Part shown: positions 1-64,000 of the stretch, piece after piece
Layout of the letters: each line of letters starts with the position of its first letter
Numbering within the stretch: the stretch's first letter is position 1
Assembly: GCA_903832665.1 (NCBI GenBank)
Contig: CAILCG010000014.1
Span: forward strand, 1-64,000
Source: an uncultured Methanomicrobiales archaeon
Lineage (GTDB): Archaea > Halobacteriota > Methanomicrobia > Methanomicrobiales > Methanospirillaceae
Length of the DNA stretch: 64,000 bases
Reading direction: 5' to 3'
Made by a program: the position numbers and the translations under genes
Notes under the pieces: generated by a model
What the model saw: only the letters and a program-made list of their open reading frames with translations
Database searches by the model: none
Told to the model about the DNA's origin: nothing

Positions 1-82
<82 letters not shown>

Positions 83-398
83 AGTGCAGGGTCCACTCCT
101 AGACCAAGGGGTGTTCTCATCCGCAAAAAAATAAACATGTAAAGATAATCTTTTATAATCTATGTTTTGTTTTTTTCTCGTAATGAGAATTTTTCAAATT
201 AATCTACCTGAACTTGAAAAAATAGGGTAGAACTTTCCGTAATCAGAAAACGTGAAAATGTCCGCAAATATGAGCGGAGGTGTTTGCGATTTGAAAGATC
301 TCAAAGATATTTTATGTACATCCATTTTTGTCAAAGAAATAGCAAAGAATCCTTTTGCCCAAAAATATCACAAAAAAGAGATAAAATAATTTAAAAAA
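83..398. other. AT-rich intergenic region, no gene seen
   Basis: About 315 bases between the AGT repeat and the 3' end of the eL20 gene. The sequence is AT-rich with several A and T runs (for example around 126-131 and 361-390), fitting the downstream end of the minus-strand translation operon. I see no convincing open frame, tRNA or repeat in it. Confidence 0.6.
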
Positions 399-590
399 TT
401 ACTCGGCCGATAAGGCCTTGATAGCATCAATCTTGATGTACCTGCGTTTCAGGTTGTGCTTGCTGCCGATGACCGCTAAGGTACGTTCCTGTGCCTGTCT
501 TGCGTTGGGGGCGGCGATAATCTTTGTGTATGGCGCCCAGTCTTCGCCCATTAAAAAGGTTCCTTTAACCTCAAACTTCTGATTTTCCAT
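399..590 (-). CDS. rpl18a: Large ribosomal subunit protein eL20 (L18Ae/LX)
   Basis: A 63-residue basic protein matching the short archaeal L18Ae/LX family, a component of the 50S subunit; the pattern KFEVKGTF near the N-terminus and the K/R-rich C-terminal half are typical. I choose the ATG at 590 because a GGAG lies eight bases upstream, inside the last codons of the aIF6 gene. A GTG at 599 would overlap the aIF6 stop codon and lacks usable spacing. It is the last gene of a minus-strand operon with eS19, PDCD5, a PP-loop protein, eL39, eL31 and aIF6, a gene order common in archaea. Confidence 0.93.
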   Translation of the reverse strand: MENQKFEVKGTFLMGEDWAPYTKIIAAPNARQAQERTLAVIGSKHNLKRRYIKIDAIKALSAE

Positions 591-595
591 AATTA

Positions 596-1258
596 TCACT
601 CCAGAAATCCAAATACGTCTTCAATCCTGCCAAGCTCAAACCCGCTGGTCGCATTACCCGCGAGATAGCCCGTATCGTTGGCCATCAGACCGGTCCCGAT
701 AAGCCCGTAGCCCATGTTGATGGACCCCGTGCCGACCGGCACCTTCGCAACCGCCTCGATCTGCTTGATCTGGGCATCGGTTGCCCTCGGGTGCACAATG
801 ACACCCTTGTTCGTAGCAACGCCTGCCATACCGACAGTCTTGACGCCGCCAAGAACCAGGTGAATCACTTCAACCCCAAGGAAATCGCCGATCTGCTTGG
901 CCACGCCTTCGGGCAGGTCCGGGTGGACAGCTGCGAAGGTATCGTTGGCCATGATCACGTTGCCCGCGGCATTCATTGTGTCACTAAGCAGGAACACCTC
1001 ACGGTGTTTAGCCAGTTTCTCGATCTCTTCTTCGTAGGCCAGGCCCGAGACAACTATGCCCCGGCTGTTGCCTGCGACAAGAGAGCCGATAATCGCGCTG
1101 CCCTGGATCAAGGTCTCGATGACCTCAACCTGGAGCGCTTCCTTTACTGCGTGCCTGAATTCCGGTGTGGAATCCGGCGGGATTATGGCGACATTCCCGA
1201 CCACCCGGGCAAATACCCCGATGCTCGGATCGCCTGCAAACGTGATCGTCCTTTCCAT
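596..1258 (-). CDS. eif6: Translation initiation factor aIF6
   Basis: A 220-residue protein of the eIF6 family, usual full length. It binds the 50S subunit at the face that contacts the 30S subunit and prevents premature joining, acting in ribosome maturation. The pseudo-five-fold repeat character shows in recurring patterns such as [27 protein letters not shown] and ANDTGYLAG. Its ATG directly follows the TAG stop of the eL31 gene, and its own stop overlaps the region used to start eL20, so the three are probably translationally coupled. No irregularity is seen. Confidence 0.97.
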
Positions 1259-1525
1259 CTATGATTCCGGTGCAAGTTCAGCCTGAACCTGCCCGTCCTC
1301 CATTTTCATTGCGCGGACCCGGATTTTTGACGGTGGCTTCTCAGCGCCCCGGTACCACACTCTCTCATTGATGCCCTGATCAATCTTGACATCCTCGCTC
1401 TTCATGTGCTTGGCGAGATACTTCTTGATATCCTTCATAGCGCCGTTGCATCGCTTCCAGCGCGGCATCCGCTTTGCATTCCGCAGAGGGATGATGTAGA
1501 TATGTTCCTTCATTATTTCAGCCAT
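1259..1525 (-). CDS. rpl31e: Large ribosomal subunit protein eL31
   Basis: An 88-residue archaeal L31e protein located near the peptide exit tunnel of the 50S subunit. Family features are the N-terminal EHIYIIPLR strand, the basic region with PRWKR, and the central helix [13 protein letters not shown] followed by NERVWYRG and PPSKIRVRA. The ATG at 1525 sits two bases after the eL39 stop codon; GGTG in the end of eL39 can serve as ribosome-binding site. Its TAG stop abuts the aIF6 start. Confidence 0.96.
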
Positions 1526-1528
1526 AGC

Positions 1529-1681
1529 TCACACCTTCAGCTGGCTCTTGCGCCAGTTTCTTCTCTTCGGGTGCGCAACGACACCGCGCTTCGTCCTTAC
1601 CATTACCCACTGGGGCACACGGCGGTTCTGGTCGCATGCCTTGGCGAGCCGAATTTTTCTGCCTTTGCTTACTTTGCTCAT
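1529..1681 (-). CDS. rpl39e: Large ribosomal subunit protein eL39
   Basis: A 50-residue, strongly basic protein read directly from the sequence: it starts [16 protein letters not shown], continues with [11 protein letters not shown] and ends [10 protein letters not shown]. Size and the RRVPxWV and HPKRRNWR patterns identify eL39, which lines the exit tunnel of the large subunit. The ATG is preceded by GGTGAG with four bases between. eL39 and eL31 are adjacent in most archaeal genomes, which supports the call. Confidence 0.96.
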
Positions 1682-1696
1682 GTTACTCACCAGATA

Positions 1697-2284
1697 TTAT
1701 GCTTTTCTCCCGATGACCAGGGACTGGTCATGGTGTGCCGGGAAGAAGGGGGCATAATCGATTCCGCGTGAACGGAACGCCTCCCTGATCTCGGCCTCGT
1801 AATCACCGTTCCGGATGGTCCCGGTCTCTCCGTATTCCACGATGAGATACCGGTCCACCAGACGATCGACTTCCGCCTTGACAAAGCCTAACAGGGGTCG
1901 CACATACGAACACCCGGTCCGGTTTCCAAGGCTTTGTACCTCAGCACGGGTCAGCATCGGGACACGATCATTGAACCGTGTACCGTCACCGACTACTTTA
2001 TACACCCTGCTGAGGGTTTCGACCGCGATATGATGGATCCGGTTGATCGCGTCATTCGGGTACCCGCATGACACAACCTGGTCCACCATCTCGTCTTTCA
2101 GTCCTTCCCGAAACACACGTTTTATCAGGGGAAACCCCAGTGCCTGTGCCGCAGCCTCCAACGATGGGATCTGACGGAGTGGGTCGAGCACGAACGTATT
2201 GAGTTCGACCTCATAATACGTACCCAGCATTATTGCTGCAAGGGAACTGTCCTTTCCGCCGCTGTAGAGCACGCCGGCTTTCAT
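1697..2284 (-). CDS. PP-loop superfamily ATP-binding protein
   Basis: A 195-residue protein with the PP-loop motif SGGKDSS at residues 8-14, which binds ATP and activates a substrate by adenylation in N-type ATP pyrophosphatases (tRNA thiolation and related reactions). The further pattern GDGTRFNDRVPML and a C-terminal region with a conserved NGDYE segment fit a family found next to ribosomal genes in methanogens. There is no recognisable tRNA-binding domain, so the substrate is unknown. Its ATG overlaps the PDCD5 stop (ATGA), indicating translational coupling. The translation-operon context suggests a role in RNA or ribosome modification; that is inference. Confidence 0.8.
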   Translation of the reverse strand: MKAGVLYSGGKDSSLAAIMLGTYYEVELNTFVLDPLRQIPSLEAAAQALGFPLIKRVFREGLKDEMVDQVVSCGYPNDAINRIHHIAVETLSRVYKVVGDGTRFNDRVPMLTRAEVQSLGNRTGCSYVRPLLGFVKAEVDRLVDRYLIVEYGETGTIRNGDYEAEIREAFRSRGIDYAPFFPAHHDQSLVIGRKA

Positions 2285-2619
2285 CGTCGTGTGATCGAGT
2301 AATCACGTCTGGCGGGCGCAAGCTGCCGAAGCAGTTCTTTGAGCTGCGCATCCGTGATCTTGTTCTTGAGTCTCCCGCTCTGGGCGAGAGCCACCAGCTG
2401 TTGTTCAACCGAGGCGGCAAAATCCGCCTTGGTCAGCTTGATGGTGTTTAATCGTTCCCGTGCATCCGGCTCGAGAACCTGCATGAGGAGCATCTGTATC
2501 TGAGACTTCTGCTTCTGCTGGCGTTCAAGCTCTTCCTGCATACCCTGCTGATCGCCAGCCTGTTGCTGCATTTGTGCCATTCGCCGTTTGCGGAGTTCAC
2601 TCAGTTCGTCGTCTCCCAT
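2281..2619 (-). CDS. PDCD5-family DNA-binding protein
   Basis: A 112-residue protein of the archaeal PDCD5/TFAR19 family, helical and charged. The N-terminal segment DELSELRKRRMAQMQ and the C-terminal compact domain, with a segment like LEPDARERLNTIKL, are characteristic. Archaeal members bind DNA in vitro, but their cellular role is not settled. I choose the ATG at 2619, six bases after GAGGT, instead of the TTG at 2625. A Gln-rich stretch (residues about 16-40) is a charged coiled coil. It lies between eS19 and the PP-loop gene. Confidence 0.92.
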   Translation of the reverse strand: MGDDELSELRKRRMAQMQQQAGDQQGMQEELERQQKQKSQIQMLLMQVLEPDARERLNTIKLTKADFAASVEQQLVALAQSGRLKNKITDAQLKELLRQLAPARRDYSITRR

Positions 2620-2628
2620 GATCAAACC

Positions 2629-3213
2629 TCACTTGGGGGCTTCAGATTTATCAGCTTTCTTGGCCTTGGGTGCTTTCTTCTCGGTCTTTGCACCGTCTGC
2701 ACCTTCAGCTGCTGCACCCTTCTTGGCACCCTTCTTGACATCTGTCTTCTTGGGTTCCTCGACTACAGGCACTACACGCTTGGGTACCGGTGCCGGCGGG
2801 GTAATTTTTACCTCGTGGGACAGGTTGTCCATGAATGACATGCCTGCGGGTGATACTTTACGACCGGTCTTGTCGTGGATGATGAGGCCTGCTGCTTCCA
2901 GCTGCTGGAGAGCTTTTCTCAGGACTGATCCACTACCCTTGCGGAATGCGTTCGGGCGTGATCCACGGTTCTTCTTACCACCGTAAAAGCTTCGCATCCT
3001 CTCGACGCCCAGGGGGCCGTCGACATAGACGCGTCTCAACACTGCTGCTGCCCGAATGAACCACCAGTCGGGATCCTCAGGCGGCATTTCCTTGTGTACC
3101 CCGGTCTTTGCAAAGGCAGCCCACTCTGGCGGCGCTACTTCATTCCGCTTCTTGAGCTCCTCAGCGACCCTTCGGATAATATGGTCGGCGGGGACGTCGT
3201 ATACTGTTGTCAT
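2629..3213 (-). CDS. rps19e: Small ribosomal subunit protein eS19 with long basic tail
   Basis: The first ~145 residues are a normal archaeal S19e, a 30S protein needed for late small-subunit assembly: VYDVPADHIIRRVAEELKK, PPEWAAFAKTG, DPDWWFIRAAAVLRR and a GSRP segment are typical. The protein continues to 194 residues with a low-complexity Lys/Ala/Pro/Glu tail (about 146-194) that most archaeal S19e proteins (about 150 residues) lack. It is the first gene of the minus-strand translation operon and is preceded by a strong TATA box. Confidence 0.95.
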   Translation of the reverse strand: MTTVYDVPADHIIRRVAEELKKRNEVAPPEWAAFAKTGVHKEMPPEDPDWWFIRAAAVLRRVYVDGPLGVERMRSFYGGKKNRGSRPNAFRKGSGSVLRKALQQLEAAGLIIHDKTGRKVSPAGMSFMDNLSHEVKITPPAPVPKRVVPVVEEPKKTDVKKGAKKGAAAEGADGAKTEKKAPKAKKADKSEAPK

Positions 3214-3267
3214 CTAGAGACCTCACTGTTGAATAATTCAATAACAGTCTTTACTTATTTGCGAAGA

Positions 3268-3282
3268 AAGTTTTTATATATT
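3268..3282 (-). promoter_or_regulatory. TATA-box promoter of the eS19 operon
   Basis: Read on the minus strand, GGAAATATATAAAAAC gives a good archaeal BRE plus TATA box. It lies about 55-65 bases upstream of the eS19 ATG at 3213, so transcription would begin about 30 bases before the start codon. The space between the CRM gene (ending at 3325) and eS19 has no other use. This would drive the seven-gene operon down to eL20. Confidence 0.7.
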
Positions 3283-3324
3283 TCCAAGTGGCGGAATGCC
3301 ATTTGCCCGAAGAAAAAAGCAGAT

Positions 3325-3576
3325 TTACTTTTTCAAGTTGTACTTTTTATCTGCAAGTACCATCGTACGTCCCCGGGTTTCCACCAGTTTCGCCTTGGCC
3401 TGCAGGGCAATCGCCTTGGGATCGACTTCAACGGCCTGGAGCCATTTTACCTTGATCATCTTCCGGTTCTTGAGCTGGGCGACGATCTCTTCGATCATCG
3501 TATCAGTACAGCCCTGTTTGCCAATCCATACGGTTGGCTTGAGTTCCTGCATCAATCGATTCGCTTCATCCGACAT
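3325..3576 (-). CDS. CRM-domain (YhbY-like) RNA-binding protein
   Basis: An 83-residue single-domain protein of the CRS1/YhbY (CRM) family. Typical are the helix ANRLMQELKPTVWIGKQG, the loop after strand 1 and the segment KNRKMIKVKW; the family's GxxG-like loop is represented by IGKQGCTD. Members bind structured RNA and associate with pre-50S particles. Its start overlaps the end of the RNase P gene by 11 bases, so the two are co-transcribed and likely coupled, and both act on RNA. Confidence 0.92.
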   Translation of the reverse strand: MSDEANRLMQELKPTVWIGKQGCTDTMIEEIVAQLKNRKMIKVKWLQAVEVDPKAIALQAKAKLVETRGRTMVLADKKYNLKK

Positions 3577-3886
3577 GAGGTTTCACCACATGATATCTGG
3601 TATGTGTATTGCAGGTTCCGCACGTGACCACGACATTGCCGCGGTGCACCCGCACCCGCTTATTGCTTCCCGGTACGAGGTAGGTATTGCAATGATGACA
3701 GTACTGGCGGCGCAGTTCCTGCGGGATCCGGATCCGCTGGCGCATCGCGATCCTGCGCGCGAGGGCCACGTAACGGTTGCTCAGGTCCGGAAACTCTGCA
3801 AATGCGAGCCGTGCCTGTTCGAAGAGAACTTCAATACGCTCCCGTGCAATCTGCTTGGTCACAGGATTTTTGGATCGCTCTTTCAT
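3566..3886 (-). CDS. rnp4: Ribonuclease P protein component 4 (Rpp21/Rpr2)
   Basis: A 106-residue protein of the archaeal Rnp4 family, a subunit of RNase P that trims the 5' leader of pre-tRNA. The N-terminal helices (ARERIEVLFEQARLAF, SNRYVALARRIAMR) pack on Rpp29 in known structures. The zinc ribbon is visible as CHHC at about residues 70-73 and CGTC further on, with a basic loop between. It overlaps the CRM-domain gene downstream. Upstream, around 3927-3975, are TATA-like sequences that could start this two-gene unit. Confidence 0.93.
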   Translation of the reverse strand: MKERSKNPVTKQIARERIEVLFEQARLAFAEFPDLSNRYVALARRIAMRQRIRIPQELRRQYCHHCNTYLVPGSNKRVRVHRGNVVVTCGTCNTHTRYHVVKPHVG

Positions 3887-4000
3887 TGCCTCGTCACCGG
3901 CTCCCGGTTGTGCTATACTATCAGCGTCCCAGATAAAATAGTCGCGGTGTACGTAGGGAGCCCAGACCTTATAGGGTTTTTCATGAGCCGGTGAAAGGAC

Positions 4001-4603
4001 TTAACGAATCCTGACCTTACGCCCGTCAATAACAAGCCGGTCCTCACAGAAGAGCCGGATTGCTTCGGGGAATGCAATGTGCTCCTGTTCAAGGATCCGT
4101 TCTGCGAGGGCATCCTCATCATCTGCCTCGAGAACGGGAACACATCTCTGGAGAATGATAGGGCCCCCGTCAAGGCTTTCGTCCACGAAATGCACCGTGC
4201 AACCGGCTACCTTTACGCCATGCTGTACTGCCTGGCGCTGGGCATGGAGACCGGTAAAACAGGGCAGGAGGGCCGGATGGATGTTGACCATCTTACCCGG
4301 AAACGCCCGGACAATCGATGAACCGAGAATGCGCATGTACCCCGCCAGCACAAAAAGATCGGCATTGACATCCTGCATAGTGGAGAGCAGTGCGCGCTCA
4401 TACACCTCGCGGGAAGGAAACGTGCGATAATCGATCACCCTGCACGGGATTCCGGCTTTTTGTGCCCGTTCGATCGCATAGGCTTTTGGATTATCGGTGA
4501 TCAGAGCGATGCACTCAGCAGGAACGGTTCCCCTGCCGATGGCATCGATGATCGCCTGGAAATTCGAACCCCTGCCCGATGCAACAACAGCAATACGTTT
4601 CAT
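4001..4603 (-). CDS. purN: Phosphoribosylglycinamide formyltransferase PurN
   Basis: A 200-residue enzyme that transfers a formyl group from 10-formyl-THF-type cofactor to GAR, step 3 of purine synthesis. The N-terminal nucleotide-binding motif SGRGSNFQAI, the catalytic region with LAGYMRIL and NIHPALLP (catalytic Asn and His), and HFVDESLDGGPII (catalytic Asp) are all present. I choose ATG 4603 with GAGG eight bases upstream; an 18-residue N-terminal extension from 4657 would overlap the upstream gene and does not match the family. The gene follows the CBS transporter-like gene closely and may be co-transcribed. Confidence 0.95.
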   Translation of the reverse strand: MKRIAVVASGRGSNFQAIIDAIGRGTVPAECIALITDNPKAYAIERAQKAGIPCRVIDYRTFPSREVYERALLSTMQDVNADLFVLAGYMRILGSSIVRAFPGKMVNIHPALLPCFTGLHAQRQAVQHGVKVAGCTVHFVDESLDGGPIILQRCVPVLEADDEDALAERILEQEHIAFPEAIRLFCEDRLVIDGRKVRIR

Positions 4604-4634
4604 TATTCTTTCCTCACGAGGGAATTCACCCGGA

Positions 4635-5915
4635 TTACTCCTTTTGATGGGAATCAACAGGCGAAGGGTGAACCACGATCTTCACCTTGATGATCCTGCG
4701 CCCGTGCATCTGCAGGACAACAAGCGTGACGCCATTGCCGCAGGCAATCTCTGCTTTCTCACCGGGGTGCTGCGGGAGATGCCCGAGCCGGTCGATAATG
4801 AGTCCCCCGATAGTCTCGTAGGATTCATCGGTCGGGAGGTCAAGGTTCATCTTATCGTTGATGTCTTCAACCCACATCTGGGCATCGACAACAAAGACAC
4901 CCGGCGATAGTTCCTGCACATCGGGCTCTTCCTTGTCAAACTCGTCCATGATGTCGCCAACGAGTTCTTCCAGGATGTCTTCAACAGTCACGATCCCGAC
5001 AAAACTGCTGTACTCATCGATGACAACCGCCATCTGCACCCGGTGCACCTGAAGTTCCTTTAACAGGTCGTCGATCTTCTGGGTCTCGGGAACGAACATC
5101 GGGTCGTACATCACTTCTTTGATGGCCGAGTCCTTGCGCCGGGAGACCATTGCGGAAAAGACATCCTTGACATTCAGGATACCAGTGATATTATCGATCT
5201 GTTCGTGATACACGGGAATGCGGGAGAACCCGGTGTCATTGAAGATCCGGATCGCCTCTTCAAAGCTGACCGTATCTTCCATCAAGATGACATTGACCCG
5301 GGGTGTCATTATCTCCCGGGCGGTGGTGTCGGCAAACTCGAGCACCGAGTAGAGCATGTCCTGCTCGCCCTGCTCGATCGTGCCCTCTTCTTTTCCTACA
5401 TCAATCCATTCCTTAATCTCATCTTCCGTGACAACCGGTTCTCCAAGCTCCTTGCCGATACCCAGGGACGGACTCACCCGTTCAACAACCCAGACAACCG
5501 GGCTTAAAAGCCGGGACATGAAGAGGATGATCGGCGCTACTGTAAGAGCAAAGGAATCCGATGCCCGGGCAGCATAGATCTTCGGCCCAATCTCACCAAA
5601 GACCAGCAGCACAATCACCACAAAACCCGTGGCAATCCCGACACCGAGATCCCCAAACATCTGGATGGCAACTGCCGTTGCAATCGCGGTTGCAGCAATG
5701 TTGACAAACGTATTGCCGATAAGGATCGTGATCAGGAGATGTTCCGGGGACTCCTTGAGGGCCGCAACAGCTTTTGATCCGGGTCTTCCTTCATTCGCCA
5801 GCGTCCGGGCCTTGGCCCGGGTGATCGAGATAAGAGCGACTTCCGAACTGGAAAAAAACGCGGAGAGGAGGATACAGATAACGAAGATCAGGATCTCCAA
5901 AACATCCTGGATCAT
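4635..5915 (-). CDS. CNNM/HlyC-CorC family membrane protein with CBS pair
   Basis: A 426-residue protein of the DUF21-CBS-CorC_HlyC type, a family linked to magnesium or other divalent cation transport. In order: about four membrane segments (1-145; SSSEVALISI after the first is typical), a tandem CBS (Bateman) module (about 205-330, with MTPRVNVI and SRIPVYHEQIDN), and a C-terminal CorC_HlyC domain (about 345-420). The acidic helix between membrane part and CBS domains (EDEIKEWIDVGKEEG) is a family hallmark. The transported ion is not determined by sequence. It precedes purN on the same strand. Confidence 0.9.
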   Translation of the reverse strand: MIQDVLEILIFVICILLSAFFSSSEVALISITRAKARTLANEGRPGSKAVAALKESPEHLLITILIGNTFVNIAATAIATAVAIQMFGDLGVGIATGFVVIVLLVFGEIGPKIYAARASDSFALTVAPIILFMSRLLSPVVWVVERVSPSLGIGKELGEPVVTEDEIKEWIDVGKEEGTIEQGEQDMLYSVLEFADTTAREIMTPRVNVILMEDTVSFEEAIRIFNDTGFSRIPVYHEQIDNITGILNVKDVFSAMVSRRKDSAIKEVMYDPMFVPETQKIDDLLKELQVHRVQMAVVIDEYSSFVGIVTVEDILEELVGDIMDEFDKEEPDVQELSPGVFVVDAQMWVEDINDKMNLDLPTDESYETIGGLIIDRLGHLPQHPGEKAEIACGNGVTLVVLQMHGRRIIKVKIVVHPSPVDSHQKE

Positions 5916-6021
5916 TGTATTTCACATCGTGCGGGTGCACGCAGCATTTGCCCATTCATAAATGAAATTTCACTACTATATACGGGGGGGAATTAAATAA
6001 AACCAGCGCTCATCCTGGTAA

Positions 6022-6843
6022 TTATTCCATGCATTCGTGCATAAAAGCGCAATCCCGGGCCAGTAATGAAATTTTTTCTTCCGCAGACAGCGGCCGGGCG
6101 AGGTTCAGATCTTCGATCTCGAGCGTAAGGCACCCATTATAATGGTGATCTTTTAAGGATGCCATTACCCGTGCAATGGAAGGGTAACGATCAAGCGGGA
6201 AATGTGCCTTGCCATGATCGAAGCGGCTGATATGCACATTGACCAGGCGGTCATGGCAGAGTTCGATATAGCGCAGTGCCTCTTCTTCAGATTTCGAACA
6301 GGCATGTGCCACATCAAAGGTGAAGAACAGCCAGGGTTCATCATCGAGAATGGTGCGCATCCGTTCCGGGGTGCAGAGCATCGAATTGATCGCGGGTTCC
6401 ATATTCTCCATGGCGATTTTAACAGGACTTCCTTCCACCGCCTCGTGCAGCACCGAAATATACTGATTGAAGCGTACGAGATCCGCATTCCCGGGCGGGC
6501 GCTTTGCCGTGCGCCGGCCCGGGTGGACGGTAAGAACCGGGGCACCGAGTTGTTCGGCAATCCTGAGGGATCTGATCGTGTAATCAACCGATATGTCAGC
6601 TACATCCGGGTTGATGGAACAGGGATTTAAGTCGAGAATCGGGGAGTGCACGGTCATTACCCGAATACCGGGATGCGCTTTCCTGCATGCGATTACATCG
6701 TCCACCGGAAGATCCTGAAGCCAGAAATAGGGGGTTTCCAACCAGAGTTCCATCGCGTCCAGCCCCGTGCGGGAGACAAGCGAAAATATTTCCGGAATGG
6801 AGTACTCGTGAAAGAACATGCTCGCAACGGAGAAGGAAACCAT
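6022..6843 (-). CDS. Sugar phosphate isomerase/epimerase-like TIM barrel protein
   Basis: A 273-residue xylose isomerase-like (AP endonuclease 2 superfamily) TIM barrel. Patterns supporting it are MELWLETPYFW, VLTVHPG, KIAMENMEP (metal-ligand Glu), FDVAHAC (Asp/His), VNVHISRFDHGKAHFPL and LTLEIED (Glu). These positions usually bind a divalent metal. The exact substrate cannot be named; myo-inositol- or sugar-isomerase-like functions and endonuclease IV-like functions share this fold. It is transcribed divergently from xseA with only 42 bases between starts. Confidence 0.82.
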   Translation of the reverse strand: MVSFSVASMFFHEYSIPEIFSLVSRTGLDAMELWLETPYFWLQDLPVDDVIACRKAHPGIRVMTVHSPILDLNPCSINPDVADISVDYTIRSLRIAEQLGAPVLTVHPGRRTAKRPPGNADLVRFNQYISVLHEAVEGSPVKIAMENMEPAINSMLCTPERMRTILDDEPWLFFTFDVAHACSKSEEEALRYIELCHDRLVNVHISRFDHGKAHFPLDRYPSIARVMASLKDHHYNGCLTLEIEDLNLARPLSAEEKISLLARDCAFMHECME

Positions 6844-6885
6844 GGTAGTACTAATTCATATGCGGTTTTTGCCTAATAATTGTTG

Positions 6886-8136
6886 ATGGACTGGTTCAAC
6901 AAGCCCGATGAAACTCCCGGCGGGAAGACCGCACCACTCCAGGTATCGGAGCTCTCTGCCATCATTGAGGGGCTCCTGGATGACGCCCGTGTACAGGGGG
7001 TCTGGGTCAAAGGAGAGGTGACCAACTATACCCACCATTCGCGGGGCCACCGCTACTTCTCCCTCTCGGAAAAAGGAGATGGTGGCACTGCTGCTGTCAT
7101 CAAATGTGTGATGTGGCGCACCGATGCCCAGCGCCTTGCGTTCAATCCCACTGAGGGAATGGAGGTGACAGTCTCGGGTACCGTGCGGCTGTACGCACCC
7201 CACGGTTCGTACCAGCTGCAGGTAAAAGAGATGAAGAAGGCAGGACTTGGCGAGAAGTACCTGCTGGTGGAGCAGTGGAAACGGGAGCTGGCCGCAGAGG
7301 GCTGCTTTGCCGCAGAGAGGAAACGCCCCCTGCCACAATTTCCGGAACGGGTTGGCGTTGTCACTTCCGAGACGGGAGCGGTAATCCATGATATTGTTAC
7401 GGTCATCACGAGGCGCTACCCGGTTGAGATCGTTATCTCACCTACAGCAGTGCAGGGCGAACAGGCGCATTGCGAGATTGCCCAGGCAATCCGGCGCCTC
7501 AGCGAGTGTGTGGACGTGGTCATTGTTGCGAGGGGGGGCGGAAGCTTCGAAGATCTCTTCGCGTTCAATCATCCGGATGTGGTCCGGGCGATAGCGGCAT
7601 GTCCGGTCCCGGTAGTCAGTGCGATTGGCCATGAAGTGGATATCACGCTGGCCGATCTCGCGGCAGACCTGCGGGCGCCAACTCCTTCGGCAGCAGCGGA
7701 ACTGGTGGTGCCCGATCGGGCAGTACTTCTCCTGCAACTCTGCGAACTGAGATCCCTTCTTGCTGCCACCCTGCAGGGGCGGATCGCATGGGCCCGGGAG
7801 GAACTGACCGGCATGCGGGACCGGCTGCGCCCCCAGCGGCTCCTGCCAAGGATCGAAGAGCGCAAAACCACGACCGCAGATCTTGCCGACCGGCTCGAGC
7901 GGGCCTGCCGGACCCGGATCGAGCGTGAACGCTTGTTACTTGCAGAGACCCGGACTGCGCTTGAGAGCAGGAGTCCGCTTGCGGTCCTTGCCCGGGGCTA
8001 CTGTGTGGCAGAACGAGACGGCCGTATCGTAAAAAGTGTTGGCGGAATAACAAAAGACGACTGGATGAAAATCCGTTTTTATGATGGGAATACTGACGTA
8101 ATCGTCGATCAGGTGAATCATGAAAGAGACCTATGA
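6886..8136 (+). CDS. xseA: Exodeoxyribonuclease VII large subunit
   Basis: A 416-residue protein with the XseA architecture: N-terminal OB-fold (about 15-115; VSELSAIIEGLLDD, GVWVKGEVTNY, GHRYFSLSEK), then the catalytic domain (about 120-330) with TSETGAVIHDI, ARGGGSFEDLFAFN and SAIGHEVDITLADLAADLRAPTPSAAAE, and a C-terminal coiled region. With XseB it degrades single-stranded DNA from both ends. I choose the ATG at 6886 over the two TTG codons before it. The gene is of bacterial type; its presence in an archaeon points to old transfer. It overlaps xseB by 17 bases. Confidence 0.95.
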   Translation: MDWFNKPDETPGGKTAPLQVSELSAIIEGLLDDARVQGVWVKGEVTNYTHHSRGHRYFSLSEKGDGGTAAVIKCVMWRTDAQRLAFNPTEGMEVTVSGTVRLYAPHGSYQLQVKEMKKAGLGEKYLLVEQWKRELAAEGCFAAERKRPLPQFPERVGVVTSETGAVIHDIVTVITRRYPVEIVISPTAVQGEQAHCEIAQAIRRLSECVDVVIVARGGGSFEDLFAFNHPDVVRAIAACPVPVVSAIGHEVDITLADLAADLRAPTPSAAAELVVPDRAVLLLQLCELRSLLAATLQGRIAWAREELTGMRDRLRPQRLLPRIEERKTTTADLADRLERACRTRIERERLLLAETRTALESRSPLAVLARGYCVAERDGRIVKSVGGITKDDWMKIRFYDGNTDVIVDQVNHERDL

Positions 8137-8305
8137 GACAAAGACAGAACAGCTGAGACAGATCATCGAGAAGATTGAAGACGGAAAGACCGGCCTTGAC
8201 GAGAGCATGCGGCTCTATGAACAGGGAGCGGTACTGGTAAAACAGTGTGAGACCATGCTTGCCGAGGCCGAAGTGCGGATCACGACCCTCAGCCGGGACG
8301 CGTAG
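8120..8305 (+). CDS. xseB: Exodeoxyribonuclease VII small subunit
   Basis: A 61-residue helical protein with the XseB pattern: a first helix (KTEQLRQIIEKIEDG), the turn GKTGLDESMRLYEQG and a second helix (VLVKQCETMLAEAEVRI). It wraps around the coiled-coil of XseA to form the active exonuclease. The start lies inside the xseA 3' end, so the two are translationally coupled. The gene ends with TAG and overlaps the 3' end of the convergent DUF371 gene by 17 bases. That TAG ends an intact gene here, which argues against routine UAG decoding in this organism. Confidence 0.93.
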   Translation: MKETYETKTEQLRQIIEKIEDGKTGLDESMRLYEQGAVLVKQCETMLAEAEVRITTLSRDA

Positions 8306-8717
8306 CGGTCAGGGTCACGATCATTGTTTTTTCAGCCACCAGGTTTTTGATCAGATCTTCCGGAAGGGTGGCTGCAACATGATCCGACAGGATGCCGATT
8401 GTCCGCCCGCAGACAAATGTGCTCCGGCGCCAGACCATGTCTGTCGGGTGTGAGAGGGTGAACTGCGACGACCCCCGGGAATGGATCTCGATCGTGACTT
8501 CCCCGCACATGAGCCGTGTAAGCAGGCGCGCATCGTCATGGGATAGCACATTTTTGAATTCCGCAGAAAGCCCGGCACACCCTTTGTCAGCGGCAATTCC
8601 GATGATACAGTCACCCGTGCTCGTCAGGTGTGACTCAGCGGTCACTTCAAACGTTGTCGGGTGGTTACCGGAGACCAGCGGATGGCCCCGGCACTGGATA
8701 ATTTCCTGTGCCTCCAT
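8289..8717 (-). CDS. DUF371 domain-containing protein
   Basis: A 142-residue archaeal protein of the DUF371 family, function unknown. The N-terminal RGHPLVSGNHPTTFEVT and the segment GDCIIGIAADKG are conserved signatures, followed by VLSHDDARLL and a C-terminal LVAEKTMIVTLTA. It has no signal peptide or membrane segment and is presumably cytosolic. It is convergent to xseAB with a 17-base 3' overlap, and divergent from the zinc-finger gene beginning 34 bases away. Confidence 0.88.
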   Translation of the reverse strand: MEAQEIIQCRGHPLVSGNHPTTFEVTAESHLTSTGDCIIGIAADKGCAGLSAEFKNVLSHDDARLLTRLMCGEVTIEIHSRGSSQFTLSHPTDMVWRRSTFVCGRTIGILSDHVAATLPEDLIKNLVAEKTMIVTLTATRPG

Positions 8718-8750
8718 GCTTTATCATGTGAGGGTTTCTATTCATATTCA

Positions 8751-9329
8751 ATGTTTATTACCGCCCATTGCCCGGATTGCGGGGATGAGACCGAACACGA
8801 AGTAGTTGCCGAGTCCCGCGATCAGCTGGTCCGCTGCACTACCTGCGGTCACCACCAGCGGATCGCAAAAGAGAAAGAGCCAGAATCCCTGCTCATCAAG
8901 ACCATCATCTCCCGCGAAGGAACATCGATTGTCGGTGCCATTGAACTTGCCGAAGATGATGAATGCAGTGTCGAAGATCACCTTGTTGCAGAATGCGGAG
9001 ATGACGCATTCGGCGTCCAGGTCGCCTCCATAGAACTGGCCGGCGACAAGAGGGTGCAACGGGCAAAGGCAAAGGATATCCAGACCATCTGGACCCGTGC
9101 CATCGAGCAGGTTGTAGTCAAGATCTCTATTCACGATGGCAGGAAGACGATTCCCGTCTACATGCCCTGTGAAGGGGAACAGGAATTCAAGGTCGGAGAG
9201 AAGTACGTTGTCTCGGGAAAACGGTTCCAGATCTCTCACCTCAAGCTCCGCGACGGCCCCCTCATGAGAAAGGAAGGCTGGACCACCGTAGCTCACCGTA
9301 TCAAGCGTATATACGGAGTAAGGTCGTAA
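8751..9329 (+). CDS. HVO_0476-type archaeal zinc finger protein
   Basis: A 192-residue protein with an N-terminal zinc ribbon: CPDCGDETEH at residues 7-16 and CTTCGHHQ about 17 residues further. A beta-rich domain follows (DRR-type segments such as AKAKDIQTIWTR and a C-terminal REGWTTVAHRIKRIYGV-like end). This matches an archaea-only family of unknown function often named after the Haloferax protein HVO_0476. I choose the ATG at 8751 because the zinc ribbon begins right after it; no ribosome-binding site precedes it, so a leaderless transcript is likely. Confidence 0.82.
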   Translation: MFITAHCPDCGDETEHEVVAESRDQLVRCTTCGHHQRIAKEKEPESLLIKTIISREGTSIVGAIELAEDDECSVEDHLVAECGDDAFGVQVASIELAGDKRVQRAKAKDIQTIWTRAIEQVVVKISIHDGRKTIPVYMPCEGEQEFKVGEKYVVSGKRFQISHLKLRDGPLMRKEGWTTVAHRIKRIYGVRS

Positions 9330-9336
9330 TTTTTTT
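9330..9336. terminator. T-run terminator between convergent genes
   Basis: A run of seven T directly after the TAA of the zinc-finger gene, touching the stop codon of the convergent thioredoxin-like gene. Oligo-T tracts are the standard intrinsic terminator in archaea. It can act on the plus strand transcript. Confidence 0.5.
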
Positions 9337-9596
9337 CAGGGGTATTTTTTCAGGGTCGCTTCAAGCTGCTCTGCCTGAACTACACCTTCAAGACGCTCTT
9401 TGACCACATTCTTATCCAGGATGATGATAGTCGGTGTAACTTTCAACCCGTACTGCTGGATGAACTGTGGGTTTTTCACCACATCGATCTCTTCGATCGT
9501 TACGTCCATCTTTTTCTCCACTTCCCGGTTGATCGGGGACTGCTCCATACAGCCCATGCACCCCGGCTGGTAAAAACAGATCACACGCACTGGCAT
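9336..9596 (-). CDS. Small thioredoxin-fold protein with CMGC active site
   Basis: An 86-residue thioredoxin/glutaredoxin-like protein. The redox motif CMGC is at residues 13-16 after strand 1 (VRVICFYQPG), and the cis-Pro segment VTPTIIIL follows at about 53-60. It likely reduces disulfides or serves as a partner of a methanogen thioredoxin reductase; the partner is not encoded nearby. No signal peptide is present, so it should be cytosolic. It precedes nothing on its strand and may be monocistronic. Confidence 0.87.
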   Translation of the reverse strand: MPVRVICFYQPGCMGCMEQSPINREVEKKMDVTIEEIDVVKNPQFIQQYGLKVTPTIIILDKNVVKERLEGVVQAEQLEATLKKYP

Positions 9597-9641
9597 GAAA
9601 TAGGAATAATCTGCAGGTCGTAAAAAAAGTATGGAAATGAC

Positions 9642-10337
9642 TTAGTTTTTAGCATTGATCGATATTACACGGACTTCTGCTGCAGGGTACCCGAAGTCAA
9701 CAACAACACCCTGGGGTGATTTTGTCGAAACTTCTCCTACGCGCATATAGGTCTGTGCAGAAAGATTGGTTGCCATCTCCTCGGGATTATCCGATACTGC
9801 CATAGTAAGAACATCCCCGATATTGATATCAGTCATATTCACACCATTGCGCTTGAGTTGTTCGGGGGACCAGAGCTGGGTCATTGACGCAGAGGAGGGA
9901 ATGGTAATCCGTTTCTGTTCATTTGCCTTCATCCCGACAATTCCGGAACTTACTGCTTCAAATTCCGGCCTGAGAAGGGCGAACTTGGGACCTGCCCAGC
10001 CAGCATTGGTCGTGTATACCTGGACCGGGTAAAGCGATGGTATCAGTGACTGGTTAGCAGTCAGCGAGATCTGCTTTGCGATAAGCAGGGATTTTCCCTG
10101 GGTGGCAGCCAGTTTGTACACATTCTGGTCGGCTGTAATGATGGGATTTCCCCCCGCATCGTAAAAAGTATAATCCACCACAACGGCATCCCCGGGTTTC
10201 ACTACAGTGAATGCACTGATCCAGCTGGAACCCATGCCCGATACGATCATCAGTACTACAAAAAGTACACAGGCACCCACAATGACAATTTTTTTCCACT
10301 GTGCTACCGCTTTTTCCTTCTGCTTCTTTTCTCCCAT
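9642..10337 (-). CDS. Membrane-anchored FKBP-type peptidyl-prolyl isomerase
   Basis: A 231-residue protein with a cytosolic basic start, one membrane segment (IVIVGACVLFVVLMIVSGMG, about residues 17-36) and an extracytoplasmic domain. The segment GDAVVVDYTFYDAGGNPI is typical of the first FKBP strands, and IVGMKANEQKRITIP matches the core GMxxGExR-like part of archaeal long FKBPs. It probably helps fold exported proteins. I choose the ATG at 10337, ten bases after GGAGG; the TTG four codons upstream is too close to that site. Confidence 0.85.
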   Translation of the reverse strand: MGEKKQKEKAVAQWKKIVIVGACVLFVVLMIVSGMGSSWISAFTVVKPGDAVVVDYTFYDAGGNPIITADQNVYKLAATQGKSLLIAKQISLTANQSLIPSLYPVQVYTTNAGWAGPKFALLRPEFEAVSSGIVGMKANEQKRITIPSSASMTQLWSPEQLKRNGVNMTDINIGDVLTMAVSDNPEEMATNLSAQTYMRVGEVSTKSPQGVVVDFGYPAAEVRVISINAKN

Positions 10338-10484
10338 TATGTACAATCCTCCTTACTACATCGGAATCAAACGGTCATAAACTATTCCGCAGTTGCCACG
10401 AACACAAAAATTTTATGAATTAACTGCTATGGAGAAAATAATCCCGTCGCGTTATGCGATGTGATACTTAGGAAAAGGTTTCGT

Positions 10485-10961
10485 ATGATGGGGAAAATGT
10501 ACCCGTTTCACTCGCTGTGGAGAGAGATGGAGAAGAGAAGAGCTGAACTGGAAACCATGTACCAACAGGCTTCTGAAGGTGGCAAGCGCCTGCTTCTGCC
10601 CGGAGGGATCACCGATCAGTTACTGCCGGCAATCCGCGGGGATGTACGGGTCGATGGGCGGGATCTCGGAGAAAACGTGACGGTCGCGGCCGACATGCCA
10701 GGCTTTCAAAAGGAAAATATTACCATCCATCTCCTCAATCCTCAGACGCTGGAGCTCTCCGGTAAGCGTAGCGAGGAAAAAGAGGCGAAAACCGAGGATT
10801 ATTTTGTCCGGGAACGTATTTCCGGTCAGATGCGAAGACTGGTACCTCTGCCGACCTATGTTTCCGAAGATAACTCGCAAGCCATGTTCAAAGACGGAGT
10901 CCTTACTGTCACGCTGAAAAAGACGGCGTTACCCGAAAGACCGCGGATTGAGATCCAATAA
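10485..10961 (+). CDS. Hsp20/alpha-crystallin family small heat shock protein
   Basis: A ~158-residue small heat shock protein. The alpha-crystallin domain (about 60-150) shows NVTVAADMPGFQKENITIHL, TLELSGKR and the C-terminal segment FKDGVLTVTLKK (the A/G-x-L-like motif), followed by a PRIEI tail similar to the IxI motif used in oligomer assembly. It holds unfolding proteins without ATP. The start is either ATG 10485 or the adjacent ATG 10488; an upstream frame to 10461 gives an extension unlike the family. Poly-A/T sequence after the stop may terminate transcription. Confidence 0.9.
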   Translation: MMGKMYPFHSLWREMEKRRAELETMYQQASEGGKRLLLPGGITDQLLPAIRGDVRVDGRDLGENVTVAADMPGFQKENITIHLLNPQTLELSGKRSEEKEAKTEDYFVRERISGQMRRLVPLPTYVSEDNSQAMFKDGVLTVTLKKTALPERPRIEIQ

Positions 10962-11033
10962 TAAAAAACTCTTCTTTTTTCCCAAAGTATTTTTCCGATG
11001 TCTTTTTGTACTCTCTTATCAGAAGATCTGGGG

Positions 11034-11816
11034 ATGGACAAAAAGAAGGTCAAGGATTATATGACCTATGACGTTGTCAGTATCGATCTTCACAGTACCG
11101 CAAAAGACGTCATCGAGAAGATCCAGAGAACAAATCACGATGGTTTTCCGGTGGTTGACGGTGAAGTGGTCGTGGGGTATATCTCAGCCCGGGATCTCCT
11201 CTTTATACCTACGGGTGCACCGGTTGAACAGGTGATGTCCGGCAATCTCATTGTCGCTGACCCTGAGATGGATATCAATGATGCAGCCCGGGTGATATTC
11301 CGGTCCGGCATCCAGAAGCTGCCGGTAGTTGATGAAAAAAACCACCTGCTTGGCATCATCTCCAATTCGGATGTGATACGTTCACAGATCGAGCACGTGT
11401 CACCTGAAAAAGTGTTCAATTTCATCACCACATTAAAAAAACTCTACGGGGTTGATCCGACACTGGATCGGGGCACGGTCCCGGTGAACGAACTCCTGCC
11501 CACCCAGTCGAAAATCTACGAAGATGAACTCGAAGGGCGCATGTACGAGATAAAAAAAGGCCTGGCAGAACCCATTATTGTCGTGCGGCGCCCCGGAAAG
11601 ATTATTCTTGTCGACGGTCATCACCGGGCAATTGCTGCAAAGCGCCTCGGGATCACGGCGCTGGATGCCTACATTATAGAGATCCGGGAAGATATCGAGC
11701 TCGGCATGGAGCGGACCGCACAGGCCATGAATTTAAAGACGCTGGACGATGTCCAGGTTCTCGATTACGCCCGGCACCCGCTGGTCGCAATCACCCACCG
11801 GCTGGTAAAGAGATAA
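11034..11816 (+). CDS. CBS-pair protein fused to ParB-like nuclease domain
   Basis: A 260-residue protein with two CBS domains (about 5-55, motif VKDYMTYDVVSI; and 65-120, QKLPVVDEKNHLLGIISNSD) followed by a ParB N-terminal-like domain (about 150-240) with the GHHRAIAAKRLG signature that is the ParB/Srx nucleotide-binding box. CBS pairs sense adenine nucleotides, so ligand-controlled activity of the ParB-like part is likely. This fusion is seen in methanogens; its substrate is unknown. I choose the ATG at 11034; an upstream ATG at 10998 adds 12 unremarkable residues. A T-run follows the stop. Confidence 0.85.
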   Translation: MDKKKVKDYMTYDVVSIDLHSTAKDVIEKIQRTNHDGFPVVDGEVVVGYISARDLLFIPTGAPVEQVMSGNLIVADPEMDINDAARVIFRSGIQKLPVVDEKNHLLGIISNSDVIRSQIEHVSPEKVFNFITTLKKLYGVDPTLDRGTVPVNELLPTQSKIYEDELEGRMYEIKKGLAEPIIVVRRPGKIILVDGHHRAIAAKRLGITALDAYIIEIREDIELGMERTAQAMNLKTLDDVQVLDYARHPLVAITHRLVKR

Positions 11817-11911
11817 TTTTTTTACAGACCCCTAAAAAAACATTTTCCATTATTTTTCCCAAATGTAATAGTTCGGGAGTGAAAGTTCGGGAGTGAAGCG
11901 GTTTTTCCCGT

Positions 11912-13090
11912 TTACGACCCGTCGTACCGTAAATCGTATTTTTCGTTGAGCACATGCTCTTTTACAATCTGCCCGTCAGGGACTACGACTTCAGGCCAGA
12001 GCCGGGTCTTGGAATGGACCACCACCCGGTCCCGCAGTACCACACGGGGACCGATCACGGTGTCATTTTCAATACTGCAACGCTCCCCGATGTGGGTATC
12101 ATTATCGATGATGCTGCCGGAGATGGTGCTGTTCGACCCGACAACAACCCGGTTGTAGAGTGAAGAGGAGAAGATCTTGGAATTGTTCCGGATGATGCAC
12201 TTGTCCCCGATGTTCGTATAGGGTCCGATGAGCACATTATCACCAATGGATGTTCCCGGGCCAATAGAGACCGGGCCAATCACCGTGGTATTCTTACCCA
12301 GCGTGATCGAATCCCCGAGCTGGACAGGGCCCTGCACTTCGGCTCCATGCATGGAAAGGTTCCCGATGATATCGCTGAACGTGAGATCCTGCAGTTTCCA
12401 GCGCTCGGCCTGCCGGAGAGAATGGGGGCTGCCCACATCGGTCCAGTTCCCGCGGGCGAGCCAGCCCTTGATGCTCAGTCCTTTTTCCATCAGGCTCGGG
12501 AACAGGTCGCGAGCAAAATCATAACGGGTGTCTGCCGGGATGTGATCGAAGACTTCCGGGCTGCATACATACATACCGGTACTGGCAAGATTTGAGAATA
12601 TCTCACCGGGCGCTGGCTTCTCCTTGAACCGTTTTATCTCGTAGCTCACATCGATCTCGGCAATACCGTACTCGCCGGGATCGTCAATCGAGATGAGGCC
12701 GATAGAGGTCGTGGCCTTCTGTTTCTGGTGCGACCGATAAAATTCAAGCACATTCAGATCCGTGACATGATCGCCACCGACTACGAGGAAATCCTGCCCG
12801 TCGAGATACTTCTGGGCGTTTTTTACACTTCCGGCAGTCCCCAGCTTGGTCTCTTCGTGGACATAGGTGATATCAGCGCCAAAGAGCGAGCCGTCCCCCA
12901 GGGCTTCCTCAATCGCATTCCCCATGTAACCAAGGGTAAGGACAATTTCCCGGAAGCCCATATTTGAAAGGTGTGAGACCAGATGATGGATCGATGGGCG
13001 GTTGACAATAGGTATACACGGTTTTGGCCGTTCGAACGTAAGCGGGCGGAGACGGGTTCCTTCCCCCCCGCACATGATACACACCTTCAT
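11912..13090 (-). CDS. NDP-sugar synthase (sugar-1-phosphate nucleotidyltransferase)
   Basis: A 392-residue enzyme with an N-terminal nucleotidyltransferase domain: CGGEGTRLRPLT (residues 7-18) with the GxGTRLxP signature, FERPKPCIPI, and FLVVGGDHVTDL. A left-handed beta-helix with many isoleucine-patch hexapeptides (about 255-380; GPVSIGPGTSIGDNVLIGPY) follows. Such proteins make UDP-, GDP- or dTDP-sugars from NTP and sugar-1-phosphate for glycan and S-layer decoration. Sugar and base specificity cannot be read from sequence; mannose-1-phosphate guanylyltransferase or glucose-1-phosphate thymidylyltransferase are possible. It appears monocistronic. Confidence 0.9.
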   Translation of the reverse strand: MKVCIMCGGEGTRLRPLTFERPKPCIPIVNRPSIHHLVSHLSNMGFREIVLTLGYMGNAIEEALGDGSLFGADITYVHEETKLGTAGSVKNAQKYLDGQDFLVVGGDHVTDLNVLEFYRSHQKQKATTSIGLISIDDPGEYGIAEIDVSYEIKRFKEKPAPGEIFSNLASTGMYVCSPEVFDHIPADTRYDFARDLFPSLMEKGLSIKGWLARGNWTDVGSPHSLRQAERWKLQDLTFSDIIGNLSMHGAEVQGPVQLGDSITLGKNTTVIGPVSIGPGTSIGDNVLIGPYTNIGDKCIIRNNSKIFSSSLYNRVVVGSNSTISGSIIDNDTHIGERCSIENDTVIGPRVVLRDRVVVHSKTRLWPEVVVPDGQIVKEHVLNEKYDLRYDGS

Positions 13091-13226
13091 AGCGCAGTTT
13101 TTGGCGCTGGAGCATTTTAAAGATAGTGATGAGTGCGATCGTTCTGCCCGAAATTCGCCTATTTCTCCTTTCTATGGTATTATAACAAAACAGGAACAAT
13201 GAGTAATTCTTAAGGAAATGGTAACC

Positions 13227-13493
13227 ATGACTGACGACCAGTACCGGATCCTGCCGGTGATCAAAGGCAGAGTGCAGTGCCTGCCCGAAAAGAAAGAACC
13301 GGTAGAAAACTGTGGATTCTGCACCCATAGCCGGGAGTTTAAAGTACAGGAGAGATTCATCACCTCCCCTGCATTGTTATACTGCACGAAATGCCGGGTA
13401 ACAGAGAAAGTGGATTTTTCCAAAGCGCAAGCGGTGAAATGTTCCGACCGCCAGGGCGAAGGATTTCACAGCATTACCAACATCATCAGCTGA
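13227..13493 (+). CDS. Small Cys-containing protein, function unknown
   Basis: An 88-residue soluble protein. Cysteines are arranged as CGFC and, after about 36 residues, CTKC with a further C; this could hold a zinc ion. The last part (about 70-88) has a SDRQGEGFHS segment. I do not recognise the family. I choose the ATG at 13227 because AAGGA lies ten bases upstream; the ATG at 13218 is immediately next to that site. It is convergent with cobQ, with 12 bases between stops. Confidence 0.65.
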   Translation: MTDDQYRILPVIKGRVQCLPEKKEPVENCGFCTHSREFKVQERFITSPALLYCTKCRVTEKVDFSKAQAVKCSDRQGEGFHSITNIIS

Positions 13494-13505
13494 TTTTTTT
13501 CATCA

Positions 13506-14990
13506 TTATCCGGTCAGCATTGACTGGACCGCGTCCATATCCACATGCTGTTCAAACAGGTCAGCCAGCACCTCGTACGGGTCCTCACTGAAGAGAGGGA
13601 TTGGCTCGAAGGGTATGCCTTTTTTTTCGGAGAGAAAGGCAAGAAGTGCATTTGCAGCAGACGGGTTCTGGAAGAGGCCATGCAGGTAGGTACCAAATAC
13701 CAGCCCATCCCCGCTCACGCGTCCATCCCCTTGTAATGCTTCCCGGTCGCAACCGGGTTCCGTCACCCCCATGTGGATCTCATAACCGGTGATCTCTCCT
13801 ATCGATGAGAGGATCGGAGGAACAGCGCAGGCCGTACGGGTAACCTGCGTAGTCGTCTTGTCGTAAGAAGCGAAACGGGTGATACCGTCCAGCAGACCAA
13901 GTCCATCATAGGTTCCCGCTGAAGACTCGAACCCGGCATCGATGAGCGTCCTGCCCAGCATCTGGTATCCCCCACAAATACCAATCACGGGCACGCCATG
14001 GTTGCGTGCGTTTTTGATCTCGCGATCTGTCCCGGTCCGGACCAGTTCCGCAAGGTCTTCTATGGTGTTCTTGGTACCCGGGATAATGATACAGTCATAC
14101 CCGGCAAGGGAGGTCCCGGGAGTGATATAATCCACCGATGCGTGGCATTCCAGCAACTCGAAGTCCGTGAAATTTGCAATTCGTGGGAGTCGTATGACAG
14201 CAACGCGCACCCCGTTCGCCTTACCTTTTTTATCGCCAATCGAGAGCGAATCCTCACTGGGCAGGGGGAGGTCGAAGTAGGGGACAACCCCGAGCACCGG
14301 TACTCCGGTCAATTCCTCAATCTTCCGTATACCCGGCTCAAAAATTGCGGGGTCACCCCGGAACTTATTGACAATTATGCCTTTTACCAGCGGCTTAAGC
14401 TCATCAGGAAGGAGCTGAAGGGTCCCATAGATCTGGGCAAATACTCCTCCCCGCTCAATATCCGCCACAAGAATGATGGGGATGCGGAGATTCTTTGCCA
14501 GCAGGGTGTTGGCAATATCCCGGTCATAGAGATTGAGCTCCGCTGCCCCCCCTGCCCCTTCAATCACCACCTCCCCAAACGCAGATTTCAACCGGTGGTA
14601 GGATTCCAGCGCTTTTTTGAGCAATTGTGGGGTCTCTTTATAGTATTCAGTAATCGCGACATCCTTGTACGGACGCCCGTTCAGCACCACCTGTGACACA
14701 CAATCGCCCTTCGGCTTGAGCAGCACCGGGTTCATATCGGTCTGGGGCACCTGCCGTGCAGCAATCGCCTGCATTGCCTGGGCCATACCAATTTCACCGC
14801 CATCGGGAGTCACATAGGAGTTCAGGCTCATGTTCTGGGATTTGAAGGGCGCTACCGTACAACCCCGTCGCACCAGGCACCGGCATATGGCAGCAACGGT
14901 AACACTCTTTCCCACATGGGACGCGGATCCCATCACAAACAACGACATATCCTTACCAGTAATGTGCATACGCAGGTCATAAAGATTCAT
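13506..14990 (-). CDS. cobQ: Cobyric acid synthase CobQ
   Basis: A 494-residue glutamine-dependent amidotransferase that adds four amide groups to adenosyl-cobyrinic acid a,c-diamide during cobalamin synthesis. The N-terminal ATPase part has [11 protein letters not shown] as P-loop (about residues 21-31), [12 protein letters not shown], and NKFRGD. The C-terminal class-I-like amidotransferase part has [13 protein letters not shown], the nucleophile Cys in GICGGYQML, and a late [10 protein letters not shown] with the His. Methanogens need corrinoids for methyl transfer. The start could instead be at 14948 (MSLFVMG), nearer to many homologues. Confidence 0.95.
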
Positions 14991-15129
14991 TGTCTTTTCC
15001 CGGGTTCAAATAGACAAACCATTGAAAAAACCGGTCAAAAAGGGTATCATTTTTAGAAAATTCCTGTTCGAAAGCGACATTTCAGTCAATGCCAAGTAAT
15101 AAATAACCAGAACCTTAAAAATACATGTA

Positions 15130-15435
15130 ATGATTGGTGGGATTTGCCCGACGTGTGGACTACCTAAAGAACTCTGCATCTGTGAAGAGGTAGCAAAGGA
15201 ACAGCAAAGGATCAATGTCAAAGTGAACAAACGGCGCTATGGAAAAGAAGTGACCGTTATCGAGGGACTTGATCCAACTGATATCGATCTTGAAGATCTT
15301 TCAAAATACATGAAAGGAAAACTTGCCTGCGGTGGAACGGTCAAGGGTAATTCCATCGAACTTCAGGGAAACCACCGTGACCGGGTCAAAGAGCTGCTCT
15401 CTTTGAAAGGGTACAGCACGGAAAATATTTCCTGA
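15130..15435 (+). CDS. sui1: Translation initiation factor aIF1 (SUI1)
   Basis: A 101-residue protein of the SUI1 family, which binds the 30S P-site region and enforces start codon selection. It has an N-terminal zinc-binding [11 protein letters not shown] segment, often present in archaeal aIF1, then the SUI1 core with [13 protein letters not shown], the basic loop and [19 protein letters not shown] near residues 65-85. A TATA-like AATAAATAA around 15100-15110 suggests a leaderless or short-leader transcript. A strong T-run terminator follows. Confidence 0.95.
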
Positions 15436-15452
15436 TTTTTTTCTTTTTTTTT
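15436..15452 (+). terminator. T-rich terminator after aIF1
   Basis: Two long T tracts separated by a C directly follow the TGA of the aIF1 gene. This is a typical archaeal intrinsic terminator and separates the housekeeping block from the pilus-like locus. Confidence 0.65.
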
Positions 15453-15609
15453 ACCAGTATATTTATCCAGTAGTTCTTCTTCCCAGAGCGATAGCACCAG
15501 AAAAATTTCCGCTTAGTTCATCTTTAGAAAAACATCTTGATCGTGCGGGCGAGTGATGGGGATGGTACACATCGGGTGGAATATGACCTGCCAGCCTGTT
15601 TAAAAAAAA

Positions 15610-16733
15610 TTACATGAAGAACCGGAAGGTCATCCATGCAATCAGGAGCATCAGTGCTGAATATTTCAGACCGGAAATAAACCGGACTTCACCCATCTGC
15701 CCGGCTACGAGTCCCGAGAAAAATCCCTGGAGCATTGCAGCGTGGGAAAAAAGCCGCTTATAGACAAAGATATCGATAATTCCCCCGAAACCTTTTGCCC
15801 CGGAAGCAACCGCGGTAGCCCCTGCCGTTGCCATGGTAGAGAGGAACGAGGTGACCAGGATTGCAATAACAAAGAGGAACACGGCAAAAGATACGAGCAC
15901 GATAATGACGTAAATAAGCATATTATTACTGCGTTCCTGCTGGAGATTGACCACCTCGTACGTGTCTTTGGCGGCCGCACGCAGGACTTCGCTTACATCC
16001 CCACCAGCCTTGCTTGCCTTTGCTATCAGATCAACACTCCGGTCTGCCATGGGGGTGCCCAGGTTTTTGCCAAAACGGTACAGTGCTTCGACAAAACCAA
16101 CCCCCCAGGACATCTCGTTGTCCAGTTTACGAATATGAGGGGTGAGCGCACCATATTCCGCGGCGGCTACAAGGTGCACCGCATTGGGCAGGGTCATACC
16201 GGAATCGTTCATACCGGCAAGATCCCTGAAAAAGTTCGAGAGACCGGTTTCCAGGCTTGAGATCCGCCACTGCTCCTTGAGATCCAGAACCGCAACAGGA
16301 ACAATCGCGATGAGAACTGCCAAAACCGCAAAATCATCGACCACCGTGGATTTGGTGAGTACCTGCATGCCATATGTTCTGATACAGAAGATGAAACCGC
16401 CAATGAAGACTATCAGGGCCAGCGGGATACAGACAATCAGATATTAACCGGTTTTTCGGTGAGTACCTGAATCGGGTGCTTAAGGAATCTGCCAACACCT
16501 TCCCGGGTCTGTCGTTCGTGTTCCAGTTTCTGGGTGATCATCTGGAATTCTGTTTCAACCGAACTCATATCCGCTGTTTTTATTTTGGACGCAGAGTCAG
16601 GACCGCGATGGAGGAGATTTTTAAAACGATCTTTAATATCTCCTGTTCCGGCGCGTGGTTCCGCAGGCTTGGCCGGGACGGGGGTCTGGTTTTCAGGGGG
16701 GGTAATACCCGTACGATCATCGTTGCTCGCCAT
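15610..16733 (-). pseudogene. TadC/FlaJ-like membrane protein 2, frameshifted
   Basis: Second of two tandem type II secretion F-like (TadC/FlaJ) membrane proteins, the inner-membrane platform of type IV pilus-like machines. The first frame runs from ATG 16733 for 98 codons to a TGA at 16437-16439 and ends with ...VLTEKPVNI. The membrane helix that should follow (LIVCIPLALIVFIGGFIF) is read in another frame starting right at that TGA. The frame then continues to 15610 with SGMTLPNAVHLVAAAEYG, KAGGDVSEVLRAA and four more membrane segments. One missing base near 16440-16446 explains it. There is no ATG/GTG/TTG for the second frame before 16368, in the middle of the helix. Confidence 0.82.
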
Positions 16734-16734
16734 A

Positions 16735-17658
16735 TCAGGACTCCGGGGTCATGGAACTGATCATAATTACGAATGCGATGCTCCCGAGAGGTATCATGAT
16801 ATAAATGATCGCATAGAGGAACATTGGTTTGTTATCTCCGGAAAGCACTGATATGATTGACTGCAGGATAATCAAAAATAACGTACCTGCAACCATGGCA
16901 GTAACATACGATTCTGCGATCAGCCCGAGGGTATCCAGGAATAATTTTTGTGTCTGCCGGTTCTCGAGCGCGTACTGGTCAGATTTGGTCCGGAAATATT
17001 GTGTCAGGTTCCCCCCGCTCGAAATACTTGCCATTGCGCCCTGTAAGAACTCCTTCATACGTTTACTGGGGGTTGTTGCGGACACCAGCCGGAGCGCATC
17101 GATCAGGTCACGCCCGAAAATATCAATCTCACGGGCAACATACCGTGCCTCAACGGAACTCTGGCCATAGATGGGGCTGTCTCCCAGAAACCGGAATACC
17201 TCGGCAGGAGTGATCCCGGCAGTAGACATTGAAGTAACATAATTGATCGCATAGGGTAAACTTGCATCAATATTCCGTTGCCGGTTCCCCGCTTCGAGTC
17301 CGGGGTACATAATGAATGCCACATACGTAAGTCCACCGAATACCAGCAGGGAGAAGATCGTAACGCCGATTGTTCCGAGAAGAAGGCTGTGAGCAGACAA
17401 GGCAACAAGAGGGCCGGGTACTGCACCTTTGTACTTGATGAGGGTGGGTAACTTTAGGATCCAGGTAAAAAGGCCGATCACTGCGGCCGCAGAGAAACCA
17501 ACAATAACGGAACTGACAAAAGCAGTGGAGAGATATGCTTCAAATGAAGTTTTGAACCGGGCGGAGATCAGATCGCTTCTCAGTTGTGCATACTACTCAC
17601 GCCTCCCCTTCATATGTTTGCCAACGAGGTTGAAGCAGAACCGCTCATAACTATTCAT
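16735..17658 (-). pseudogene. TadC/FlaJ-like membrane protein 1 with in-frame amber codon
   Basis: First TadC/FlaJ-like protein of the pair, about 307 residues. The ATG at 17658 overlaps the end of the ATPase gene and gives MNSYERFCFNLVGKHMKGRRE. A TAG at 17593-17595 then interrupts the frame at codon 22, and the next residues, YAQLRSDLISARFKTSFEAY, continue the family pattern. The remainder holds several membrane helices, TSMSTAGITPAEVFRFL and SSGGNLTQYFRTKS. A single GAG-to-TAG change fits. TAG is the ordinary stop for xseB and the ATPase gene here, so pyrrolysine insertion is unlikely. A GTG at 17481 would only give a truncated protein. Confidence 0.82.
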
Positions 17659-20206
17659 AGAGATCTTTCCTCACTTTTTCGATGACCGCTTCAGGATCCC
17701 GGTGATAGGAGATGAGTACCTTTGCCACATCCTTATAGTGCCGGATCTTCTTGATCCTCATCCATTCCAGCACTTCCTGGCGACGCTTGAGCTCTTCGCG
17801 CATCCGGGTCTCGCTCCACCCCTTGGCCTCCATGATCTCTTCAAGGAGATAGGACTTGCCGGAGTAGGTATGCTCGTCAGTTGCTGACCGCCATTTGAAG
17901 ACCTCGTTGGTGATCAGCTCGTTGGTCCTCGGGTCGATATCAAGAATCTCTACTATCTGCTTGTTCCGGCGGATTCGTTTTCCGCCAACGCGCGCCTGTA
18001 CCTGGATGGCGATGAAATCCAGGGCAGAAAGCATGTTTCGTGGCACATCCATGGGAGGGTTCTCAATACGGTGCACAACACTGGCCACGGAATCTGCGTG
18101 GGTAGTGGAATAAGTGATATGGCCCGTGCTCATTGCCTGGAAGAGCGTCTGGCATTCCTTACCACGAACTTCACCCACGATGATGTATTCGAGACGTTGT
18201 CGCATCGCAGCCCGTAATAATTCATACATGTTGATCTCGCCCCGGCCGGCAGTGTCAAATGAATCCCGGGTAACGCTGGGGATCCAGTTCGGGTGGGGGA
18301 GCTTCACTTCACGGGTATCTTCCAGGGTAACGATCTTTGACATCGGCGGAATAAACAGGGAAATTGCATTGAGTGCCGTGGTCTTACCGGATGCAGTTCC
18401 TCCGGCAAATATCGCGGATTTGACGTTCTCGACACACAACCAGATGTACGCAATAGCAAGAGGGGAGAATGTCCCCCATTCAATGAGATCGGTGGGGGTG
18501 ATCGGTTCATCCTTGAACTTACGGATGGTGAAGGTTGAACCATGGGCGGTAACTTCCTGGCCCAGCGTCATCTGGATACGGGAACCGTCCTGCATGGTTG
18601 CATCCAGGATGGGTTCCGCGATCGAGATGTACTTTCCTGCCCGCTGTGCCAGCTTGGTCACAAAAGAGTCGAGTTCATCGGCATTGGTATAGGTAATCGT
18701 TGTCTTCATCGATTCATAGCTGGCATGAAACGCAAACAGGGGGACATTGACACCATCGCACGAAATATCCTCGATATATTTATCATGCATAATAGGATCG
18801 ATCAATCCGTCACCGAGGAAGTCCTTGTACATATTATAGTGAATCTTCTCGCGTTGCTCGGGAGCGAGTTTGATCCCAAAATCAACCATAATATCATCGG
18901 CAGAAACTCGTAGTTTGCGCCGCGCTTCTTCTTTGGAGAGATCTTTGGTGTTGATGTCCAGCGTATCGAAAAGACGTTCTTTGAGCTCGACTAACAACTC
19001 TTTTTCGGGTTCCGTGAGAAGCGGTTCTAGCACGTTATACGTGTATTCGTGCGTCGAATGATCATACGTGATGCGGGCATAGGCAAAAGGCTCATTGACC
19101 GGGTACATCTCCATCTCTTCAAGCCCGGGTTTTGGCTGGAATATGAGATCCACGAGAGGTCCATGCTTCCGGGGATCGTACACTTCCTGCTCGGAAGAGA
19201 TTGCTTTGAAAAGGGAAGACTGGCTGAACTTTTTGGGTTCAGCCTTGAGTTTTTCTTTGCCGATCTCGATCTCACCATCGATATCGAGATCCTTGAAACC
19301 GGCAGTAGAGAATTCGCGTTTCCAGATCTCGTTAAACTCCTGTGGCAGGGTACCGGTACTCTCGAATGCATTGATGCGACCATGCAACTTGAGTTCATCA
19401 ATTTTGAACGTAGCACCTTTGGGGAGGATCAGCCCGGAGAAATCCGTTATCTGATCAACAGAGATAATCTTCTCCTCATGGTCGGTCACTTTTTCAGCAG
19501 ACACAGGGGAGGAAGGCAATACTTTTTTTGCAGGATTTTTCCGGAGGGCTGCCTTGGGATCCTCTTCAAATATTTCTATTATGGGCTCTTCTAGGGCAGA
19601 AAAGGAACCGGGTTCTGACCGATCCGGGAGAGATTTTCTTAAGGCCGCAACCGGATCGTTTTCTTCCGCGTCAAGAGGAATGGATCTATCTCCCGCCATT
19701 TCAGAAAAAACGGGGGGTGATGAGGAGTCCGGGGGAGATACACGACGATCTGCCGCAGGAGGTGTTGCAACGGTATTAAGCAGTTTACCTAAGGAAGCAC
19801 GGAAATCTTTTCCATCATTATCCGGCATTGGAACATCAGGTACTGGAGAGGCTGTAGTATTCTGAGCCTCTGGAATATCCTCAAGCAAATCATCAAATGC
19901 AGAAAATGACGAGTCCTCTGACACGCCGGTATCCGGTTGAGAGGATGATTCAGGGATTTCCGATGGAAGAACTTCTTCAGGAGAGGTCTCATTTTTTGCC
20001 ATTCCCAGTTTTCTCAACAATTCAGAAAAATTCCCCGCATCTGCGGTATTTTTTTCTGCGGGAGGAGATGCGGGAGGAGATGCGGGAATATGGGGAGGAT
20101 CTTTTGGCTTGTCAGTTTCCTCCTTTTTCTTTATCCCACCGATCATTGTTAAAAGAGCATTGGTATCTTCGAGGGCTTCGTCGGTATCCTTGTTCAATCC
20201 AGACAT
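17651..20206 (-). CDS. TadA/FlaI-type secretion ATPase (type II/IV secretion family)
   Basis: An 851-residue ATPase that powers assembly of a type IV pilus-like filament. The first ~250 residues are disordered and acidic, with Pro/Ser-rich repeats. The PilT-like core follows, with Walker A AGGTASGKTT (about residue 600), the Asp box LEDTREVKLPHPN, Walker B with YIIVGEVRGKE and a His box TYSTTHADS. A C-terminal extension is rich in Lys/Arg. The ATG at 20206 is about 28 bases downstream of a TATA box, so the mRNA may be leaderless. It is followed by, and overlaps, the damaged TadC-like genes. Confidence 0.92.
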   Translation of the reverse strand: MSGLNKDTDEALEDTNALLTMIGGIKKKEETDKPKDPPHIPASPPASPPAEKNTADAGNFSELLRKLGMAKNETSPEEVLPSEIPESSSQPDTGVSEDSSFSAFDDLLEDIPEAQNTTASPVPDVPMPDNDGKDFRASLGKLLNTVATPPAADRRVSPPDSSSPPVFSEMAGDRSIPLDAEENDPVAALRKSLPDRSEPGSFSALEEPIIEIFEEDPKAALRKNPAKKVLPSSPVSAEKVTDHEEKIISVDQITDFSGLILPKGATFKIDELKLHGRINAFESTGTLPQEFNEIWKREFSTAGFKDLDIDGEIEIGKEKLKAEPKKFSQSSLFKAISSEQEVYDPRKHGPLVDLIFQPKPGLEEMEMYPVNEPFAYARITYDHSTHEYTYNVLEPLLTEPEKELLVELKERLFDTLDINTKDLSKEEARRKLRVSADDIMVDFGIKLAPEQREKIHYNMYKDFLGDGLIDPIMHDKYIEDISCDGVNVPLFAFHASYESMKTTITYTNADELDSFVTKLAQRAGKYISIAEPILDATMQDGSRIQMTLGQEVTAHGSTFTIRKFKDEPITPTDLIEWGTFSPLAIAYIWLCVENVKSAIFAGGTASGKTTALNAISLFIPPMSKIVTLEDTREVKLPHPNWIPSVTRDSFDTAGRGEINMYELLRAAMRQRLEYIIVGEVRGKECQTLFQAMSTGHITYSTTHADSVASVVHRIENPPMDVPRNMLSALDFIAIQVQARVGGKRIRRNKQIVEILDIDPRTNELITNEVFKWRSATDEHTYSGKSYLLEEIMEAKGWSETRMREELKRRQEVLEWMRIKKIRHYKDVAKVLISYHRDPEAVIEKVRKDLYE

Positions 20207-20233
20207 CACCTTGGTTGACTGGTTATTTGAGAT

Positions 20234-20243
20234 ATTTTATATG
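20234..20243 (-). promoter_or_regulatory. TATA box for the pilus-like operon
   Basis: Read on the minus strand, CATATAAAAT sits about 28-36 bases before the ATG at 20206, the position expected for a leaderless archaeal mRNA. Confidence 0.6.
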
Positions 20244-20351
20244 AATCAGGTTAAAAGATAATTTTGCCTATGAGTATATCAAATCTTTGAATGATGACTC
20301 GAAGAAATTTCAGCAGGAATAGTAGAATTAACCGTATCACACGGTTTTTTA

Positions 20352-21071
20352 TCAGACCGGTTCACCCTTGATTTCGGCCTGGATACTTTTTAACACAACC
20401 CTGATGAGCCCAAGCGGAGCATCTGACGTAGTAAACACACACAGGAAAAGATCCCCGCAGGGCACAATGATAAACTTTTTTTCCCCGGTTTCCAGGATCA
20501 GTTGATCCAGATTCCCCACTTTCATTTCCTGGGCAATTTTCGCGCCGGCCCGCATGAGATCTTCTGCCAGCGCCGCGACATGCTCAAAATCTGCATCACC
20601 TATTGACTGAACGGGAAATCCTTCGAAAAATGCTGAAACTGCGATAACACCGGGCAGGGCGGAAATTTTTTTGAGTTTGTCGTCATCAAGGAGCACCGGC
20701 ATTGATGGGGGCGGGGTATGCTTTGCTTCAATATGCTGAGGGAGGGGGGCAAGGAGCAGATGCTCATTGTCGGCAATTTTTAAGGCATCGGCAAATTCAG
20801 CCTCATTGTATCTTCGCAGGTTAAACTTCTGTTCTGATCCATTTTCCCGGGGATCCATGGTCATATACGAGAGAGCCTCTTTTCCACGGGTAATAGCCTC
20901 GCCACTTTTGAAGTAAGCCGCCCTCAATTTTCCGTTCTCGGTGAAAATAAAACCACAACCTGCACCGGTCTCGATCTCGATGGCTCCGCAAAAGGCCATC
21001 AGATACTCGATCAACCCCTCACTCTGAGGGTCTGTGATGGTACCTCCGTCAGTTCCTGCAGGTAAGTTCAT
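20352..21071 (-). CDS. Roadblock/LC7 domain protein with N-terminal DUF4388-like region
   Basis: A 239-residue cytosolic protein in two parts. Residues about 15-110 look like a DUF4388/DUF2226-type domain (IEYLMAFCGAIEIETGAGCGFIFTENGKLRAAYF), in which a small reporter-like beta domain carries a conserved G-x-L-x-x-A-x-F pattern. Residues about 125-235 form a roadblock/LC7-like domain (LPGVIAVSAFFEGFPVQSIG). Roadblock proteins regulate small GTPases such as MglA-like switches; none is in this window. It sits in the pilus-like locus, beside a second roadblock protein, and could polarise or time filament assembly; that is inference. Confidence 0.72.
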   Translation of the reverse strand: MNLPAGTDGGTITDPQSEGLIEYLMAFCGAIEIETGAGCGFIFTENGKLRAAYFKSGEAITRGKEALSYMTMDPRENGSEQKFNLRRYNEAEFADALKIADNEHLLLAPLPQHIEAKHTPPPSMPVLLDDDKLKKISALPGVIAVSAFFEGFPVQSIGDADFEHVAALAEDLMRAGAKIAQEMKVGNLDQLILETGEKKFIIVPCGDLFLCVFTTSDAPLGLIRVVLKSIQAEIKGEPV

Positions 21072-21092
21072 AAAAAGGAGAGGAGATGAATT

Positions 21093-21440
21093 TCAGAGTG
21101 CTGCAACGATACGTTCTTTATTTTTCTTTAACTCGTACCGTATTCTTCCAACATTGGATGTGGTGTCCGCTACGATAGCGATCAATTCATCGCCAGAAAG
21201 CGGAGATAAAATAATAGGACCTTTTTCCAGCTCAACGAGCATCTGTAAAAGTTCACCTTTACCCAGAGTACTGCCCATGGCTTCGGAGGTCCCAAGACCG
21301 GTGGAAGCCATTGCACCCAGTGCCTCGATATCGACTTTTCCCGACACAGCACTCTCAATAACAAAGCCATCCCTCCCAACTACAACAGCAGCTGAAACCC
21401 CTTCGACTTTTAAGAATTCCTCTAATAATGGTTTTAGCAT
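21093..21440 (-). CDS. Roadblock/LC7 domain protein
   Basis: A 115-residue single-domain roadblock/LC7 protein: VSAAVVVGRDGFVIESAVSG near the N-terminus is the typical first-strand region, with an ALGAMASTGLGTSEAMG helix and KGPIILSPLSGDELIAIVA following. Archaeal and bacterial homologues pair with Ras-like GTPases of the MglA type or act in positioning. It precedes the larger roadblock protein by 21 bases, so the two form one unit on the minus strand. Confidence 0.9.
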   Translation of the reverse strand: MLKPLLEEFLKVEGVSAAVVVGRDGFVIESAVSGKVDIEALGAMASTGLGTSEAMGSTLGKGELLQMLVELEKGPIILSPLSGDELIAIVADTTSNVGRIRYELKKNKERIVAAL

Positions 21441-21693
21441 ACGTTCACCATGTAATAATTAAATGCTCTTGCTCTTGTTCTATTAAAAGGTTGGTCTTTT
21501 ATCTCTCGTGTATCGTAAAAATACCGGGATTCTGGCAAAAATGCGGAATTTTGAAAGATTTCCAGACCTGATTCAGGCAGAATGATCATTCCGGCCTACC
21601 GGAATATCTCCAGCTGAAATGTAAAGGAAACAAAAACACATTCATGGCAATGTCCAGATCATGGTAGTGTCCTGATTATGAACGAAAAGAAAG

Positions 21694-21699
21694 TATATA
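21694..21699 (+). promoter_or_regulatory. TATA box for the 21726 gene
   Basis: TATATA after a purine-rich BRE-like stretch (CGAAAAGAAAG). It lies 26-32 bases before the ATG at 21726, which fits a leaderless archaeal transcript and supports that start codon. Confidence 0.65.
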
Positions 21700-21725
21700 C
21701 ACGAGTGCAATTACATTAGAATATA

Positions 21726-22517
21726 ATGCAACTTCCGAGGGGTACATTCCGTGAAATCAAAAAGAGTGAACAGGTCAGTTCCATCCTCGACGAGTTTGAG
21801 CAGAAAAAATTTTCCGGGAGCTGCAATATATCCTCAGATAAGGTGAGCGGGACTCTGGTCTTCAAATCCGGAAAATGCATACTGGCAAAAGTCCAGAGTA
21901 AATCCGGCGATACCGCGTGGGATGAACTTCTGAAAATGAACAGTCAGGAAGTCGATGCCGCGTTATCAAGCCTGGATGAAGCGCAGATCCAGCTCGCGCT
22001 GGAATTCAACAAAGTATGCAGGATAGTAAAAGGGGGCAAGACAATCCCGGTGACCGGGTCATTGCCACAGAAATCTGTATCCCTTCCCCACCCTGAACCC
22101 GATATGAAAAAAATTCCCCTTCAAAAAAACCCTGGTGCCCCAACAAAGCCTGAGGCCGGTTTACCGAAACATATCCACCCGGCACCACCCACCCCCCGGC
22201 CTTCATCCTCATTCGTCTCACCGCCATTGTCGGTGAAAAATGCATCCCCGCCGCCACAGGCCCGGGCTTCGGTACCATCGCAACCGCCTTCAATGGTTCA
22301 ACCGCAATCGCAAATACCAGTTTCGCGGCCTTCACCTTCAATAGAGCAAAATAATTCTCCCGAGTCTGAAGAGATGACTGCAAAGGATTCCAGCAGTTTT
22401 GAAAGAGATATTGACACTTTTGACACCCTCGATCTTGACGATGTTACCGATAAGATTCGTAATGACTGCAAAACGATGATTAAACAGCTGCAGCTCGAAC
22501 ATCTGATGGAGCGGTAA
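21726..22517 (+). CDS. DUF4388/DUF2226-like domain protein with Pro-rich linker
   Basis: A 263-residue protein. Residues about 1-100 resemble the DUF4388/DUF2226 group (EFEQKKFSGSCNISSDKV, LVFKSGKCILAKVQS). A disordered Pro/Ser/Gln-rich linker covers about 110-215, and a helical C-terminal segment ends with RNDCKTMIKQLQLEHLMER. It is the first gene of a plus-strand unit with the broken membrane protein gene and MinD. The similarity of its first domain to the start of the 20352-21071 protein suggests a shared signalling system with the roadblock proteins. No enzyme function is evident. Confidence 0.65.
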   Translation: MQLPRGTFREIKKSEQVSSILDEFEQKKFSGSCNISSDKVSGTLVFKSGKCILAKVQSKSGDTAWDELLKMNSQEVDAALSSLDEAQIQLALEFNKVCRIVKGGKTIPVTGSLPQKSVSLPHPEPDMKKIPLQKNPGAPTKPEAGLPKHIHPAPPTPRPSSSFVSPPLSVKNASPPPQARASVPSQPPSMVQPQSQIPVSRPSPSIEQNNSPESEEMTAKDSSSFERDIDTFDTLDLDDVTDKIRNDCKTMIKQLQLEHLMER

Positions 22518-22535
22518 TTTTTCAGGGAGTAAATC

Positions 22536-23117
22536 ATGGACAGTCCCCTGAATGGATTTAACGCTATTCTGCTCATAATCATCGCCGTAATTATTACGAT
22601 AATTATTGTTGGTGCGTTTTTTATTTACCGGGCCCGTAAGAGGGGACTCAGAGAAAACAACAAAGAGGCTCTCTCTCTTCTCTCTCACCATCGCCTCGAT
22701 TACCAGCCGGAAATAAAAACCCTGCCGGTAATCCACCCCATAACAAAACCTGCACATTCAACAGTTTCGACAGACTCTTCCGAACCAGAAGATATCGATT
22801 TTATCACAACCGGTAGGGATCTGACAGAAAGCCTTAGCACTTTCTGATAACTATTCACTGGATATTTTCACGATTGCAACCTCCGATGGGCTTGTATTAG
22901 GCTCCACAGGAGGCGATACTGCACAGAATGATGCTGCAGTATACAGTGAACAGTTCAGGAATAATCCACAGCTCGAAACACCGGGCGTTATCCTGTTTGG
23001 ACTGAATCACAAAGGATCGGAACTAATCGGCATCATCAGGACAAGATCCACTGTGTCAGAAAAAAATTACAGCGGATCGCCGCAGAAACAAAAAATATTT
23101 TAGACAGGTGGATATAA
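22536..23117 (+). pseudogene. Membrane protein with roadblock-like C-terminus, two frameshifts
   Basis: The first frame (22536-22847) encodes a short extracytoplasmic N-terminus, one membrane helix (ILLIIIAVIITIIIVGAFF) and a cytosolic linker ending ...DLTESLSTF. A continuous second frame picks up at about 22842 with LSDNYSLDIFTIATSDG and runs to a homopolymer of seven A at 23060-23066. The third frame then gives KLQRIAAETKNILDRWI and a stop at 23117. One extra base in TTT and one missing base in the A-run restore one protein of about 193 residues. IFTIATSDGLVLGS resembles the first strands of roadblock/LC7 domains. Translation would stop at 22847 unless frames shift. Confidence 0.75.
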
Positions 23118-23186
23118 ACCAACTCTGAGTGAGTTGGGTAATCTCATATAAATTAAACAGAGATACTTATCACCATAAGGTGTTCG

Positions 23187-23984
23187 ATGGTCAAGGTCTA
23201 CACAATCGCTTCGGGAAAAGGAGGTACGGGAAAGACTACCGTTTCTGTCAATCTCGGAACGATGCTGGCCCAACTTGGCAAAGAAACCTTCCTGATGGAC
23301 GCTGACATCGGCATGGCCAATGTAGGCCTTATCCTCGGCCTGCAGGATGCCCCGGTCACGCTCCATGAAATTCTCGCGGGAAAATGCAATATTAACGACG
23401 CGATTTACGAAGGTCCTGCCGGCCTTAAGGTGATCCCGAGCGGGATCTCCCTCCAGGGATTCCAGCAAGCGGACCCGGATAAAATGCGCGATGTGATGAA
23501 CGAGATTGTCAAACGCTGCGAGTTTCTCCTGATCGATGCTCCAGCAGGTATCAGTAAGGACGGGGTTGTACCCCTTGCCATTGCCGATGAAGTAATCCTT
23601 GTTGTGAACCCGGAATTATCTTCTATTGTTGACGCACTCAAGACCAAAATTTTAACAGAAGTTGTCGGGGGGCATGTGCTCGGCTCAATCATCAACCGTG
23701 TCGATCAGGACAAATCCGATATTATCACCAAAAAGATGGAGAAGGTCCTCGGAGGCAAGGTGCTCGGCGTCATTCCTGAAGATCCCAATGTGCGGAGAGC
23801 GTCCTCTGCAAAAGTTTCCATCGTCATCAAATTCCCTACATCGCCGGCATCCAAGGCTATCAAACGGATCGCATCGGATTTGGTTGGTGTCGCTTACAAA
23901 GAGGAAGTGGTTACCGAGAAGAAAGAAGGTTTCATTGATCGGTTCTCAAAAGCGCTCTTTAAAAAGAAATCTGATAGTAACTGA
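23187..23984 (+). CDS. minD: MinD/ParA-type ATPase
   Basis: A 265-residue deviant Walker A ATPase: SGKGGTGKTTVSVNLG at residues 9-24 (signature Lys at position 10), DADIGMANVGLILGL, and LLIDAPAGISKDGVVPL as Walker B region. The C-terminus (IDRFSKALFKKK) is basic and amphipathic, as in MinD proteins that attach to membrane. Archaeal MinD proteins position cell-surface machines; next to a pilus-like locus, a role in placing the filament apparatus is plausible. AAGGTG before the ATG is a good ribosome-binding site. Confidence 0.9.
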   Translation: MVKVYTIASGKGGTGKTTVSVNLGTMLAQLGKETFLMDADIGMANVGLILGLQDAPVTLHEILAGKCNINDAIYEGPAGLKVIPSGISLQGFQQADPDKMRDVMNEIVKRCEFLLIDAPAGISKDGVVPLAIADEVILVVNPELSSIVDALKTKILTEVVGGHVLGSIINRVDQDKSDIITKKMEKVLGGKVLGVIPEDPNVRRASSAKVSIVIKFPTSPASKAIKRIASDLVGVAYKEEVVTEKKEGFIDRFSKALFKKKSDSN

Positions 23985-24070
23985 TAATATCATAATTTCC
24001 CATTCACTTTTTTTATAATCAGAACCGCTGGGAATTATGTCCGGCATGACCGTTTCAGTGCTCCTTCAGG

Positions 24071-24235
24071 TTATCCGGCAAGAATTGCAAGATATTGTTC
24101 TTTTTCATGCTCCGTGGATACGGCTATTCCATTGACGCTGCCCTTTGCAGCAAACCGTACCAGTTCAGGGAGCGGGAATGTGCCTAATGGTTGAGATCCT
24201 TTAATGATTGCACCGATCATATCCTGAATTTTCAT
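24071..24235 (-). pseudogene. Truncated DUF4388-like gene fragment
   Basis: A 54-codon frame: MKIQDMIGAIIKGSQPLGTF, then PELVRFAAKGSVNGIAVST and ILAG followed by TAA. If that TAA (24071-24073) were GAA the frame would go on with EPEGALKR for another 11 codons, and GEPEGA is the turn usual in DUF4388-like proteins. The rest of such a domain is missing. I read it as the N-terminal piece of a family member cut by a nonsense change, related in style to the N-termini of the 20352 and 21726 genes. It could also be a real short protein. Confidence 0.45.
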
Positions 24236-24404
24236 AAAAAAACCATCCCGGGAAAGGTATTCCAGACCATTAGCGGTTGCTCCGGATTATCCGCGGTCAT
24301 ACGTATGGCAATTATTCGCAATCCCGATATTATATAGTTGTGTAATTACTGCGCCTGCCAGCGCCATACATAAGTGCTCATAAAAAAAAAGATATACGGG
24401 ATTT

Positions 24405-25562
24405 ATGGAACTATTATATCCGATGGTGATCTCGGCGGTTGCGGTCCTTGCTACCCTGATCTATGCTTCGTATCTTGATATCAAGGATCGGCGGGTTCCG
24501 TTTAAGACCTGGTATCCCATGCTGATCATCGGGATCCCGGCATCGGTCTGGCTCCTGTACATGAAAACGGGAAATTTCAGTCTCATTTTAGGATATTTAT
24601 CCCTGATTGTGAGTTTTTTTTACGCTAACTATCTCGACAGTCATGAACCCGGTGAACCGTTCCGGTTTGAATACCTGGGCATCACGTTGGTTCTGCCTGC
24701 ACTCTCATGGCTTGTCCTGCCCACTACATTTAATCCGGCACTTGTTCCCTGGTACGCAATGTTTGCCGGAATTTTTGGCTACATTTCCTACATTACCTGG
24801 AAACAGAAACCCGAAGGAAAGGTCCGGCCAAAACGGAAGATCCGGGAATCCAATGTGGAAGAAGCACTCAACCGGTGGTACTTCATTCTGATTGTAGTTA
24901 TCCTGGCCATCACCTCCGTACTGATGTTCATTTCCGGGGGTTGGGGAGCGCCGGCCCTCTTTGTCCTTCTCCCGGCAGTATTCTGCGGTGTCTTCTATCT
25001 CTTTGGCAGGATGCACCTCTTTGGGGGTGCGGATGCATGGGCACTCATCTTCATCTCCTTCTGCATACCGACATTCCCCTTCACGCCAATACTGGGAAAT
25101 ACCCCACTCGGATTTCTCGCGTTTTCGGTCCTGATCAATGCCCTTCTGCTCAATCTTGTCGCGCCGCTGGGTATTTTTGCACTTAATCTCATCCGGGGGA
25201 ACCGGGCACCCCTCATGTACATGTTTTTCGGATTCCCGGTTAATGGCGAACATATCCAGCAGGAATGGGGATTTGTGATGGAAGAGTTCGACGAAAAGAA
25301 AGGACAGGTCAGCCGGAAATTCATCGAGTTCTGGGACTCCATCCGGAGGATGTATGCAGCGGAAGGCCGGGTCTACACCAAAGACCTGAGGGAACATCCG
25401 GAAGAGTTCTCGGAGGAACTGGCTCTGTGTAAAAAAGCCGGGACGGTCTGGATATCCTATGCCGTTCCTTTCATTATCCCCATCACAGCAGGACTCATCT
25501 CGGCGGTTATCTTTGGTGATTTCCTCCTTGCAATCATGAAATTTTTTGTAACGGGAGCTTAA
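24405..25562 (+). CDS. Archaeal prepilin peptidase (A24 family)
   Basis: A 385-residue polytopic membrane aspartyl protease that removes the short positively charged leader from type IV pilin-like proteins. The two catalytic Asp positions are visible: the first in [10 protein letters not shown] (about residue 24-29) after membrane segment 1, the second in GGADAW (GxGD-type, about residue 209). Around ten hydrophobic segments and a cytosolic insertion (about 280-350) are seen. It is larger than FlaK-type enzymes. A type IV pilin-like substrate is encoded at 34049-34873, and the secretion ATPase at 17651. HisI follows by four bases. Confidence 0.9.
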
Positions 25563-25566
25563 AACT

Positions 25567-25929
25567 ATGCTTAACCTGAAATTTGCAGACGGGCTGATTC
25601 CGGTCATTGTGCAGGACAAAAAGAACCGGGAAGTATTGATGATGGCATATGCAAATGATGTAGCAGTCCGGCTCACGCAGGAGACCGGGTATGCACATTA
25701 TTACAGCAGGAGCTGGAAAAAACTCTGGAAAAAAGGAGAGGAGAGCGGCCATTTCCAGAAAGTTGAACGGATCCTTACAGACTGTGATGAAGACTGTCTT
25801 ATCTACGAAGTGATCCAGACCGGCGCTGCCTGTCACACCGGTTACGAATCCTGTTTTTACCGCGCACTGGACGGAACGGTTGTCGGAACAAAGGTCTTTG
25901 ACCCAGAAACCGTGTACGGGAAGAAATAA
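25567..25929 (+). CDS. hisI: Phosphoribosyl-AMP cyclohydrolase HisI
   Basis: A 120-residue enzyme of histidine synthesis, opening the purine ring of PR-AMP. The patterns [44 protein letters not shown] and [21 protein letters not shown] carry the Asp and Cys residues that bind magnesium and zinc. It starts four bases after the prepilin peptidase stop, so the two may be co-transcribed although functionally unrelated. Confidence 0.96.
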
Positions 25930-26248
25930 TTAAACCCTTTTTAATAAGACACTCTAAAATTTATCACTATAGAAACCAGGAAGATCATCTGCCAGGAGCA
26001 CGAGCTGTCCGGAATTTCGTACTCTGGCTGATAATTGAGAGTATTTGCCTGACCGTGAAACAAACACAACAGTCTTCCGAGAGGGATGCTGCAAGATTCA
26101 GATATCATTCCCAATCGTTCCTATTTTTTATCAGTCACAAGGGTGCTCATTTCCCGGTCGTTACTACATCCTGAAGAACTGTGGATGCTGGCCACTAACA
26201 GGAAAGGAAAAAACCTTCATCCAAATCCAGGATCAAAAAAAGGGAGAA
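25930..26248. other. Intergenic region, no gene supported
   Basis: About 320 bases between the convergent hisI and DUF4013 genes. Short open frames exist (for example 26086-26319) but have neither a plausible ribosome-binding site nor a protein-like composition. I see no RNA gene. Confidence 0.5.
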
Positions 26249-26905
26249 TTATGCTGTTCCGGCAGAGTCATAGACCTGGGAAAGGTAACGTGCCTCGAAG
26301 ATCGTCAGAGGGGCAATGAAAATGATCTCAATGATAAGCCCAAGAACAGGGATCATGCCAATAACTGAAAGGATGATCTCAATGACGAGCATAACGACAA
26401 TCAGGACTACCAGCGCGATGATATAAGGAACCCAGCCGATCTTAGCGATAGTTGCTGAAATTTCCTTGAAGTTGAACGCTTCGCCGATACTTCCGGTACG
26501 GGCAAACCGGATGATACCGATGTTAGAGAAGATCATGGTGAGAATCCCGATAATCGCCAGAACGATGAAACCAAAGAGCATGCCGCCAATCGCACCCACG
26601 ATCGATAACGGGTTATTGGTTAATGCGACAATCCCTGCACCAATAGTTACAAAGAAGACAATCAGGAAGGGAATTGCCCAGATAAAGGCTACAATGACGT
26701 ACTTAATCCCATCAATAAAGAGTGTTCCCCAGTCTGTAACTTCCGGTGCCGGGTTTTCGCCACGCAAGACTTTCAACGAATATCCAAGCAGCGGAAGGCA
26801 GAGCAGAATCGTTGCGATAACGAGTAATACCCACTGCATCCACTTACCAACAATCGCATCCTTTGCGTAAGCAAAAGAGTCCCCAATCATATTTCCAAAA
26901 TCCAT
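26249..26905 (-). CDS. DUF4013 domain-containing membrane protein
   Basis: A 218-residue integral membrane protein with five or six hydrophobic helices. The start (DFGNMIGDSFAYAKDAIVGKW) and the later GSIGEAFNFKEISATIAKIGW match the archaeal DUF4013 family; the function is unknown. The end, FIAPLTIFEARYLSQVYDSA, is typical too. I choose the ATG at 26905; the TTG at 26911 is two codons upstream. It seems monocistronic. Confidence 0.88.
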   Translation of the reverse strand: MDFGNMIGDSFAYAKDAIVGKWMQWVLLVIATILLCLPLLGYSLKVLRGENPAPEVTDWGTLFIDGIKYVIVAFIWAIPFLIVFFVTIGAGIVALTNNPLSIVGAIGGMLFGFIVLAIIGILTMIFSNIGIIRFARTGSIGEAFNFKEISATIAKIGWVPYIIALVVLIVVMLVIEIILSVIGMIPVLGLIIEIIFIAPLTIFEARYLSQVYDSAGTA

Positions 26906-27180
26906 GTTCAATCACCGTTTTTAAGAAATTACTACTTTAAGTTCTCCGTTTATGAGTATTGATATTAAAAATAATAGGTATCCAGCCCGTTTTTGTGCAA
27001 TGAACACTGAATAGCATCAGATCACTGAGGCAATCCACTAGTGTGGATCAGAAAAATCAAACCCCGTAACATAATTTATGAGAAGGTGCGAATATGAAAC
27101 GAAAAAAAGTCTGGAACAGATAGTATGCGGTACTATTAATTGTCCCCCAAACCACCTTTCCATACGAGGAGTGTTTCTGC

Positions 27181-27555
27181 GTGGATGATGTCTGGGTGAT
27201 TGCGATGCCTCCGTTGCGACCATACGAAATGGCTGCTTTTCCGCCAAACGCACTCGATATTGAACCCGAACCCGATACATTCGCAATTCCCGGTGAGAGA
27301 ATGAACGGTGATGAGCTCGGTTTTGAGGCACAACCAATCATCCTCCCACCCCTGCGCTGGGATGAATTCCCGGATTCTGCAGTTTTTGTTCTCGATGCGA
27401 TGCCGGATCCTGCGCTTGATGAACCATCCTGGGGAATGGGTACAAAAGCGCCCGATATCATGATCCGTACCGGCAAATTATTGCACCCGTGGGATGAGGA
27501 ACCAGTTGAAAAGAGAAAACAACGGGCGAGTCCCTTGCCACTTGAACTTCCATAA
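27181..27555 (+). CDS. Acidic Pro-rich protein of unknown function
   Basis: A 124-residue frame rich in Asp, Glu and Pro, beginning GTG with GAGGAG nine bases upstream. It has no membrane segment, signal peptide or known motif. An equally long frame exists on the opposite strand (27057-27602), rich in Ser and Gly; only one is likely to be real. The good ribosome-binding site and the G-rich first codon positions favour the plus frame, but this remains a weak call. Confidence 0.38.
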   Translation: MDDVWVIAMPPLRPYEMAAFPPNALDIEPEPDTFAIPGERMNGDELGFEAQPIILPPLRWDEFPDSAVFVLDAMPDPALDEPSWGMGTKAPDIMIRTGKLLHPWDEEPVEKRKQRASPLPLELP

Positions 27556-27576
27556 TCCTTTTTTACAAAAAAGGAG

Positions 27577-27786
27577 TTACTTAAAAAAACTAAACGGGTC
27601 ATTCATATCAGGCGCGGATTTCTCTTCATCAGTCTTTGGGGTTTCAGGCAGGTCTTCTGTCATGATACCATAGATGAAAACAATTACCGGGATAATCAGG
27701 GCATAGAAAAAAACCGGTTTGCTGACACCCTGTGCTATGATATAAAGCGCCATTGCAAGGGAAAGACCAACATAAGCAAGTCGCAT
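27577..27786 (-). CDS. Small membrane protein, function unknown
   Basis: A 69-residue protein with two hydrophobic segments (LAYVGLSLAMALYIIAQG and FFYALIIPVIVFIYGIM) and an acidic cytosolic tail with TPKTDEEKS. I do not recognise a family. Its reading frame is free of oddities and the composition is that of a real membrane protein. The adjacent minus-strand DUF4013 gene, also a membrane protein, is 670 bases downstream. Confidence 0.65.
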   Translation of the reverse strand: MRLAYVGLSLAMALYIIAQGVSKPVFFYALIIPVIVFIYGIMTEDLPETPKTDEEKSAPDMNDPFSFFK

Positions 27787-27907
27787 GTTTTCAGCTCAAG
27801 TTTTTAGAATACCGCTTTAATAATGTTCTTTTTAGCATCTGTACATTTATGAATTCCATGTAACAAAAGTTTCCAAGTTGTCCTGTACGCAATCGTGAAA
27901 AAAAGTG

Positions 27908-28477
27908 TTACTTGATCATACCCGGATCGATAGTCCAGGCAACATGATAATCCGGTACCATGCTGATCTCATCGCTGGTCTTTTCCATAAAATACACGTC
28001 AAGTACTGCACCTTTGGACAAGGTGGCAAAAGACTCATCCGAATGAATGATAATATAATCCCGCGCTGCGTCTCCGTGGCCGGGCAGGATATTGCCACTC
28101 CGGGCTCCGTTACCCATGTGGGATATCCCGATTCCCCCAAAGGAATTCCCGTAGATATTGGTCAGTTTACAGAACCAGACGAACTGGCGGGGTGTTGTTC
28201 CATTATTCATCGCAAGTACGTAGATGTTTATGGTACGATTATTGACATCCGTGGGAGGATCGCTCTCGATGCTGGCGAGCGACACTTCCATTGAATTGTT
28301 GCCGGTTCCCAGCGTTGTCGTTCCATTTATTGGCAAGATGTGATCGGGCAAAGCTTTCCCGGGGAACGTCGGGACAGGAGAGGTTGTGCCGGGCGGGGTT
28401 GTTGTTGAGGGAGTGGAGATGCAGCCGACAACGAGCAGGCAACACACCATGATAGCAAGAATCGCAATAGTTCTCAT
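27908..28477 (-). CDS. Secreted lipoprotein with DUF4352-like domain
   Basis: A 189-residue protein with a lipoprotein signal: MRTIAILAIMVCCLLVVGC, where Cys19 would be lipidated. A Thr/Pro/Ser-rich linker follows and then a beta-rich domain (about 60-189) with NNRTINIYVLAMNNGT and AVLDVYFMEK patterns, like the DUF4352/Telomeric-repeat-like domains of archaeal surface proteins. It is extracytoplasmic. No enzymatic motif is visible. Confidence 0.72.
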   Translation of the reverse strand: MRTIAILAIMVCCLLVVGCISTPSTTTPPGTTSPVPTFPGKALPDHILPINGTTTLGTGNNSMEVSLASIESDPPTDVNNRTINIYVLAMNNGTTPRQFVWFCKLTNIYGNSFGGIGISHMGNGARSGNILPGHGDAARDYIIIHSDESFATLSKGAVLDVYFMEKTSDEISMVPDYHVAWTIDPGMIK

Positions 28478-28749
28478 GTTCTTATCCTCTGATGGATCAT
28501 AATTGTGCTTTAAAGGTAAAACATCCCGGTAAAAAATCCTTGTGATTCCCGGAATTCAGCGTATTATTGCACCAAACTGCAGGCATTTAAAAAAACAGGT
28601 ACGGTTCAATTATCGATAAAAAATGGATTATGGATAATTTTACCGGTACGAAAAGATCTTCCCTTCCCGGGGTTCCGTGGCAAAACACACTCGCGATTCA
28701 GGTATCATATTCCGGGAATCACGAACCGACCGCAGAGCAGCCTGAATAA

Positions 28750-28956
28750 TTATATCTGGTTCTTGGATTTCATCAATTCAACAAGACAGAAAAATGCCGC
28801 GGCTTCTATGGGATCTTTAAAATTGACCAGTTCTCCATCGGTTCGCTTCTCCAGGCAATCCGTAAGCATCTTTCCATATCCCTGTTCATAAATCTTTAAC
28901 GCCTTCGTGGTCTTCTTCCAACGCAGGATCACTTCATTCAGCTGCATCCGTCGCAT
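28750..28956 (-). CDS. Small cytosolic protein, function unknown
   Basis: A 68-residue helical charged protein (LNEVILRWKKTTKALKIYEQG, IEAAAFFCLVELMK). GGTGA precedes the ATG at 28956 with short spacing. It has no recognised domain. The helical, Leu-rich composition suits a small regulator or adaptor but nothing more can be said. Confidence 0.55.
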   Translation of the reverse strand: MRRMQLNEVILRWKKTTKALKIYEQGYGKMLTDCLEKRTDGELVNFKDPIEAAAFFCLVELMKSKNQI

Positions 28957-29045
28957 ATTTCACCAGGATCCCATTGGCGTGAACAGGGGATGAAAAGAGG
29001 GTTGGCGGGGTGTGAAAGTGCGGGATGCTTCAAGGGGAATTTGCA

Positions 29046-29501
29046 TCAGGGTGGAACATTTCCAGGTTCCTTTTTCTTCCGGTCGCGTTCCGCGGAGACC
29101 TGCGCTATCATCTGCGCAATCTCAGCCAAATTGCCGGAAATTTCATTCAGGTCAGTCTTGTTCCCGCAAACACAAGGAGATCGGTATGCAATGAATCCTG
29201 CTGCAGAAAAGTCATCTTCCGAAACGAGGATGCCGAACTTGCGTTCAATTACCGGTTCAATAATATCATCAAGCGGATTGTTGAGGCGTTCTTTTACATC
29301 AATCTCAAGCCCGGCCAGGTACTGATCAAGTTCTGTTTCCACAAAACCAATGACAATGATCTCCCTGGGATCGGCGCAATTGATCATGGTGTAGAGTTTG
29401 CTTGGAGTGCCAAAACCAATCGTGTGATACCAGGCTTTCCGGAAATCCTCGTATGTTTTTCCCTCTCGTAATTTCCGGGTGACTATTGCAACTGTTATCA
29501 T
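29046..29501 (-). CDS. Dimeric alpha/beta-barrel-like protein, function unknown
   Basis: A 151-residue protein. The N-terminal half (MITVAIVTRKLREGKTYEDF, then a Trp/Tyr-rich helix) resembles ferredoxin-like dimeric alpha-beta barrel proteins such as NIPSNAP or ABM-type folds. The second half has FAAGFIAYRSPCVCGNKTD, with two Cys, and a C-terminal helical tail ending in Pro. The family is not clear to me. It appears intact. Confidence 0.58.
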   Translation of the reverse strand: MITVAIVTRKLREGKTYEDFRKAWYHTIGFGTPSKLYTMINCADPREIIVIGFVETELDQYLAGLEIDVKERLNNPLDDIIEPVIERKFGILVSEDDFSAAGFIAYRSPCVCGNKTDLNEISGNLAEIAQMIAQVSAERDRKKKEPGNVPP

Positions 29502-29703
29502 GAGTGCTCCTTTCCCTGATCAAATCCATGGCATATTCCCGCATAAAAAATTTCGGTAACCAATTTAGTAACACAGCCTGCAGCGGGTGCGAAGGATTCA
29601 TCGCGTTCCATATACACATACGGGTACCTGACGTATTCCTGCTATAATGTCAGTTAGGAAAACGTAATTATGTTTAATATATCTTCAGCAGTATGGTAGA
29701 ACA

Positions 29704-30490
29704 ATGAACGTGAATGGTACTTTGTTTGTCTGTATTATCCTCGTAACGGGTCTGGTACTTTCTGCAGGCAGCCTATCCACAAAACCTCCCGATAATAAAA
29801 GTAGTATCACCAACCCATCATCCCCGATCACGACAATGGCTTCCGTAGTTCCCTCCTTCACGGTTCCGGAAGTCCTGGTACCGATCACGACCGGTACAGC
29901 GATAGTTACCCGTACAGTGCCTGAAACGGTTCCGGTTACTGTCACCGCATCATGGATTCAAAAATCATCGGAGGCCAATTCAATAGATGACCCGAAAATC
30001 GTCATTCTTTCTTTCGACAGAGATTATTTCAGGATCCCTGTCCCCGATTGCGGGATGAAAGTAGTATTACCACTGGTTGCAAACGATACAAAGTACGGGA
30101 TTAAGCAACCGGTCCCGAAACTTATCGCACTTTCCGAGGATCAGTTCAATGGATTTCTGAATACATTTGAAGGAAACTATACCGGGGAGGTTTCATCTTC
30201 ATCTTTTTTCGATCCTGCCCTGCTGGGACTCCCGGTGTGCCGGAATACCGGCAAACCCCACATGGAATTTCATAAGGATTAACGCGACCCTTATACCGAG
30301 AAACGGCAACCCGGCAGATTACAATATGGGAATAAATGTCAGGTCCCACGGCAGGGTCATTGAACAGTTTCGGATGAATATGACCCTGATCATCGACCAG
30401 CCGGTCATTTTCACCCGGTATGTCCCGCTCAGGTCAGACGAGATGGATTTATTCGACAGCATTGAGATGGTGTTTTCCAAAAGGTCATAA
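29704..30490 (+). pseudogene. Secreted protein gene with one frameshift
   Basis: The first frame (29704-30282) encodes a signal peptide (GTLFVCIILVTGLVLSAGS), a Thr/Pro-rich linker and a beta-type domain up to ...VCRNTGKP. It then runs into unrelated residues and stops. The next frame continues sensibly from the same spot with TWNFIRINATLIPRNGN and DYNMGINVRSHG to a stop at 30490. An extra C in the run CCCC at about 30255-30258 would explain it. The restored protein would have about 261 residues and be extracytoplasmic. No known family is recognised. Confidence 0.68.
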
Positions 30491-30593
30491 CCAGTCATCA
30501 ACGGGAAATACCCGTATTTGGCAGCAAAGTGCAGGGCCTGGACAGGTAACTGATTCTTTACCTTGAATTTTAAAAAAAAAGATTCTTCTTTTA

Positions 30594-31265
30594 TTACCGG
30601 GACTTCTGTACCGGCCCGGACACCGGCGGCACAATGCTTATCGATTTGTACATGTCCATAACTTCTGCAGAATAGGGTGACGGGTTCTTGAACGCGAAGA
30701 TGTAAACCGTCCCATCCACATTCGTAAAGATGTATGTGGCCCTCATTTTGTCAGTATCAAAGTCCATCTGATAGGATCGATAACCCTCAAAAGAATCAGT
30801 AGGGGAAATTTTTAGCTGATAATTGTGTTTCGTGATAACAATCCGGCCATAGGTATTCTGGAGGGCAAGGGTTGCCTGGTTGAAATAATTTTCAAAATCC
30901 GTCACCGGGTTGGGATCCACATCAATACTCAGCGTGGTATATTTGGAAATATCAAGATTCTGGTACACCGGAAGAGTTCGTTCACGGGAAATATCCGGCG
31001 AAAAGAAATTGGCAATATTTGTAGTCACACGTCCATAGTCTCTCATCGATGTTTCAGAAGTTATTTCCTTTTGCCAGTCCCCGGGGTAACTGATAGTGAC
31101 ACCGTGGGAAAGCGTTGTCGTAACAATCGCGGGCTGGATGCTGGTCGCGACTGCAGGAGTCGCCGTGGATATCGGGACCGGAGAAGAAGATACCGGTTGA
31201 GACGGATTAGCAGAACTGTTCGATGACGTACAGCCTACACAGATAACGCAAAACACAAGAACCAT
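30594..31265 (-). CDS. Secreted lipoprotein (PsbP-like domain)
   Basis: A 223-residue protein with lipobox VGC and a Ser/Pro/Thr-rich linker. The C-terminal domain (about 60-223) opens with TTTLSHGVTISYPGDWQKEI, resembling PsbP/DUF1795-type beta domains (GxxIxYPxxW). The frame begins only with MVLVFCVICVGC, an odd signal peptide without basic residues. A better N-terminus (ATG at 31318, MRKMKSDINFF) lies in another frame, one base out, across a run of seven T at 31286-31292. One missing T there would join them. Confidence 0.7.
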   Translation of the reverse strand: MVLVFCVICVGCTSSNSSANPSQPVSSSPVPISTATPAVATSIQPAIVTTTLSHGVTISYPGDWQKEITSETSMRDYGRVTTNIANFFSPDISRERTLPVYQNLDISKYTTLSIDVDPNPVTDFENYFNQATLALQNTYGRIVITKHNYQLKISPTDSFEGYRSYQMDFDTDKMRATYIFTNVDGTVYIFAFKNPSPYSAEVMDMYKSISIVPPVSGPVQKSR

Positions 31266-31579
31266 GGCAATACATGCGGATCCTGAAAAAAATTGATATC
31301 AGACTTCATCTTCCTCATGGTTGCAAAAAACGGTGCTATTGTTTTAATATATTTCGCTTAAAATCAAAAATAGTAAAGATGCATGCATTAAAGTCATCAT
31401 GAATAATTCCATAAAACCCCGGTTGGGAAGCTTTTCAACTACTTTGCTCCGGTTTATCAGAATTTTGAAGGAAAATTCCCGGAAAAATATCATTTTTTGT
31501 TCTATTTTGGCGAAAGATATATCTGGATTGTAACGCACTTTTCCACAGTGACTATCCGCGGGCCTATTCACCGAGGGAT

Positions 31580-33193
31580 GTGATCGTGGCTGAAGAGGCA
31601 GCTCGTTCAGAAAAAGAACGATCTGACCGGCAGGAAGATGTACAGAACCTGTTATATGTCCGACTGACGGCTGTTCTCGGAGTATTAACGGCAATCATCG
31701 GCACAACCGGAATGATTGGAGAACAAACCGCAATCGTACCGTTGGGCAGTCTCTTCCTTTCATATTTCTCGATCGCATTCTCTACTGCACTTATCTGGAT
31801 CTTCTTTGGCGCAGTGCTTGCATATCTCTCGATCTGGCCAACGCCCGCACGGGGTCGATCCATCATCGTGGCTGGGATCTCTCTCATCGCGATCATTGAA
31901 GCGCTCGAGATTCCCCTCAACGTATTGGGAATCCGGGTATTTGGCAGGACTGGAATCCTCCCGGGTTCCTCTGCGATCGAATACCCGGCCACGTCCTACT
32001 TCCCGGTCGGCCCGGTACTGATCGTCGCTGCTGCGGTTGCGTTAATCCTCCTGGTGAAAGCCAGTGGCAAATCTGCCCATCAAAAAAGAACACGAGACGC
32101 ACTCGGAATGACCGGAAGCTTCATTGCAATCGTGAGCTTCATGTTCATCCTCGGTTATCTCTACGGAGTGCCGTTCCTGTACGGGACACCGTTTATTCCG
32201 ATAGGGGTAGCGTCGGCCCTGGCCGGGTTCTGCACCGGATCCGGGTTCGTCACAGATGCTGGTCCGTCGGCAGTCCCACTCCGGTATTTCTCCGGAACAT
32301 CGGTACGTTCCCGCCTCCTCAGGACGATCATTCCGCTGGTCTTTGTCTTCTTTCTCTTGGATAATATTCTTGATGTGGTTATCTCGTCATATTTTAACAT
32401 CCAGGGCGCACTCCTCTTTTCGCTGACAGCAGTAATCTTTTCCCTAGTCGCGAGCCTGGCGGTCGGGCATCTGTCCAAGGGACTGAGCATGAAACTCGAG
32501 GCTGAAGAAAAACGAAGGAAACAAACTGAGGAGGCACTCCGTGAGGCAAACAAAAAACTCAACCTGCTGAACAGCATTACCCGGCATGATATTCTCAACC
32601 AGCTTATGGTGATTGACGGATATCTCGAAATATTCCAGGAAGAGTGCCATGGAGATGAGAAACTCCGGATCTATTTCGACAGGATAATACAGTCAACGAA
32701 GATGATCGAACACCAGATCTCATTTACGAAATTCTACCAGGAGCTCGGCGTGCAGGCACCGGTATGGCACCGGGTTCAGTCTGTTGCGGAAAGGATTTCG
32801 CGCATGTCCGGGTTTGAAAAGATCAGGTTCACAATAAGTACAGAATCACTTGAAGTATTTGCAGATCCCCTCTTTGAGAAGGTGTTTTTCAACCTGTTCG
32901 ATAATGCGGTGAGACATGGAGAACATGTTTCGGAGATACATGTCCGGTTCGAGAGGAAGGAAAAAGAGGGGGTCATCATTGTGGAAGACAACGGAGTCGG
33001 AGTTTCTACAGAGGACAAACCGAAGATCTTTCAGCGAGGGTATGGGAAACATACTGGTTTTGGTCTGTTTCTCACAAAGGAGATCCTCACTATCACCGGA
33101 GTCACGATCCAGGAGACCGGCAAACCGGGTCAGGGTGCACGATTCGAGTTGATCGTGCCGTCGGGGGGATTCCGGGTTCTTTCGGCCACATGA
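31580..33193 (+). CDS. Sensor histidine kinase with multi-pass membrane sensor
   Basis: A 537-residue kinase. The N-terminal region (about 25-300) holds seven or so hydrophobic segments with no periplasmic domain, similar to archaeal 7TM-type sensors. A coiled linker (LEAEEKRRKQTEEALREANKKL) leads to the dimerisation domain, with the phospho-acceptor His in TRHDILNQL (about residue 335). The HATPase domain follows: N box NLFDNAVRHG, then VEDNGVGV and GFGLFLTKEIL. No response regulator is adjacent. The start may be the GTG at 31580 or 31586. Confidence 0.9.
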   Translation: MIVAEEAARSEKERSDRQEDVQNLLYVRLTAVLGVLTAIIGTTGMIGEQTAIVPLGSLFLSYFSIAFSTALIWIFFGAVLAYLSIWPTPARGRSIIVAGISLIAIIEALEIPLNVLGIRVFGRTGILPGSSAIEYPATSYFPVGPVLIVAAAVALILLVKASGKSAHQKRTRDALGMTGSFIAIVSFMFILGYLYGVPFLYGTPFIPIGVASALAGFCTGSGFVTDAGPSAVPLRYFSGTSVRSRLLRTIIPLVFVFFLLDNILDVVISSYFNIQGALLFSLTAVIFSLVASLAVGHLSKGLSMKLEAEEKRRKQTEEALREANKKLNLLNSITRHDILNQLMVIDGYLEIFQEECHGDEKLRIYFDRIIQSTKMIEHQISFTKFYQELGVQAPVWHRVQSVAERISRMSGFEKIRFTISTESLEVFADPLFEKVFFNLFDNAVRHGEHVSEIHVRFERKEKEGVIIVEDNGVGVSTEDKPKIFQRGYGKHTGFGLFLTKEILTITGVTIQETGKPGQGARFELIVPSGGFRVLSAT

Positions 33194-33392
33194 TGTTAAG
33201 AGAACCACCGTTCCTAAAATCGGTAAGGATCATTTGACCGGTCAAAGAAACCAGCTCCGGAAACAGCATCCATCATATGATGAAACGGGGATACCCTTTC
33301 AACGTACAGGAAGGGGGTATGTGCAGGGACACTGGCAGATGCATTTCCTCAATCGTTACCATTAACTACATCACCGGATATAATGCAAAAAC

Positions 33393-33806
33393 ATGCCTCT
33401 CAAAGAGAAGATCCTGGAAGTGATTGGCGGACCTCATCCAACCGCAGTAGCGACACTGAATGGAAAAATGCCCGCGGTCCGCTTCATGGTCCTGGCTGGC
33501 TTTCCTGACATGACGTTTGTCGGGGCGACCATGAAATCCTCAAATAAGGTCGAACAGCTGAAGAAAAACCCGGATGCATCGCTCTCGGTCTGGTCCGGAA
33601 AAGAGTTCTCCGACCCGTATGTGGAGATTATAGCAAAAGCAAAAATTCACGAGGATGTTGCCACGAAAAAGAAGTACTGGAACCCGATGTTCGAGCAGTA
33701 CTTCAAAACTCCCGAGAATCCAGATTTTGTAGTACTTGTTTTTACCGCAAATGAGATCACCTATCACGGTAAGAACATGTCCAGCATGGAAGTCTGGAAA
33801 CGTTAA
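33393..33806 (+). CDS. Pyridoxamine 5'-phosphate oxidase family protein
   Basis: A 137-residue FMN-binding split-barrel protein. HPTAVATLNGKMPAVRFMV at the start is the usual first beta pair (the substrate binding His-Pro, then A-x-L-x-G), followed by MKSSNKVEQLKKNPDASLSVW and VEIIAKAKIHED. Members range from PNPOx to F420- or heme-dependent enzymes, and the cofactor is not settled by sequence. It is likely monocistronic. Confidence 0.88.
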   Translation: MPLKEKILEVIGGPHPTAVATLNGKMPAVRFMVLAGFPDMTFVGATMKSSNKVEQLKKNPDASLSVWSGKEFSDPYVEIIAKAKIHEDVATKKKYWNPMFEQYFKTPENPDFVVLVFTANEITYHGKNMSSMEVWKR

Positions 33807-34048
33807 TTTTTTTATCGAATCCAGAGACTACAATTCTGGCACTAACTTAAGGGTTCCTGAAGGGCAGAATCAATTAAAATGCCGGTAAGAATGCGTTTTT
33901 CCCGAAGAGAGATCGGGTATAACTCTTAAATTTTCATGAGTCCGATCCGGTGCCCAAATCCCGAACAAATAGTGTTCTAGCCGGGGGCGTTATTGATGCA
34001 TATAATTTGTTCTCAACCACCGGATTTACCGACATCAGGTACAGTCTT

Positions 34049-34873
34049 TCACGTTACCATGAAGGGTAAAGTATTGGAATAGACCGGGCCGGGATTGGTT
34101 ACACCAACATTTCTGATCTGAGCAGCAGCGATATCTGCCGAACGTACGTTCAATGTCAGATGCTTTGAGGAAATATAGGTGGTGTCTGATTGTTGTGGAG
34201 CTCCGTGCCAGGTTACAATGGATCCCGGGACAAAACCAGTGCCGTAGATATTGAGAGTGAAAGCAGGCCCCTTTGCAATTGCAGTTGATGGACTTATGCT
34301 GGTCAGTGCTGGACCGGCCGGGATTGCCGTAGGGGTGGGGGTAGTTATGGTAGTGGGCACCGGATTTATCGTTGGTTGCGTGGTGAGGGCGACACTCTGG
34401 TCTCCCCATTGAGCGATGAGAATGTGTGCGGCATCATCAACCAGACGAATGCCGATTGGTGAGAATGGAACGGATTGGGCAGCCGGCTTGGCAATGTCTG
34501 ATACATTGTTGGTTATCCGGTAGCCACTTGAACTGTTGAATATGTACAGCATTGTCCCCGGTCCAAAGGAATCAATCCCCGGAAGGGGTAATGCACGATA
34601 ACTGCTGGATGGTGTGTCAACGTAGATACTCATCAGGTAGAGACGGCTTCCCGATGCTACGAGATAGGCAGTATCTCCACCCTTGTTAAACATGCTGATA
34701 ATATTTTTTCCAGAAATACTCTGGTTCTGGATATTCGGCACAATAAATGCAGATTTGCTTATAGGGTGATAGAAACCGGAGATAAATACCGCAAAAATTG
34801 AGACAAGCATGATGACGAGAAGGATCATCAGGATCGCTCCAATAACGCTGGTTAATCCGGATTCATTTTTCAT
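34049..34873 (-). CDS. Type IV pilin-like protein with IPT/TIG C-terminus
   Basis: A 274-residue protein with an archaeal pilin-type N-terminus (MKNESGLTSVIGAILMILLVI): a short charged leader, then SVIGAILMILL, which forms the hydrophobic spine of archaeal pilins and is the site cut by prepilin peptidases. The body (about 40-170) is beta-rich. A Thr/Pro linker then leads to an IPT/TIG domain (about 190-270; SISPSTAIAKGPAFTLNIYG). The pilin plus the TIG domain suggests a surface adhesin carried on a filament. The 24405 peptidase may process it. Confidence 0.8.
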   Translation of the reverse strand: MKNESGLTSVIGAILMILLVIMLVSIFAVFISGFYHPISKSAFIVPNIQNQSISGKNIISMFNKGGDTAYLVASGSRLYLMSIYVDTPSSSYRALPLPGIDSFGPGTMLYIFNSSSGYRITNNVSDIAKPAAQSVPFSPIGIRLVDDAAHILIAQWGDQSVALTTQPTINPVPTTITTPTPTAIPAGPALTSISPSTAIAKGPAFTLNIYGTGFVPGSIVTWHGAPQQSDTTYISSKHLTLNVRSADIAAAQIRNVGVTNPGPVYSNTLPFMVT

Positions 34874-35027
34874 AAAAGGTCTTGTTACAAGTATCCCAAA
34901 ACATATAAATAATTATTCCTGCCTGCGAGGATGCATGGAAGTGGTATCCCGAGATTCCCTGCCCGAAACAGCAATCTATCCGGATACCCAGGTTGGATAC
35001 CGTAATTTCCGGAAAATGATCGTATTT

Positions 35028-35663
35028 CTAGTCGAAATTGTAATATTTTCGTAAAAAATTCCTGACTTTTTGTGACTCTAAAATCCTCTCGTCAACGCTG
35101 GTAAGAATTTGTTCAATGATCTCAACCTGTTTTACAATGAGTGACCTCGTTTCCGCATTATCAGGTATGGAATCAGCCTCCAGCAGAATTGCCTGAAGAG
35201 GGTTCCTGATCTGGTCATTCAGGATCTCAAACTGCTCGACATTATGTTCGATCTGCTGGAATGCCTGTTTCTTCAGCTGATCGATCTGTTCTTTCCGGCC
35301 CCGGGAACGTACTACTATGGAAGAGATCACGATGCCGAGCGAGACATAAATGTAAAACCATGCCATATGAACAGCAAGAGTCCAGGCAGATAGAGAACCA
35401 AACACGTAAACAAGTGTGATATAGACCCAGCCCAGGGCAACCGTGAACAGTACACCTTTTTGGGGAAACCAATAAATCACAAGGAACATCGGAATCAGGA
35501 AAAAAAAGGAAAATAACTCATTAATTCCCCTTGAGAGGCATATTATTGCCACCAGTATGGAAATAGTCGAGGTAAAAAAATGAGGAGGCACCAGTAGTTT
35601 TTTTGGGTGAGAAAATTCCGTACCATATACTTCAAGTTCCATCGGGCTGCATTTTTTCCGCAT
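35028..35663 (-). CDS. Membrane protein with degenerate histidine kinase dimerisation segment
   Basis: A 211-residue protein with four hydrophobic helices (about 25-125) followed by a coiled linker and a helix LNDQIRNPLQAILLEADS. In archaeal kinases the same helix reads LxHDIxNxL and carries the phospho-acceptor His; here the place of the His is taken by other residues. No HATPase domain follows, so it cannot be a normal kinase. It may act as a dominant partner or sensor for other kinases; that is inference. Confidence 0.7.
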   Translation of the reverse strand: MRKKCSPMELEVYGTEFSHPKKLLVPPHFFTSTISILVAIICLSRGINELFSFFFLIPMFLVIYWFPQKGVLFTVALGWVYITLVYVFGSLSAWTLAVHMAWFYIYVSLGIVISSIVVRSRGRKEQIDQLKKQAFQQIEHNVEQFEILNDQIRNPLQAILLEADSIPDNAETRSLIVKQVEIIEQILTSVDERILESQKVRNFLRKYYNFD

Positions 35664-36127
35664 GTGATATTTTTTTTACAATATATTATCTCTTGAGAAA
35701 ATATTATCATTATATGAATTAAGACCATCGGTTTCTTTCACGGAAAGTGGGGAGATTTTTTGTGGGGTTCACCGTACGAATAGGGATCTTAAACCTGATC
35801 CGGATTTAAAAGAGGTATTTTTTCAAGATCTGCGGTAATTGAGTCCGGCCAAAATATGAGTTACTTGATCAATTCACCTTTTTAATCAAATTGCCCCAAT
35901 ACAGGAGTGCTTTCCCGATGCAACTACCATATGTTTTCCTTAAAAGTACCAGGTTGCTTCATATCTTCCGTCACTATCTCCAACTGCCGTCTGATCATAT
36001 TCAGATAAATCTATGAACTACCGATCTGACAATTCAAATCAGTTTTAGAAAAATCCAGGAAAACAAAAAAAACAGATCATTACCCGAATTAAACGATTTA
36101 ATCACAAATGCAAAAGAACAAAAATGC
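35664..36127. other. AT-rich intergenic region
   Basis: About 460 bases, AT-rich, between the kinase-like gene and the end of the radical SAM cluster. TATA-like sequences (for example near 35695-35715) could drive the minus-strand 35028 gene. I see no convincing gene or repeat. Confidence 0.5.
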
Positions 36128-37247
36128 TCATTTTTTGTATCCGAGGGCTGCTGCCCTGGCATGTGCAACCTGGCAAAAATATTCAACCTGACTATCCAGA
36201 CTACCGGTTTCGAGTGCAGCGTGTGCTGGACACCACATACAAAGATTGATGATGGGGCAGACGTGGCAGGTGCCCAGGTAGTCCTTGCAATCTGAACGCA
36301 TAGCCATTACTGTTGGTATGAAGTGCTGCCATGCATCCTGGACAGATATTTTTTTCACGTCGCAGATACAGTCCGGATGGCAAAGGGATTCGCAGAGCCG
36401 GAACATACCCTCGGGACTAATGACAAAATTGCTATCGCCTGCACCGCAAAAGAAGAGGTGATTCCCTGTTTCGGGGCTGAATCCGGGTAAGATATACTCA
36501 TGACAGTTTTTTCTCAGAGCTTTGGCCCGTTCGTCATCAGACTTTTCCAGTAAAACGATCTCTTCCGGGGTGAGCCGTTCCGTTCGTATTTCATCGTTCC
36601 GGACGAGGTCGTGGTCCATTCTCAGGTGCAGAAAGGGATCAAACCGGTAATAATCCTTGGTGCGGGACCGGGAAAATATCGTAATCTCCGGGATCTCATG
36701 GAGGTTTGAACGGATTGCCATGGCCTTGAGCCTGACCTTTATTCCTGCGTCCTGAAGCAGATCAAGCCCCCTCATGAAGGCATCGAATGAACCCGGTCTC
36801 CTGCTGATCGCTTCGTACGTCTCCCGGGTGACACCATACACCGTTATCTCAATGTCGCGGGGGGGATACCGGAGGAATAAGTCTATGTGGGTTTTATTGA
36901 TCAGGGTCGCATTGGTCATGACAGATACCAGAAGCCCTTTTTTCTTGAGGCCGAGATAAATCTCGGCGAAATTTGATCGAAGCAGAAGGTTCTCCCCCGG
37001 TGATGTTGCACCAGACTGCCCCCAACCGGACGGCCTGATCTGCGATATCGAGAATCTGTTCCGTACTCAACTCCTTCTGCCGGGCGCGGGCATCTTCAGC
37101 GGGAAGATTGATGTAGCAGTGACGGCAGTTATTATTGCAACGGGAAGTGACTTCGAGGGTAAAGGATTTGCAACCTCTCTGGTTTTCCATCTTCTCCCAT
37201 AAGGCAAATTCCTCAACAAGTTTTCGTGTGATCAACGGGAGTGGCAT
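36128..37247 (-). pseudogene. Radical SAM/SPASM peptide maturase B, frameshifted
   Basis: About 373 residues when repaired. The first frame (37247-36894) has a Cx3Cx2C iron-sulfur motif (C37, C41, C44 in TSRCNNNCRHCYINLP) and CNITGGEP. It then goes off at about 36995, where an extra T in CCTTCTG breaks frame. The other frame resumes with LLRSNFAEIYLGLKKKGLL and runs to 36128. The C-terminal SPASM-like region has many Cys (CGAGDSNF, CESLCHPDC, CKDYLGTCHVCPIINLCMWC, EYFC) for auxiliary clusters. Such enzymes crosslink or epimerise precursor peptides. It is the last gene of the peptide-modification cluster. Whether the frameshift is real is unknown. Confidence 0.85.
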
Positions 37248-37340
37248 CCGGGTTCACCTCCAGTAATTTTTACTCTGACCGGTGCAACGTTCCATGCTGC
37301 TTACCAGGAGCAGTCATCCCATTAGTCAGGCGAATCGTCT

Positions 37341-37880
37341 TCATGGCGCTGGGGGATTGCCGGATTGTGACCTGGAACCGCCAAGGGTATAACCTGCCAG
37401 GCCGCGCAATTTGTGAAGCCCAGCAGTACATACTCGATTTGGAAGTCTGATCACCCGGGATATTCTCCAGAGGAAGCCATGCCGACTCATAAAAGCGAGC
37501 AGGGCCCGTTCCGGTCCAAGCCCGGCGGGTATATTCCTGCCATTGCATTCAACCTTGGTGACATTACCAATGATTTTGGGAAGGGGAATCATGCCATCGG
37601 GCTCTTCCCGGTTATCTCCTTTGGTCTCGAAGGCATTATCTCCGCATTTAACAACACGGTGAATGATCAGGGTCCCACAATTGGGCAGTTCGAAAGCCAC
37701 AACGTCTCCCGGTGATGGACGATCTGAGGAAAACGGTACAATAGTGACGATATCATGGTCCTTGATAAACGGGTACATGCTGGAACCGTATGCAGCGAAA
37801 CGGAAGGGTTTTCTTTTTTCCATCGCTGCTTTTACCAGTTCAAGCCGGACCTCGCCAGAGAAGGATCCTTCGTCCTCCAT
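37341..37880 (-). CDS. Sec11-type (S26) signal peptidase-like protein
   Basis: A ~179-residue peptidase in the RiPP-like cluster. The catalytic Ser is in AAYGSSMYPF (about residue 34) and the following parts GTLIIHRVVK and ETKGDN carry the His and Asp of the Sec11/archaeal S26 type. Membrane anchoring is not obvious, and the usual N-terminal helix is missing, so it may be a cytosolic or peripheral peptidase trimming the modified peptide. The start is either ATG 37880, 20 bases after the PqqD-like gene, or GTG 37886; longer upstream frames overlap that gene. The C-terminal 40 residues are not family-like. Confidence 0.72.
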   Translation of the reverse strand: MEDEGSFSGEVRLELVKAAMEKRKPFRFAAYGSSMYPFIKDHDIVTIVPFSSDRPSPGDVVAFELPNCGTLIIHRVVKCGDNAFETKGDNREEPDGMIPLPKIIGNVTKVECNGRNIPAGLGPERALLAFMSRHGFLWRISRVIRLPNRVCTAGLHKLRGLAGYTLGGSRSQSGNPPAP

Positions 37881-37902
37881 CCTCACATAGGATCCGGTTT
37901 TT

Positions 37903-38205
37903 TCAGATTGCAACGACGATTTTCCTCCGGAAGAGTTCCGTAATAATTCCCTGCACATCCCGTTCGATCTCTCCGTCATGAGCATCATATTCTGCAGCCA
38001 GGTCAATGGCAATTTCCTGAAGGCTCAATTTACCATCGAGCCGTTCCCAGATACTCCTGCCGGTCTCATTTAATGTATAGATCTCGTCTTCCTGATCGCC
38101 AATTCCCGATGCAAGGGGCACGATGATCAGTTCCCCCATGATCTCGCGTGAAACCACATCCTCGGATCGCTGGAACACAGAGTCGCGGGTAATTACTATC
38201 TCCAC
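37903..38205 (-). CDS. PqqD-like RiPP recognition protein
   Basis: A 100-residue protein of the PqqD family, whose winged-helix fold binds the leader of a precursor peptide and hands it to a radical SAM enzyme. Characteristic are ELIIVPLASG, IYTLNETGRSIWERLDGKLSLQEIA and LAAEYDAHDGEIERDVQGIITEL. The GTG start has GGTGA just upstream. The position between the precursor gene and the peptidase gene supports a role in leader recognition. Confidence 0.9.
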   Translation of the reverse strand: MEIVITRDSVFQRSEDVVSREIMGELIIVPLASGIGDQEDEIYTLNETGRSIWERLDGKLSLQEIAIDLAAEYDAHDGEIERDVQGIITELFRRKIVVAI

Positions 38206-38347
38206 AGGTTCACCATTTCTGTTGTACAGTATCCCTCTTGTTTACTGGTTAAAAAAAGTTGGGGGCATCACCGGAAATAAAGAAATACACAACGATTCTA
38301 TTTTTTTCAACCGACTATTGGAGGGAATAACCCTCAGGAAATTTAAT

Positions 38348-38354
38348 AAAAAAA
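38348..38354 (-). terminator. T-run after the precursor gene
   Basis: Seven T on the minus strand, about ten bases after the precursor stop codon. It may terminate part of the transcripts so that the precursor is made in excess over the PqqD and peptidase genes behind it. That use is inference. Confidence 0.5.
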
Positions 38355-38363
38355 TTTGCGGAA

Positions 38364-38588
38364 TTAAGAGGCGTTAGGAGTAATACAGGCAATGCAGATT
38401 CTATGCTGTCCATGACCACCGATTTTGATCATGCAGGAGGATTTACTGGAGTTTGAATTTGAAGTGCCCTTATCGGCAGCCTTAAAGGAAATTATTTGCG
38501 TGGCATGTTTACATTTCGTAAGAAGGTTCTCATCCGAGGTGTTCCGCACCAAGACAATCAACTCGGGTTTTGTCCAGGATTTCTTCAT
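38364..38588 (-). CDS. Candidate RiPP precursor peptide
   Basis: A 74-residue peptide, MKKSWTKPELIVLVRNTSDE then NLLTKCK and a core rich in Ser, Asn and Gly. The K-x-W-x-x-P-E-L-I-V-L-V-R stretch (residues 3-15) and the ENLLTKC that follows look like a conserved leader of Cys-containing peptides modified by radical SAM enzymes. Cysteines are at 26, 52, 65 and 68, the last two in CIAC. I choose the ATG at 38588; an upstream ATG at 38609 adds seven residues but lacks a ribosome-binding site. It lies directly between the radical SAM/SPASM gene and the PqqD-like gene. Confidence 0.75.
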   Translation of the reverse strand: MKKSWTKPELIVLVRNTSDENLLTKCKHATQIISFKAADKGTSNSNSSKSSCMIKIGGHGQHRICIACITPNAS

Positions 38589-38618
38589 CGTAAAATGTTC
38601 CACGGGCATACTATAATT

Positions 38619-39817
38619 CTATTCTTTTGTTCCGGTATATATCCGTTCGGACAACGCCATGATCCTCCCGGGCCAATCGATAACATCCCATGCACTCTCA
38701 CCCCGATGGAGGAGCCCGAGATCCACAGCCTGGACATGGGCTACCCTGCAGAAATACTCCACCGGAGTATCAAGCGTCCCATGCTCCATCCAGGATTTTG
38801 CAGGGCATTGCTCGCACATCCCCCTCAGGAAACAGCGGGCGCAACGGGAAAGATACTCGGGATTTGTGGCCTCCTTCTCCCGCAACTGAGGAAAGAACCG
38901 GGTGAGTGCATCATGGAGAGAACCAGCAGGGCGTATACTGTTTCAGGATGCCTGAGCAGGAGGCAGGGCTGCAGCACGCCATAGGCATCCACACAGCCAC
39001 CGAGACCGGCTCCGCAGGGAAAGAGTCTCTCCCCGGGGGGTCGCATGAATCGTGAACAGAAGTCCTGCATATGTTTACTATACACCTGCCGGTTCTGGGA
39101 TAGTATGGCTAGGCCCTCCTCCGGCGATATACGCAGGCTTTCGATAACCAGGTTCTTTGCCGGGGAATCACGTCGACAACGAAGGTCCAGAAACAGGGAA
39201 TAGACAGGAAGGACTTTCATGGCCGGAATGGTCGACTCCCAGTTTTCGAACAGTGCGATTTCATCACGGTTCGTGGGGAGAAATGAACTTTTCACCACAA
39301 ACGGAATCTTCCGGTCAAGCAGGAGATCGATACCCCGCCGGAACTCGTCATACGATCCACTAACCCGGGAGACCGCTTCATAGGACGTTTTTGTCATACC
39401 ATAAACCGTGACCTCCATCAACTCCCGGGGGGGAACACGGGCGAGCAGGTCTGCTATTGCCGGGGTGATGAGCCGGGCGTTCGTGAAAATCATAACATTC
39501 AGGCCAAGTCTCCGGGCAAACAGGTATAGTTCCGCAAAATCCTTCCGCAGGAGGGGCTCTCCTCCGGTAAATCGTACGGAAAGAGCCCCAAGTGTTGCAG
39601 CTTCGATCAGGATCCGTTTGACTTCCCCGGTTGGGATCTCCCGTTCCCGGGCAGCATCCTCTTCGGGGAGGTTGATGCAACAATGGATACAGTCATTGTT
39701 GCAACGCTCGGTCAGCTCCAGGTCCAGGCTGCCCAGCAAAGGAGTCCTGTTTTTCCAGAGATCATAGGAAGTGGCGTTGACGTTGACCACGTAGGGCGAT
39801 GGGATCTCATCAGTCAT
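38619..39817 (-). pseudogene. Radical SAM/SPASM peptide maturase A, frameshifted
   Basis: About 399 residues if repaired. The first frame (39817-38825) shows the iron-sulfur motif CNNDCIHC (C39, C43, C46), VRFTGGEPLLRKDF, then CGAGLGGC and CLLLRHPETVYALL. At about 38935 one G seems missing from CTGCTGGTTC; the other frame gives GSLHDALTRFFPQLREKEAT and the SPASM end CARCFLRGMCEQC and EYFCRVAHVQA. Its ATG overlaps the stop of the HPr-kinase-like gene (ATGA). It is closely similar in layout to maturase B but distinct in sequence. It probably modifies the nearby precursor. Confidence 0.87.
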
Positions 39818-40656
39818 GTCAATGTTCCTCCAGGAGGTGGAGCCTGCACCAGGTCTCCGAGTTCTTTCACGATTGCCCCGCTCTTGTTAAACTGCATCGT
39901 AAAACAGGGTACTTTTTCAACAATCTTCTCCAGCACGTCGAGTTCCTTCTGCCACCAGGCCTCCGTTACCATCGGCCTGATGAGCGTAGCAAGCAACCGT
40001 TTCCAAATCTCTCTGCGATCCGTGAGCGGTGTGAGACGGTTCGTTGTATCCTGTTGCAGGAACATGATTGCCCGCAATGGTGCCGATGCTGGCGATACCT
40101 CTGCTACATCTCCGTGACTCCAGGTACCATGAACGAACCACCCGTCATCCTGGTGCCGTATAATGTTGCGGTCATCGCACAAGATTCCTGATTTCAGCCC
40201 ATTTCCGGGATTCGAGTCCTCACCCGGTAAGGCGTTCATCAGGTATACACCCTTGAGCATATTTACGGTCGTGGATTTACCGGCTCCTGAGTGACCAGCA
40301 AACAGCAAGCCCTGTCCATTGACAATCACTCCGGCCGAATGAATCATTACTGCATTCCTGTCCGCTAGGAGCGGGGCCAGCCAGATCTGGTCTGTGGGGA
40401 GATGCGCGAGAGAATCCCACTCGTAGTTGCTGATCTCTTTGCGCTCCCGGGGATGGTGGTAAATTGTCGCATTTGTGTAGTCAGCGCTGAATACCCAGAC
40501 GCGATGCTTTTCCGGATCGTCCCGGGTGGGTGAAATCTCCTGGTAGAGCCACATCCCGTTCATCCGCGAGATTAACCAGGGGGGCTTGCGATAGACCTCA
40601 GTGCCGAGATCACTGGCCGGTATATCAGGAATTCCGAAAACGTGACGGAACAGCAC
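39814..40656 (-). CDS. HPr-kinase-like P-loop protein
   Basis: A 280-residue protein with Walker A GHSGAGKST at residues 121-129, preceded by VMIHSAGVIVNGQGLLFA, typical of HPr kinase/phosphorylase-like proteins in peptide-modification clusters. The later residues DDGWFVHGTWSHGD may belong to the active site. Similar kinases act on lasso peptides and on PqqD-associated systems. GGTGAT before the ATG is a good ribosome-binding site. It is the first gene of the cluster and is coupled to the first radical SAM gene. Phosphorylation of the precursor is inference. Confidence 0.85.
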   Translation of the reverse strand: MLFRHVFGIPDIPASDLGTEVYRKPPWLISRMNGMWLYQEISPTRDDPEKHRVWVFSADYTNATIYHHPRERKEISNYEWDSLAHLPTDQIWLAPLLADRNAVMIHSAGVIVNGQGLLFAGHSGAGKSTTVNMLKGVYLMNALPGEDSNPGNGLKSGILCDDRNIIRHQDDGWFVHGTWSHGDVAEVSPASAPLRAIMFLQQDTTNRLTPLTDRREIWKRLLATLIRPMVTEAWWQKELDVLEKIVEKVPCFTMQFNKSGAIVKELGDLVQAPPPGGTLT

Positions 40657-40893
40657 ATTGTCATCACCAGGCCCGTCAACAGCGAACGGGGTCAGTGCAG
40701 GAATGTCACGATTTCAGGGCCGGCCTATTCCCCGAAGATCTATATGTCGCGATGGGGCTCCTATATCTCCGGGTATGCCCCGATAAAGGATTCAAATGGT
40801 ACGATTGTCGGAATACTGGGAGTTGACGAGACCGCAGCAACGGTACTCAGTTACGATGTTTACCGTTTTTTCAATCTCGTTGAAGTATCGTGA
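40642..40893 (+). pseudogene. C-terminal fragment of a dCache-type sensor domain
   Basis: An 83-codon frame whose second part (YMSRWGSYISGYAPIKDSNG followed by TIVGILGVDETAATVL) is characteristic of the last strands of dCache/PDC extracellular sensor domains. The preceding part of such a domain, its membrane helices and any kinase or chemoreceptor part are missing. It overlaps the start of the HPr-kinase-like gene on the other strand by 15 bases. It is a relic, probably left by insertion of the cluster or by deletion. Confidence 0.6.
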
Positions 40894-41475
40894 AGTAAGA
40901 GGCAGACCGCTGCTTACCAATTGCATGAGCCCGAATCAGAATCTCTTTTCCGGGGCCCCATGAGGATAAAAAACTGATTACCAATGTGTACGATAAGCAA
41001 GCCGGGGAGCTCTGGCACCCGGCACAGTGCATTGACTTGCGTTTTTTTTATGGGGGAAGACCTTCTGAAAAACGCCAGTATATTGCGCATCCGCTATCTT
41101 CCCCGGGACAGGTCTTTGCCACGAAAAACTGACAGCCACCCCCGCAGGGGGATTCACGTGTTACCGGTTTATCCGGTTGTTTTATTGAATGAACCGCCAT
41201 ACAGCAACCTCATTAGTGACTTATCCCGGGCCACTATTTCAGGTTTTAGTTATCTGAAAGAATGATATGGATTTTTTTCATTTTGGTCCGTAGGAGTCAC
41301 TGCCGCCTTAGCAACTCCCTGAGGGAGAGGTGACGGGTGCCAGATGTGCAGAGGAAGCCACCCACCCATCATGATAGTGCAGGGAACTCGCTTTGAGGGG
41401 GGGCGGATGACAACCTGGAAAAGATACGCTCATCCGGGCCCATTTTAACCCCCGTTAACCCTCTTTTTCCGGCCC

Positions 41476-41508
41476 AACGACACTATTTCGTGAAAAAACG
41501 ACACTATT
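41476..41508. repeat. 12-base direct repeat, two copies 21 bases apart
   Basis: AACGACACTATT occurs at 41476-41487 and again at 41497-41508. A period of 21 bases is two helical turns, so both copies would face the same side of the DNA, as in a paired protein-binding site. No gene start is near. Confidence 0.6.
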
Positions 41509-41810
41509 CTTTTCTGATTCATTCAAAACAGCCCCGGATTTCCGCAAAAGCGGGTAAAATACGCCCGGAAAATGTCCATAATTAGCACTAATTGTATGGC
41601 CGATCTCCCCAAAATCCATACTCACCATTTTGCACAAATCTCCGCAAAAATTCACCCTGCAAAATACCGCACGTATTCGCGTTTGGCGGGCCGATCCCGG
41701 GCGTCCGCGATGAACTGGACGGTCAGGAAAATGGGGACGGGATTCCGAGATCCTGGTTTTCACGTCGGAGAACCTTATGAAAGTGAGTTATCACACAAGG
41801 GGCATAAGGG

Positions 41811-41827
41811 ATTCTCCGACGGAGAAT
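41811..41827. repeat. 17-base inverted repeat
   Basis: ATTCTCCG-A-CGGAGAAT, perfect eight-base arms around a single base. It is short enough to be a dimeric-regulator operator or part of a mobile element end; no open frame depends on it. Confidence 0.6.
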
Positions 41828-42185
41828 AGGATCCTGCGGGAGATGATCCATTGGCTCACTTTCTTTTTGGTGATCTTTTAGGTAAGGGATCTCGTGCCCC
41901 CGTCATAATCAAAGTACATCCCGACCCTCTCCTCTTTTTTTGGAGGGGATGGTCGCCCTACAGCACACGTAGGGACCCTCCCCCCTTCGGCTGCATGAAC
42001 AAAAAAACGCTCTCCGTCGTGACTCCATGCGAAGCCGTGCCTGCGAGTATGCAAAAAGGGAGGGGAGGGTCACCCTCCGGGCACATGGGAGGGGGTACCC
42101 ACTTAGCGCAAAGGTGTGGAGGATTCATTTCCAGCAAAAAGATGATGAATCCCCGGCACTAACTATCACCAAAGGATTGTGACCG

Positions 42186-42404
42186 GTGACTTCTTTCCAT
42201 ACCATCAAAGGAAAAGATGCCGTCAAAGCATTTTCCAATGCCGGAGGGAAGGTTCGCCCGGGAAAAGGTGATCATGTCAATATCAAGATGGCGAACGGAC
42301 AACTGATCACCATCCCGGTATCCGGAGAAGTCAAGATCGGGCTCTTGAAAGCCGCGATCAAAAAAGCAGGGTTGACTGAAGAAGAATTTGAAAAATTGTT
42401 ATGA
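42186..42404 (+). CDS. hicA: HicA-family mRNA interferase toxin
   Basis: A 72-residue double-stranded RNA-binding-like toxin of a type II toxin-antitoxin pair. The start IKGKDAVKAFSNAGGKVRPG and the strand with GDHVNIKMANGQLITIP match the family, where the catalytic His is the one in GDHV. It cuts mRNA when free. It is preceded by a GTG start and followed after nine bases by its antitoxin HicB. The pair lies in a region flanked by GC-rich repeats. Confidence 0.9.
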   Translation: MTSFHTIKGKDAVKAFSNAGGKVRPGKGDHVNIKMANGQLITIPVSGEVKIGLLKAAIKKAGLTEEEFEKLL

Positions 42405-42413
42405 GAGATAATC

Positions 42414-42641
42414 ATGGAATACACGATTCTGATCCACAAGGCAGATGAAGGCGGGTTCTGGGCTGAAGTGCCGGCACTTTCAGGCTGCTTCTCACAGGGT
42501 GAGACCATCGAAGAGACAATTGCGAACACCAAGGAGGCAATTGAACTGCATATCTCCTGCCTGCGGGAAGACGGGGAAGAGATCCCGGTTGATAATGAAT
42601 TTATTATAAGCCGCGTACGGGTTGAGACCGTCGCAGTATAA
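42414..42641 (+). CDS. hicB: HicB-family antitoxin
   Basis: A 75-residue partner of HicA. The partial RNase H-like fold is visible in YTILIHKADEGGFWAEVPALSGCFSQGETIEE and the helix after it. It lacks a DNA-binding C-terminal domain of some long HicB proteins, so auto-repression by the complex may need another factor. It binds and blocks HicA. Nine bases separate the two genes. Confidence 0.92.
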   Translation: MEYTILIHKADEGGFWAEVPALSGCFSQGETIEETIANTKEAIELHISCLREDGEEIPVDNEFIISRVRVETVAV

Positions 42642-42986
42642 CGCTGTCCCAACTCTTTTTACACGTTCATTCATGCCTCATCTTCCTCAAGATGCAGCCA
42701 GTCCTGCTTCATGGAATATTACAGATTTCCCGTCATGAGAGGTCACCCTCAAACGATGAGGGAGGAGGTCTCCTCATTTCCGCATGAGTGGGGGGGAGGG
42801 GTACCCCCTCTCTTAACCGGGAGAGGGAGTAGGCAGGCCCGGTATCCCCCCCTCTTATTTTGGACAGGGGTACCCACCCCCCTTCTTTTTTTGGCGTGGG
42901 GGGTGGGTACCCCTCCGGGCATATGAGGGGCTCCCATCCCCCCTTTCGAAATAACGAGCCACAGGTCACCCTTCACGTCAAAAAAG
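42642..42986. other. GC-skewed intergenic region between hicB and HEPN gene
   Basis: About 345 bases with long G and C runs, containing the strong hairpin at 42866-42914. Segments such as CTCCGGGCATATGAGGGG resemble CTCCGGGCACATGGGAGG near 42075-42095 on the other side of hicAB, so the toxin-antitoxin pair is flanked by diverged copies of a repeat. No gene is seen. Confidence 0.6.
42866..42914. repeat. Perfect 17-base inverted repeat (stem-loop)
   Basis: AGGGGTACCCACCCCCC at 42866-42882 is exactly reverse-complemented by 42898-42914, with a 15-base T-rich loop. The arms would form a very stable hairpin in RNA or cruciform DNA. It lies 73 bases before the HEPN gene and 225 bases after hicB. 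It could terminate hicAB transcription or mark an element end. Confidence 0.85.
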
Positions 42987-43880
42987 GTGAATGCACAAGA
43001 AATATTAGAATTATTGAATCTGCACCCATTTCGTCATTCAAAGTATCTCTTTCCTTCTGGCGAATGGCAAAAATATTTTTTTGAATTTGAGATTAAAATT
43101 GAGTGGTTGTGGTTAGACGAATTAATTATTAGTGAATATAATCAAGAAACTTCAGATAAGTTTTTACATTCTCAGGATTTCTCAAAATTCATTCAGCATA
43201 AGATCAATCAGGAAATTATTATTCTGAGATCATTAACAAACCGTTCAATTTCTAGCAGACCGTTTGATTTAATTTACACTGGATGGTTTTCTCCAAATAT
43301 CGGTGGCGGGGGGATAGATTCACCATGGAATAACCCCAAAGAAACAGCCCAATTATCATCAGAAAATATGAGCGATTATCAGAAATATCGGCAGATATTT
43401 CAAAATATCGACGATAACAAAACCAAACAGCAAATTTTCGTTGCAATGCGAAAATTAGCATTTGGTATGGATAAAATCTATAGCGGCGATGAAGTTTTAG
43501 ATACTATATCGGGCCTTGAAGGATTACTAGTCAGTGAAAAAAATGAAGTAACACACAAATGTGCTGAGCGAACAGCCATCTTATTGGAACAAGAGATTGA
43601 GAAGAGAATCCAACTTCAAATTGATATTCGAGAGGCATATAGGTTACGAAGTAACGTTGCTCATGGTAGTGCAATTATTGATGATGAAGACTCCATAATT
43701 TCTAAAAGATATTTAAGGGGAAAAGAAGCAGCCTCGAAAGATTACAGAGAATTAAACAAAAACAGAAAATTAAGACAAATTTCAAGGGATTCTTTATATC
43801 GAGCGATAATAATTTGTATTCAGCAAAATACGACAAATTTCGATTGGGATAGCGCACTTATGGGAAAAAATATATTTTAA
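42987..43880 (+). CDS. HEPN (ApeA-like) domain protein
   Basis: A 297-residue protein. The C-terminal half matches the HEPN/ApeA-like group: ERTAILLEQEIEKRIQLQ, REAYRLRSNVAHG with the R-x4-6-H catalytic RNase signature (RSNVAH), and an aromatic tail. The N-terminal half has no recognised domain. HEPN RNases of this kind are common in phage defence. The gene is clearly AT-rich compared with its GC-rich neighbours, so it was probably acquired recently. The start is GTG at 42987 or an unseen alternative further inside. It sits beside hicAB. Confidence 0.75.
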   Translation: MNAQEILELLNLHPFRHSKYLFPSGEWQKYFFEFEIKIEWLWLDELIISEYNQETSDKFLHSQDFSKFIQHKINQEIIILRSLTNRSISSRPFDLIYTGWFSPNIGGGGIDSPWNNPKETAQLSSENMSDYQKYRQIFQNIDDNKTKQQIFVAMRKLAFGMDKIYSGDEVLDTISGLEGLLVSEKNEVTHKCAERTAILLEQEIEKRIQLQIDIREAYRLRSNVAHGSAIIDDEDSIISKRYLRGKEAASKDYRELNKNRKLRQISRDSLYRAIIICIQQNTTNFDWDSALMGKNIF

Positions 43881-43962
43881 TTAATTTTATTTTTCGATGT
43901 AATCAGAGAGAATATTATCAACATCTGTTCACCCCTCCCCCCACTATCCCATCCCGAACCCC

Positions 43963-43968
43963 TTATAA
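43963..43968 (+). promoter_or_regulatory. TATA box upstream of the PINc ATPase gene
   Basis: CCTTATAAACATG fits an archaeal TATA box. Transcription would begin near 43993, giving an unusually long leader of about 165 bases before the ATG at 44158. Confidence 0.55.
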
Positions 43969-44064
43969 ACATGTCCGTAATATATCTATCGTATCAACGA
44001 TCTTTGATGTTCGTTGAGCCAGATAACCAGCGTGGGCGGCTCGAACAGACGTCCGTGCGGGTGG

Positions 44065-44096
44065 CGGGAAACGGCGAGCGCTCGCAGGGGTTCCCG
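44065..44096 (+). promoter_or_regulatory. Structured leader element
   Basis: CGGGAA (44065-44070) pairs with TTCCCG (44091-44096), and between them GCGAG and CTCGC (44074-44078 and 44081-44085) form a second stem. It lies in the leader of the PINc ATPase gene, in a GC-rich island (44030-44096) inside AT-rich flanks. A regulatory RNA structure is likely; its ligand or partner is unknown. Confidence 0.45.
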
Positions 44097-44157
44097 TTAA
44101 AAAATCCAAGAGAATAGCATAGCATACCATAGAAGACGATACGAGAGGAATATAATT

Positions 44158-46146
44158 ATGATACTAGTACCTGATACCAGCGTCCTTATTGACGGGCGCA
44201 TAACCTCAATGATAAAAGCCGGTGAATACAAGGGTGCAACAATAATCATCCCGGAAGCAACGATAGCAGAACTCGAGGCCCAGGCAAATAACGGACGCGA
44301 AATAGGGTTCTCGGGCCTCAACGAGCTGCAGTCGCTGTGCAAAATGGCTGAAGAAAAAACCATAGAACTCAAATTCTCCGGTATCCGCCCGACCCTCGAA
44401 CAGGTCAAGCTCGCCAGTGGCGGCGAGATCGATTCGATGATCCGGGGCATAGCAATCGAGAACAAAGCCCGCTTCATCACCAGCGACTTTGTCCAGGCCG
44501 AAGTGGCCCGGGCAAAGGGGCTCGATGTCATCTACTTAAAACCGCAGCTCGGGGACTTCGGACCCCTGGCCATCGACCAGTTCTTTGACGAGCACACCAT
44601 TGCCGTGTACCTCAAGGAGCGGATCGCCCCCACGGCCAAGAAGGGCACGATCAGCGACATGAAACTCGTCAAGATCCGCGACCAGCCCACCTCCGAGTAC
44701 GAACTCCGGGCCATGGCACAGGAGATCCTTGAACGGGCCAAGCGGGACCCTGACGGATTCATCGAAGTCGAGAAACGCGGCATCACGGTGGTGCAGATCG
44801 GTTCCATGCGGATCGCCATTGCCCGCCGCCCGTTCTCGGACGGCATGGAGATCACCGCGGTCCGCCCCATCGTGGATGTGACCCTCAAGGACTACACCAA
44901 GGCCGATGTCATCACCAAGCGCATCACCGGCGAGAAACGCGGTCTCATCATTGCGGGCTCGCCCGGCTCGGGCAAGACCACCCTCGCCCAGAGCGTTGCG
45001 ACATTCCTGTCCGACTCGGGCTTTGTGGTCAAGACCATGGAGGCTCCCCGGGAACTCCAGGTACCGGACCAGATCACCCAGTACACGGCGCTCGATGGCA
45101 GCATGGCCAACACCGCTGACGTGCTGCTCCTTGTCCGCCCCGACTTTGTTATCTTCGACGAACTCCGGAAGAACGAGGACTTCAATGTCTTTGGCGACAT
45201 GCGGCTCGCAGGTCTCGGCATGGTCGGCGTCATCCACGCCAACGGCGTCCGGGATGCAGTCCAGCGCTTCTCGAACCGCGTAGACTTCTCGGTGCTCTCC
45301 CAGGTGGTCAACACGATCATCTTCGTCAAGCAGGGCATCATCAGCAAGATCTATGACGTTGACTTCACCATCAAGGTCCCCAATGGCATGTCCGGCGACG
45401 TACACATGCGTCCCGTAACCACCATCACCGACCACGAAACGGGCCAGCTGGTGCTCGATGTCTTCCGCTATGATGGCGAGACCATCGTAATGCCGGTCAT
45501 GGCCGGCGTAGCAGCACCCGCAGCAGCCCCGGTCCAGCCGGTAAAGACCCCGCAGGTGCAGCAGATCGGCCAGCCCGTTGCTCTCGCACCGCTGCCGGCC
45601 CGCACGCCCACCCCCGTTGCCCCACCCCAGGAAGCAGCCAAGAAAGAGATGGATGAGCACCCCGGCTGGAGACTTACGGAAAAGGATATCCAGCGCGAGA
45701 TTGGGCGCTACACCGAGGGCTTTATAAAAGTCCAGATGGTCAGCGACACCAAGGCGATCGTGTACATCGATGACAAGGATGTCCCCGCAGCCATAGGAAA
45801 AGGCGGCAAGAACATCTCGGCCATTGTCAACAAGATCGGGATCGGGATCGACATCAAGCCCCGCTCCGAGTTCGACCGGCAGCAGATGCAGGGCCAGCCG
45901 CAGAGATCCGACGAGGAGATGAACCTTGGCGGTGGCGTCAAGATCCAGACAGACAAGAAGCAGCTGACGATCATTGCTCCCGAACAGAGTGGCAAGATTG
46001 TCGATGTCTTTGCCGGTAAAGAGTATCTTTTCACCGCAACCGTAAACGACTCGGGTGAGATTCACCTGGCAAAGAATTCGAGCATTGCCCAGGAGATGAT
46101 CCGCCGTTACCAGAACAGCGAAGTCATCAAGCTGCGGCCGGTATAA
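44158..46146 (+). CDS. PINc/VapC-type ATPase with KH domain
   Basis: A 662-residue archaeal protein. An N-terminal PIN nuclease domain (about 1-135) shows [12 protein letters not shown] and the acidic residues in [10 protein letters not shown] and DFVQAE. The P-loop ATPase follows ([13 protein letters not shown] at about 267-279, a secretion-ATPase-like fold) with [14 protein letters not shown] domain with [12 protein letters not shown] (about 545-557) and a short beta-rich C-terminus complete it. It probably processes or remodels RNA with ATP hydrolysis. The leader is long and structured. leuS follows after 24 bases, so both may be co-transcribed. Confidence 0.93.
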
Positions 46147-46169
46147 CCTTTTTTTGTGGATGTGAGAAT

Positions 46170-48950
46170 GTGAGCGAATTTGATCTGGGCAAATTTGAAG
46201 AAGAAGCACACGAGCGCTGGATACATGCATTTGAATCCAACCCGTCGAATCTGGAAAAGTTCTACCTGACGGTCGCCTACCCGTACCCGAGCGGTGCCAT
46301 GCACGTCGGTCACGGCAGGACGTACATCGTGCCGGACGTAATCGCACGCTACTGGCGGATGAAAGGCCGGCAGGTACTGTACCCAATGGCATTCCATGTC
46401 ACCGGTGCGCCGGTGATTGGGATCTCCAAGCGAATCGCCAACAAGGATGAGAAGACCATCCGGCTCTACCGCGATCTCTACAAGGTACCGCAGAATGTCC
46501 TTGATGAATTCACCGATCCCCTGACCATTGTCAAGCACTTTGCCGGGGAATACCAGCGGGTCATGACGGCCTGCGGTCTCTCGATTGACTGGCGGAGACG
46601 CTTCACCACGGTCGACCCGACCTACAGCAAGTTTGTCGAATGGCAGTGGAAGCACCTCTATAAAGCAGGTCACGTCATCAAGGGTGCCCACCCGGTACGG
46701 TACTGTACCGTGGATGATAACCCGGTCGGCGACCACGACCTGCTCGAAGGAGACAAGGCAGAGGTTGTCAAGTTCACCCTCGTCATGTTCCGGTACGGCG
46801 ATGCATTCATCCCGACAGCAACCCTTCGCCCCGAGACGATCCACGGGGTCACGAACCTCTGGGCAAACCCGACGGTCACCTACGTAAAGGCGCTTGTTGA
46901 CGGCAATGCCTGGATTGTCTCGAAGGAAGCGGCCGAGAAACTCGCCCTCCAGGACCACACGGTCGAGATCAAGGAAGAGATCTCCGGCAAGGACCTGATC
47001 GACAAGAAAGTCTCCCACCCGCTCTGCGGCGAGATCATCATCCTCCCGGCAGAGTTCGTGGACCCCGATATGGCCAGCGGCCTCGTCATGAGCGTTCCCG
47101 CCCATGCACCGTTCGACTACATTGCGCTTCGCGATCTCCAGCAGGCAGGAAAGTACACGGATATCAAACCCGTCCCGCTGATCAAAGTCGAAGGTTACGG
47201 CGAGTGCCCGGCCCAGTTTGCCGTTGAGAAAGCCGGCATTGCCAACCAGATGGACAGCCGGATGGATGCCCTGACACAGGAGATCTATTCTGCTGAATTC
47301 TCGAAAGGCAAACTCTTCGAGAAGTATGGCGGCAAACCCGTCCGGGTTGCTCGCGACGAAGTCGGCCTCCTGATGATCGAGAAGTATGACTCGGCCATCA
47401 TGCACGAGTTCGACCAGCGGCCCGTCATCTGCCGGTGCGGCAACAAGGTCCGGGTCAAGATCCTGTACGACCAGTGGTTCCTGAAGTACAGCGACCCGGC
47501 CTGGAAAGAACAGGTCAGCGATCATCTCAAGGACATGGCACTGGTGCCTCCGGAAGTCCGGGCAGAGTTCGACCGCACGGTCGACTGGCTCAAGGACTGG
47601 GCCTGCACCCGTCGCGTGGGACTCGGCACCCGCTTCCCGTGGGACACCACGCAGTTGATCGAGCCCCTCTCGGACTCGACCATCTACATGGCGTACTATA
47701 CGATCGCCCACAAGATTCGCGAGATCGACTCAAAACTGCTCACTCCCGAAGTCTTCGATTACATCTTCCTGGGCAAGAAATCCGAAGACCTGCCCGAGAA
47801 GAAGAAACTCGATGCCATGCGGGCAGAGTTCCTCTACTGGTACCCGTACAACTACCGGTTCTCGGCAAAGGATCTCATCTCGAACCACCTCACGTTCCAG
47901 ATCTTCCACCACGTCTCGATCTTCCCGAAGGACAAACTCCCGGCGGGCATGGTCGTCTTTGGCATGGGACTCTTAAACGGGGCAAAGATGTCCTCATCGA
48001 AAGGCAACGTCTTCCTGCTCGAAGATGCAGTGGCGGAATTCGGTGCCGACACGGTGCGTATGTTCCTCATGGGCAGCGCGGAGCCCTGGCAGGACTTTGA
48101 CTGGCGAAACGAGCTCGTCATCTCGACCAAGAAGCAGATCGAGCGGTTCCATGCAACCATTGAGGAGATGAAGGATGCCGGCGGCGAACCCCATGATATC
48201 GACAAGTGGCTCGTGAGCCGGCTCCAGTCGCATATCGAACGGACCACGGAATCGCTCAACAACTTCCAGACCCGCCAGGCCCTCCAGGAAGCCTACTTCG
48301 GTATCGAGACCGACCTGAAATGGTACCGCCGAAGACTGCCGGAGAACTACGATGGCAGCAGGGAACTGCACAACCTCTGTTCGGTCTGGATCCGGCTCCT
48401 TTCGCCGTTCATCCCCTTCACTACTGAGCACCTGTGGAAGGAGCTTGCCGGAGAGGGACTGGTCTCGTTCGCCCAATGGCCGGTTGCAGACCCGGGCCTT
48501 GTCAGCCCCCGGATCGAGCTTTCCGAAGAACTCCTCTCCCGCACGGTTGAGGATATCGAATCCATCATGAAGCTCATCCAGATCACGCCAAAGGCCATCA
48601 CGATCGCCCTTGCGCCGGAATGGAAGCACGACATCTTCCGGATGATTGCCAAGTCGGCGGATCGCACCACCGTGATCAAGGAGATCATGAAGGATGACTC
48701 CATGAAGAAGCGGGGCAAGGATGCCACGGATGCAGCAAAGCAGTGCACCACGCTCATCCACCGGCTTCCCCCACAGGTTGTGGCACCGCTGGCAATGGAC
48801 CCGATCAACGAGCATGCGGTCTTTGATGACGCAAAGGCGTTCCTCGAACAGGTCTTCGGGGTGCCGGTGCATATCACCGATGCCGAAGAGAGCGGTCATG
48901 TCAAGGCGCTCACGGCTCTGCCGTTCAAGCCGGCAATTATTATTGAATAA
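46170..48950 (+). CDS. leuS: Leucyl-tRNA synthetase
   Basis: A 926-residue class I synthetase, archaeal type. The HIGH motif is in [16 protein letters not shown] (about 37-52) and the KMSKS motif is KMSSSKGN (about 605). The CP1 editing domain with a typical [10 protein letters not shown] (about 215-225) lies between. A C-terminal tRNA-binding extension (about 750-926) is present. It charges tRNA-Leu. The GTG start is preceded by a G-rich stretch. No frameshift is seen in 2.8 kb. Confidence 0.97.
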
Positions 48951-49263
48951 CTTTTTTTTTAATTTTTCCAGAACCGGGTAAGGTCATTGCAAAACAGCAG
49001 TGAAAACTCGGACATTTACCGTAATGAAAAAAAGCCACCGCGTTTCGTTCATTTAACGGTGCGGTAATGGAATCAGAGACCCAGGGGGGCCATGATATGA
49101 GTAATTGGCACAATACAAGACACGGTCAGTATATCGAGGCGGACTTTCCCCGGAAACAATAGGCATATTAAAGAAGATAGAAAATTCACTTTCTGCTTAC
49201 TGCACATTCAGGAGGTATCGGGTGTCGGAAACGGGCAGGTTACGAAGGGAGATGCATTGGCCT
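48951..49263. other. Intergenic region upstream of the surface-protein island
   Basis: About 310 bases. It begins with a T-run terminator, and later has ATTGCAAAA at 48983-48993, similar to a half-site of the TTTGCAAA elements further downstream. An upstream extension of the next gene to 49105 lacks protein-like composition, so I leave it as non-coding. Confidence 0.5.
48952..48960 (+). terminator. T-run terminator after leuS
   Basis: Nine T directly after the TAA and one C. A typical archaeal intrinsic terminator for the PINc-leuS unit. Confidence 0.65.
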
Positions 49264-51975
49264 ATGTCCCGGTTTCTCCCTTCCAGGGGGTACATTTTTT
49301 TGGTCATCATGCTGCTGGCACTGGCCGGGCCGGTTGCGGCAGTCGCGGTCCTGACGATCGATAACTCGTCGACCAATGCAATCTCAAGCAACTTGACGAA
49401 TGTTGATGTCGGGGGAACGCTCATCCTAAACCCGGGAACCTACTTCGAGAACGGTCTTGTGATTTCGCAGGACAGTACCCTGCGTGCGAATACCTCGTAC
49501 GGTGGCACCGCGGCGGATACGATCATTGACGGTGGCAAAGCAGGGACGAGGATCATGACGGTAAATCCCGGTGTCACCATGGTCATTGACAACCTGACCT
49601 TCCAGAAAGGAGCGGTAAATATGGGCAAGGGCGGGGCAATCAATAATGCCGGTATCCTGACCATCACGTCCACCACCTTCTCCGACTGCGGTCCACCGTC
49701 GGGGGGTCCCCCTAAAACCGACGGCGGCGCGATTGAGAACACCGGCATACTCACCATCACGTCTCCCACATTCACCGGATGCAGCGTACCCGCTGGTGGC
49801 GGCGCGATCGATAATTCCGGCACCCTGACCGTTACATCTTCGATATTCATCTCGTGTTCAGGCTACGGAGGGGCGATTTTTTCGAGTGGCAACGCGACCA
49901 TTACGTCTTCCACATTCTCGGGATGCTATAATGGGGGAGGCAGGGGCGGTTCTGTCTATGTTCCCTCCGGCACCGTAAGCATTACCTCATCCACGTTCAT
50001 CTCGTGCACGGCACCCAATGGCGGCGCGATTTATTCGAGCGGCGACACAACCATTATGTCCACTACTTTCTCCGGATGCACGGCAGATAATGGTGGTGCA
50101 ATTTACGTCGATGGCGGTACCGCTACCATCATTAACTCAACTATCACGCTCTGCACTGCTACAATTTATGGCGGCGCGATCAATATCGCCGCCGGCGACC
50201 TCATCGTTATTTCATCGGATTTGTCCAACTGCATTGTTGGCGGCGCCGGTGCCGGCAGTGCAATCTATAACGTGGCTGCCACATCAGCTACCGTTCACTT
50301 TTCCCGGATGGTCAATGACACCGGTGGTGACGGATCGGTAACGAATAGTTTTACCACATCAATCGATGCAACAGACTGTTGGTGGGGCTCGAATGCCAAT
50401 CCGTCAGCTTTCGCCGTAGGTGATATCGCTACTCCCTGGCTGGTGCTCGGCATCACCGCCAGCCCATCATCCATCTCACCCACACAGACACCCGCTGTCC
50501 GAACAAACCTCACGTTCAACTCGAACGGAGCAGACATATCAGGAGGGGGCATCTTTGTTCCCAATGGCATACCGGTCTCCTTCGCAATATCAGGTGGAAC
50601 AGGGGGCATCCTGCCATTGTCCGGGAATATAACCGCCGGAGCGAACACAACCCGCTTCACCCCGGCTGGGGTGGGGACCTGCACCATCACTGCGACCGTG
50701 GACCTCCAGAGCGTTACCGTGCCGGTCATGGTCAACTCAGCAGGAACATCCGTCACCGGCATTTCGCCAGCGGGCGGCCGGATAATCGGCGGCGAGATGG
50801 TCACCATCACCGGTAGCGGTTTTACCGGTGCATCTGCAGTGACATTCGGTACAACTGCTTCCCCGAGTTATTCCGTGGATTCGGACACGCAGATCCGTGC
50901 CATCGCACCGCCCCATACCAAGGGAACAATCGATATCACCGTCACAGCCCCCGGCGGAACCAGCCCGGTGGTGGCGGCGGACCGGTTTACCTATACCAAT
51001 GTCCCGGTCGTGACCGGTGTGTCCCCGACCAGCGGGCCCGATTCCGGGACCATGGTCACCATCACCGGCATGGGATTTAACGGTACAACGGATGTGAAGT
51101 TCGGTACCGTCTCACCAGGTTGGTTTGCCATAGACAATGACATGCAGATCACGGCGTATTACCAGCCCGGCACCGCAGGTACCACAATCGACATTACGGT
51201 CATTACCCCCGAGGGTACCAGCGCCACAGGGCCAGCGGACCGGTTCACGTTCATCTCTTCATCGGTCAACACCGGGACGGAAACTTCCGATGGCGATGGT
51301 CCGACAATCCTCCTTCCGGTCATCGCGAATGACGTAAACGTGGGGGGAAATTCGGCAGTGGGCCGGACTACCGTAACAGGTACCGGTATCAACGGCATGA
51401 TCATGACCGCTATAATGCAGTCATCGCCGGCTACCGGGATCCCACCGGTACAGGGCATCGTCTATCAGTACTTTGAACTTGTACCGGCCCGGTATACTTC
51501 CATCACGGGTACAACCATCACCTTCACCGTACCGGTTTCGTGGCTTGAAGAGCATCACCTGAATCCTCAGGATATCGTCATGTACCATTACACCGGAGGT
51601 GCGTGGACTGCTCTCCCGACAACGGTCGGGACGGATGCAAATGGCGTCATCAGTTTTACGGCAACAAGCCCGTCCTTCTCTCTCTTTGCCATTGCCGGGC
51701 GGCCGGGGGCAGTTCCCACCACAATTGCGCCTCTCCCGGCGCAACCAGCCGGTGATAGGGAAGTACAATCTACGCCGCGAGCGGCAACAGTAACACAGAC
51801 TCCGGTCGTCCAGCAGACCACCGCTGCACCCGCTCCCGCAACCAGCCAGCCGCAGCCCCTCCCTGTAACGGTCATTGCCATCTCGGGCCTCATCATCCTT
51901 GCCGCCGGGGGATTCATAATCCGGCGTTGGTGGATCCAACGGCAGAACCCGGCACTGTTCCGGGAATATGATTAA
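49264..51975 (+). CDS. Large surface protein with beta-helix repeats and IPT domains
   Basis: A 903-residue exported protein. A signal peptide (YIFLVIMLLALAGPVAAVAV) is followed by a right-handed beta-helix (about 30-385) with many repeats like GGAIYSSGDTTIMSTTFSGCTA. Two IPT/TIG domains (VTGISPAGGRIIGGEMVTITG; VTGVSPTSGPDSGTMVTITG) come next, then a PGF-pre-PGF-like domain (PVSWLEEHHLNPQDIVMYHY), a Pro-rich spacer and a C-terminal membrane helix with RRWWIQRQ. I choose the ATG at 49264 because the signal peptide starts there. It is anchored in the membrane or S-layer and may bind carbohydrates or surfaces. Confidence 0.85.
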   Translation: MSRFLPSRGYIFLVIMLLALAGPVAAVAVLTIDNSSTNAISSNLTNVDVGGTLILNPGTYFENGLVISQDSTLRANTSYGGTAADTIIDGGKAGTRIMTVNPGVTMVIDNLTFQKGAVNMGKGGAINNAGILTITSTTFSDCGPPSGGPPKTDGGAIENTGILTITSPTFTGCSVPAGGGAIDNSGTLTVTSSIFISCSGYGGAIFSSGNATITSSTFSGCYNGGGRGGSVYVPSGTVSITSSTFISCTAPNGGAIYSSGDTTIMSTTFSGCTADNGGAIYVDGGTATIINSTITLCTATIYGGAINIAAGDLIVISSDLSNCIVGGAGAGSAIYNVAATSATVHFSRMVNDTGGDGSVTNSFTTSIDATDCWWGSNANPSAFAVGDIATPWLVLGITASPSSISPTQTPAVRTNLTFNSNGADISGGGIFVPNGIPVSFAISGGTGGILPLSGNITAGANTTRFTPAGVGTCTITATVDLQSVTVPVMVNSAGTSVTGISPAGGRIIGGEMVTITGSGFTGASAVTFGTTASPSYSVDSDTQIRAIAPPHTKGTIDITVTAPGGTSPVVAADRFTYTNVPVVTGVSPTSGPDSGTMVTITGMGFNGTTDVKFGTVSPGWFAIDNDMQITAYYQPGTAGTTIDITVITPEGTSATGPADRFTFISSSVNTGTETSDGDGPTILLPVIANDVNVGGNSAVGRTTVTGTGINGMIMTAIMQSSPATGIPPVQGIVYQYFELVPARYTSITGTTITFTVPVSWLEEHHLNPQDIVMYHYTGGAWTALPTTVGTDANGVISFTATSPSFSLFAIAGRPGAVPTTIAPLPAQPAGDREVQSTPRAATVTQTPVVQQTTAAPAPATSQPQPLPVTVIAISGLIILAAGGFIIRRWWIQRQNPALFREYD

Positions 51976-52478
51976 CGAAGGCGACCTTTTTTTATATAGG
52001 GGTGTATGTCGCCAGCGATTTGTATCAAATACCCGTCCCTTTTTTCTCAACGTTCAGGTTTTTACGACGATTTTTGAAATATCACAAATGTGTCCCGGCC
52101 AGGAACCAGGTTTGTACATCAATACGTCAGAATATCCCTCGAGCGATGGTGTAAACGGGTGCACCGGGATAATAGCGGACTCCCGGAGGAAGCCGACAAG
52201 AACATTTCATTTCGAGAAGGCGTGTATCAATGAAAGCCACTCTTCTGGAACTATTATTGCGGAGTCGCAATTGCAAAATTTGCAATAATAAGAAAAATAT
52301 ATTCACCCATCCATCCGGAAAAATGCCCATCATGGTATGATGCCCCTGGTGTGGTACCATGAAGGGTGAAACACGATGAAGGAACAGATTTCTCTCCAGG
52401 TTTTATCCGATCGTTGTTCTCTTTGATACCTGTCATCTCAATGTATGGCATACTTGAGAACAACCAAGGAGTGATTCT
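51976..52478. other. Regulatory intergenic region before the ice-binding genes
   Basis: About 500 bases, AT-rich in the middle. It contains the doubled palindrome at 52270-52286 and a stretch at 52350-52440 that may hold promoter elements. No gene is convincing; an open frame on the plus strand (51968-52288) lacks typical composition. Confidence 0.55.
52270..52286. promoter_or_regulatory. ATTGCAAAATTTGCAAT inverted repeat
   Basis: Eight-base arms (ATTGCAAA and TTTGCAAT) around one A. The same half-site TTTGCAAA recurs at 57820-57838 and 57295-57304. It lies 193 bases upstream of the first ice-binding gene start. Possible operator for a dimeric regulator. Confidence 0.5.
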
Positions 52479-53914
52479 ATGAAGGAAACAAAAAAAAGAA
52501 CGGGAAAACTTTTCTCTATGGTCTTTACCATAGCAGTGATCTGCCTGTTGGCTGCCATGATCATGCCCGGTGTTGAGGGCGCTTCCAGCGTGAATCTTGC
52601 GACAGCCGGCAACTTCGGGGTTCTCGGGGCAACAACCGTGACCAATGCGGGGACATCCCAGATCACCGGAGACCTGGGTGTCAGCTCGGGTACCGCGGTC
52701 ACCGGCTTCCCGCCGGGGCTCGTAAGCGGGGCGATACATACAGAAGATCCTGTTGCGGCCCAGGCCCAGGCGGATGCCCTCACGGCATACAATGCCCTCT
52801 GGGCACAGACGCCCGATACCTCCTATGCTGGAGTAACGCAGCTGGATGGACTGACCTTCACGCCCGGCGTGTATAAGTTTGCTCCATCGGCAAATCTGCA
52901 GGTGAACGGAAATGTCTACCTTGATTTCCAGGGAGACCCGGACGCGGTATTCATCTTCCAGACGGACAGCACGCTCGTAACAATGGCGGGTTCAAAAGTC
53001 ATCGCACTCAACAACCCCGGCCAGACATGCCGTGGTTCAAATGTATACTGGGCAGTTGGTTCCTCGGCAACGATTGACGGCTCTGATTTTATGGGAACGG
53101 TTATTGCGTATACATCCATTACCATGACTTCTGCTGCAAACTCACCTCCGACAACACTCGTGTCCGGCCGGATGCTGGCGTTGAATGGTGAAGTAACCAT
53201 GGTCGATTCCACCATCGCAATCTGCGGTGGCACGGTACCACCTACGCCTACACCAACTCCCACACCAACACCAACACCCACAGTGACACCCACCCCTACG
53301 CCCACAATAACTCCCACACCGACTCCCACCGTTACACCAACTCCCAAACCTACATGTACTCCCCGACCAACCTTTACGCCAAGACCCACATCAACGTGCA
53401 CACCGAAACCAACAATGACACCCAAACCCTGCAGCGATTATGTTACGGGCGGCGGATGGATCAATGACAAAGCAACCTTTGGCATATCCGGCGGCATCAA
53501 AAACAACAACCATGGGGAGATCTCTCATTCAATGACCACAAAGGAGTGAAAGTCGAAGGTACTAAAGTTACTGCCTACGCGGCAATCGATGCGGTTACGA
53601 GAAAGATCGAAGGCACTACCAAAGTCAACAGCAAAGACACTGTCACCTATACAGTAGTTGTTGTTGATAATGGCGCGAACCGGGACAGCTTCAGTCTGCA
53701 ACTCTCGAACGGTTACAGCACATTGGGTACATTGAAAGGCGGCAAAATCCAGATCCACAAGGATTGTGGAAGGCCGTATGATAACGATTATAAAGAGAGA
53801 TATGATGATAAAAATGAGAGAGACGGCCACAATAACTGCGGGAACGATCGTTTGAGTGAGAGGGATCTCTTCGACCAGTTTCACAACAATAACAATGACT
53901 GGAACAACCATTAG
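52479..53914 (+). pseudogene. DUF3494 ice-binding protein with Thr-Pro stalk, frameshifted
   Basis: The first frame (52479-53549) gives a signal peptide, the DUF3494 ice-binding domain (about 30-245; [40 protein letters not shown]), a PTPTPTPT stalk (about 250-315) and the start of a [19 protein letters not shown] domain. It then stops after [10 protein letters not shown]. Another frame continues with [17 protein letters not shown] and TAYAAIDAVTRKIEG to 53914. One missing C in ACCC near 53508-53512 explains it. DUF3494 proteins bind ice crystals or act as adhesins on cold surfaces. The C-terminus is rich in Asn and Asp. Confidence 0.82.
53240..53420. repeat. Thr-Pro codon repeat stalk
   Basis: A run of ACN-CCN codons encodes alternating Thr and Pro. 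The triplets vary in the third base, so the repeat is old or under selection for protein sequence rather than a fresh microsatellite. It serves as a spacer between the ice-binding and C-terminal domains. Confidence 0.8.
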
Positions 53915-54065
53915 AAACAAATCCTTTTTTTTCTATTTTTAATGGCGGTAAAACCCGGCATGAAAGAGCTACCATCTGTTTTCTCCAGCGGGAGGTTTTG
54001 ACATTGCAAAAAATGGAATAATTCGGGAAGTATATCACCCGGGGCCACAAGAAGGGAAACCATCA

Positions 54066-55796
54066 ATGAGCATCCTTGTGACCGGCAGAAATAAATCAGC
54101 AGGAAAACGATCCACTCTTGTAATCAGCATAGTCTTTTTCCTTCTGATGACCATCACGATAATTCCCGGTGTTATGGGTGCTACAGCAGTGGATATGGGG
54201 TCGGCAGACAATTTCGCGGTCCTGGCTAAGACGGCCATAACCGATACTTTATCATTGTCAATAATCACGGGGGATGTTGGCCTGAGCCCGGAGAACGGCG
54301 CTGCCATTGTCGGGTTTGATACCTGTACGCCATCCCGGGTATCCGGGACAATTTACAAGGTCGATGATGCTGGCACGACATGTGCAACGAAAGACCCCAC
54401 ACTCGTGGGGAACGCGGTTGCTGATATGATACTGGCATACTCGAATGCATCTTCAGAACCGATTGATGTCGCTGTCATGAGCGGCCAGAATATCGGCGGG
54501 CAGACATTCATCCCCGGCGCCTATTCATGGACGGGAGCCGTAATTATGTCCGACGATGTGACCCTTGACGGACAGGGGAATGCAAATGCTGTCTGGCTGT
54601 TCAAAACATCCGGCTATCTAACGATTGAGGAAAATAAACGGATCATCCTCAAAAACGGTGCACAGCCAAAGAACATCTTCTGGGTGGTTGCAGATTACAC
54701 GACCCTGGGGAAAAATTCCGTTTTCAACGGGAACATCCTGGATGCTACGGCGATTACCCTCAGCAATGGCGCTGTACTGAACGGGCGAGCACTGGCACAA
54801 TCAGCAGTTACCCTGGAGAAGAGTACGGTGACGCTCCCCGTCTCGAGACTGGGCCCTGTTGCAGAATTCTCGTTCACGAATGCTACCGGGACAGGCCCCC
54901 TGACGGTGGCCTTTACGGATGCTTCTGTTTTTGATCCCGCTTCATTGCTCAACAGCTGGGCATGGGACTTCGATAACGACGGTACTATCGACAGTACGGT
55001 CCAGAACCCGGTGTTCATTTACGATACATCCGGAGCGCATTCGCCAAACCTGACGGTCACCGACAGTTTCGGGGCAGTGAGTACAAAACTCGGGACGGTC
55101 ACCGTGTACCAGGCACCGTTGGCCGACTTTTCGATGACACCTGCAAGCGGACCTGCGTATCTCGTTGTGGCCTTCACGGATCTTTCCACGGTTGATCCTT
55201 CTGCAACGATAACCAGCTGGGCATGGGACTTTGACAATGATGATACGATTGATAACGTCACCAAGAACCCGGGATACACATTTTACACCGTGGGAGACCA
55301 TCCTGTTAACCTTACGATAATGGACAGTCATGGGGCAACAAGCACAAAGATCGCAACCGTCACCGTCACTCCGCCATCGCTTGAGATCACCATCACCAAC
55401 GTGCCTGTTACGCTGGCACTCGATCCCGACGTTATAACAACAAATGACGAAATCCAGTTCTATGTCAACAGCACAACCAACTGGCAGGTTACCGCGTATG
55501 ATGCCGACCCCACTACCAGCGGTTTTATGACACACTATCAGACAAGCCCCCCGGGGTATGTGATCCCGGCAACCCATCTCAGCCAGCCTTTTATGGTACG
55601 GAAAAATACCGATGACACCTATGGGAACCTGCCAACAAACAGCGGTTCAGCCTCATTGATTCAATATGGCATTCCAGAAGTATCAGGCACCGCATATCTG
55701 CTGGGAGTCAGGCAGGATGTGGTAATGGAAGATTCGGTCCTGCCCACGAATAATGTGTACCGTATCGTAGTGACCCTGAACGTGGGTAGCACCTGA
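54066..55796 (+). CDS. DUF3494 ice-binding protein with two PKD domains
   Basis: A 576-residue exported protein. A signal peptide (about 1-42) is followed by the DUF3494 domain (about 45-255; GSADNFAVLAKTAITDT, GAYSWTGAVIMSDDVTLDG, VTLEKSTVTL). Two PKD domains (ISSWAWDFDNDGTIDSTVQN-type and SWAWDFDNDDTIDNVTKNP) then make up about 260-440, and a C-terminal beta-domain with NYVYRIVVTLNV ends it. It has no membrane anchor. It follows the other ice-binding gene by 150 bases and was probably duplicated from a common ancestor. Confidence 0.88.
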   Translation: MSILVTGRNKSAGKRSTLVISIVFFLLMTITIIPGVMGATAVDMGSADNFAVLAKTAITDTLSLSIITGDVGLSPENGAAIVGFDTCTPSRVSGTIYKVDDAGTTCATKDPTLVGNAVADMILAYSNASSEPIDVAVMSGQNIGGQTFIPGAYSWTGAVIMSDDVTLDGQGNANAVWLFKTSGYLTIEENKRIILKNGAQPKNIFWVVADYTTLGKNSVFNGNILDATAITLSNGAVLNGRALAQSAVTLEKSTVTLPVSRLGPVAEFSFTNATGTGPLTVAFTDASVFDPASLLNSWAWDFDNDGTIDSTVQNPVFIYDTSGAHSPNLTVTDSFGAVSTKLGTVTVYQAPLADFSMTPASGPAYLVVAFTDLSTVDPSATITSWAWDFDNDDTIDNVTKNPGYTFYTVGDHPVNLTIMDSHGATSTKIATVTVTPPSLEITITNVPVTLALDPDVITTNDEIQFYVNSTTNWQVTAYDADPTTSGFMTHYQTSPPGYVIPATHLSQPFMVRKNTDDTYGNLPTNSGSASLIQYGIPEVSGTAYLLGVRQDVVMEDSVLPTNNVYRIVVTLNVGST

Positions 55797-56271
55797 CCAT
55801 GATCAATTTTTTTCATTCACGTAACCTCTCATCTCCCCGCATTTAACCGGGTAACAGTACCAGACTTTCTTTTGTAACGTTTTTAAAAAAATGCTTCATC
55901 AATCACGTTCTCCAGACCCGATTTCAGCAAGACAGGAGATTTGCCGAGGTACATTTTTTCGTCAGAGCAAACCGACAACGCCGTATCCGTAGAGTAAAAA
56001 ACCAGTCTCCTTTCAGGTCGCTTATTCCCTTTTTCAGGTGTACTCGAAACGGGAAGTAAAGGAGGAAGCCTCGAACTCGACCTTTCAGTGCACACGCTTC
56101 CAGGAGCATGACGGCACGTGCGAAAAGGCCCCGCTAAATCCCTATGACCGGTTCCACAAAAAAGCCCAGAACAGGAATACAAAATAAAGGACGATCAGTA
56201 CAACGAATCGGGGGCAAACAGTTTTTTGAGACACTCTATCTGGCTCGTCAGAAGAAGAGAACGAAAAAAAT
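55797..56271. other. Intergenic region, no gene supported
   Basis: About 475 bases between two convergent genes. Open frames on the minus strand (55883-56182) are Cys- and Arg-rich and not protein-like. There is a T-run at 55807-55811 but no clear RNA gene. Confidence 0.5.
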
Positions 56272-57231
56272 TTAAAAATTCCTTCTCTTCCAGCATCCGA
56301 AGATCACTATCATCAGGCCGAGCGAGAGAATGGCGGTTGGGAGGCCGGGAGGGGATGCAGGGGAACTGCCGAAATCCCCGCCGGTCGGGGCAGCCTGCGT
56401 GGGGGCCAGCATGGGACTTTTCACTTCCACTGGGGACGTTTTTGAATCAATAAGGGAGCCGTTCTCCAGGCTGACTTCCGATTTCACATTGTATGTCCCG
56501 GGATCCAGGGACTTGTCGAGCGAAAGATCATAGTTGACCGTAAATGTCGGAATGATGGCAAAAACTGAAGGGTCTGTACTGGCGGTCGCAATTGGGTTGC
56601 CTCCGCTATCCGATACAGTCACGGTATTCTTCGTGCTGTAGTACAGTATATTCCCGGTATTTTTTAATACGGTGATAATATGGAGAGGTTTGCCCGTGAC
56701 CGGCTCCGAAGCTTTGATCTCTGTGATCGTACCGGTCGGCTGGAGCTGGGAATTGGCGATCGTGATCATGACCGGGATGGATATTGCCGTGACATAGGCC
56801 GTAGTCCCGCTCATGGAGGGTGCATTGTGAAGTGAGATCATCGCGTAGCGGCCCCCATTCCCTGCATCCTTCGGGATAACAATAGTAGCCGTGATCTTTT
56901 TGGTTTCTCCGGGGTTCAGGTGAAAGGATCCGGTATCGAGCGTAATGTACTTCCGGGCAGAGTACGGACTGGTATCATCGGCCGGGGACAAGGAAGAATA
57001 ACTTTGATCTGCGGTCTGTCCAAATCCCAGCACATCGATAGCGATATCCATCGGCGAATCGGTCGCAGTTGTACTTATGGTAATCGTATGGGTTACCGTG
57101 TCCCCGGCATTCACCGTACCCATATACTTGGCCCCAACAACGTTGATGGCGGCTGCAGGGCCCGGGCATACGACCAGCAAAATCAGGATACCCATCAATA
57201 ACAATGGATAAAAGCGGCTCATAGTGTGCAT
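56272..57231 (-). CDS. Exported protein with Ig-like domains and C-terminal anchor
   Basis: A 319-residue surface protein: signal peptide (FYPLLLMGILILLVVCPGPAAA), a WxL/DUF916-type first domain (GETKKITATIVIPKDAGNGG, NPGETKKI), a second beta-domain and a C-terminal membrane helix (TAILSLGLMIVIFGCW) ending KRRNF. The GETKKI... GxxGRYA pattern is typical of Ig-like domains that follow a target-binding part. I prefer the ATG at 57231, six bases after AAGGTG; upstream GTG 57240 is also possible. A TTTGCAAA site lies 64 bases upstream. Confidence 0.75.
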   Translation of the reverse strand: MHTMSRFYPLLLMGILILLVVCPGPAAAINVVGAKYMGTVNAGDTVTHTITISTTATDSPMDIAIDVLGFGQTADQSYSSLSPADDTSPYSARKYITLDTGSFHLNPGETKKITATIVIPKDAGNGGRYAMISLHNAPSMSGTTAYVTAISIPVMITIANSQLQPTGTITEIKASEPVTGKPLHIITVLKNTGNILYYSTKNTVTVSDSGGNPIATASTDPSVFAIIPTFTVNYDLSLDKSLDPGTYNVKSEVSLENGSLIDSKTSPVEVKSPMLAPTQAAPTGGDFGSSPASPPGLPTAILSLGLMIVIFGCWKRRNF

Positions 57232-57294
57232 CTTCATCACCTTGAGTAGCCTTATTGAGAAATTGTTTATATAATCCTGCTGGATTCTGGCAAT

Positions 57295-57304
57295 ATTTGC
57301 AAAT
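57295..57304. promoter_or_regulatory. ATTTGCAAAT palindrome
   Basis: A ten-base perfect palindrome with the same TTTGCAAA core as the doubled sites at 52270 and 57820. It lies about 64 bases upstream of the 56272-57231 gene start on the minus strand, near its promoter. Confidence 0.45.
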
Positions 57305-57369
57305 TGTATTTTTCCAAAGGATTCATCGATGGCGTTGACAGCTGCAACAACTGCACAAAAAAAAGAAGA

Positions 57370-57693
57370 TTACGTTGGTGAGACAGTGAATGTGAGTACT
57401 GTCCGGTAGAAATGGCCGCTCCCGACACGGGTATCAGTGGCTTCAATAGTCTGCTGGAAATAGGGGTATCTGTCGGACACTCCGGCAAGGCCGGTGAACA
57501 GTCCATGCGAGGCATCGGTATTAAGCCATGTTGACTCGTCTCGGCTTACCTGAAATACATCCGTCAGAACTTTTCCTCCGGCAGTGTAAGCGGCCCCATC
57601 AAATTCTGCCATCTTGCCCAGGGCAGCTGGACTGGGTTTTCCCAGCGTGGATTCATCGGAGACTGCAATAGCCCAGGGAGCATTGGTCGTCAC
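57370..57693 (-). pseudogene. C-terminal fragment of a secreted beta-protein
   Basis: A 107-residue frame with no signal peptide, starting in a GTG: TNAPWAIAVSDESTLGKPSP and later VFQVSRDESTWLN and a C-terminal FYRTVLTFTV. It reads like the end of a larger beta-type surface protein (the ...W...V..D...PS pattern is also in the C-terminus of the 54066 protein). The beginning of that protein is absent. It is likely a remnant. Confidence 0.5.
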
Positions 57694-57819
57694 TTCTTCT
57701 CATCCTTCCCCTTTTGAAAGACATGCCTCTGTCACTGTTGGAGATTATAAATCGGCCGCTTTAAAATAAAATTTATAATAAAAACAAATAATTCCGGAAA
57801 AACAAATGATGCAACAGGT

Positions 57820-57838
57820 GTTTGCAAATTTTGCAAAC
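57820..57838. promoter_or_regulatory. Doubled TTTGCAAA inverted repeat
   Basis: GTTTGCAAA-T-TTTGCAAAC: nine-base arms around one base, 69 bases upstream of the PKD protein start. It contains two exact TTTGCAAA cores, in the same layout as the site at 52270. Confidence 0.55.
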
Positions 57839-57906
57839 GGGCAGGCGGATTTTTTATGTAGATTTTATATTAATCACATAACTTCGCGCAGCGATCAGGT
57901 CTGGTT

Positions 57907-59342
57907 ATGCAGAGTACAGTAAAAGTCCGCCGGAAAAAAACCATCATGGCCAAGAAACAATTTTTTTTACTGATTATACTTGCGTTTCTGGTTCTTCCTT
58001 TGTCGGTCTCCGGGGCGACCACGGGCACTGCTGATATTACCGGAAATGTTCTCCATGTGCCGGTCGCACAGTTCACCGCCAACATAACCGGGGGGATATC
58101 TCCCCTCGCAGTTCAGTTTATCGACCGGTCCGATCTGGATACAACGAACTGGAGCTGGGACTTTGGGGATGGAACGCAATCAATGGTCCAGAATCCGGTT
58201 CACACATATACAAGTGGCATTTACACCATTAATCTGACGGCATCTAACGGTGCAGGAAACGCCACCATTGTGGCAAAGGACTACATAACAGTACTCCCCG
58301 TTCAGGTACCGCAGTTCCTGTCACCTATTTTTGGGAGTGGCAGTGGTGGCAGCAGCAGCGGAAACGGGATCCTGCGGTCCGCCCAGGCGAATCCTCCCGC
58401 ACAGGTCCAGGCGCCAGGACAGCGATTACCAGGCGGAGTACAGTTGGCGCCGGTACAGGTCAGCCAGACCCAGACCATTGATCTCTCATCGTTCAGCCGG
58501 TTCATGTACACCGATTCATTCTGCAGGCCCTACGCGGTTATCGGGCGGGAAGAGGCGGGGCGGACAGGATCGGTCATCAATGTCTCGGGAAAAATGGTTC
58601 AGATTATACGCCCGGAGTTTACCCTGATCATAACAGCAGAATCTGTAACCGAGGCAGACGGGATCATCCGGGCAGAGAATATCCAGTCGCTCCATGTTGC
58701 ATCGGTACCTCTTGAAGCCGATACGAAAGGCGTGGGGCGGGTTACCGCATCATTCACCGCAACACTCTGGTCATGGCCGCAGGATGCATGGCTTTCCGGG
58801 GCAATCGAAGAACCGGTAAACCCGCAACTTGCAGAAACATTCCGGCGGACTGTTGAACATAACGGGGTTAAAATGCAGGATATTGCATATATCCTGACGA
58901 TTCAGAAAAACAATATTACCGCAACATCGTGCAGCAGCTCGAATTCATCCGGAGTGTTCACGCTGAAGGTTCAGAAAACAAACATCACCGCGATACACGC
59001 AGCCACCATCACCATGAGTGTTCCTGCAGAATGGGTGGCTGCCCGGGGGGGACCGATTCGATCGTGATTGGGAGGATCGGCGAGGATCAAACATGCACGA
59101 TCCTCAAAACATCGTATGCAGGATTCGATCGGAACGGGAACAGGGAATTCATCGCAGAGTCTCCTGAAGGTCTCTCGGAATTTGGTCTCATTGCTACCAC
59201 GGCACCGCATTCGAAGCCGGGAATTATCCAGAATGTTTTCGACATCAATGGATGGTTCGGTCCGGCGATCCTGGTTATCTTCGTTATTGGGCTCATTCTG
59301 GGGTATGGCATCTGGAGAGCACGCAGGAAAAATAAGAACTAA
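57907..59342 (+). pseudogene. PKD surface protein with PGF-pre-PGF-like region, frameshifted
   Basis: The first frame (57907-59067) gives a signal peptide (FLLIILAFLVLPLSVSGA), a PKD domain (about 50-130; NWSWDFGDGTQSMVQNPVHTY), a Gly/Ser/Pro/Gln linker and most of a PGF-pre-PGF-like domain. It ends ...VAARGGPIRS in a run of seven G at 59045-59051. Another frame continues with TDSIVIGRIGEDQTCTILKT and a membrane helix (AILVIFVIGLILGYGIW) to 59342. One missing G in the run restores it. It is probably anchored in the membrane. Confidence 0.8.
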
Positions 59343-59346
59343 AAAA

Positions 59347-60287
59347 TCATCTCCTTCGGATCACAAAGATCCCAAGACCGACGGCACCAAGGATCAGTGC
59401 CGGTTCTACCGGGGATGCCGGGGTCGTTGATGTCGGCCAAGGCGTAGGGACCGTCTGGGTTGCTTTGGGCTTAGTTGTGGCATGCGTTGTTATCGCGGCA
59501 GTCGTTCTCGCAGCTACCGGGGCAGCGGTGGGGGAAGTCGTTGCGGTCGTTACAGAGGTGGTCGTGGTTGGTACGATGGCAGTCAGGGCGGAATACACAT
59601 CCTGTTCCACGCCAGCGGTCACGGTAAAGGAATCGCTCCAGTTCGTGTAACCGGACCGGTAGTACATGACACTGTACGAGCCAGGCGTGACATTGTATAC
59701 GGTAAGAGTGGCGTGGTCCCGGTATACACGGAATCAAGATATATTTCTGCATACGAGGGGGAGGTGGTAAAATAGACACTCCCGTTGACAACCGGCGATG
59801 CAAATGCTGTGGTGACCGCCTGGGAACTGCTGTCCACCACGATGGTCTGGGTCTGGTCACTATATCCGGCAAGCTGCATCAGGACGGTCCTGCTTCCATA
59901 CGCTACCGGGTAACTACTGATATTGGAATACCCGATATACACATTATCCACGTAGACCTGTGCCCCGGCAGGATATGATTCAAAACTGACGCTGCTCGTG
60001 AGGGGGGAAAGAGTTCCGACAGAGAGCACGGTCGTTACGTTGTCAGTAACGGTGGTCGATGGCCAGACGGATGCAATGTAACCGGAGAGCACCAGGGTAA
60101 TATTGTTGGTTCCGGCCGGCACGTTCTCAACTACTGCCGGGGTGAACAGGGAGGTCGATATGCCGTTGAGATAGATCTCTGCGCCCGTCGGGGATGAACT
60201 CACCGAGATATTGCCTTCAGCAGATACCGCAGCTGGCAGCAGGAGTGCCAGGGCCATGAGACTGATTACCAGGAATAGATTTTTCAT
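59347..60287 (-). pseudogene. PEGA-repeat surface protein, frameshifted
   Basis: The first frame (60287-59619) starts with a signal peptide (NLFLVISLMALALLLPAAVSA) and has three PEGA domains (VSSSPTGAEIYLNG, FESYPAGAQVYVDN, FTTSPSYAEIYLDS). It then goes wrong after TGTT at about 59715. The other frame supplies ATLTVYNVTPGSYSVMYYRS, a Thr/Pro-rich stalk and a membrane helix (ALILGAVGLGIFVIRRR). One missing G restores it. PEGA domains bind glycans or the S-layer. About 312 residues if repaired. Confidence 0.82.
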
Positions 60288-60558
60288 CGCTATACTTCCA
60301 TCATGCTTCTTGAGCGAAGTCAGATGGAAGGGACGGCGTTATATTTTGGTTATATCCTGCGGGTTAAAATAATCCGGAATGCCGATCATGGATTGCCACA
60401 ATTGGTAAAGGGAAATCTCCGGTCACCAGGCATATTCCGGAAGGGCATGGAGTCATGATCCGGGGACACTCCCGGGCAATATAGCTTCAACATCTCCGTC
60501 AACACGATTGGAAAAATAAAACGGAAAACAATAATATTCGCGCACCGAATTAACCTGT

Positions 60559-61458
60559 ATGCGAAATATCCTTCTTATGGTTCTTTGTTTCCTGGTTATC
60601 GCCAGTCCGGTTGCTGCCGCATCATTCCCCTGCTCAACGGACAGCTCAGCCGGGATGTTGACCTGCTCGGGGTGCGAGAACATGGGAGTCATACTCATCA
60701 AGAGTGTCCCCACGGGAGCAAGCATCACGATAAATCCCGGCCAGAGCACCACGTTTACCGATACATCACAGCTCTCCCTGGGTCAGGATCCCGGCACGCA
60801 CACCTTTACAGTATCGCTCAGCGGATACACTGACTATTCAGGCCAGTACGAGATCTGTTCCCAGAAAATGACGTATGCAACCGTCCAGCTCACCCAGGCA
60901 CCGCCGGTCACTTTCGGTAAAATCCGGGCGATAAACACCATTGCCCTGCAGAAGGTCACAACCCTCCCAACAACAACCATCCCTGCGGCAATAACCACCA
61001 TACCGGATACTACCTCCCCGGTAACGGAGCAGGCAACCCTGCCTATCGTAACCGGGACTGCGGTTCCGCAAACAATACTCGGGTCCCTGTCCATCACTAC
61101 TACCCCGGCGGGGGCTTTCATCTTCATCGATGGGGTCCAGCGGGGGGTCAGCCCGGCCACTATACCCGGGCTCTCCGCAGAAACGCACACGGTGCTCCTG
61201 AAACTTGATGGCTACCAGGACCTCTCTGCACCAGTCACTATCGCAGCCGGCCAGACGCATAATTACGCCACGGGCATGGTGAAGAATGCAGTACTCCCGG
61301 CAAAACAAGCCGACATGGAGAGCACAACGGCCCTGCCAACACCAGCGGTCAATGAATCTGGAAAAAATAGTACCGGTAAAACAATAACACCCGGCTTTGA
61401 AGTGGCTGCAGCACTTATGGCCATAGCGGCTATCCTCGTGATGCGGAAACGGTCATAA
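60559..61458 (+). CDS. PEGA-domain surface protein
   Basis: A 299-residue protein: signal peptide (ILLMVLCFLVIASPVAAASF), a first PEGA-like domain with KSVPTGASITINPGQST and HTFTVSLSGYTDY, a Thr/Pro linker, and a second PEGA domain (ITTTPAGAFIFIDGVQRGVSPATI). A C-terminal membrane helix and RKRS end it. It is likely anchored to the membrane and displayed. It is the intact relative of the 59347 gene. Confidence 0.85.
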   Translation: MRNILLMVLCFLVIASPVAAASFPCSTDSSAGMLTCSGCENMGVILIKSVPTGASITINPGQSTTFTDTSQLSLGQDPGTHTFTVSLSGYTDYSGQYEICSQKMTYATVQLTQAPPVTFGKIRAINTIALQKVTTLPTTTIPAAITTIPDTTSPVTEQATLPIVTGTAVPQTILGSLSITTTPAGAFIFIDGVQRGVSPATIPGLSAETHTVLLKLDGYQDLSAPVTIAAGQTHNYATGMVKNAVLPAKQADMESTTALPTPAVNESGKNSTGKTITPGFEVAAALMAIAAILVMRKRS

Positions 61459-61582
61459 GGTAATATTTGACAGATTTCTCTCTTTTTTTTTACCGATTGG
61501 GATTCCAATTACGGGATCCAATCCCTGCAATCATCCACAAGCGAGATAACCTTGTACCAATCATCATAGTTAGAGTGGAAAT

Positions 61583-62848
61583 ATGTCAACAGACCGGGTT
61601 TTCCTTGCGATCGCCGCACTGCTTATCATCAGTTGTGTGACGGGCGTTGTTAGCGCCGCAGGTATCGGCACCGAATGGAAAGAACGCGTACCTGTGGAGG
61701 CGGGGTCGTTTTCCGGGGTAATGATCTCTGCGGACGGTTCAAAGGTTTTTTCCGGAGGCGACCAGATGTATCTCCGGAGCTGGGACGGGGAACTGCACTG
61801 GGGAGGGCGTCCCGGTTTTGTCTCTGCCATGAGCCGGAACGGTGACTATGTTGCGTACGGGCTGGGTAGTGCACTGGTAATGCTCGATAAAAACGGCAAT
61901 GAGATGTGGTCAAGAAACATGGATGCTGATGTAAGGGCCGTGGCACTTTCGGGAGACGGGACCTATGTGATCTCTGCTGACAACCGGGGAAATATCAATA
62001 CCTGGTCAAATAACGGGGAATTTTACGGGCGTAACCAGACGGACCTGGTAAAACAGATCGCCATATCACCCACAAATGAGCTGGTTGTTGCCACAACCGA
62101 AAACGGGCTCAAATTTTTCACGCCGGCGCTGGATCCTATCTGGTCAGATACAAAAAATGGCAGCATTGACACCAGCATCATCATCACAAGCGATGGCTCC
62201 ACAGTGATCACTTCCGGGGGAAAAAGGGTCTCTTCCCATACGAATTCCGGAAAGATCAACTGGATGAACGATGTCACCAGCGATACCATCACCAGCATGG
62301 CCAGCTCGGATGACGGTTCTGTGATTGTACTGGGCAGCCAGGATGGCAAGGTAACGGCCATGGACCGGTATGGTAAGGTCCACTGGGCGTATCCCGCGGG
62401 CCAATGGGTAAATTCGGTAGCGGTCTCCCGGTACGCCAGCGTTATTGCAGCCGCAGGAATTGACCAGAACCTGTATGTCCTTGATCACGGGGGAAAACTC
62501 CTGGTAAAGAAGCAGATGATCTCCATCATTCATCCCCGGGCAATCGCGATAAGCGCTGACGGCACACGCATTGCAGTTGCCGATGAATATGCACTCAATG
62601 GGTTATCTCTCTCGCTTGAAGAGATGACAGAACAGGTAACCCTGATCCCGAGAACAACAACACGCACCACCGTAGCCGTAACCACGGTGCCCACGATCGA
62701 GACAACCATCATGGCAACACCTCCCACCCAGGTACCGGTATCACCCGGGCCGGCAACCACGACTGCCAAATCTCCCCTTGACCCGCTGATGGCAATCCTT
62801 GCTGTGGGTGCAGGATTGTCGATAGTGCTGGTGAGAGGAAAATCCTGA
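61583..62848 (+). CDS. Secreted beta-propeller (WD40/PQQ-like) protein with C-terminal anchor
   Basis: A 421-residue protein with a signal peptide (VFLAIAALLIISCVTGVVSAAG) and about seven propeller-blade-like repeats (SGVMISADGSKVFSGGDQMYLRSWDGELHW; VRAVALSGDGTYVISADNRG; ITSMASSDDGSVIVLGSQDGKV). A Thr/Pro-rich stalk leads to a short C-terminal membrane helix (MAILAVGAGLSIVLVRG). Such propellers bind other proteins or ligands; no enzyme motif is seen. It follows the PEGA gene by 124 bases. Confidence 0.85.
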   Translation: MSTDRVFLAIAALLIISCVTGVVSAAGIGTEWKERVPVEAGSFSGVMISADGSKVFSGGDQMYLRSWDGELHWGGRPGFVSAMSRNGDYVAYGLGSALVMLDKNGNEMWSRNMDADVRAVALSGDGTYVISADNRGNINTWSNNGEFYGRNQTDLVKQIAISPTNELVVATTENGLKFFTPALDPIWSDTKNGSIDTSIIITSDGSTVITSGGKRVSSHTNSGKINWMNDVTSDTITSMASSDDGSVIVLGSQDGKVTAMDRYGKVHWAYPAGQWVNSVAVSRYASVIAAAGIDQNLYVLDHGGKLLVKKQMISIIHPRAIAISADGTRIAVADEYALNGLSLSLEEMTEQVTLIPRTTTRTTVAVTTVPTIETTIMATPPTQVPVSPGPATTTAKSPLDPLMAILAVGAGLSIVLVRGKS

Positions 62849-62873
62849 TTTTTAAAAAAAGAAGAAAGCCCGT

Positions 62874-64000
62874 TCAGAACAGTTTGATCCGTGCCCCGCC
62901 GACCCTGAAGTACCCAAACGGCATATGCACTTTCTCGCCATACGCAGTCTTGAGAATCGTAACAAACCGATCATCCTCACCTATGTGGAACTCGAACTTC
63001 CCCTCGGGGGACTTGACAGTCATGATAAATTCATGATATTCCATTGAATCCTGGTGAGTAGGTTTGTCCTTCATATCGACTGCGGTGATCTGCACATTCT
63101 CGATCCCCCGGTTCCCTTTTGTCTCCGCAAGGGCAAATTCCGGGGAGAGGGTCTCATATCTCTGGCAGTACTGGAATGCTACTGACATCTGGTGAGCCCC
63201 CTGCCCCAAAAAGCCCATACCCTCTGCCTTTGCACGCTCCGCCGCTTCCTTGTAAGCAGCATTGAGCATGTCAGCAGTAATCTGGGCCATAATGAGGCGG
63301 CGATCGGTCACCACGAGCGCATAGGTATCCCAGGAAGCACCCATCATCTTCATTTTACGGGCATTGCCTATCACCCCGATTACCTGTTCTCCGCCAGGCG
63401 CTGCTACGGGGGCTGCACCGGCAACGGAGCGGTTGGTGTTACCGGGGCGGCGCGAAAGGAAACGCCAACAGGCGCTCCACACCCCCCGCAGAATTTTGTG
63501 GTGTCACTGACGGGAGCTCCGCAGGCATTGCAGGTTTTCTGTACCGGTTGGGGGGGCACGGATGCAGGAACCCGGGAAGCCACGACCGGCGCACCGCAGA
63601 TTCCGCAGAATTTTTCCGTGCCGGTAACCGGACTGCCGCACGAGGAGCAGACATAGGAGCCGGGTGCCGCTGCGGGGGAAGGTTGCTCGGGAGCCGGGGC
63701 AGGCACCGCGAACTGAGGGGAAGCTGCCTGGGGCGGGTTATCCCGCACAATGGCCAAGCACTTGCTGCAATACTTATCGCCCGGCTTGATCGCGTTCCCG
63801 CAGGAATTGCAGGTCCGTGCACCGGAGGGTTGGCTCATAACCGGCGCTGGCACCGGGACCGGCGGGGGAATGGGGACCGCTGCGGGGGTTGGTATCGGAG
63901 AATATACTGGTGTGGAAGGAGCTGGGGGTATTAGCGCAGCGGCCGCAACCTGCCCGGCGCGGGCACCACAGACACCACAGAACTTCTCTGAAAGGGAGAG
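62874..64000 (-). pseudogene. Multi-zinc-ribbon protein, frameshifted and cut by the window end
   Basis: The gene continues past 64000. The upstream frame (63404-63853 and on to 64000) encodes zinc ribbons FCGVCGA, CNSCGNAIKPGDKYC, CSSCGSPVTGTEKFC and CNACGAPVSDTTKFC, joined by Pro/Ala-rich linkers. It ends in a run of five C near 63411-63415. The other frame continues with VAAPGGEQVIGVIGNARKMKMMG to 62874; one missing C restores it. The C-terminal domain (about 200 residues) is helical with a final beta region and has no recognised name. Repaired, it would be a >370-residue protein with several zinc ribbons. Confidence 0.78.

Follow-up and report, generated by a model that had tools for sequence, protein, structure and literature searches.

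The system of linear polyphosphorylated peptides (LPP; Popov et al. 2026, PMC13381572) brings together a RiPP recognition element (RRE), a SpI peptidase, an HprK kinase, an NTP transferase and an MsbA-like exporter. Its leader reads YxxPxVLxHQxIxFETxxS, LppA is cut after position 15 counted from Y = 0, the phospho-Ser lies three residues past the cut, and the catalytic residues of LppS are S29, H68 and D93 (PMC13381572). The system is reported to be restricted to Bacillota, and the paper makes no mention of radical SAM (PMC13381572). Kinases of lasso peptides carry a His-Lys-Asp-Asp (HKDD) motif and phosphorylate the C-terminal Ser (PMC9266682); in the paeninodin type, with the kinases PadeK and ThcoK (PMC9266682, PMC5067487), they are accompanied by a [Y/W]xxP leader (WxxP in paeninodin) and a PqqD-like B1 protein. 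SynChlorMet, a system defined by the NCBIfam models TIGR04248-TIGR04251, comprises a PqqD-like protein, two radical SAM/SPASM enzymes, an HprK-like kinase, an S26-like peptidase and a small peptide. The sactipeptide and ranthipeptide maturases (AlbA, SkfB, PapB) combine radical SAM and SPASM domains and go with Cys-rich precursors.

Here we describe a locus related to these systems in a stretch of 64,000 nucleotides (hereafter the window) from an uncultured Methanomicrobiales archaeon. The setting of the window is a 463-kb contig in a 2.9-Mb genome, whose relatives among named records are Methanoregula, Methanolinea and other Methanomicrobiales. The initial annotation had listed five gene types on one strand, with an ATGA overlap between the kinase-like gene and the first radical SAM gene. 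All genes indeed lie on the minus strand, transcribed in the order K, R1, precursor, D, S and R2 (Table 1), and the overlap, formed by the stop of K and the start of R1, is at 39814-39817. The 74-residue peptide reported between the maturase and the PqqD-like gene is present as well (frame 38588-38364). Around the cluster, we observed a HicA/HicB toxin-antitoxin pair (PF07927, PF15919) upstream (window 42186-42641, plus strand), and short GC-rich repeats, direct and inverted, around GGTACCC motifs (window 41926-42930). An archaeal type IV pilin-like gene (PF07790) lies downstream (window 34049-34873, minus strand), and a gene like Pyridoxamine 5'-phosphate oxidase (PF01243) is found at window 33393-33806 (plus strand).

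Table 1 Features of the cluster, in window coordinates.
Feature	Position	Strand	Evidence
K: HprK-like kinase, 280 aa from GTG	39814..40656	-	AlphaFold fold, HKDD residues, tree
Fusion-linker remnant (FAVDGPGDDN) and end of radical SAM-kinase homology	40657..40691	-	tblastn to L043 fusion (665 aa) and L057
R1: radical SAM/SPASM-type maturase, single frameshift at 38927	38619..39817	-	PF04055; identity to R1 of L043
Precursor peptide	38364..38609; 74 aa from ATG 38588, 81 aa from ATG 38609	-	homologues; dN/dS
D: PqqD family protein (RiPP recognition element)	37903..38205	-	PF05402
S: signal-peptidase-I-like serine peptidase, putative leader peptidase	37341..37880	-	PF00717, Peptidase_S24; sigpep_I_arch below cut-off
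R2: radical SAM/SPASM maturase, single frameshift at ~36987	36128..37247	-	Radical_SAM (Pfam), SPASM-like C-terminus, CxxxCxxC

A RiPP-type cluster had been proposed from the gene content, and the neighbourhood search agrees with this, as precursor, PqqD and radical SAM genes occur together in relatives. The window precursor has the leader WTKPELIVLVRNTSDENLLTKCK and a core with three Cys and a Ser at the C-terminus. Its frame is not a product of chance, since it has a relative at 63% identity, dN to the nearest relative is far below dS (0.31 against 2.7, Nei-Gojobori), and about 100 homologues lie beside the same enzymes. An iterated leader profile gave 105 matches, 100 of them distinct, and the counts below refer to the 94 with the leader and Cys-Lys or a variant of it. 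The leader consensus is WxxPxLxVL(R/K)xxxEExVLxxCK, and the spacing from Trp to Cys is exactly 21 in 87/94 precursors. Past Cys-Lys the cores are hypervariable apart from a Cys at position -7 (75/94) and the terminal Ser. Such a conserved leader and variable core beside an RRE and a maturase are what generally marks a RiPP with a radical SAM maturase. With the aromatic residue counted as 0, position 15 is Glu in 93% of the precursors, which is the register of the LppA cut. The VLxxC motif was also considered as a lipoprotein signal, a reading that we rejected as no signal-peptide-like hydrophobic core precedes it; a cut just before the Cys by the -3/-1 small-residue rule was likewise discarded, position 20 being too variable.

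The last residue of the precursors is Ser in 80 and Thr in 7 of the 94 (Ser or Thr, 87/94), while Ser makes up 12% of the core residues and Ser plus Thr 19%. The binomial tail of about 1e-53 for Ser or Thr is given for scale only, as it assumes independence and overstates it because the precursors are homologous, though their cores are otherwise hypervariable. This bias fits an HprK-type kinase acting at the C-terminus, as PadeK does on paeninodin, and by this analogy the C-terminal Ser is likely to be the phosphorylation site.

K gave a weak P-loop/HprK signal alone with Pfam. Searching with its best AlphaFold model (mean pLDDT 87) returned PEPCK and HPr kinase/phosphorylase (HprK/P) as the sole folds among the 50 matches listed. 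These two enzymes share one fold. The query-normalised TM-scores are low (0.25-0.42), so the fold can be assigned and its detail cannot. The signature residues H106, K127, D161 and D162 are kept in 55, 58, 55 and 55 of 60 aligned relatives, respectively, and the description of K as HPr-kinase-like thus holds in both fold and signature. In 41 of the 60 aligned cases, a radical SAM domain (R3) precedes the kinase domain within a single frame longer than 600 residues, and in 18 the kinase stands alone (<450 residues). The window K groups with the fused kinase of the related locus L043 (support 99/93), on a long branch. Moreover, tblastn homology to the 665-residue L043 fusion runs upstream past the GTG of K through a linker (FAVDGPGDDN in the window, FIADGPGVDN in L043) and then ends at ~40690. 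The linker has no start codon upstream of K, and beyond the end of the homology there is a stop codon, followed by DNA antisense to a cache-sensor fragment. These features suggest that the window K is probably the C-terminal half, or stump, left by a radical SAM-kinase fusion after loss of its N-terminal R3 half at ~40690. The cache-sensor fragment itself lies at window 40642-40893 (plus strand) and is a weak Pfam Cache match.

The remaining proteins have matches in domain searches. D matches PF05402 with 56 bits, over the cut-off, and lasso PqqD models below theirs. S, annotated initially as a Sec11-type peptidase, proves to be a Ser/His/Asp peptidase of the signal peptidase I kind: PF00717 is over its cut-off, sigpep_I_arch lies just under (49.1 bits, cut-off 51.85), and the catalytic S33, H73 and D88 (residue 1 being E at 37877), which parallel S29, H68 and D93 of LppS, are invariant in 58/58 relatives. 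Radical_SAM (Pfam) matches both R1 and R2. Their CxxxCxxC motif is invariant in both, for R2 in 82/82 relatives, and further Cys are conserved in the C-terminal SPASM-like parts.

To see how far the family extends, an R2 profile was run on GTDB genomes, which gave 162 pattern matches, of which 145 encode a relative; the analysis retained 79 distinct loci. Going by the titles that submitters gave, they cover 15 phyla, with archaea and over a dozen bacterial phyla represented and 13 loci unassigned, so that the system is not confined to methanogens. Omnitrophota (14), Methanobacteriota (9), Myxococcota (9), Chlorobiota (7) and Chloroflexota (6) are joined by ten more, Actinomycetota among them. 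Single labels are weak, since bins can hold stray contigs, but their sum is not. On the R2 tree several phyla are scattered, and Omnitrophota, Chlorobiota and Actinomycetota cluster; the scatter suits horizontal transfer without proving it. R2 was searched for on plasmids and viral contigs, and none was found. The kinase is present in 9/108 genomes of the archaeon's own taxonomic family, and the system is therefore sparse there too.

The usual gene order is fusion or kinase, R1, D, S and R2, with precursors between these or at the ends; exceptions include L061, L077, L093, L096, L107, L108, L110, L119, L125 and L137. In the 36 loci whose sequence reaches 8 kb or more beyond R2 on its upstream side, S was found in 33, D in 32, R1 in 32, a kinase or fusion in 29 and a recognised precursor in 27. 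Genes that recur nearby encode an MsbA-type ABC transporter in 29 loci, an NTP_transf_5 protein in 28 and a methyltransferase in 12. The window's own genome has no PF14907 (NTP_transf_5) and no NHLM ABC1 match over cut-off. Elsewhere, a Methanoregula contig with a family locus also carries an NHLM-type ABC1/ABC2 exporter pair over NCBIfam cut-offs (L040:7537-12581), and in a Chlorobiaceae locus (L136) the kinase-R1-R2 set occurs twice in tandem.

The initial annotation named no described system with this exact combination of genes. That the combination is otherwise without counterpart is not supported, as LPP has an RRE, a SpI peptidase and an HprK kinase, and SynChlorMet has all five gene types. 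We examined whether the locus belongs to one of these. Were it a divergent SynChlorMet cassette, one would understand that the Scm models match K, D and the radical SAM genes and that true Scm cassettes exist in related archaea; one of the loci (L049), as an aside, has two ScmC-type kinases ~6 kb apart, apparently two adjacent SynChlorMet cassettes. Yet all scores fall far under the cut-offs (ScmC 29/125, ScmD 24/100, ScmE 57/400, ScmF 63/400), and the Scm loci and the window enzymes show mostly about 21-39% identity, often over part of the length. The gene order differs too, and the candidate precursors, found by motif beside Scm loci, are of the YxxP type and mostly lack a C-terminal Ser. 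We therefore consider this origin improbable. In the own genome, the ScmC model has no match. An LPP cluster with acquired radical SAM enzymes, in which phosphorylation would be the primary modification, appears unlikely to a similar degree. It would account for the discrete RRE, the archaeal-type Ser/His/Asp signal peptidase for the leader, the HprK-like kinase and the [Y/W]xxP leader, and, in the relatives, for the NTP_transf_5 protein and the MsbA-type transporter. LPP, however, has a YxxP leader, a phospho-Ser near the core start and a reported confinement to Bacillota, against WxxP, a C-terminal Ser and many phyla here; the leader of the window and of the family does not fit the LPP leader with phospho-Ser at core position 3, and most family loci hold at least two radical SAM genes.

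The paeninodin-type lasso peptides share with the window the HKDD kinase, the conserved C-terminal Ser acceptor and the [Y/W]xxP leader alongside a PqqD-like protein, but radical SAM enzymes stand here in place of the macrolactam synthetase and B2 peptidase, neither of which was recognised as a recurrent neighbour among the loci or seen among the window genes scanned. With the sactipeptide and ranthipeptide maturases the locus shares the radical SAM plus SPASM domains and the Cys-rich precursors. Their models all stay below cut-off, and the locus stands apart from them in its precursor family, its RRE arrangement and its kinase. For R1, R2, the fusion and the precursor of L043, no NCBIfam model passes its cut-off, and overall the cut-offs were passed by general models alone. 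In a literature text search covering few subscription papers, no paper joined HprK, radical SAM and RiPP, and there were no hits for SynChlorMet or for the leader strings.

We next sought to establish the state of the window copy. The frameshifts reported at first in both maturases are present in the sequence. Aligned to intact relatives, R1 switches from frame -1 to frame -3 at 38927 and R2 makes the opposite switch at ~36987, with practically no homologous residues lost in either; the two parts of R1 are 68% and 72% identical to the intact R1 of L043. The inactivity suggested along with them is probable, and the damage seems to exceed what was described, as the N-terminal half of the fusion is apparently gone. 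The own genome contains no second intact R2 and no other strong R2 match. With R1 and R2 frameshifted and the R3 half absent, a complete radical SAM enzyme of this family was not found there, and the pathway is probably inoperative. K, D, S and the precursor are undamaged, which could reflect residual use. In every part compared, dN is far below dS, the latter being rough owing to saturation, and a fair reading is that the radical SAM functions were lost not long ago.

Read or local assembly errors are a possible source of the two indels, less so of the truncated fusion. If they were the source, and K a normal stand-alone kinase, the cluster would work in this strain, a case we rate as rather unlikely, if a little less so than an SynChlorMet or LPP origin. 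Each break is indeed a single frame change with homology on both sides, and the precursor, D and S show no breaks and have a dN well under dS. In addition, the presence of stand-alone kinases in some family members means that the R3 loss need not be fatal. What speaks against a working cluster is the linker without a start codon, the junction with an unrelated gene and the grouping of K with a fused kinase, together with the coincidence of two breaks in two genes. As a rough background for the latter, we set 400 kb of the own contig against the reading frames of a complete related genome; across 113 ortholog intervals (36,178 aa) the frame changed in 2, one of which also had an in-frame stop. 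In-frame stops without a frame change marked out ten more intervals. Of the nine examined individually (all but 110148-110564), eight were over-extended starts or the true end, and L230_5839 looked like a shadow frame. The window cluster is thus best read as probably a relic, with intact relatives elsewhere, for instance a Methanolinea locus (L059) that has the precursor, D, S, R1, R2 and an R3-K fusion.

Taken together, we consider it quite probable that the window cluster decayed recently and belongs to a RiPP family of patchy distribution, apparently undescribed, working in the following way. D would bind the leader through WxxPxL and present the precursor, and two or three SPASM radical SAM enzymes (R1, R2 and R3) would act on the Cys-rich core, with Cys crosslinks in the product being plausible from the sequences. 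The HprK-type kinase, mostly fused to R3, would phosphorylate the C-terminal Ser. S would cut off the leader; going by the LppA register, the site may be just behind the conserved Glu at 15 residues from the Trp, in which case the product would retain the nearly invariant Cys-Lys. An MsbA-type or NHLM-type ABC transporter would export the product. The analysis itself establishes which genes are there and in what order, their conservation, the catalytic residues, the fold of the kinase, the bias to a C-terminal Ser and the lesions. We infer every one of the chemical steps, including the modification chemistry.

For the window strain the message is a sober one, since its cluster is probably a relic. 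Beyond this strain, we give about even chances to a wider reading, namely that these loci form a widespread class of RiPPs. In it, a single Cys-rich precursor would be worked on by three enzymes, a bifunctional radical SAM-HprK fusion and two further SPASM enzymes; the product would be radically crosslinked and (poly)phosphorylated at its C-terminal Ser, and the genes would have spread horizontally across archaea and many bacterial phyla. If this is right, the searched sources contain neither a name nor a curated model nor a product for a broad family of radical SAM RiPPs. Radical crosslinking and phosphorylation of the C-terminus, studied apart until now, would then meet in this family, for most members within a single polypeptide. 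With its conserved terminal Ser, its rigid leader and its intact relatives, the family lends itself to direct testing.

Follow-up and report, generated by a model that had tools for sequence, protein, structure and literature searches.

The question raised by this locus is whether a short frame lying among enzyme genes in the window, the whole stretch of 64,000 nucleotides analysed here from an uncultured Methanomicrobiales archaeon, is a gene, and what its product would be turned into. In an earlier note the frame had been read as a cysteine-containing RiPP precursor at positions 38364-38588. The frame exists between these positions, but it belongs to the minus strand, the plus strand across 38364-38588 being closed by stops. 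The product (MKKSWTKPELIVLVRNTSDENLLTKCKHATQIISFKAADKGTSNSNSSKSSCMIKIGGHGQHRICIACITPNAS) has a leader of residues 1 to about 20 followed by a core with four Cys, which are found where they had been placed, at residues 26, 52, 65 and 68, and its C-terminal end is C-x5-Ser; the T-run noticed after the frame is likewise present beyond the stop codon. An alternative ATG at 38609 would add seven residues to the precursor, but the MKK start is favoured by the homologues in G173, a genome of the same genus. One of these is full-length (64% identical, E 1e-27) and shows the gene order of the window, with a radical SAM gene on one side, a PqqD gene on the other and a second precursor adjoining, and in the window's own genome the precursor is single-copy. 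Comparison of the window with G173 gave 0.74 silent and 0.24 non-silent changes per site in the precursor frame, and this silent-change excess is lost in the other two minus-strand frames, which contain 3-7 stops. Judged by homology and by this pattern of substitution, the 74-codon frame is a real gene, conserved under purifying selection. Precursors were found at E 0.01 or better in 13 of 232 genomes of the order, two of the 13 being marginal.

Table 1. Features of the window, with position, strand and the evidence for each.
Feature	Position	Strand	Evidence or state
Archaeal type IV pilin-like gene	34049-34873	minus	PF07790 E 9.6e-8
Radical SAM/SPASM maturase 2	36128..37247	minus	profile matches; split over two frames
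Signal-peptidase-I-like (archaeal/SipW type) putative leader peptidase	37341..38012	minus	sigpep_I_arch E 9e-13, PF00717
PqqD-fold RiPP recognition element	37903..38205	minus	Pfam PF05402 E 4.9e-15
Precursor peptide	38588..38364	minus	74 codons + stop; homology, silent/non-silent change
Radical SAM/SPASM maturase 1	38619..39817	minus	profile matches; split over two frames
HprK-like kinase	39814..40695	minus	ScmC E 5.7e-7, HprK_rel_B 1e-5
Cache-domain sensor gene fragment	40642-40893	plus	
HicA/HicB toxin-antitoxin pair	42186-42404, 42414-42641	plus	PF07927 E 5.5e-10, PF15919 E 3e-14
Diverged 28-31 nt repeat units, on both sides of the HicA/HicB pair	41926-41953, 42062-42092, 42846-42930		

The precursor is part of a cassette that lies wholly on the minus strand, in the order HprK-like kinase, radical SAM/SPASM 1, precursor, PqqD/RRE, signal-peptidase-I-like (SpI-like) protease and radical SAM/SPASM 2 (Table 1). 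The solved chain nearest to the window PqqD is the lasso-peptide PqqD 9x90_B (PDB, E 2.4e-5), and the protease keeps, in conserved columns, the GSSM, IHR and KGDN motifs (Ser, His, Asp). Among solved structures the sactisynthase SkfB is nearest to the radical SAM 2 profile. The kinase keeps the GHSGAGKST Walker A and LCDDR motifs, resembles HPr kinases weakly by sequence and matches PDB entries in Walker A only; from weak profile hits together with the motifs it is a putative HprK-like kinase. The HicA/HicB pair is found about 1.5 kb from the cassette.

The same gene set recurs widely. With a radical SAM 2 alignment as query, 84,980 genomes yielded 151 loci, of which 80 were kept. Judged by record titles, these span about 15 phylum-level groups, archaeal and bacterial, including Omnitrophota, Aminicenantes, Chlorobiaceae, Deltaproteobacteria, Chloroflexi, Actinomycetota, WOR-3 and methanogens. 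The set reads (radical SAM 3-kinase), radical SAM 1, precursor, PqqD, protease, radical SAM 2; the third radical SAM domain, fused ahead of the kinase in many relatives, is absent in the window. Within the fetched stretch PqqD was present in 74 of the 80 loci, the kinase in 57 and a recognised precursor in 58, and an MsbA-like ABC exporter is a frequent neighbour (34 loci), as are an NTP_transf_5 nucleotidyltransferase (31) and a methyltransferase (16). A GNAT domain is sometimes present, and some loci hold glycosyltransferases, O-antigen ligase and other polysaccharide genes. A nucleotidyltransferase adjoins radical SAM 2 in G173, the nearest relative, unlike in the window, where no NTP transferase was seen near the cassette. 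In L116, L139 and L143 a GNAT-like acetyltransferase domain is fused behind the SpI-like protease, and L146 has a Pfam GNAT homologue. In a quick tree of the maturases, with archaeal and bacterial labels taken from MAG titles, archaeal rows stand at several places (5 changes, of which supported branches require at least 3), a scatter that would be consistent with transfer.

Relatives of the peptide frame, the search for which had been suggested in the earlier note, amount to 140 non-redundant complete sequences; a diverse set of 44 precursors was also compared. All share the leader K-x-W-x2-P-x-L-I-V-L-x-R-G-K-P-E-E-x-V-L-x2-C-K, and the earlier reading of the frame, a leader conserved in the precursor of a RiPP, is supported; such a leader does recur next to SPASM maturases, as the note had put forward, in methanogens and many bacteria. 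The distance from Trp to Cys-Lys is 21 in 117 of the 140, four Cys are present in 86, 111 have their last Cys at -7, and the final pair of Cys is arranged as CxxC (69) or CxxxC (28). Ser closes 119 of the peptides and Thr another 9, compared with a Ser content of about 9% inside the cores (binomial P about 1e-101, a value inflated by the relatedness of the precursors), which places the C-terminal Ser among the most fixed core residues of the family. In window numbering W5, P8, E20, L23, C26, C52 and C68 are invariant in the 44 diverse precursors, the leader is more conserved than the core, and the window peptide fits every family rule. Conservation across the family falls on the C-terminal Ser and on the frame of four Cys; the Ser/Asn-rich stretch occurs in the window peptide alone, and the thioethers to Ser/Asn alpha carbons that had been proposed are without support. 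Short precursors with a conserved leader and a variable core beside an RRE and maturases across genomes are, as far as gene content can tell, a RiPP cluster. That the peptide is instead an unmodified small Cys peptide with a metal-binding or redox role is suggested by the CxxC with two further Cys, but such a peptide would hardly be expected to have a leader more conserved than its core and a fixed place beside RRE and maturases in about 15 groups, and we hold this explanation to be very improbable.

No model of Pfam or NCBIfam covers the precursors, and their commonest sub-threshold matches are to lasso precursors: the paeninodin model NF033524 was the commonest match (7 of 44), though insignificant (best E 0.058). 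The motif strings were not found in the literature searched, most subscription journals lying outside the search, so that an earlier description is possible; within the same bounds, no system combining an HprK/HPr kinase with radical SAM RiPPs was found described. A methanogen precursor with two tandem leaders and an almost Cys-free core ending in RIG was seen at L037:8151-8462 (plus strand), equal to L117:9028-9339, in a locus with PqqD and radical SAM 2 only. The idea that loss of the kinase covaries with loss of the C-terminal Ser, prompted at locus level by L117 and L178, was dropped because these genomes, with their odd C-termini, hold a kinase elsewhere.

The two SPASM maturases, the four Cys and SkfB as the nearest solved maturase would all fit an ordinary sactipeptide or ranthipeptide, with Cys thioethers made by radical SAM enzymes and a kinase that is incidental or has another target. 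SkfB and PapB are indeed radical SAM enzymes of the SPASM type with Cys-rich peptides as substrates, their sequences being distant from the window maturases. However, a kinase found in 57 of the 80 loci and often fused to a radical SAM domain is hardly incidental, the C-terminal Ser is as fixed as almost any core residue, and the sactipeptide precursor models gave no match beyond noise; we know of no HprK-like kinase or SpI-like protease in sactipeptide or ranthipeptide systems. We regard this explanation as unlikely.

Slightly more doubtful still is membership of the SynChlorMet (Scm) cassette (TIGR04248-TIGR04252) with a divergent ScmA precursor. The parts are the same, namely an HprK-like ScmC, a PqqD-like ScmD, two SPASM proteins (ScmE and ScmF) and a neighbouring SpI-like protease, and the window proteins match ScmC, ScmD, ScmE and ScmF weakly, but their bit scores against the curated cut-offs of TIGR04248-04251 (29/125, 24/100, 57/400 and 63/400) are all far below. 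The precursors also differ, ScmA-type peptides having YxxP and a Gly/Cys core: ten archaeal loci found by the ScmC model (nine over its cut-off) were without a precursor of the window's family, eight of them having YxxP peptides with mostly Gly/Cys cores, and the ScmA model TIGR04252 gave a single match to the 44 precursors, at E 0.24. Membership was rejected on these two grounds, enzymes below the cut-offs and different precursors in true Scm loci, and by the same comparison the window cassette stands as a sister to SynChlorMet, outside it. Small peptides with a YxxP leader and, for the most part, Gly/Cys-rich cores lie near ScmC in the SynChlorMet-type loci L098-L105, for example at L098:8934-9212 (minus), L100:8052-8243 (plus), L101:8065-8226 (plus) and L103:8924-9190 (minus). 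A real ScmA in L097 (8998-9180, minus) matches TIGR04252 at 6.5e-18, the sole match among six peptides scanned, so the family of Scm precursors reaches beyond what its model covers.

Closer guidance to the product comes from two systems studied by others. In lasso peptides, the precursors receive a phosphate on their C-terminal Ser from the kinases PadeK and PsmK, and the pseudomycoidin cluster has a nucleotidyltransferase homologue with the phosphorylated Ser as its target (PMC9266682). In the system of the linear polyphosphorylated peptides (LPP), LppK phosphorylates, LppB binds and LppS cleaves precursors with a [Y/W]xxP leader, the SpI-like peptidase cutting 16 residues from the Tyr (PMC13381572). 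The paeninodin system (PadeA/PadeK, PsmN) resembles the window's family in its WxxPxL leader, PqqD-type RRE, nucleotidyltransferase and an HprK-like kinase directed at a conserved C-terminal Ser, whereas radical SAM maturases and four Cys set the window's family apart; neither a lasso cyclase (asparagine-synthase-like) nor a B2 protease was among the recurrent neighbour families of the loci. The LPP likeness extends to the [Y/W]xxP leader, discrete RRE, SpI-like leader peptidase, HprK-like kinase, NTP transferase, MsbA-like exporter and a location partly in polysaccharide loci, and at family level the RRE, peptidase, kinase, NTP transferase and ABC exporter occur together. In contrast, the LPP leader is YxxPxVLxHQxIxFET against WxxPxLIVLxRGKPEExVL in the window's family, the LppK target is Ser3 of the LPP core and not the C-terminus, no radical SAM enzymes are mentioned for LPP, and LPP is confined to Bacillota (PMC13381572). 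By gene content, the cassette has the kit that LPP and the paeninodins share, with radical SAM maturases apparently standing in for the lasso cyclase.

The most likely product, as predicted from these comparisons, is a leader-cleaved peptide with radical-SAM modifications at the four Cys and a phosphate on the C-terminal Ser. By analogy with the lasso and LPP systems, the W-x2-P-x-L leader would dock on the PqqD-type RRE, which would present the precursor to the enzymes. Two radical SAM/SPASM enzymes, often with a third fused to the kinase, may then modify the core around the four Cys; we infer this chemistry from the enzymes present, thioether or C-C cross-links being the likeliest form. Since the C-terminal Ser is fixed and a kinase gene lies nearby, a phosphorylated peptide end is predicted, the HprK-like kinase acting on Ser or, rarely, Thr, and in clusters that have one the NTP_transf_5 protein could decorate the phosphate further. 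The SpI-like protease would cut off the leader, probably directly behind the invariant Glu at Trp+15 (Glu20 in the window), which matches the register of the LPP cleavage site, and an ABC exporter, where present, would secrete the product. Because the modules are those of paeninodin and LPP, the C-terminal Ser is fixed and a Glu stands at the cleavage register, C-terminal phosphorylation and SpI-type leader removal are, by analogy, the best-supported of these steps.

Whether the copy in the window still makes such a product is another matter. Radical SAM 1 is one base short near 38925 and radical SAM 2 has one extra base at about 36975-36985, the relatives being intact at both places, and the kinase is without the N-terminal segment present in relatives, its 5' junction lying near 40.70 kb; the Cache-domain fragment abuts the truncated kinase there, a likely recombination junction. 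The precursor, PqqD and protease are intact. The frameshifts could, we infer, reflect recent decay or two local sequencing errors. Constraint, as silent versus non-silent change, is visible in both parts of each split maturase. Frameshifts are infrequent in the assembly, since 50 frames with a length of 400 aa or above are intact in the neighbouring 264 kb of the contig, and decay is favoured over sequencing errors because the 5' end of the kinase is lost. With both maturases frameshifted and the kinase truncated, the window cassette is therefore probably inactive or decaying. The earlier note, right about the precursor and its leader, had overlooked these broken maturase frames, as well as the kinase, the SpI-like protease, the C-terminal Ser and the wider family.

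Taken as a whole, the locus is probably best explained by an undescribed RiPP class in which Cys-directed radical SAM chemistry, a C-terminal Ser phosphate and leader cleavage are combined, the local copy being in decay. There is about an even chance of the wider proposition, a distinct inter-domain RiPP class with Cys cross-linking, C-terminal Ser phosphorylation and possibly sugar or nucleotide transfer, which has spread horizontally among anaerobic archaea and candidate phyla, in some cases within polysaccharide loci. If true, three RiPP lines, the paeninodins, the LPPs and the window's family, would be linked by one phosphorylation module. The precursors also provide a searchable motif (W-x2-P-x-L, C-K at +21, terminal C-x5-S) for a class without a Pfam or NCBIfam model, which occurs in methanogens and uncultured anaerobes.
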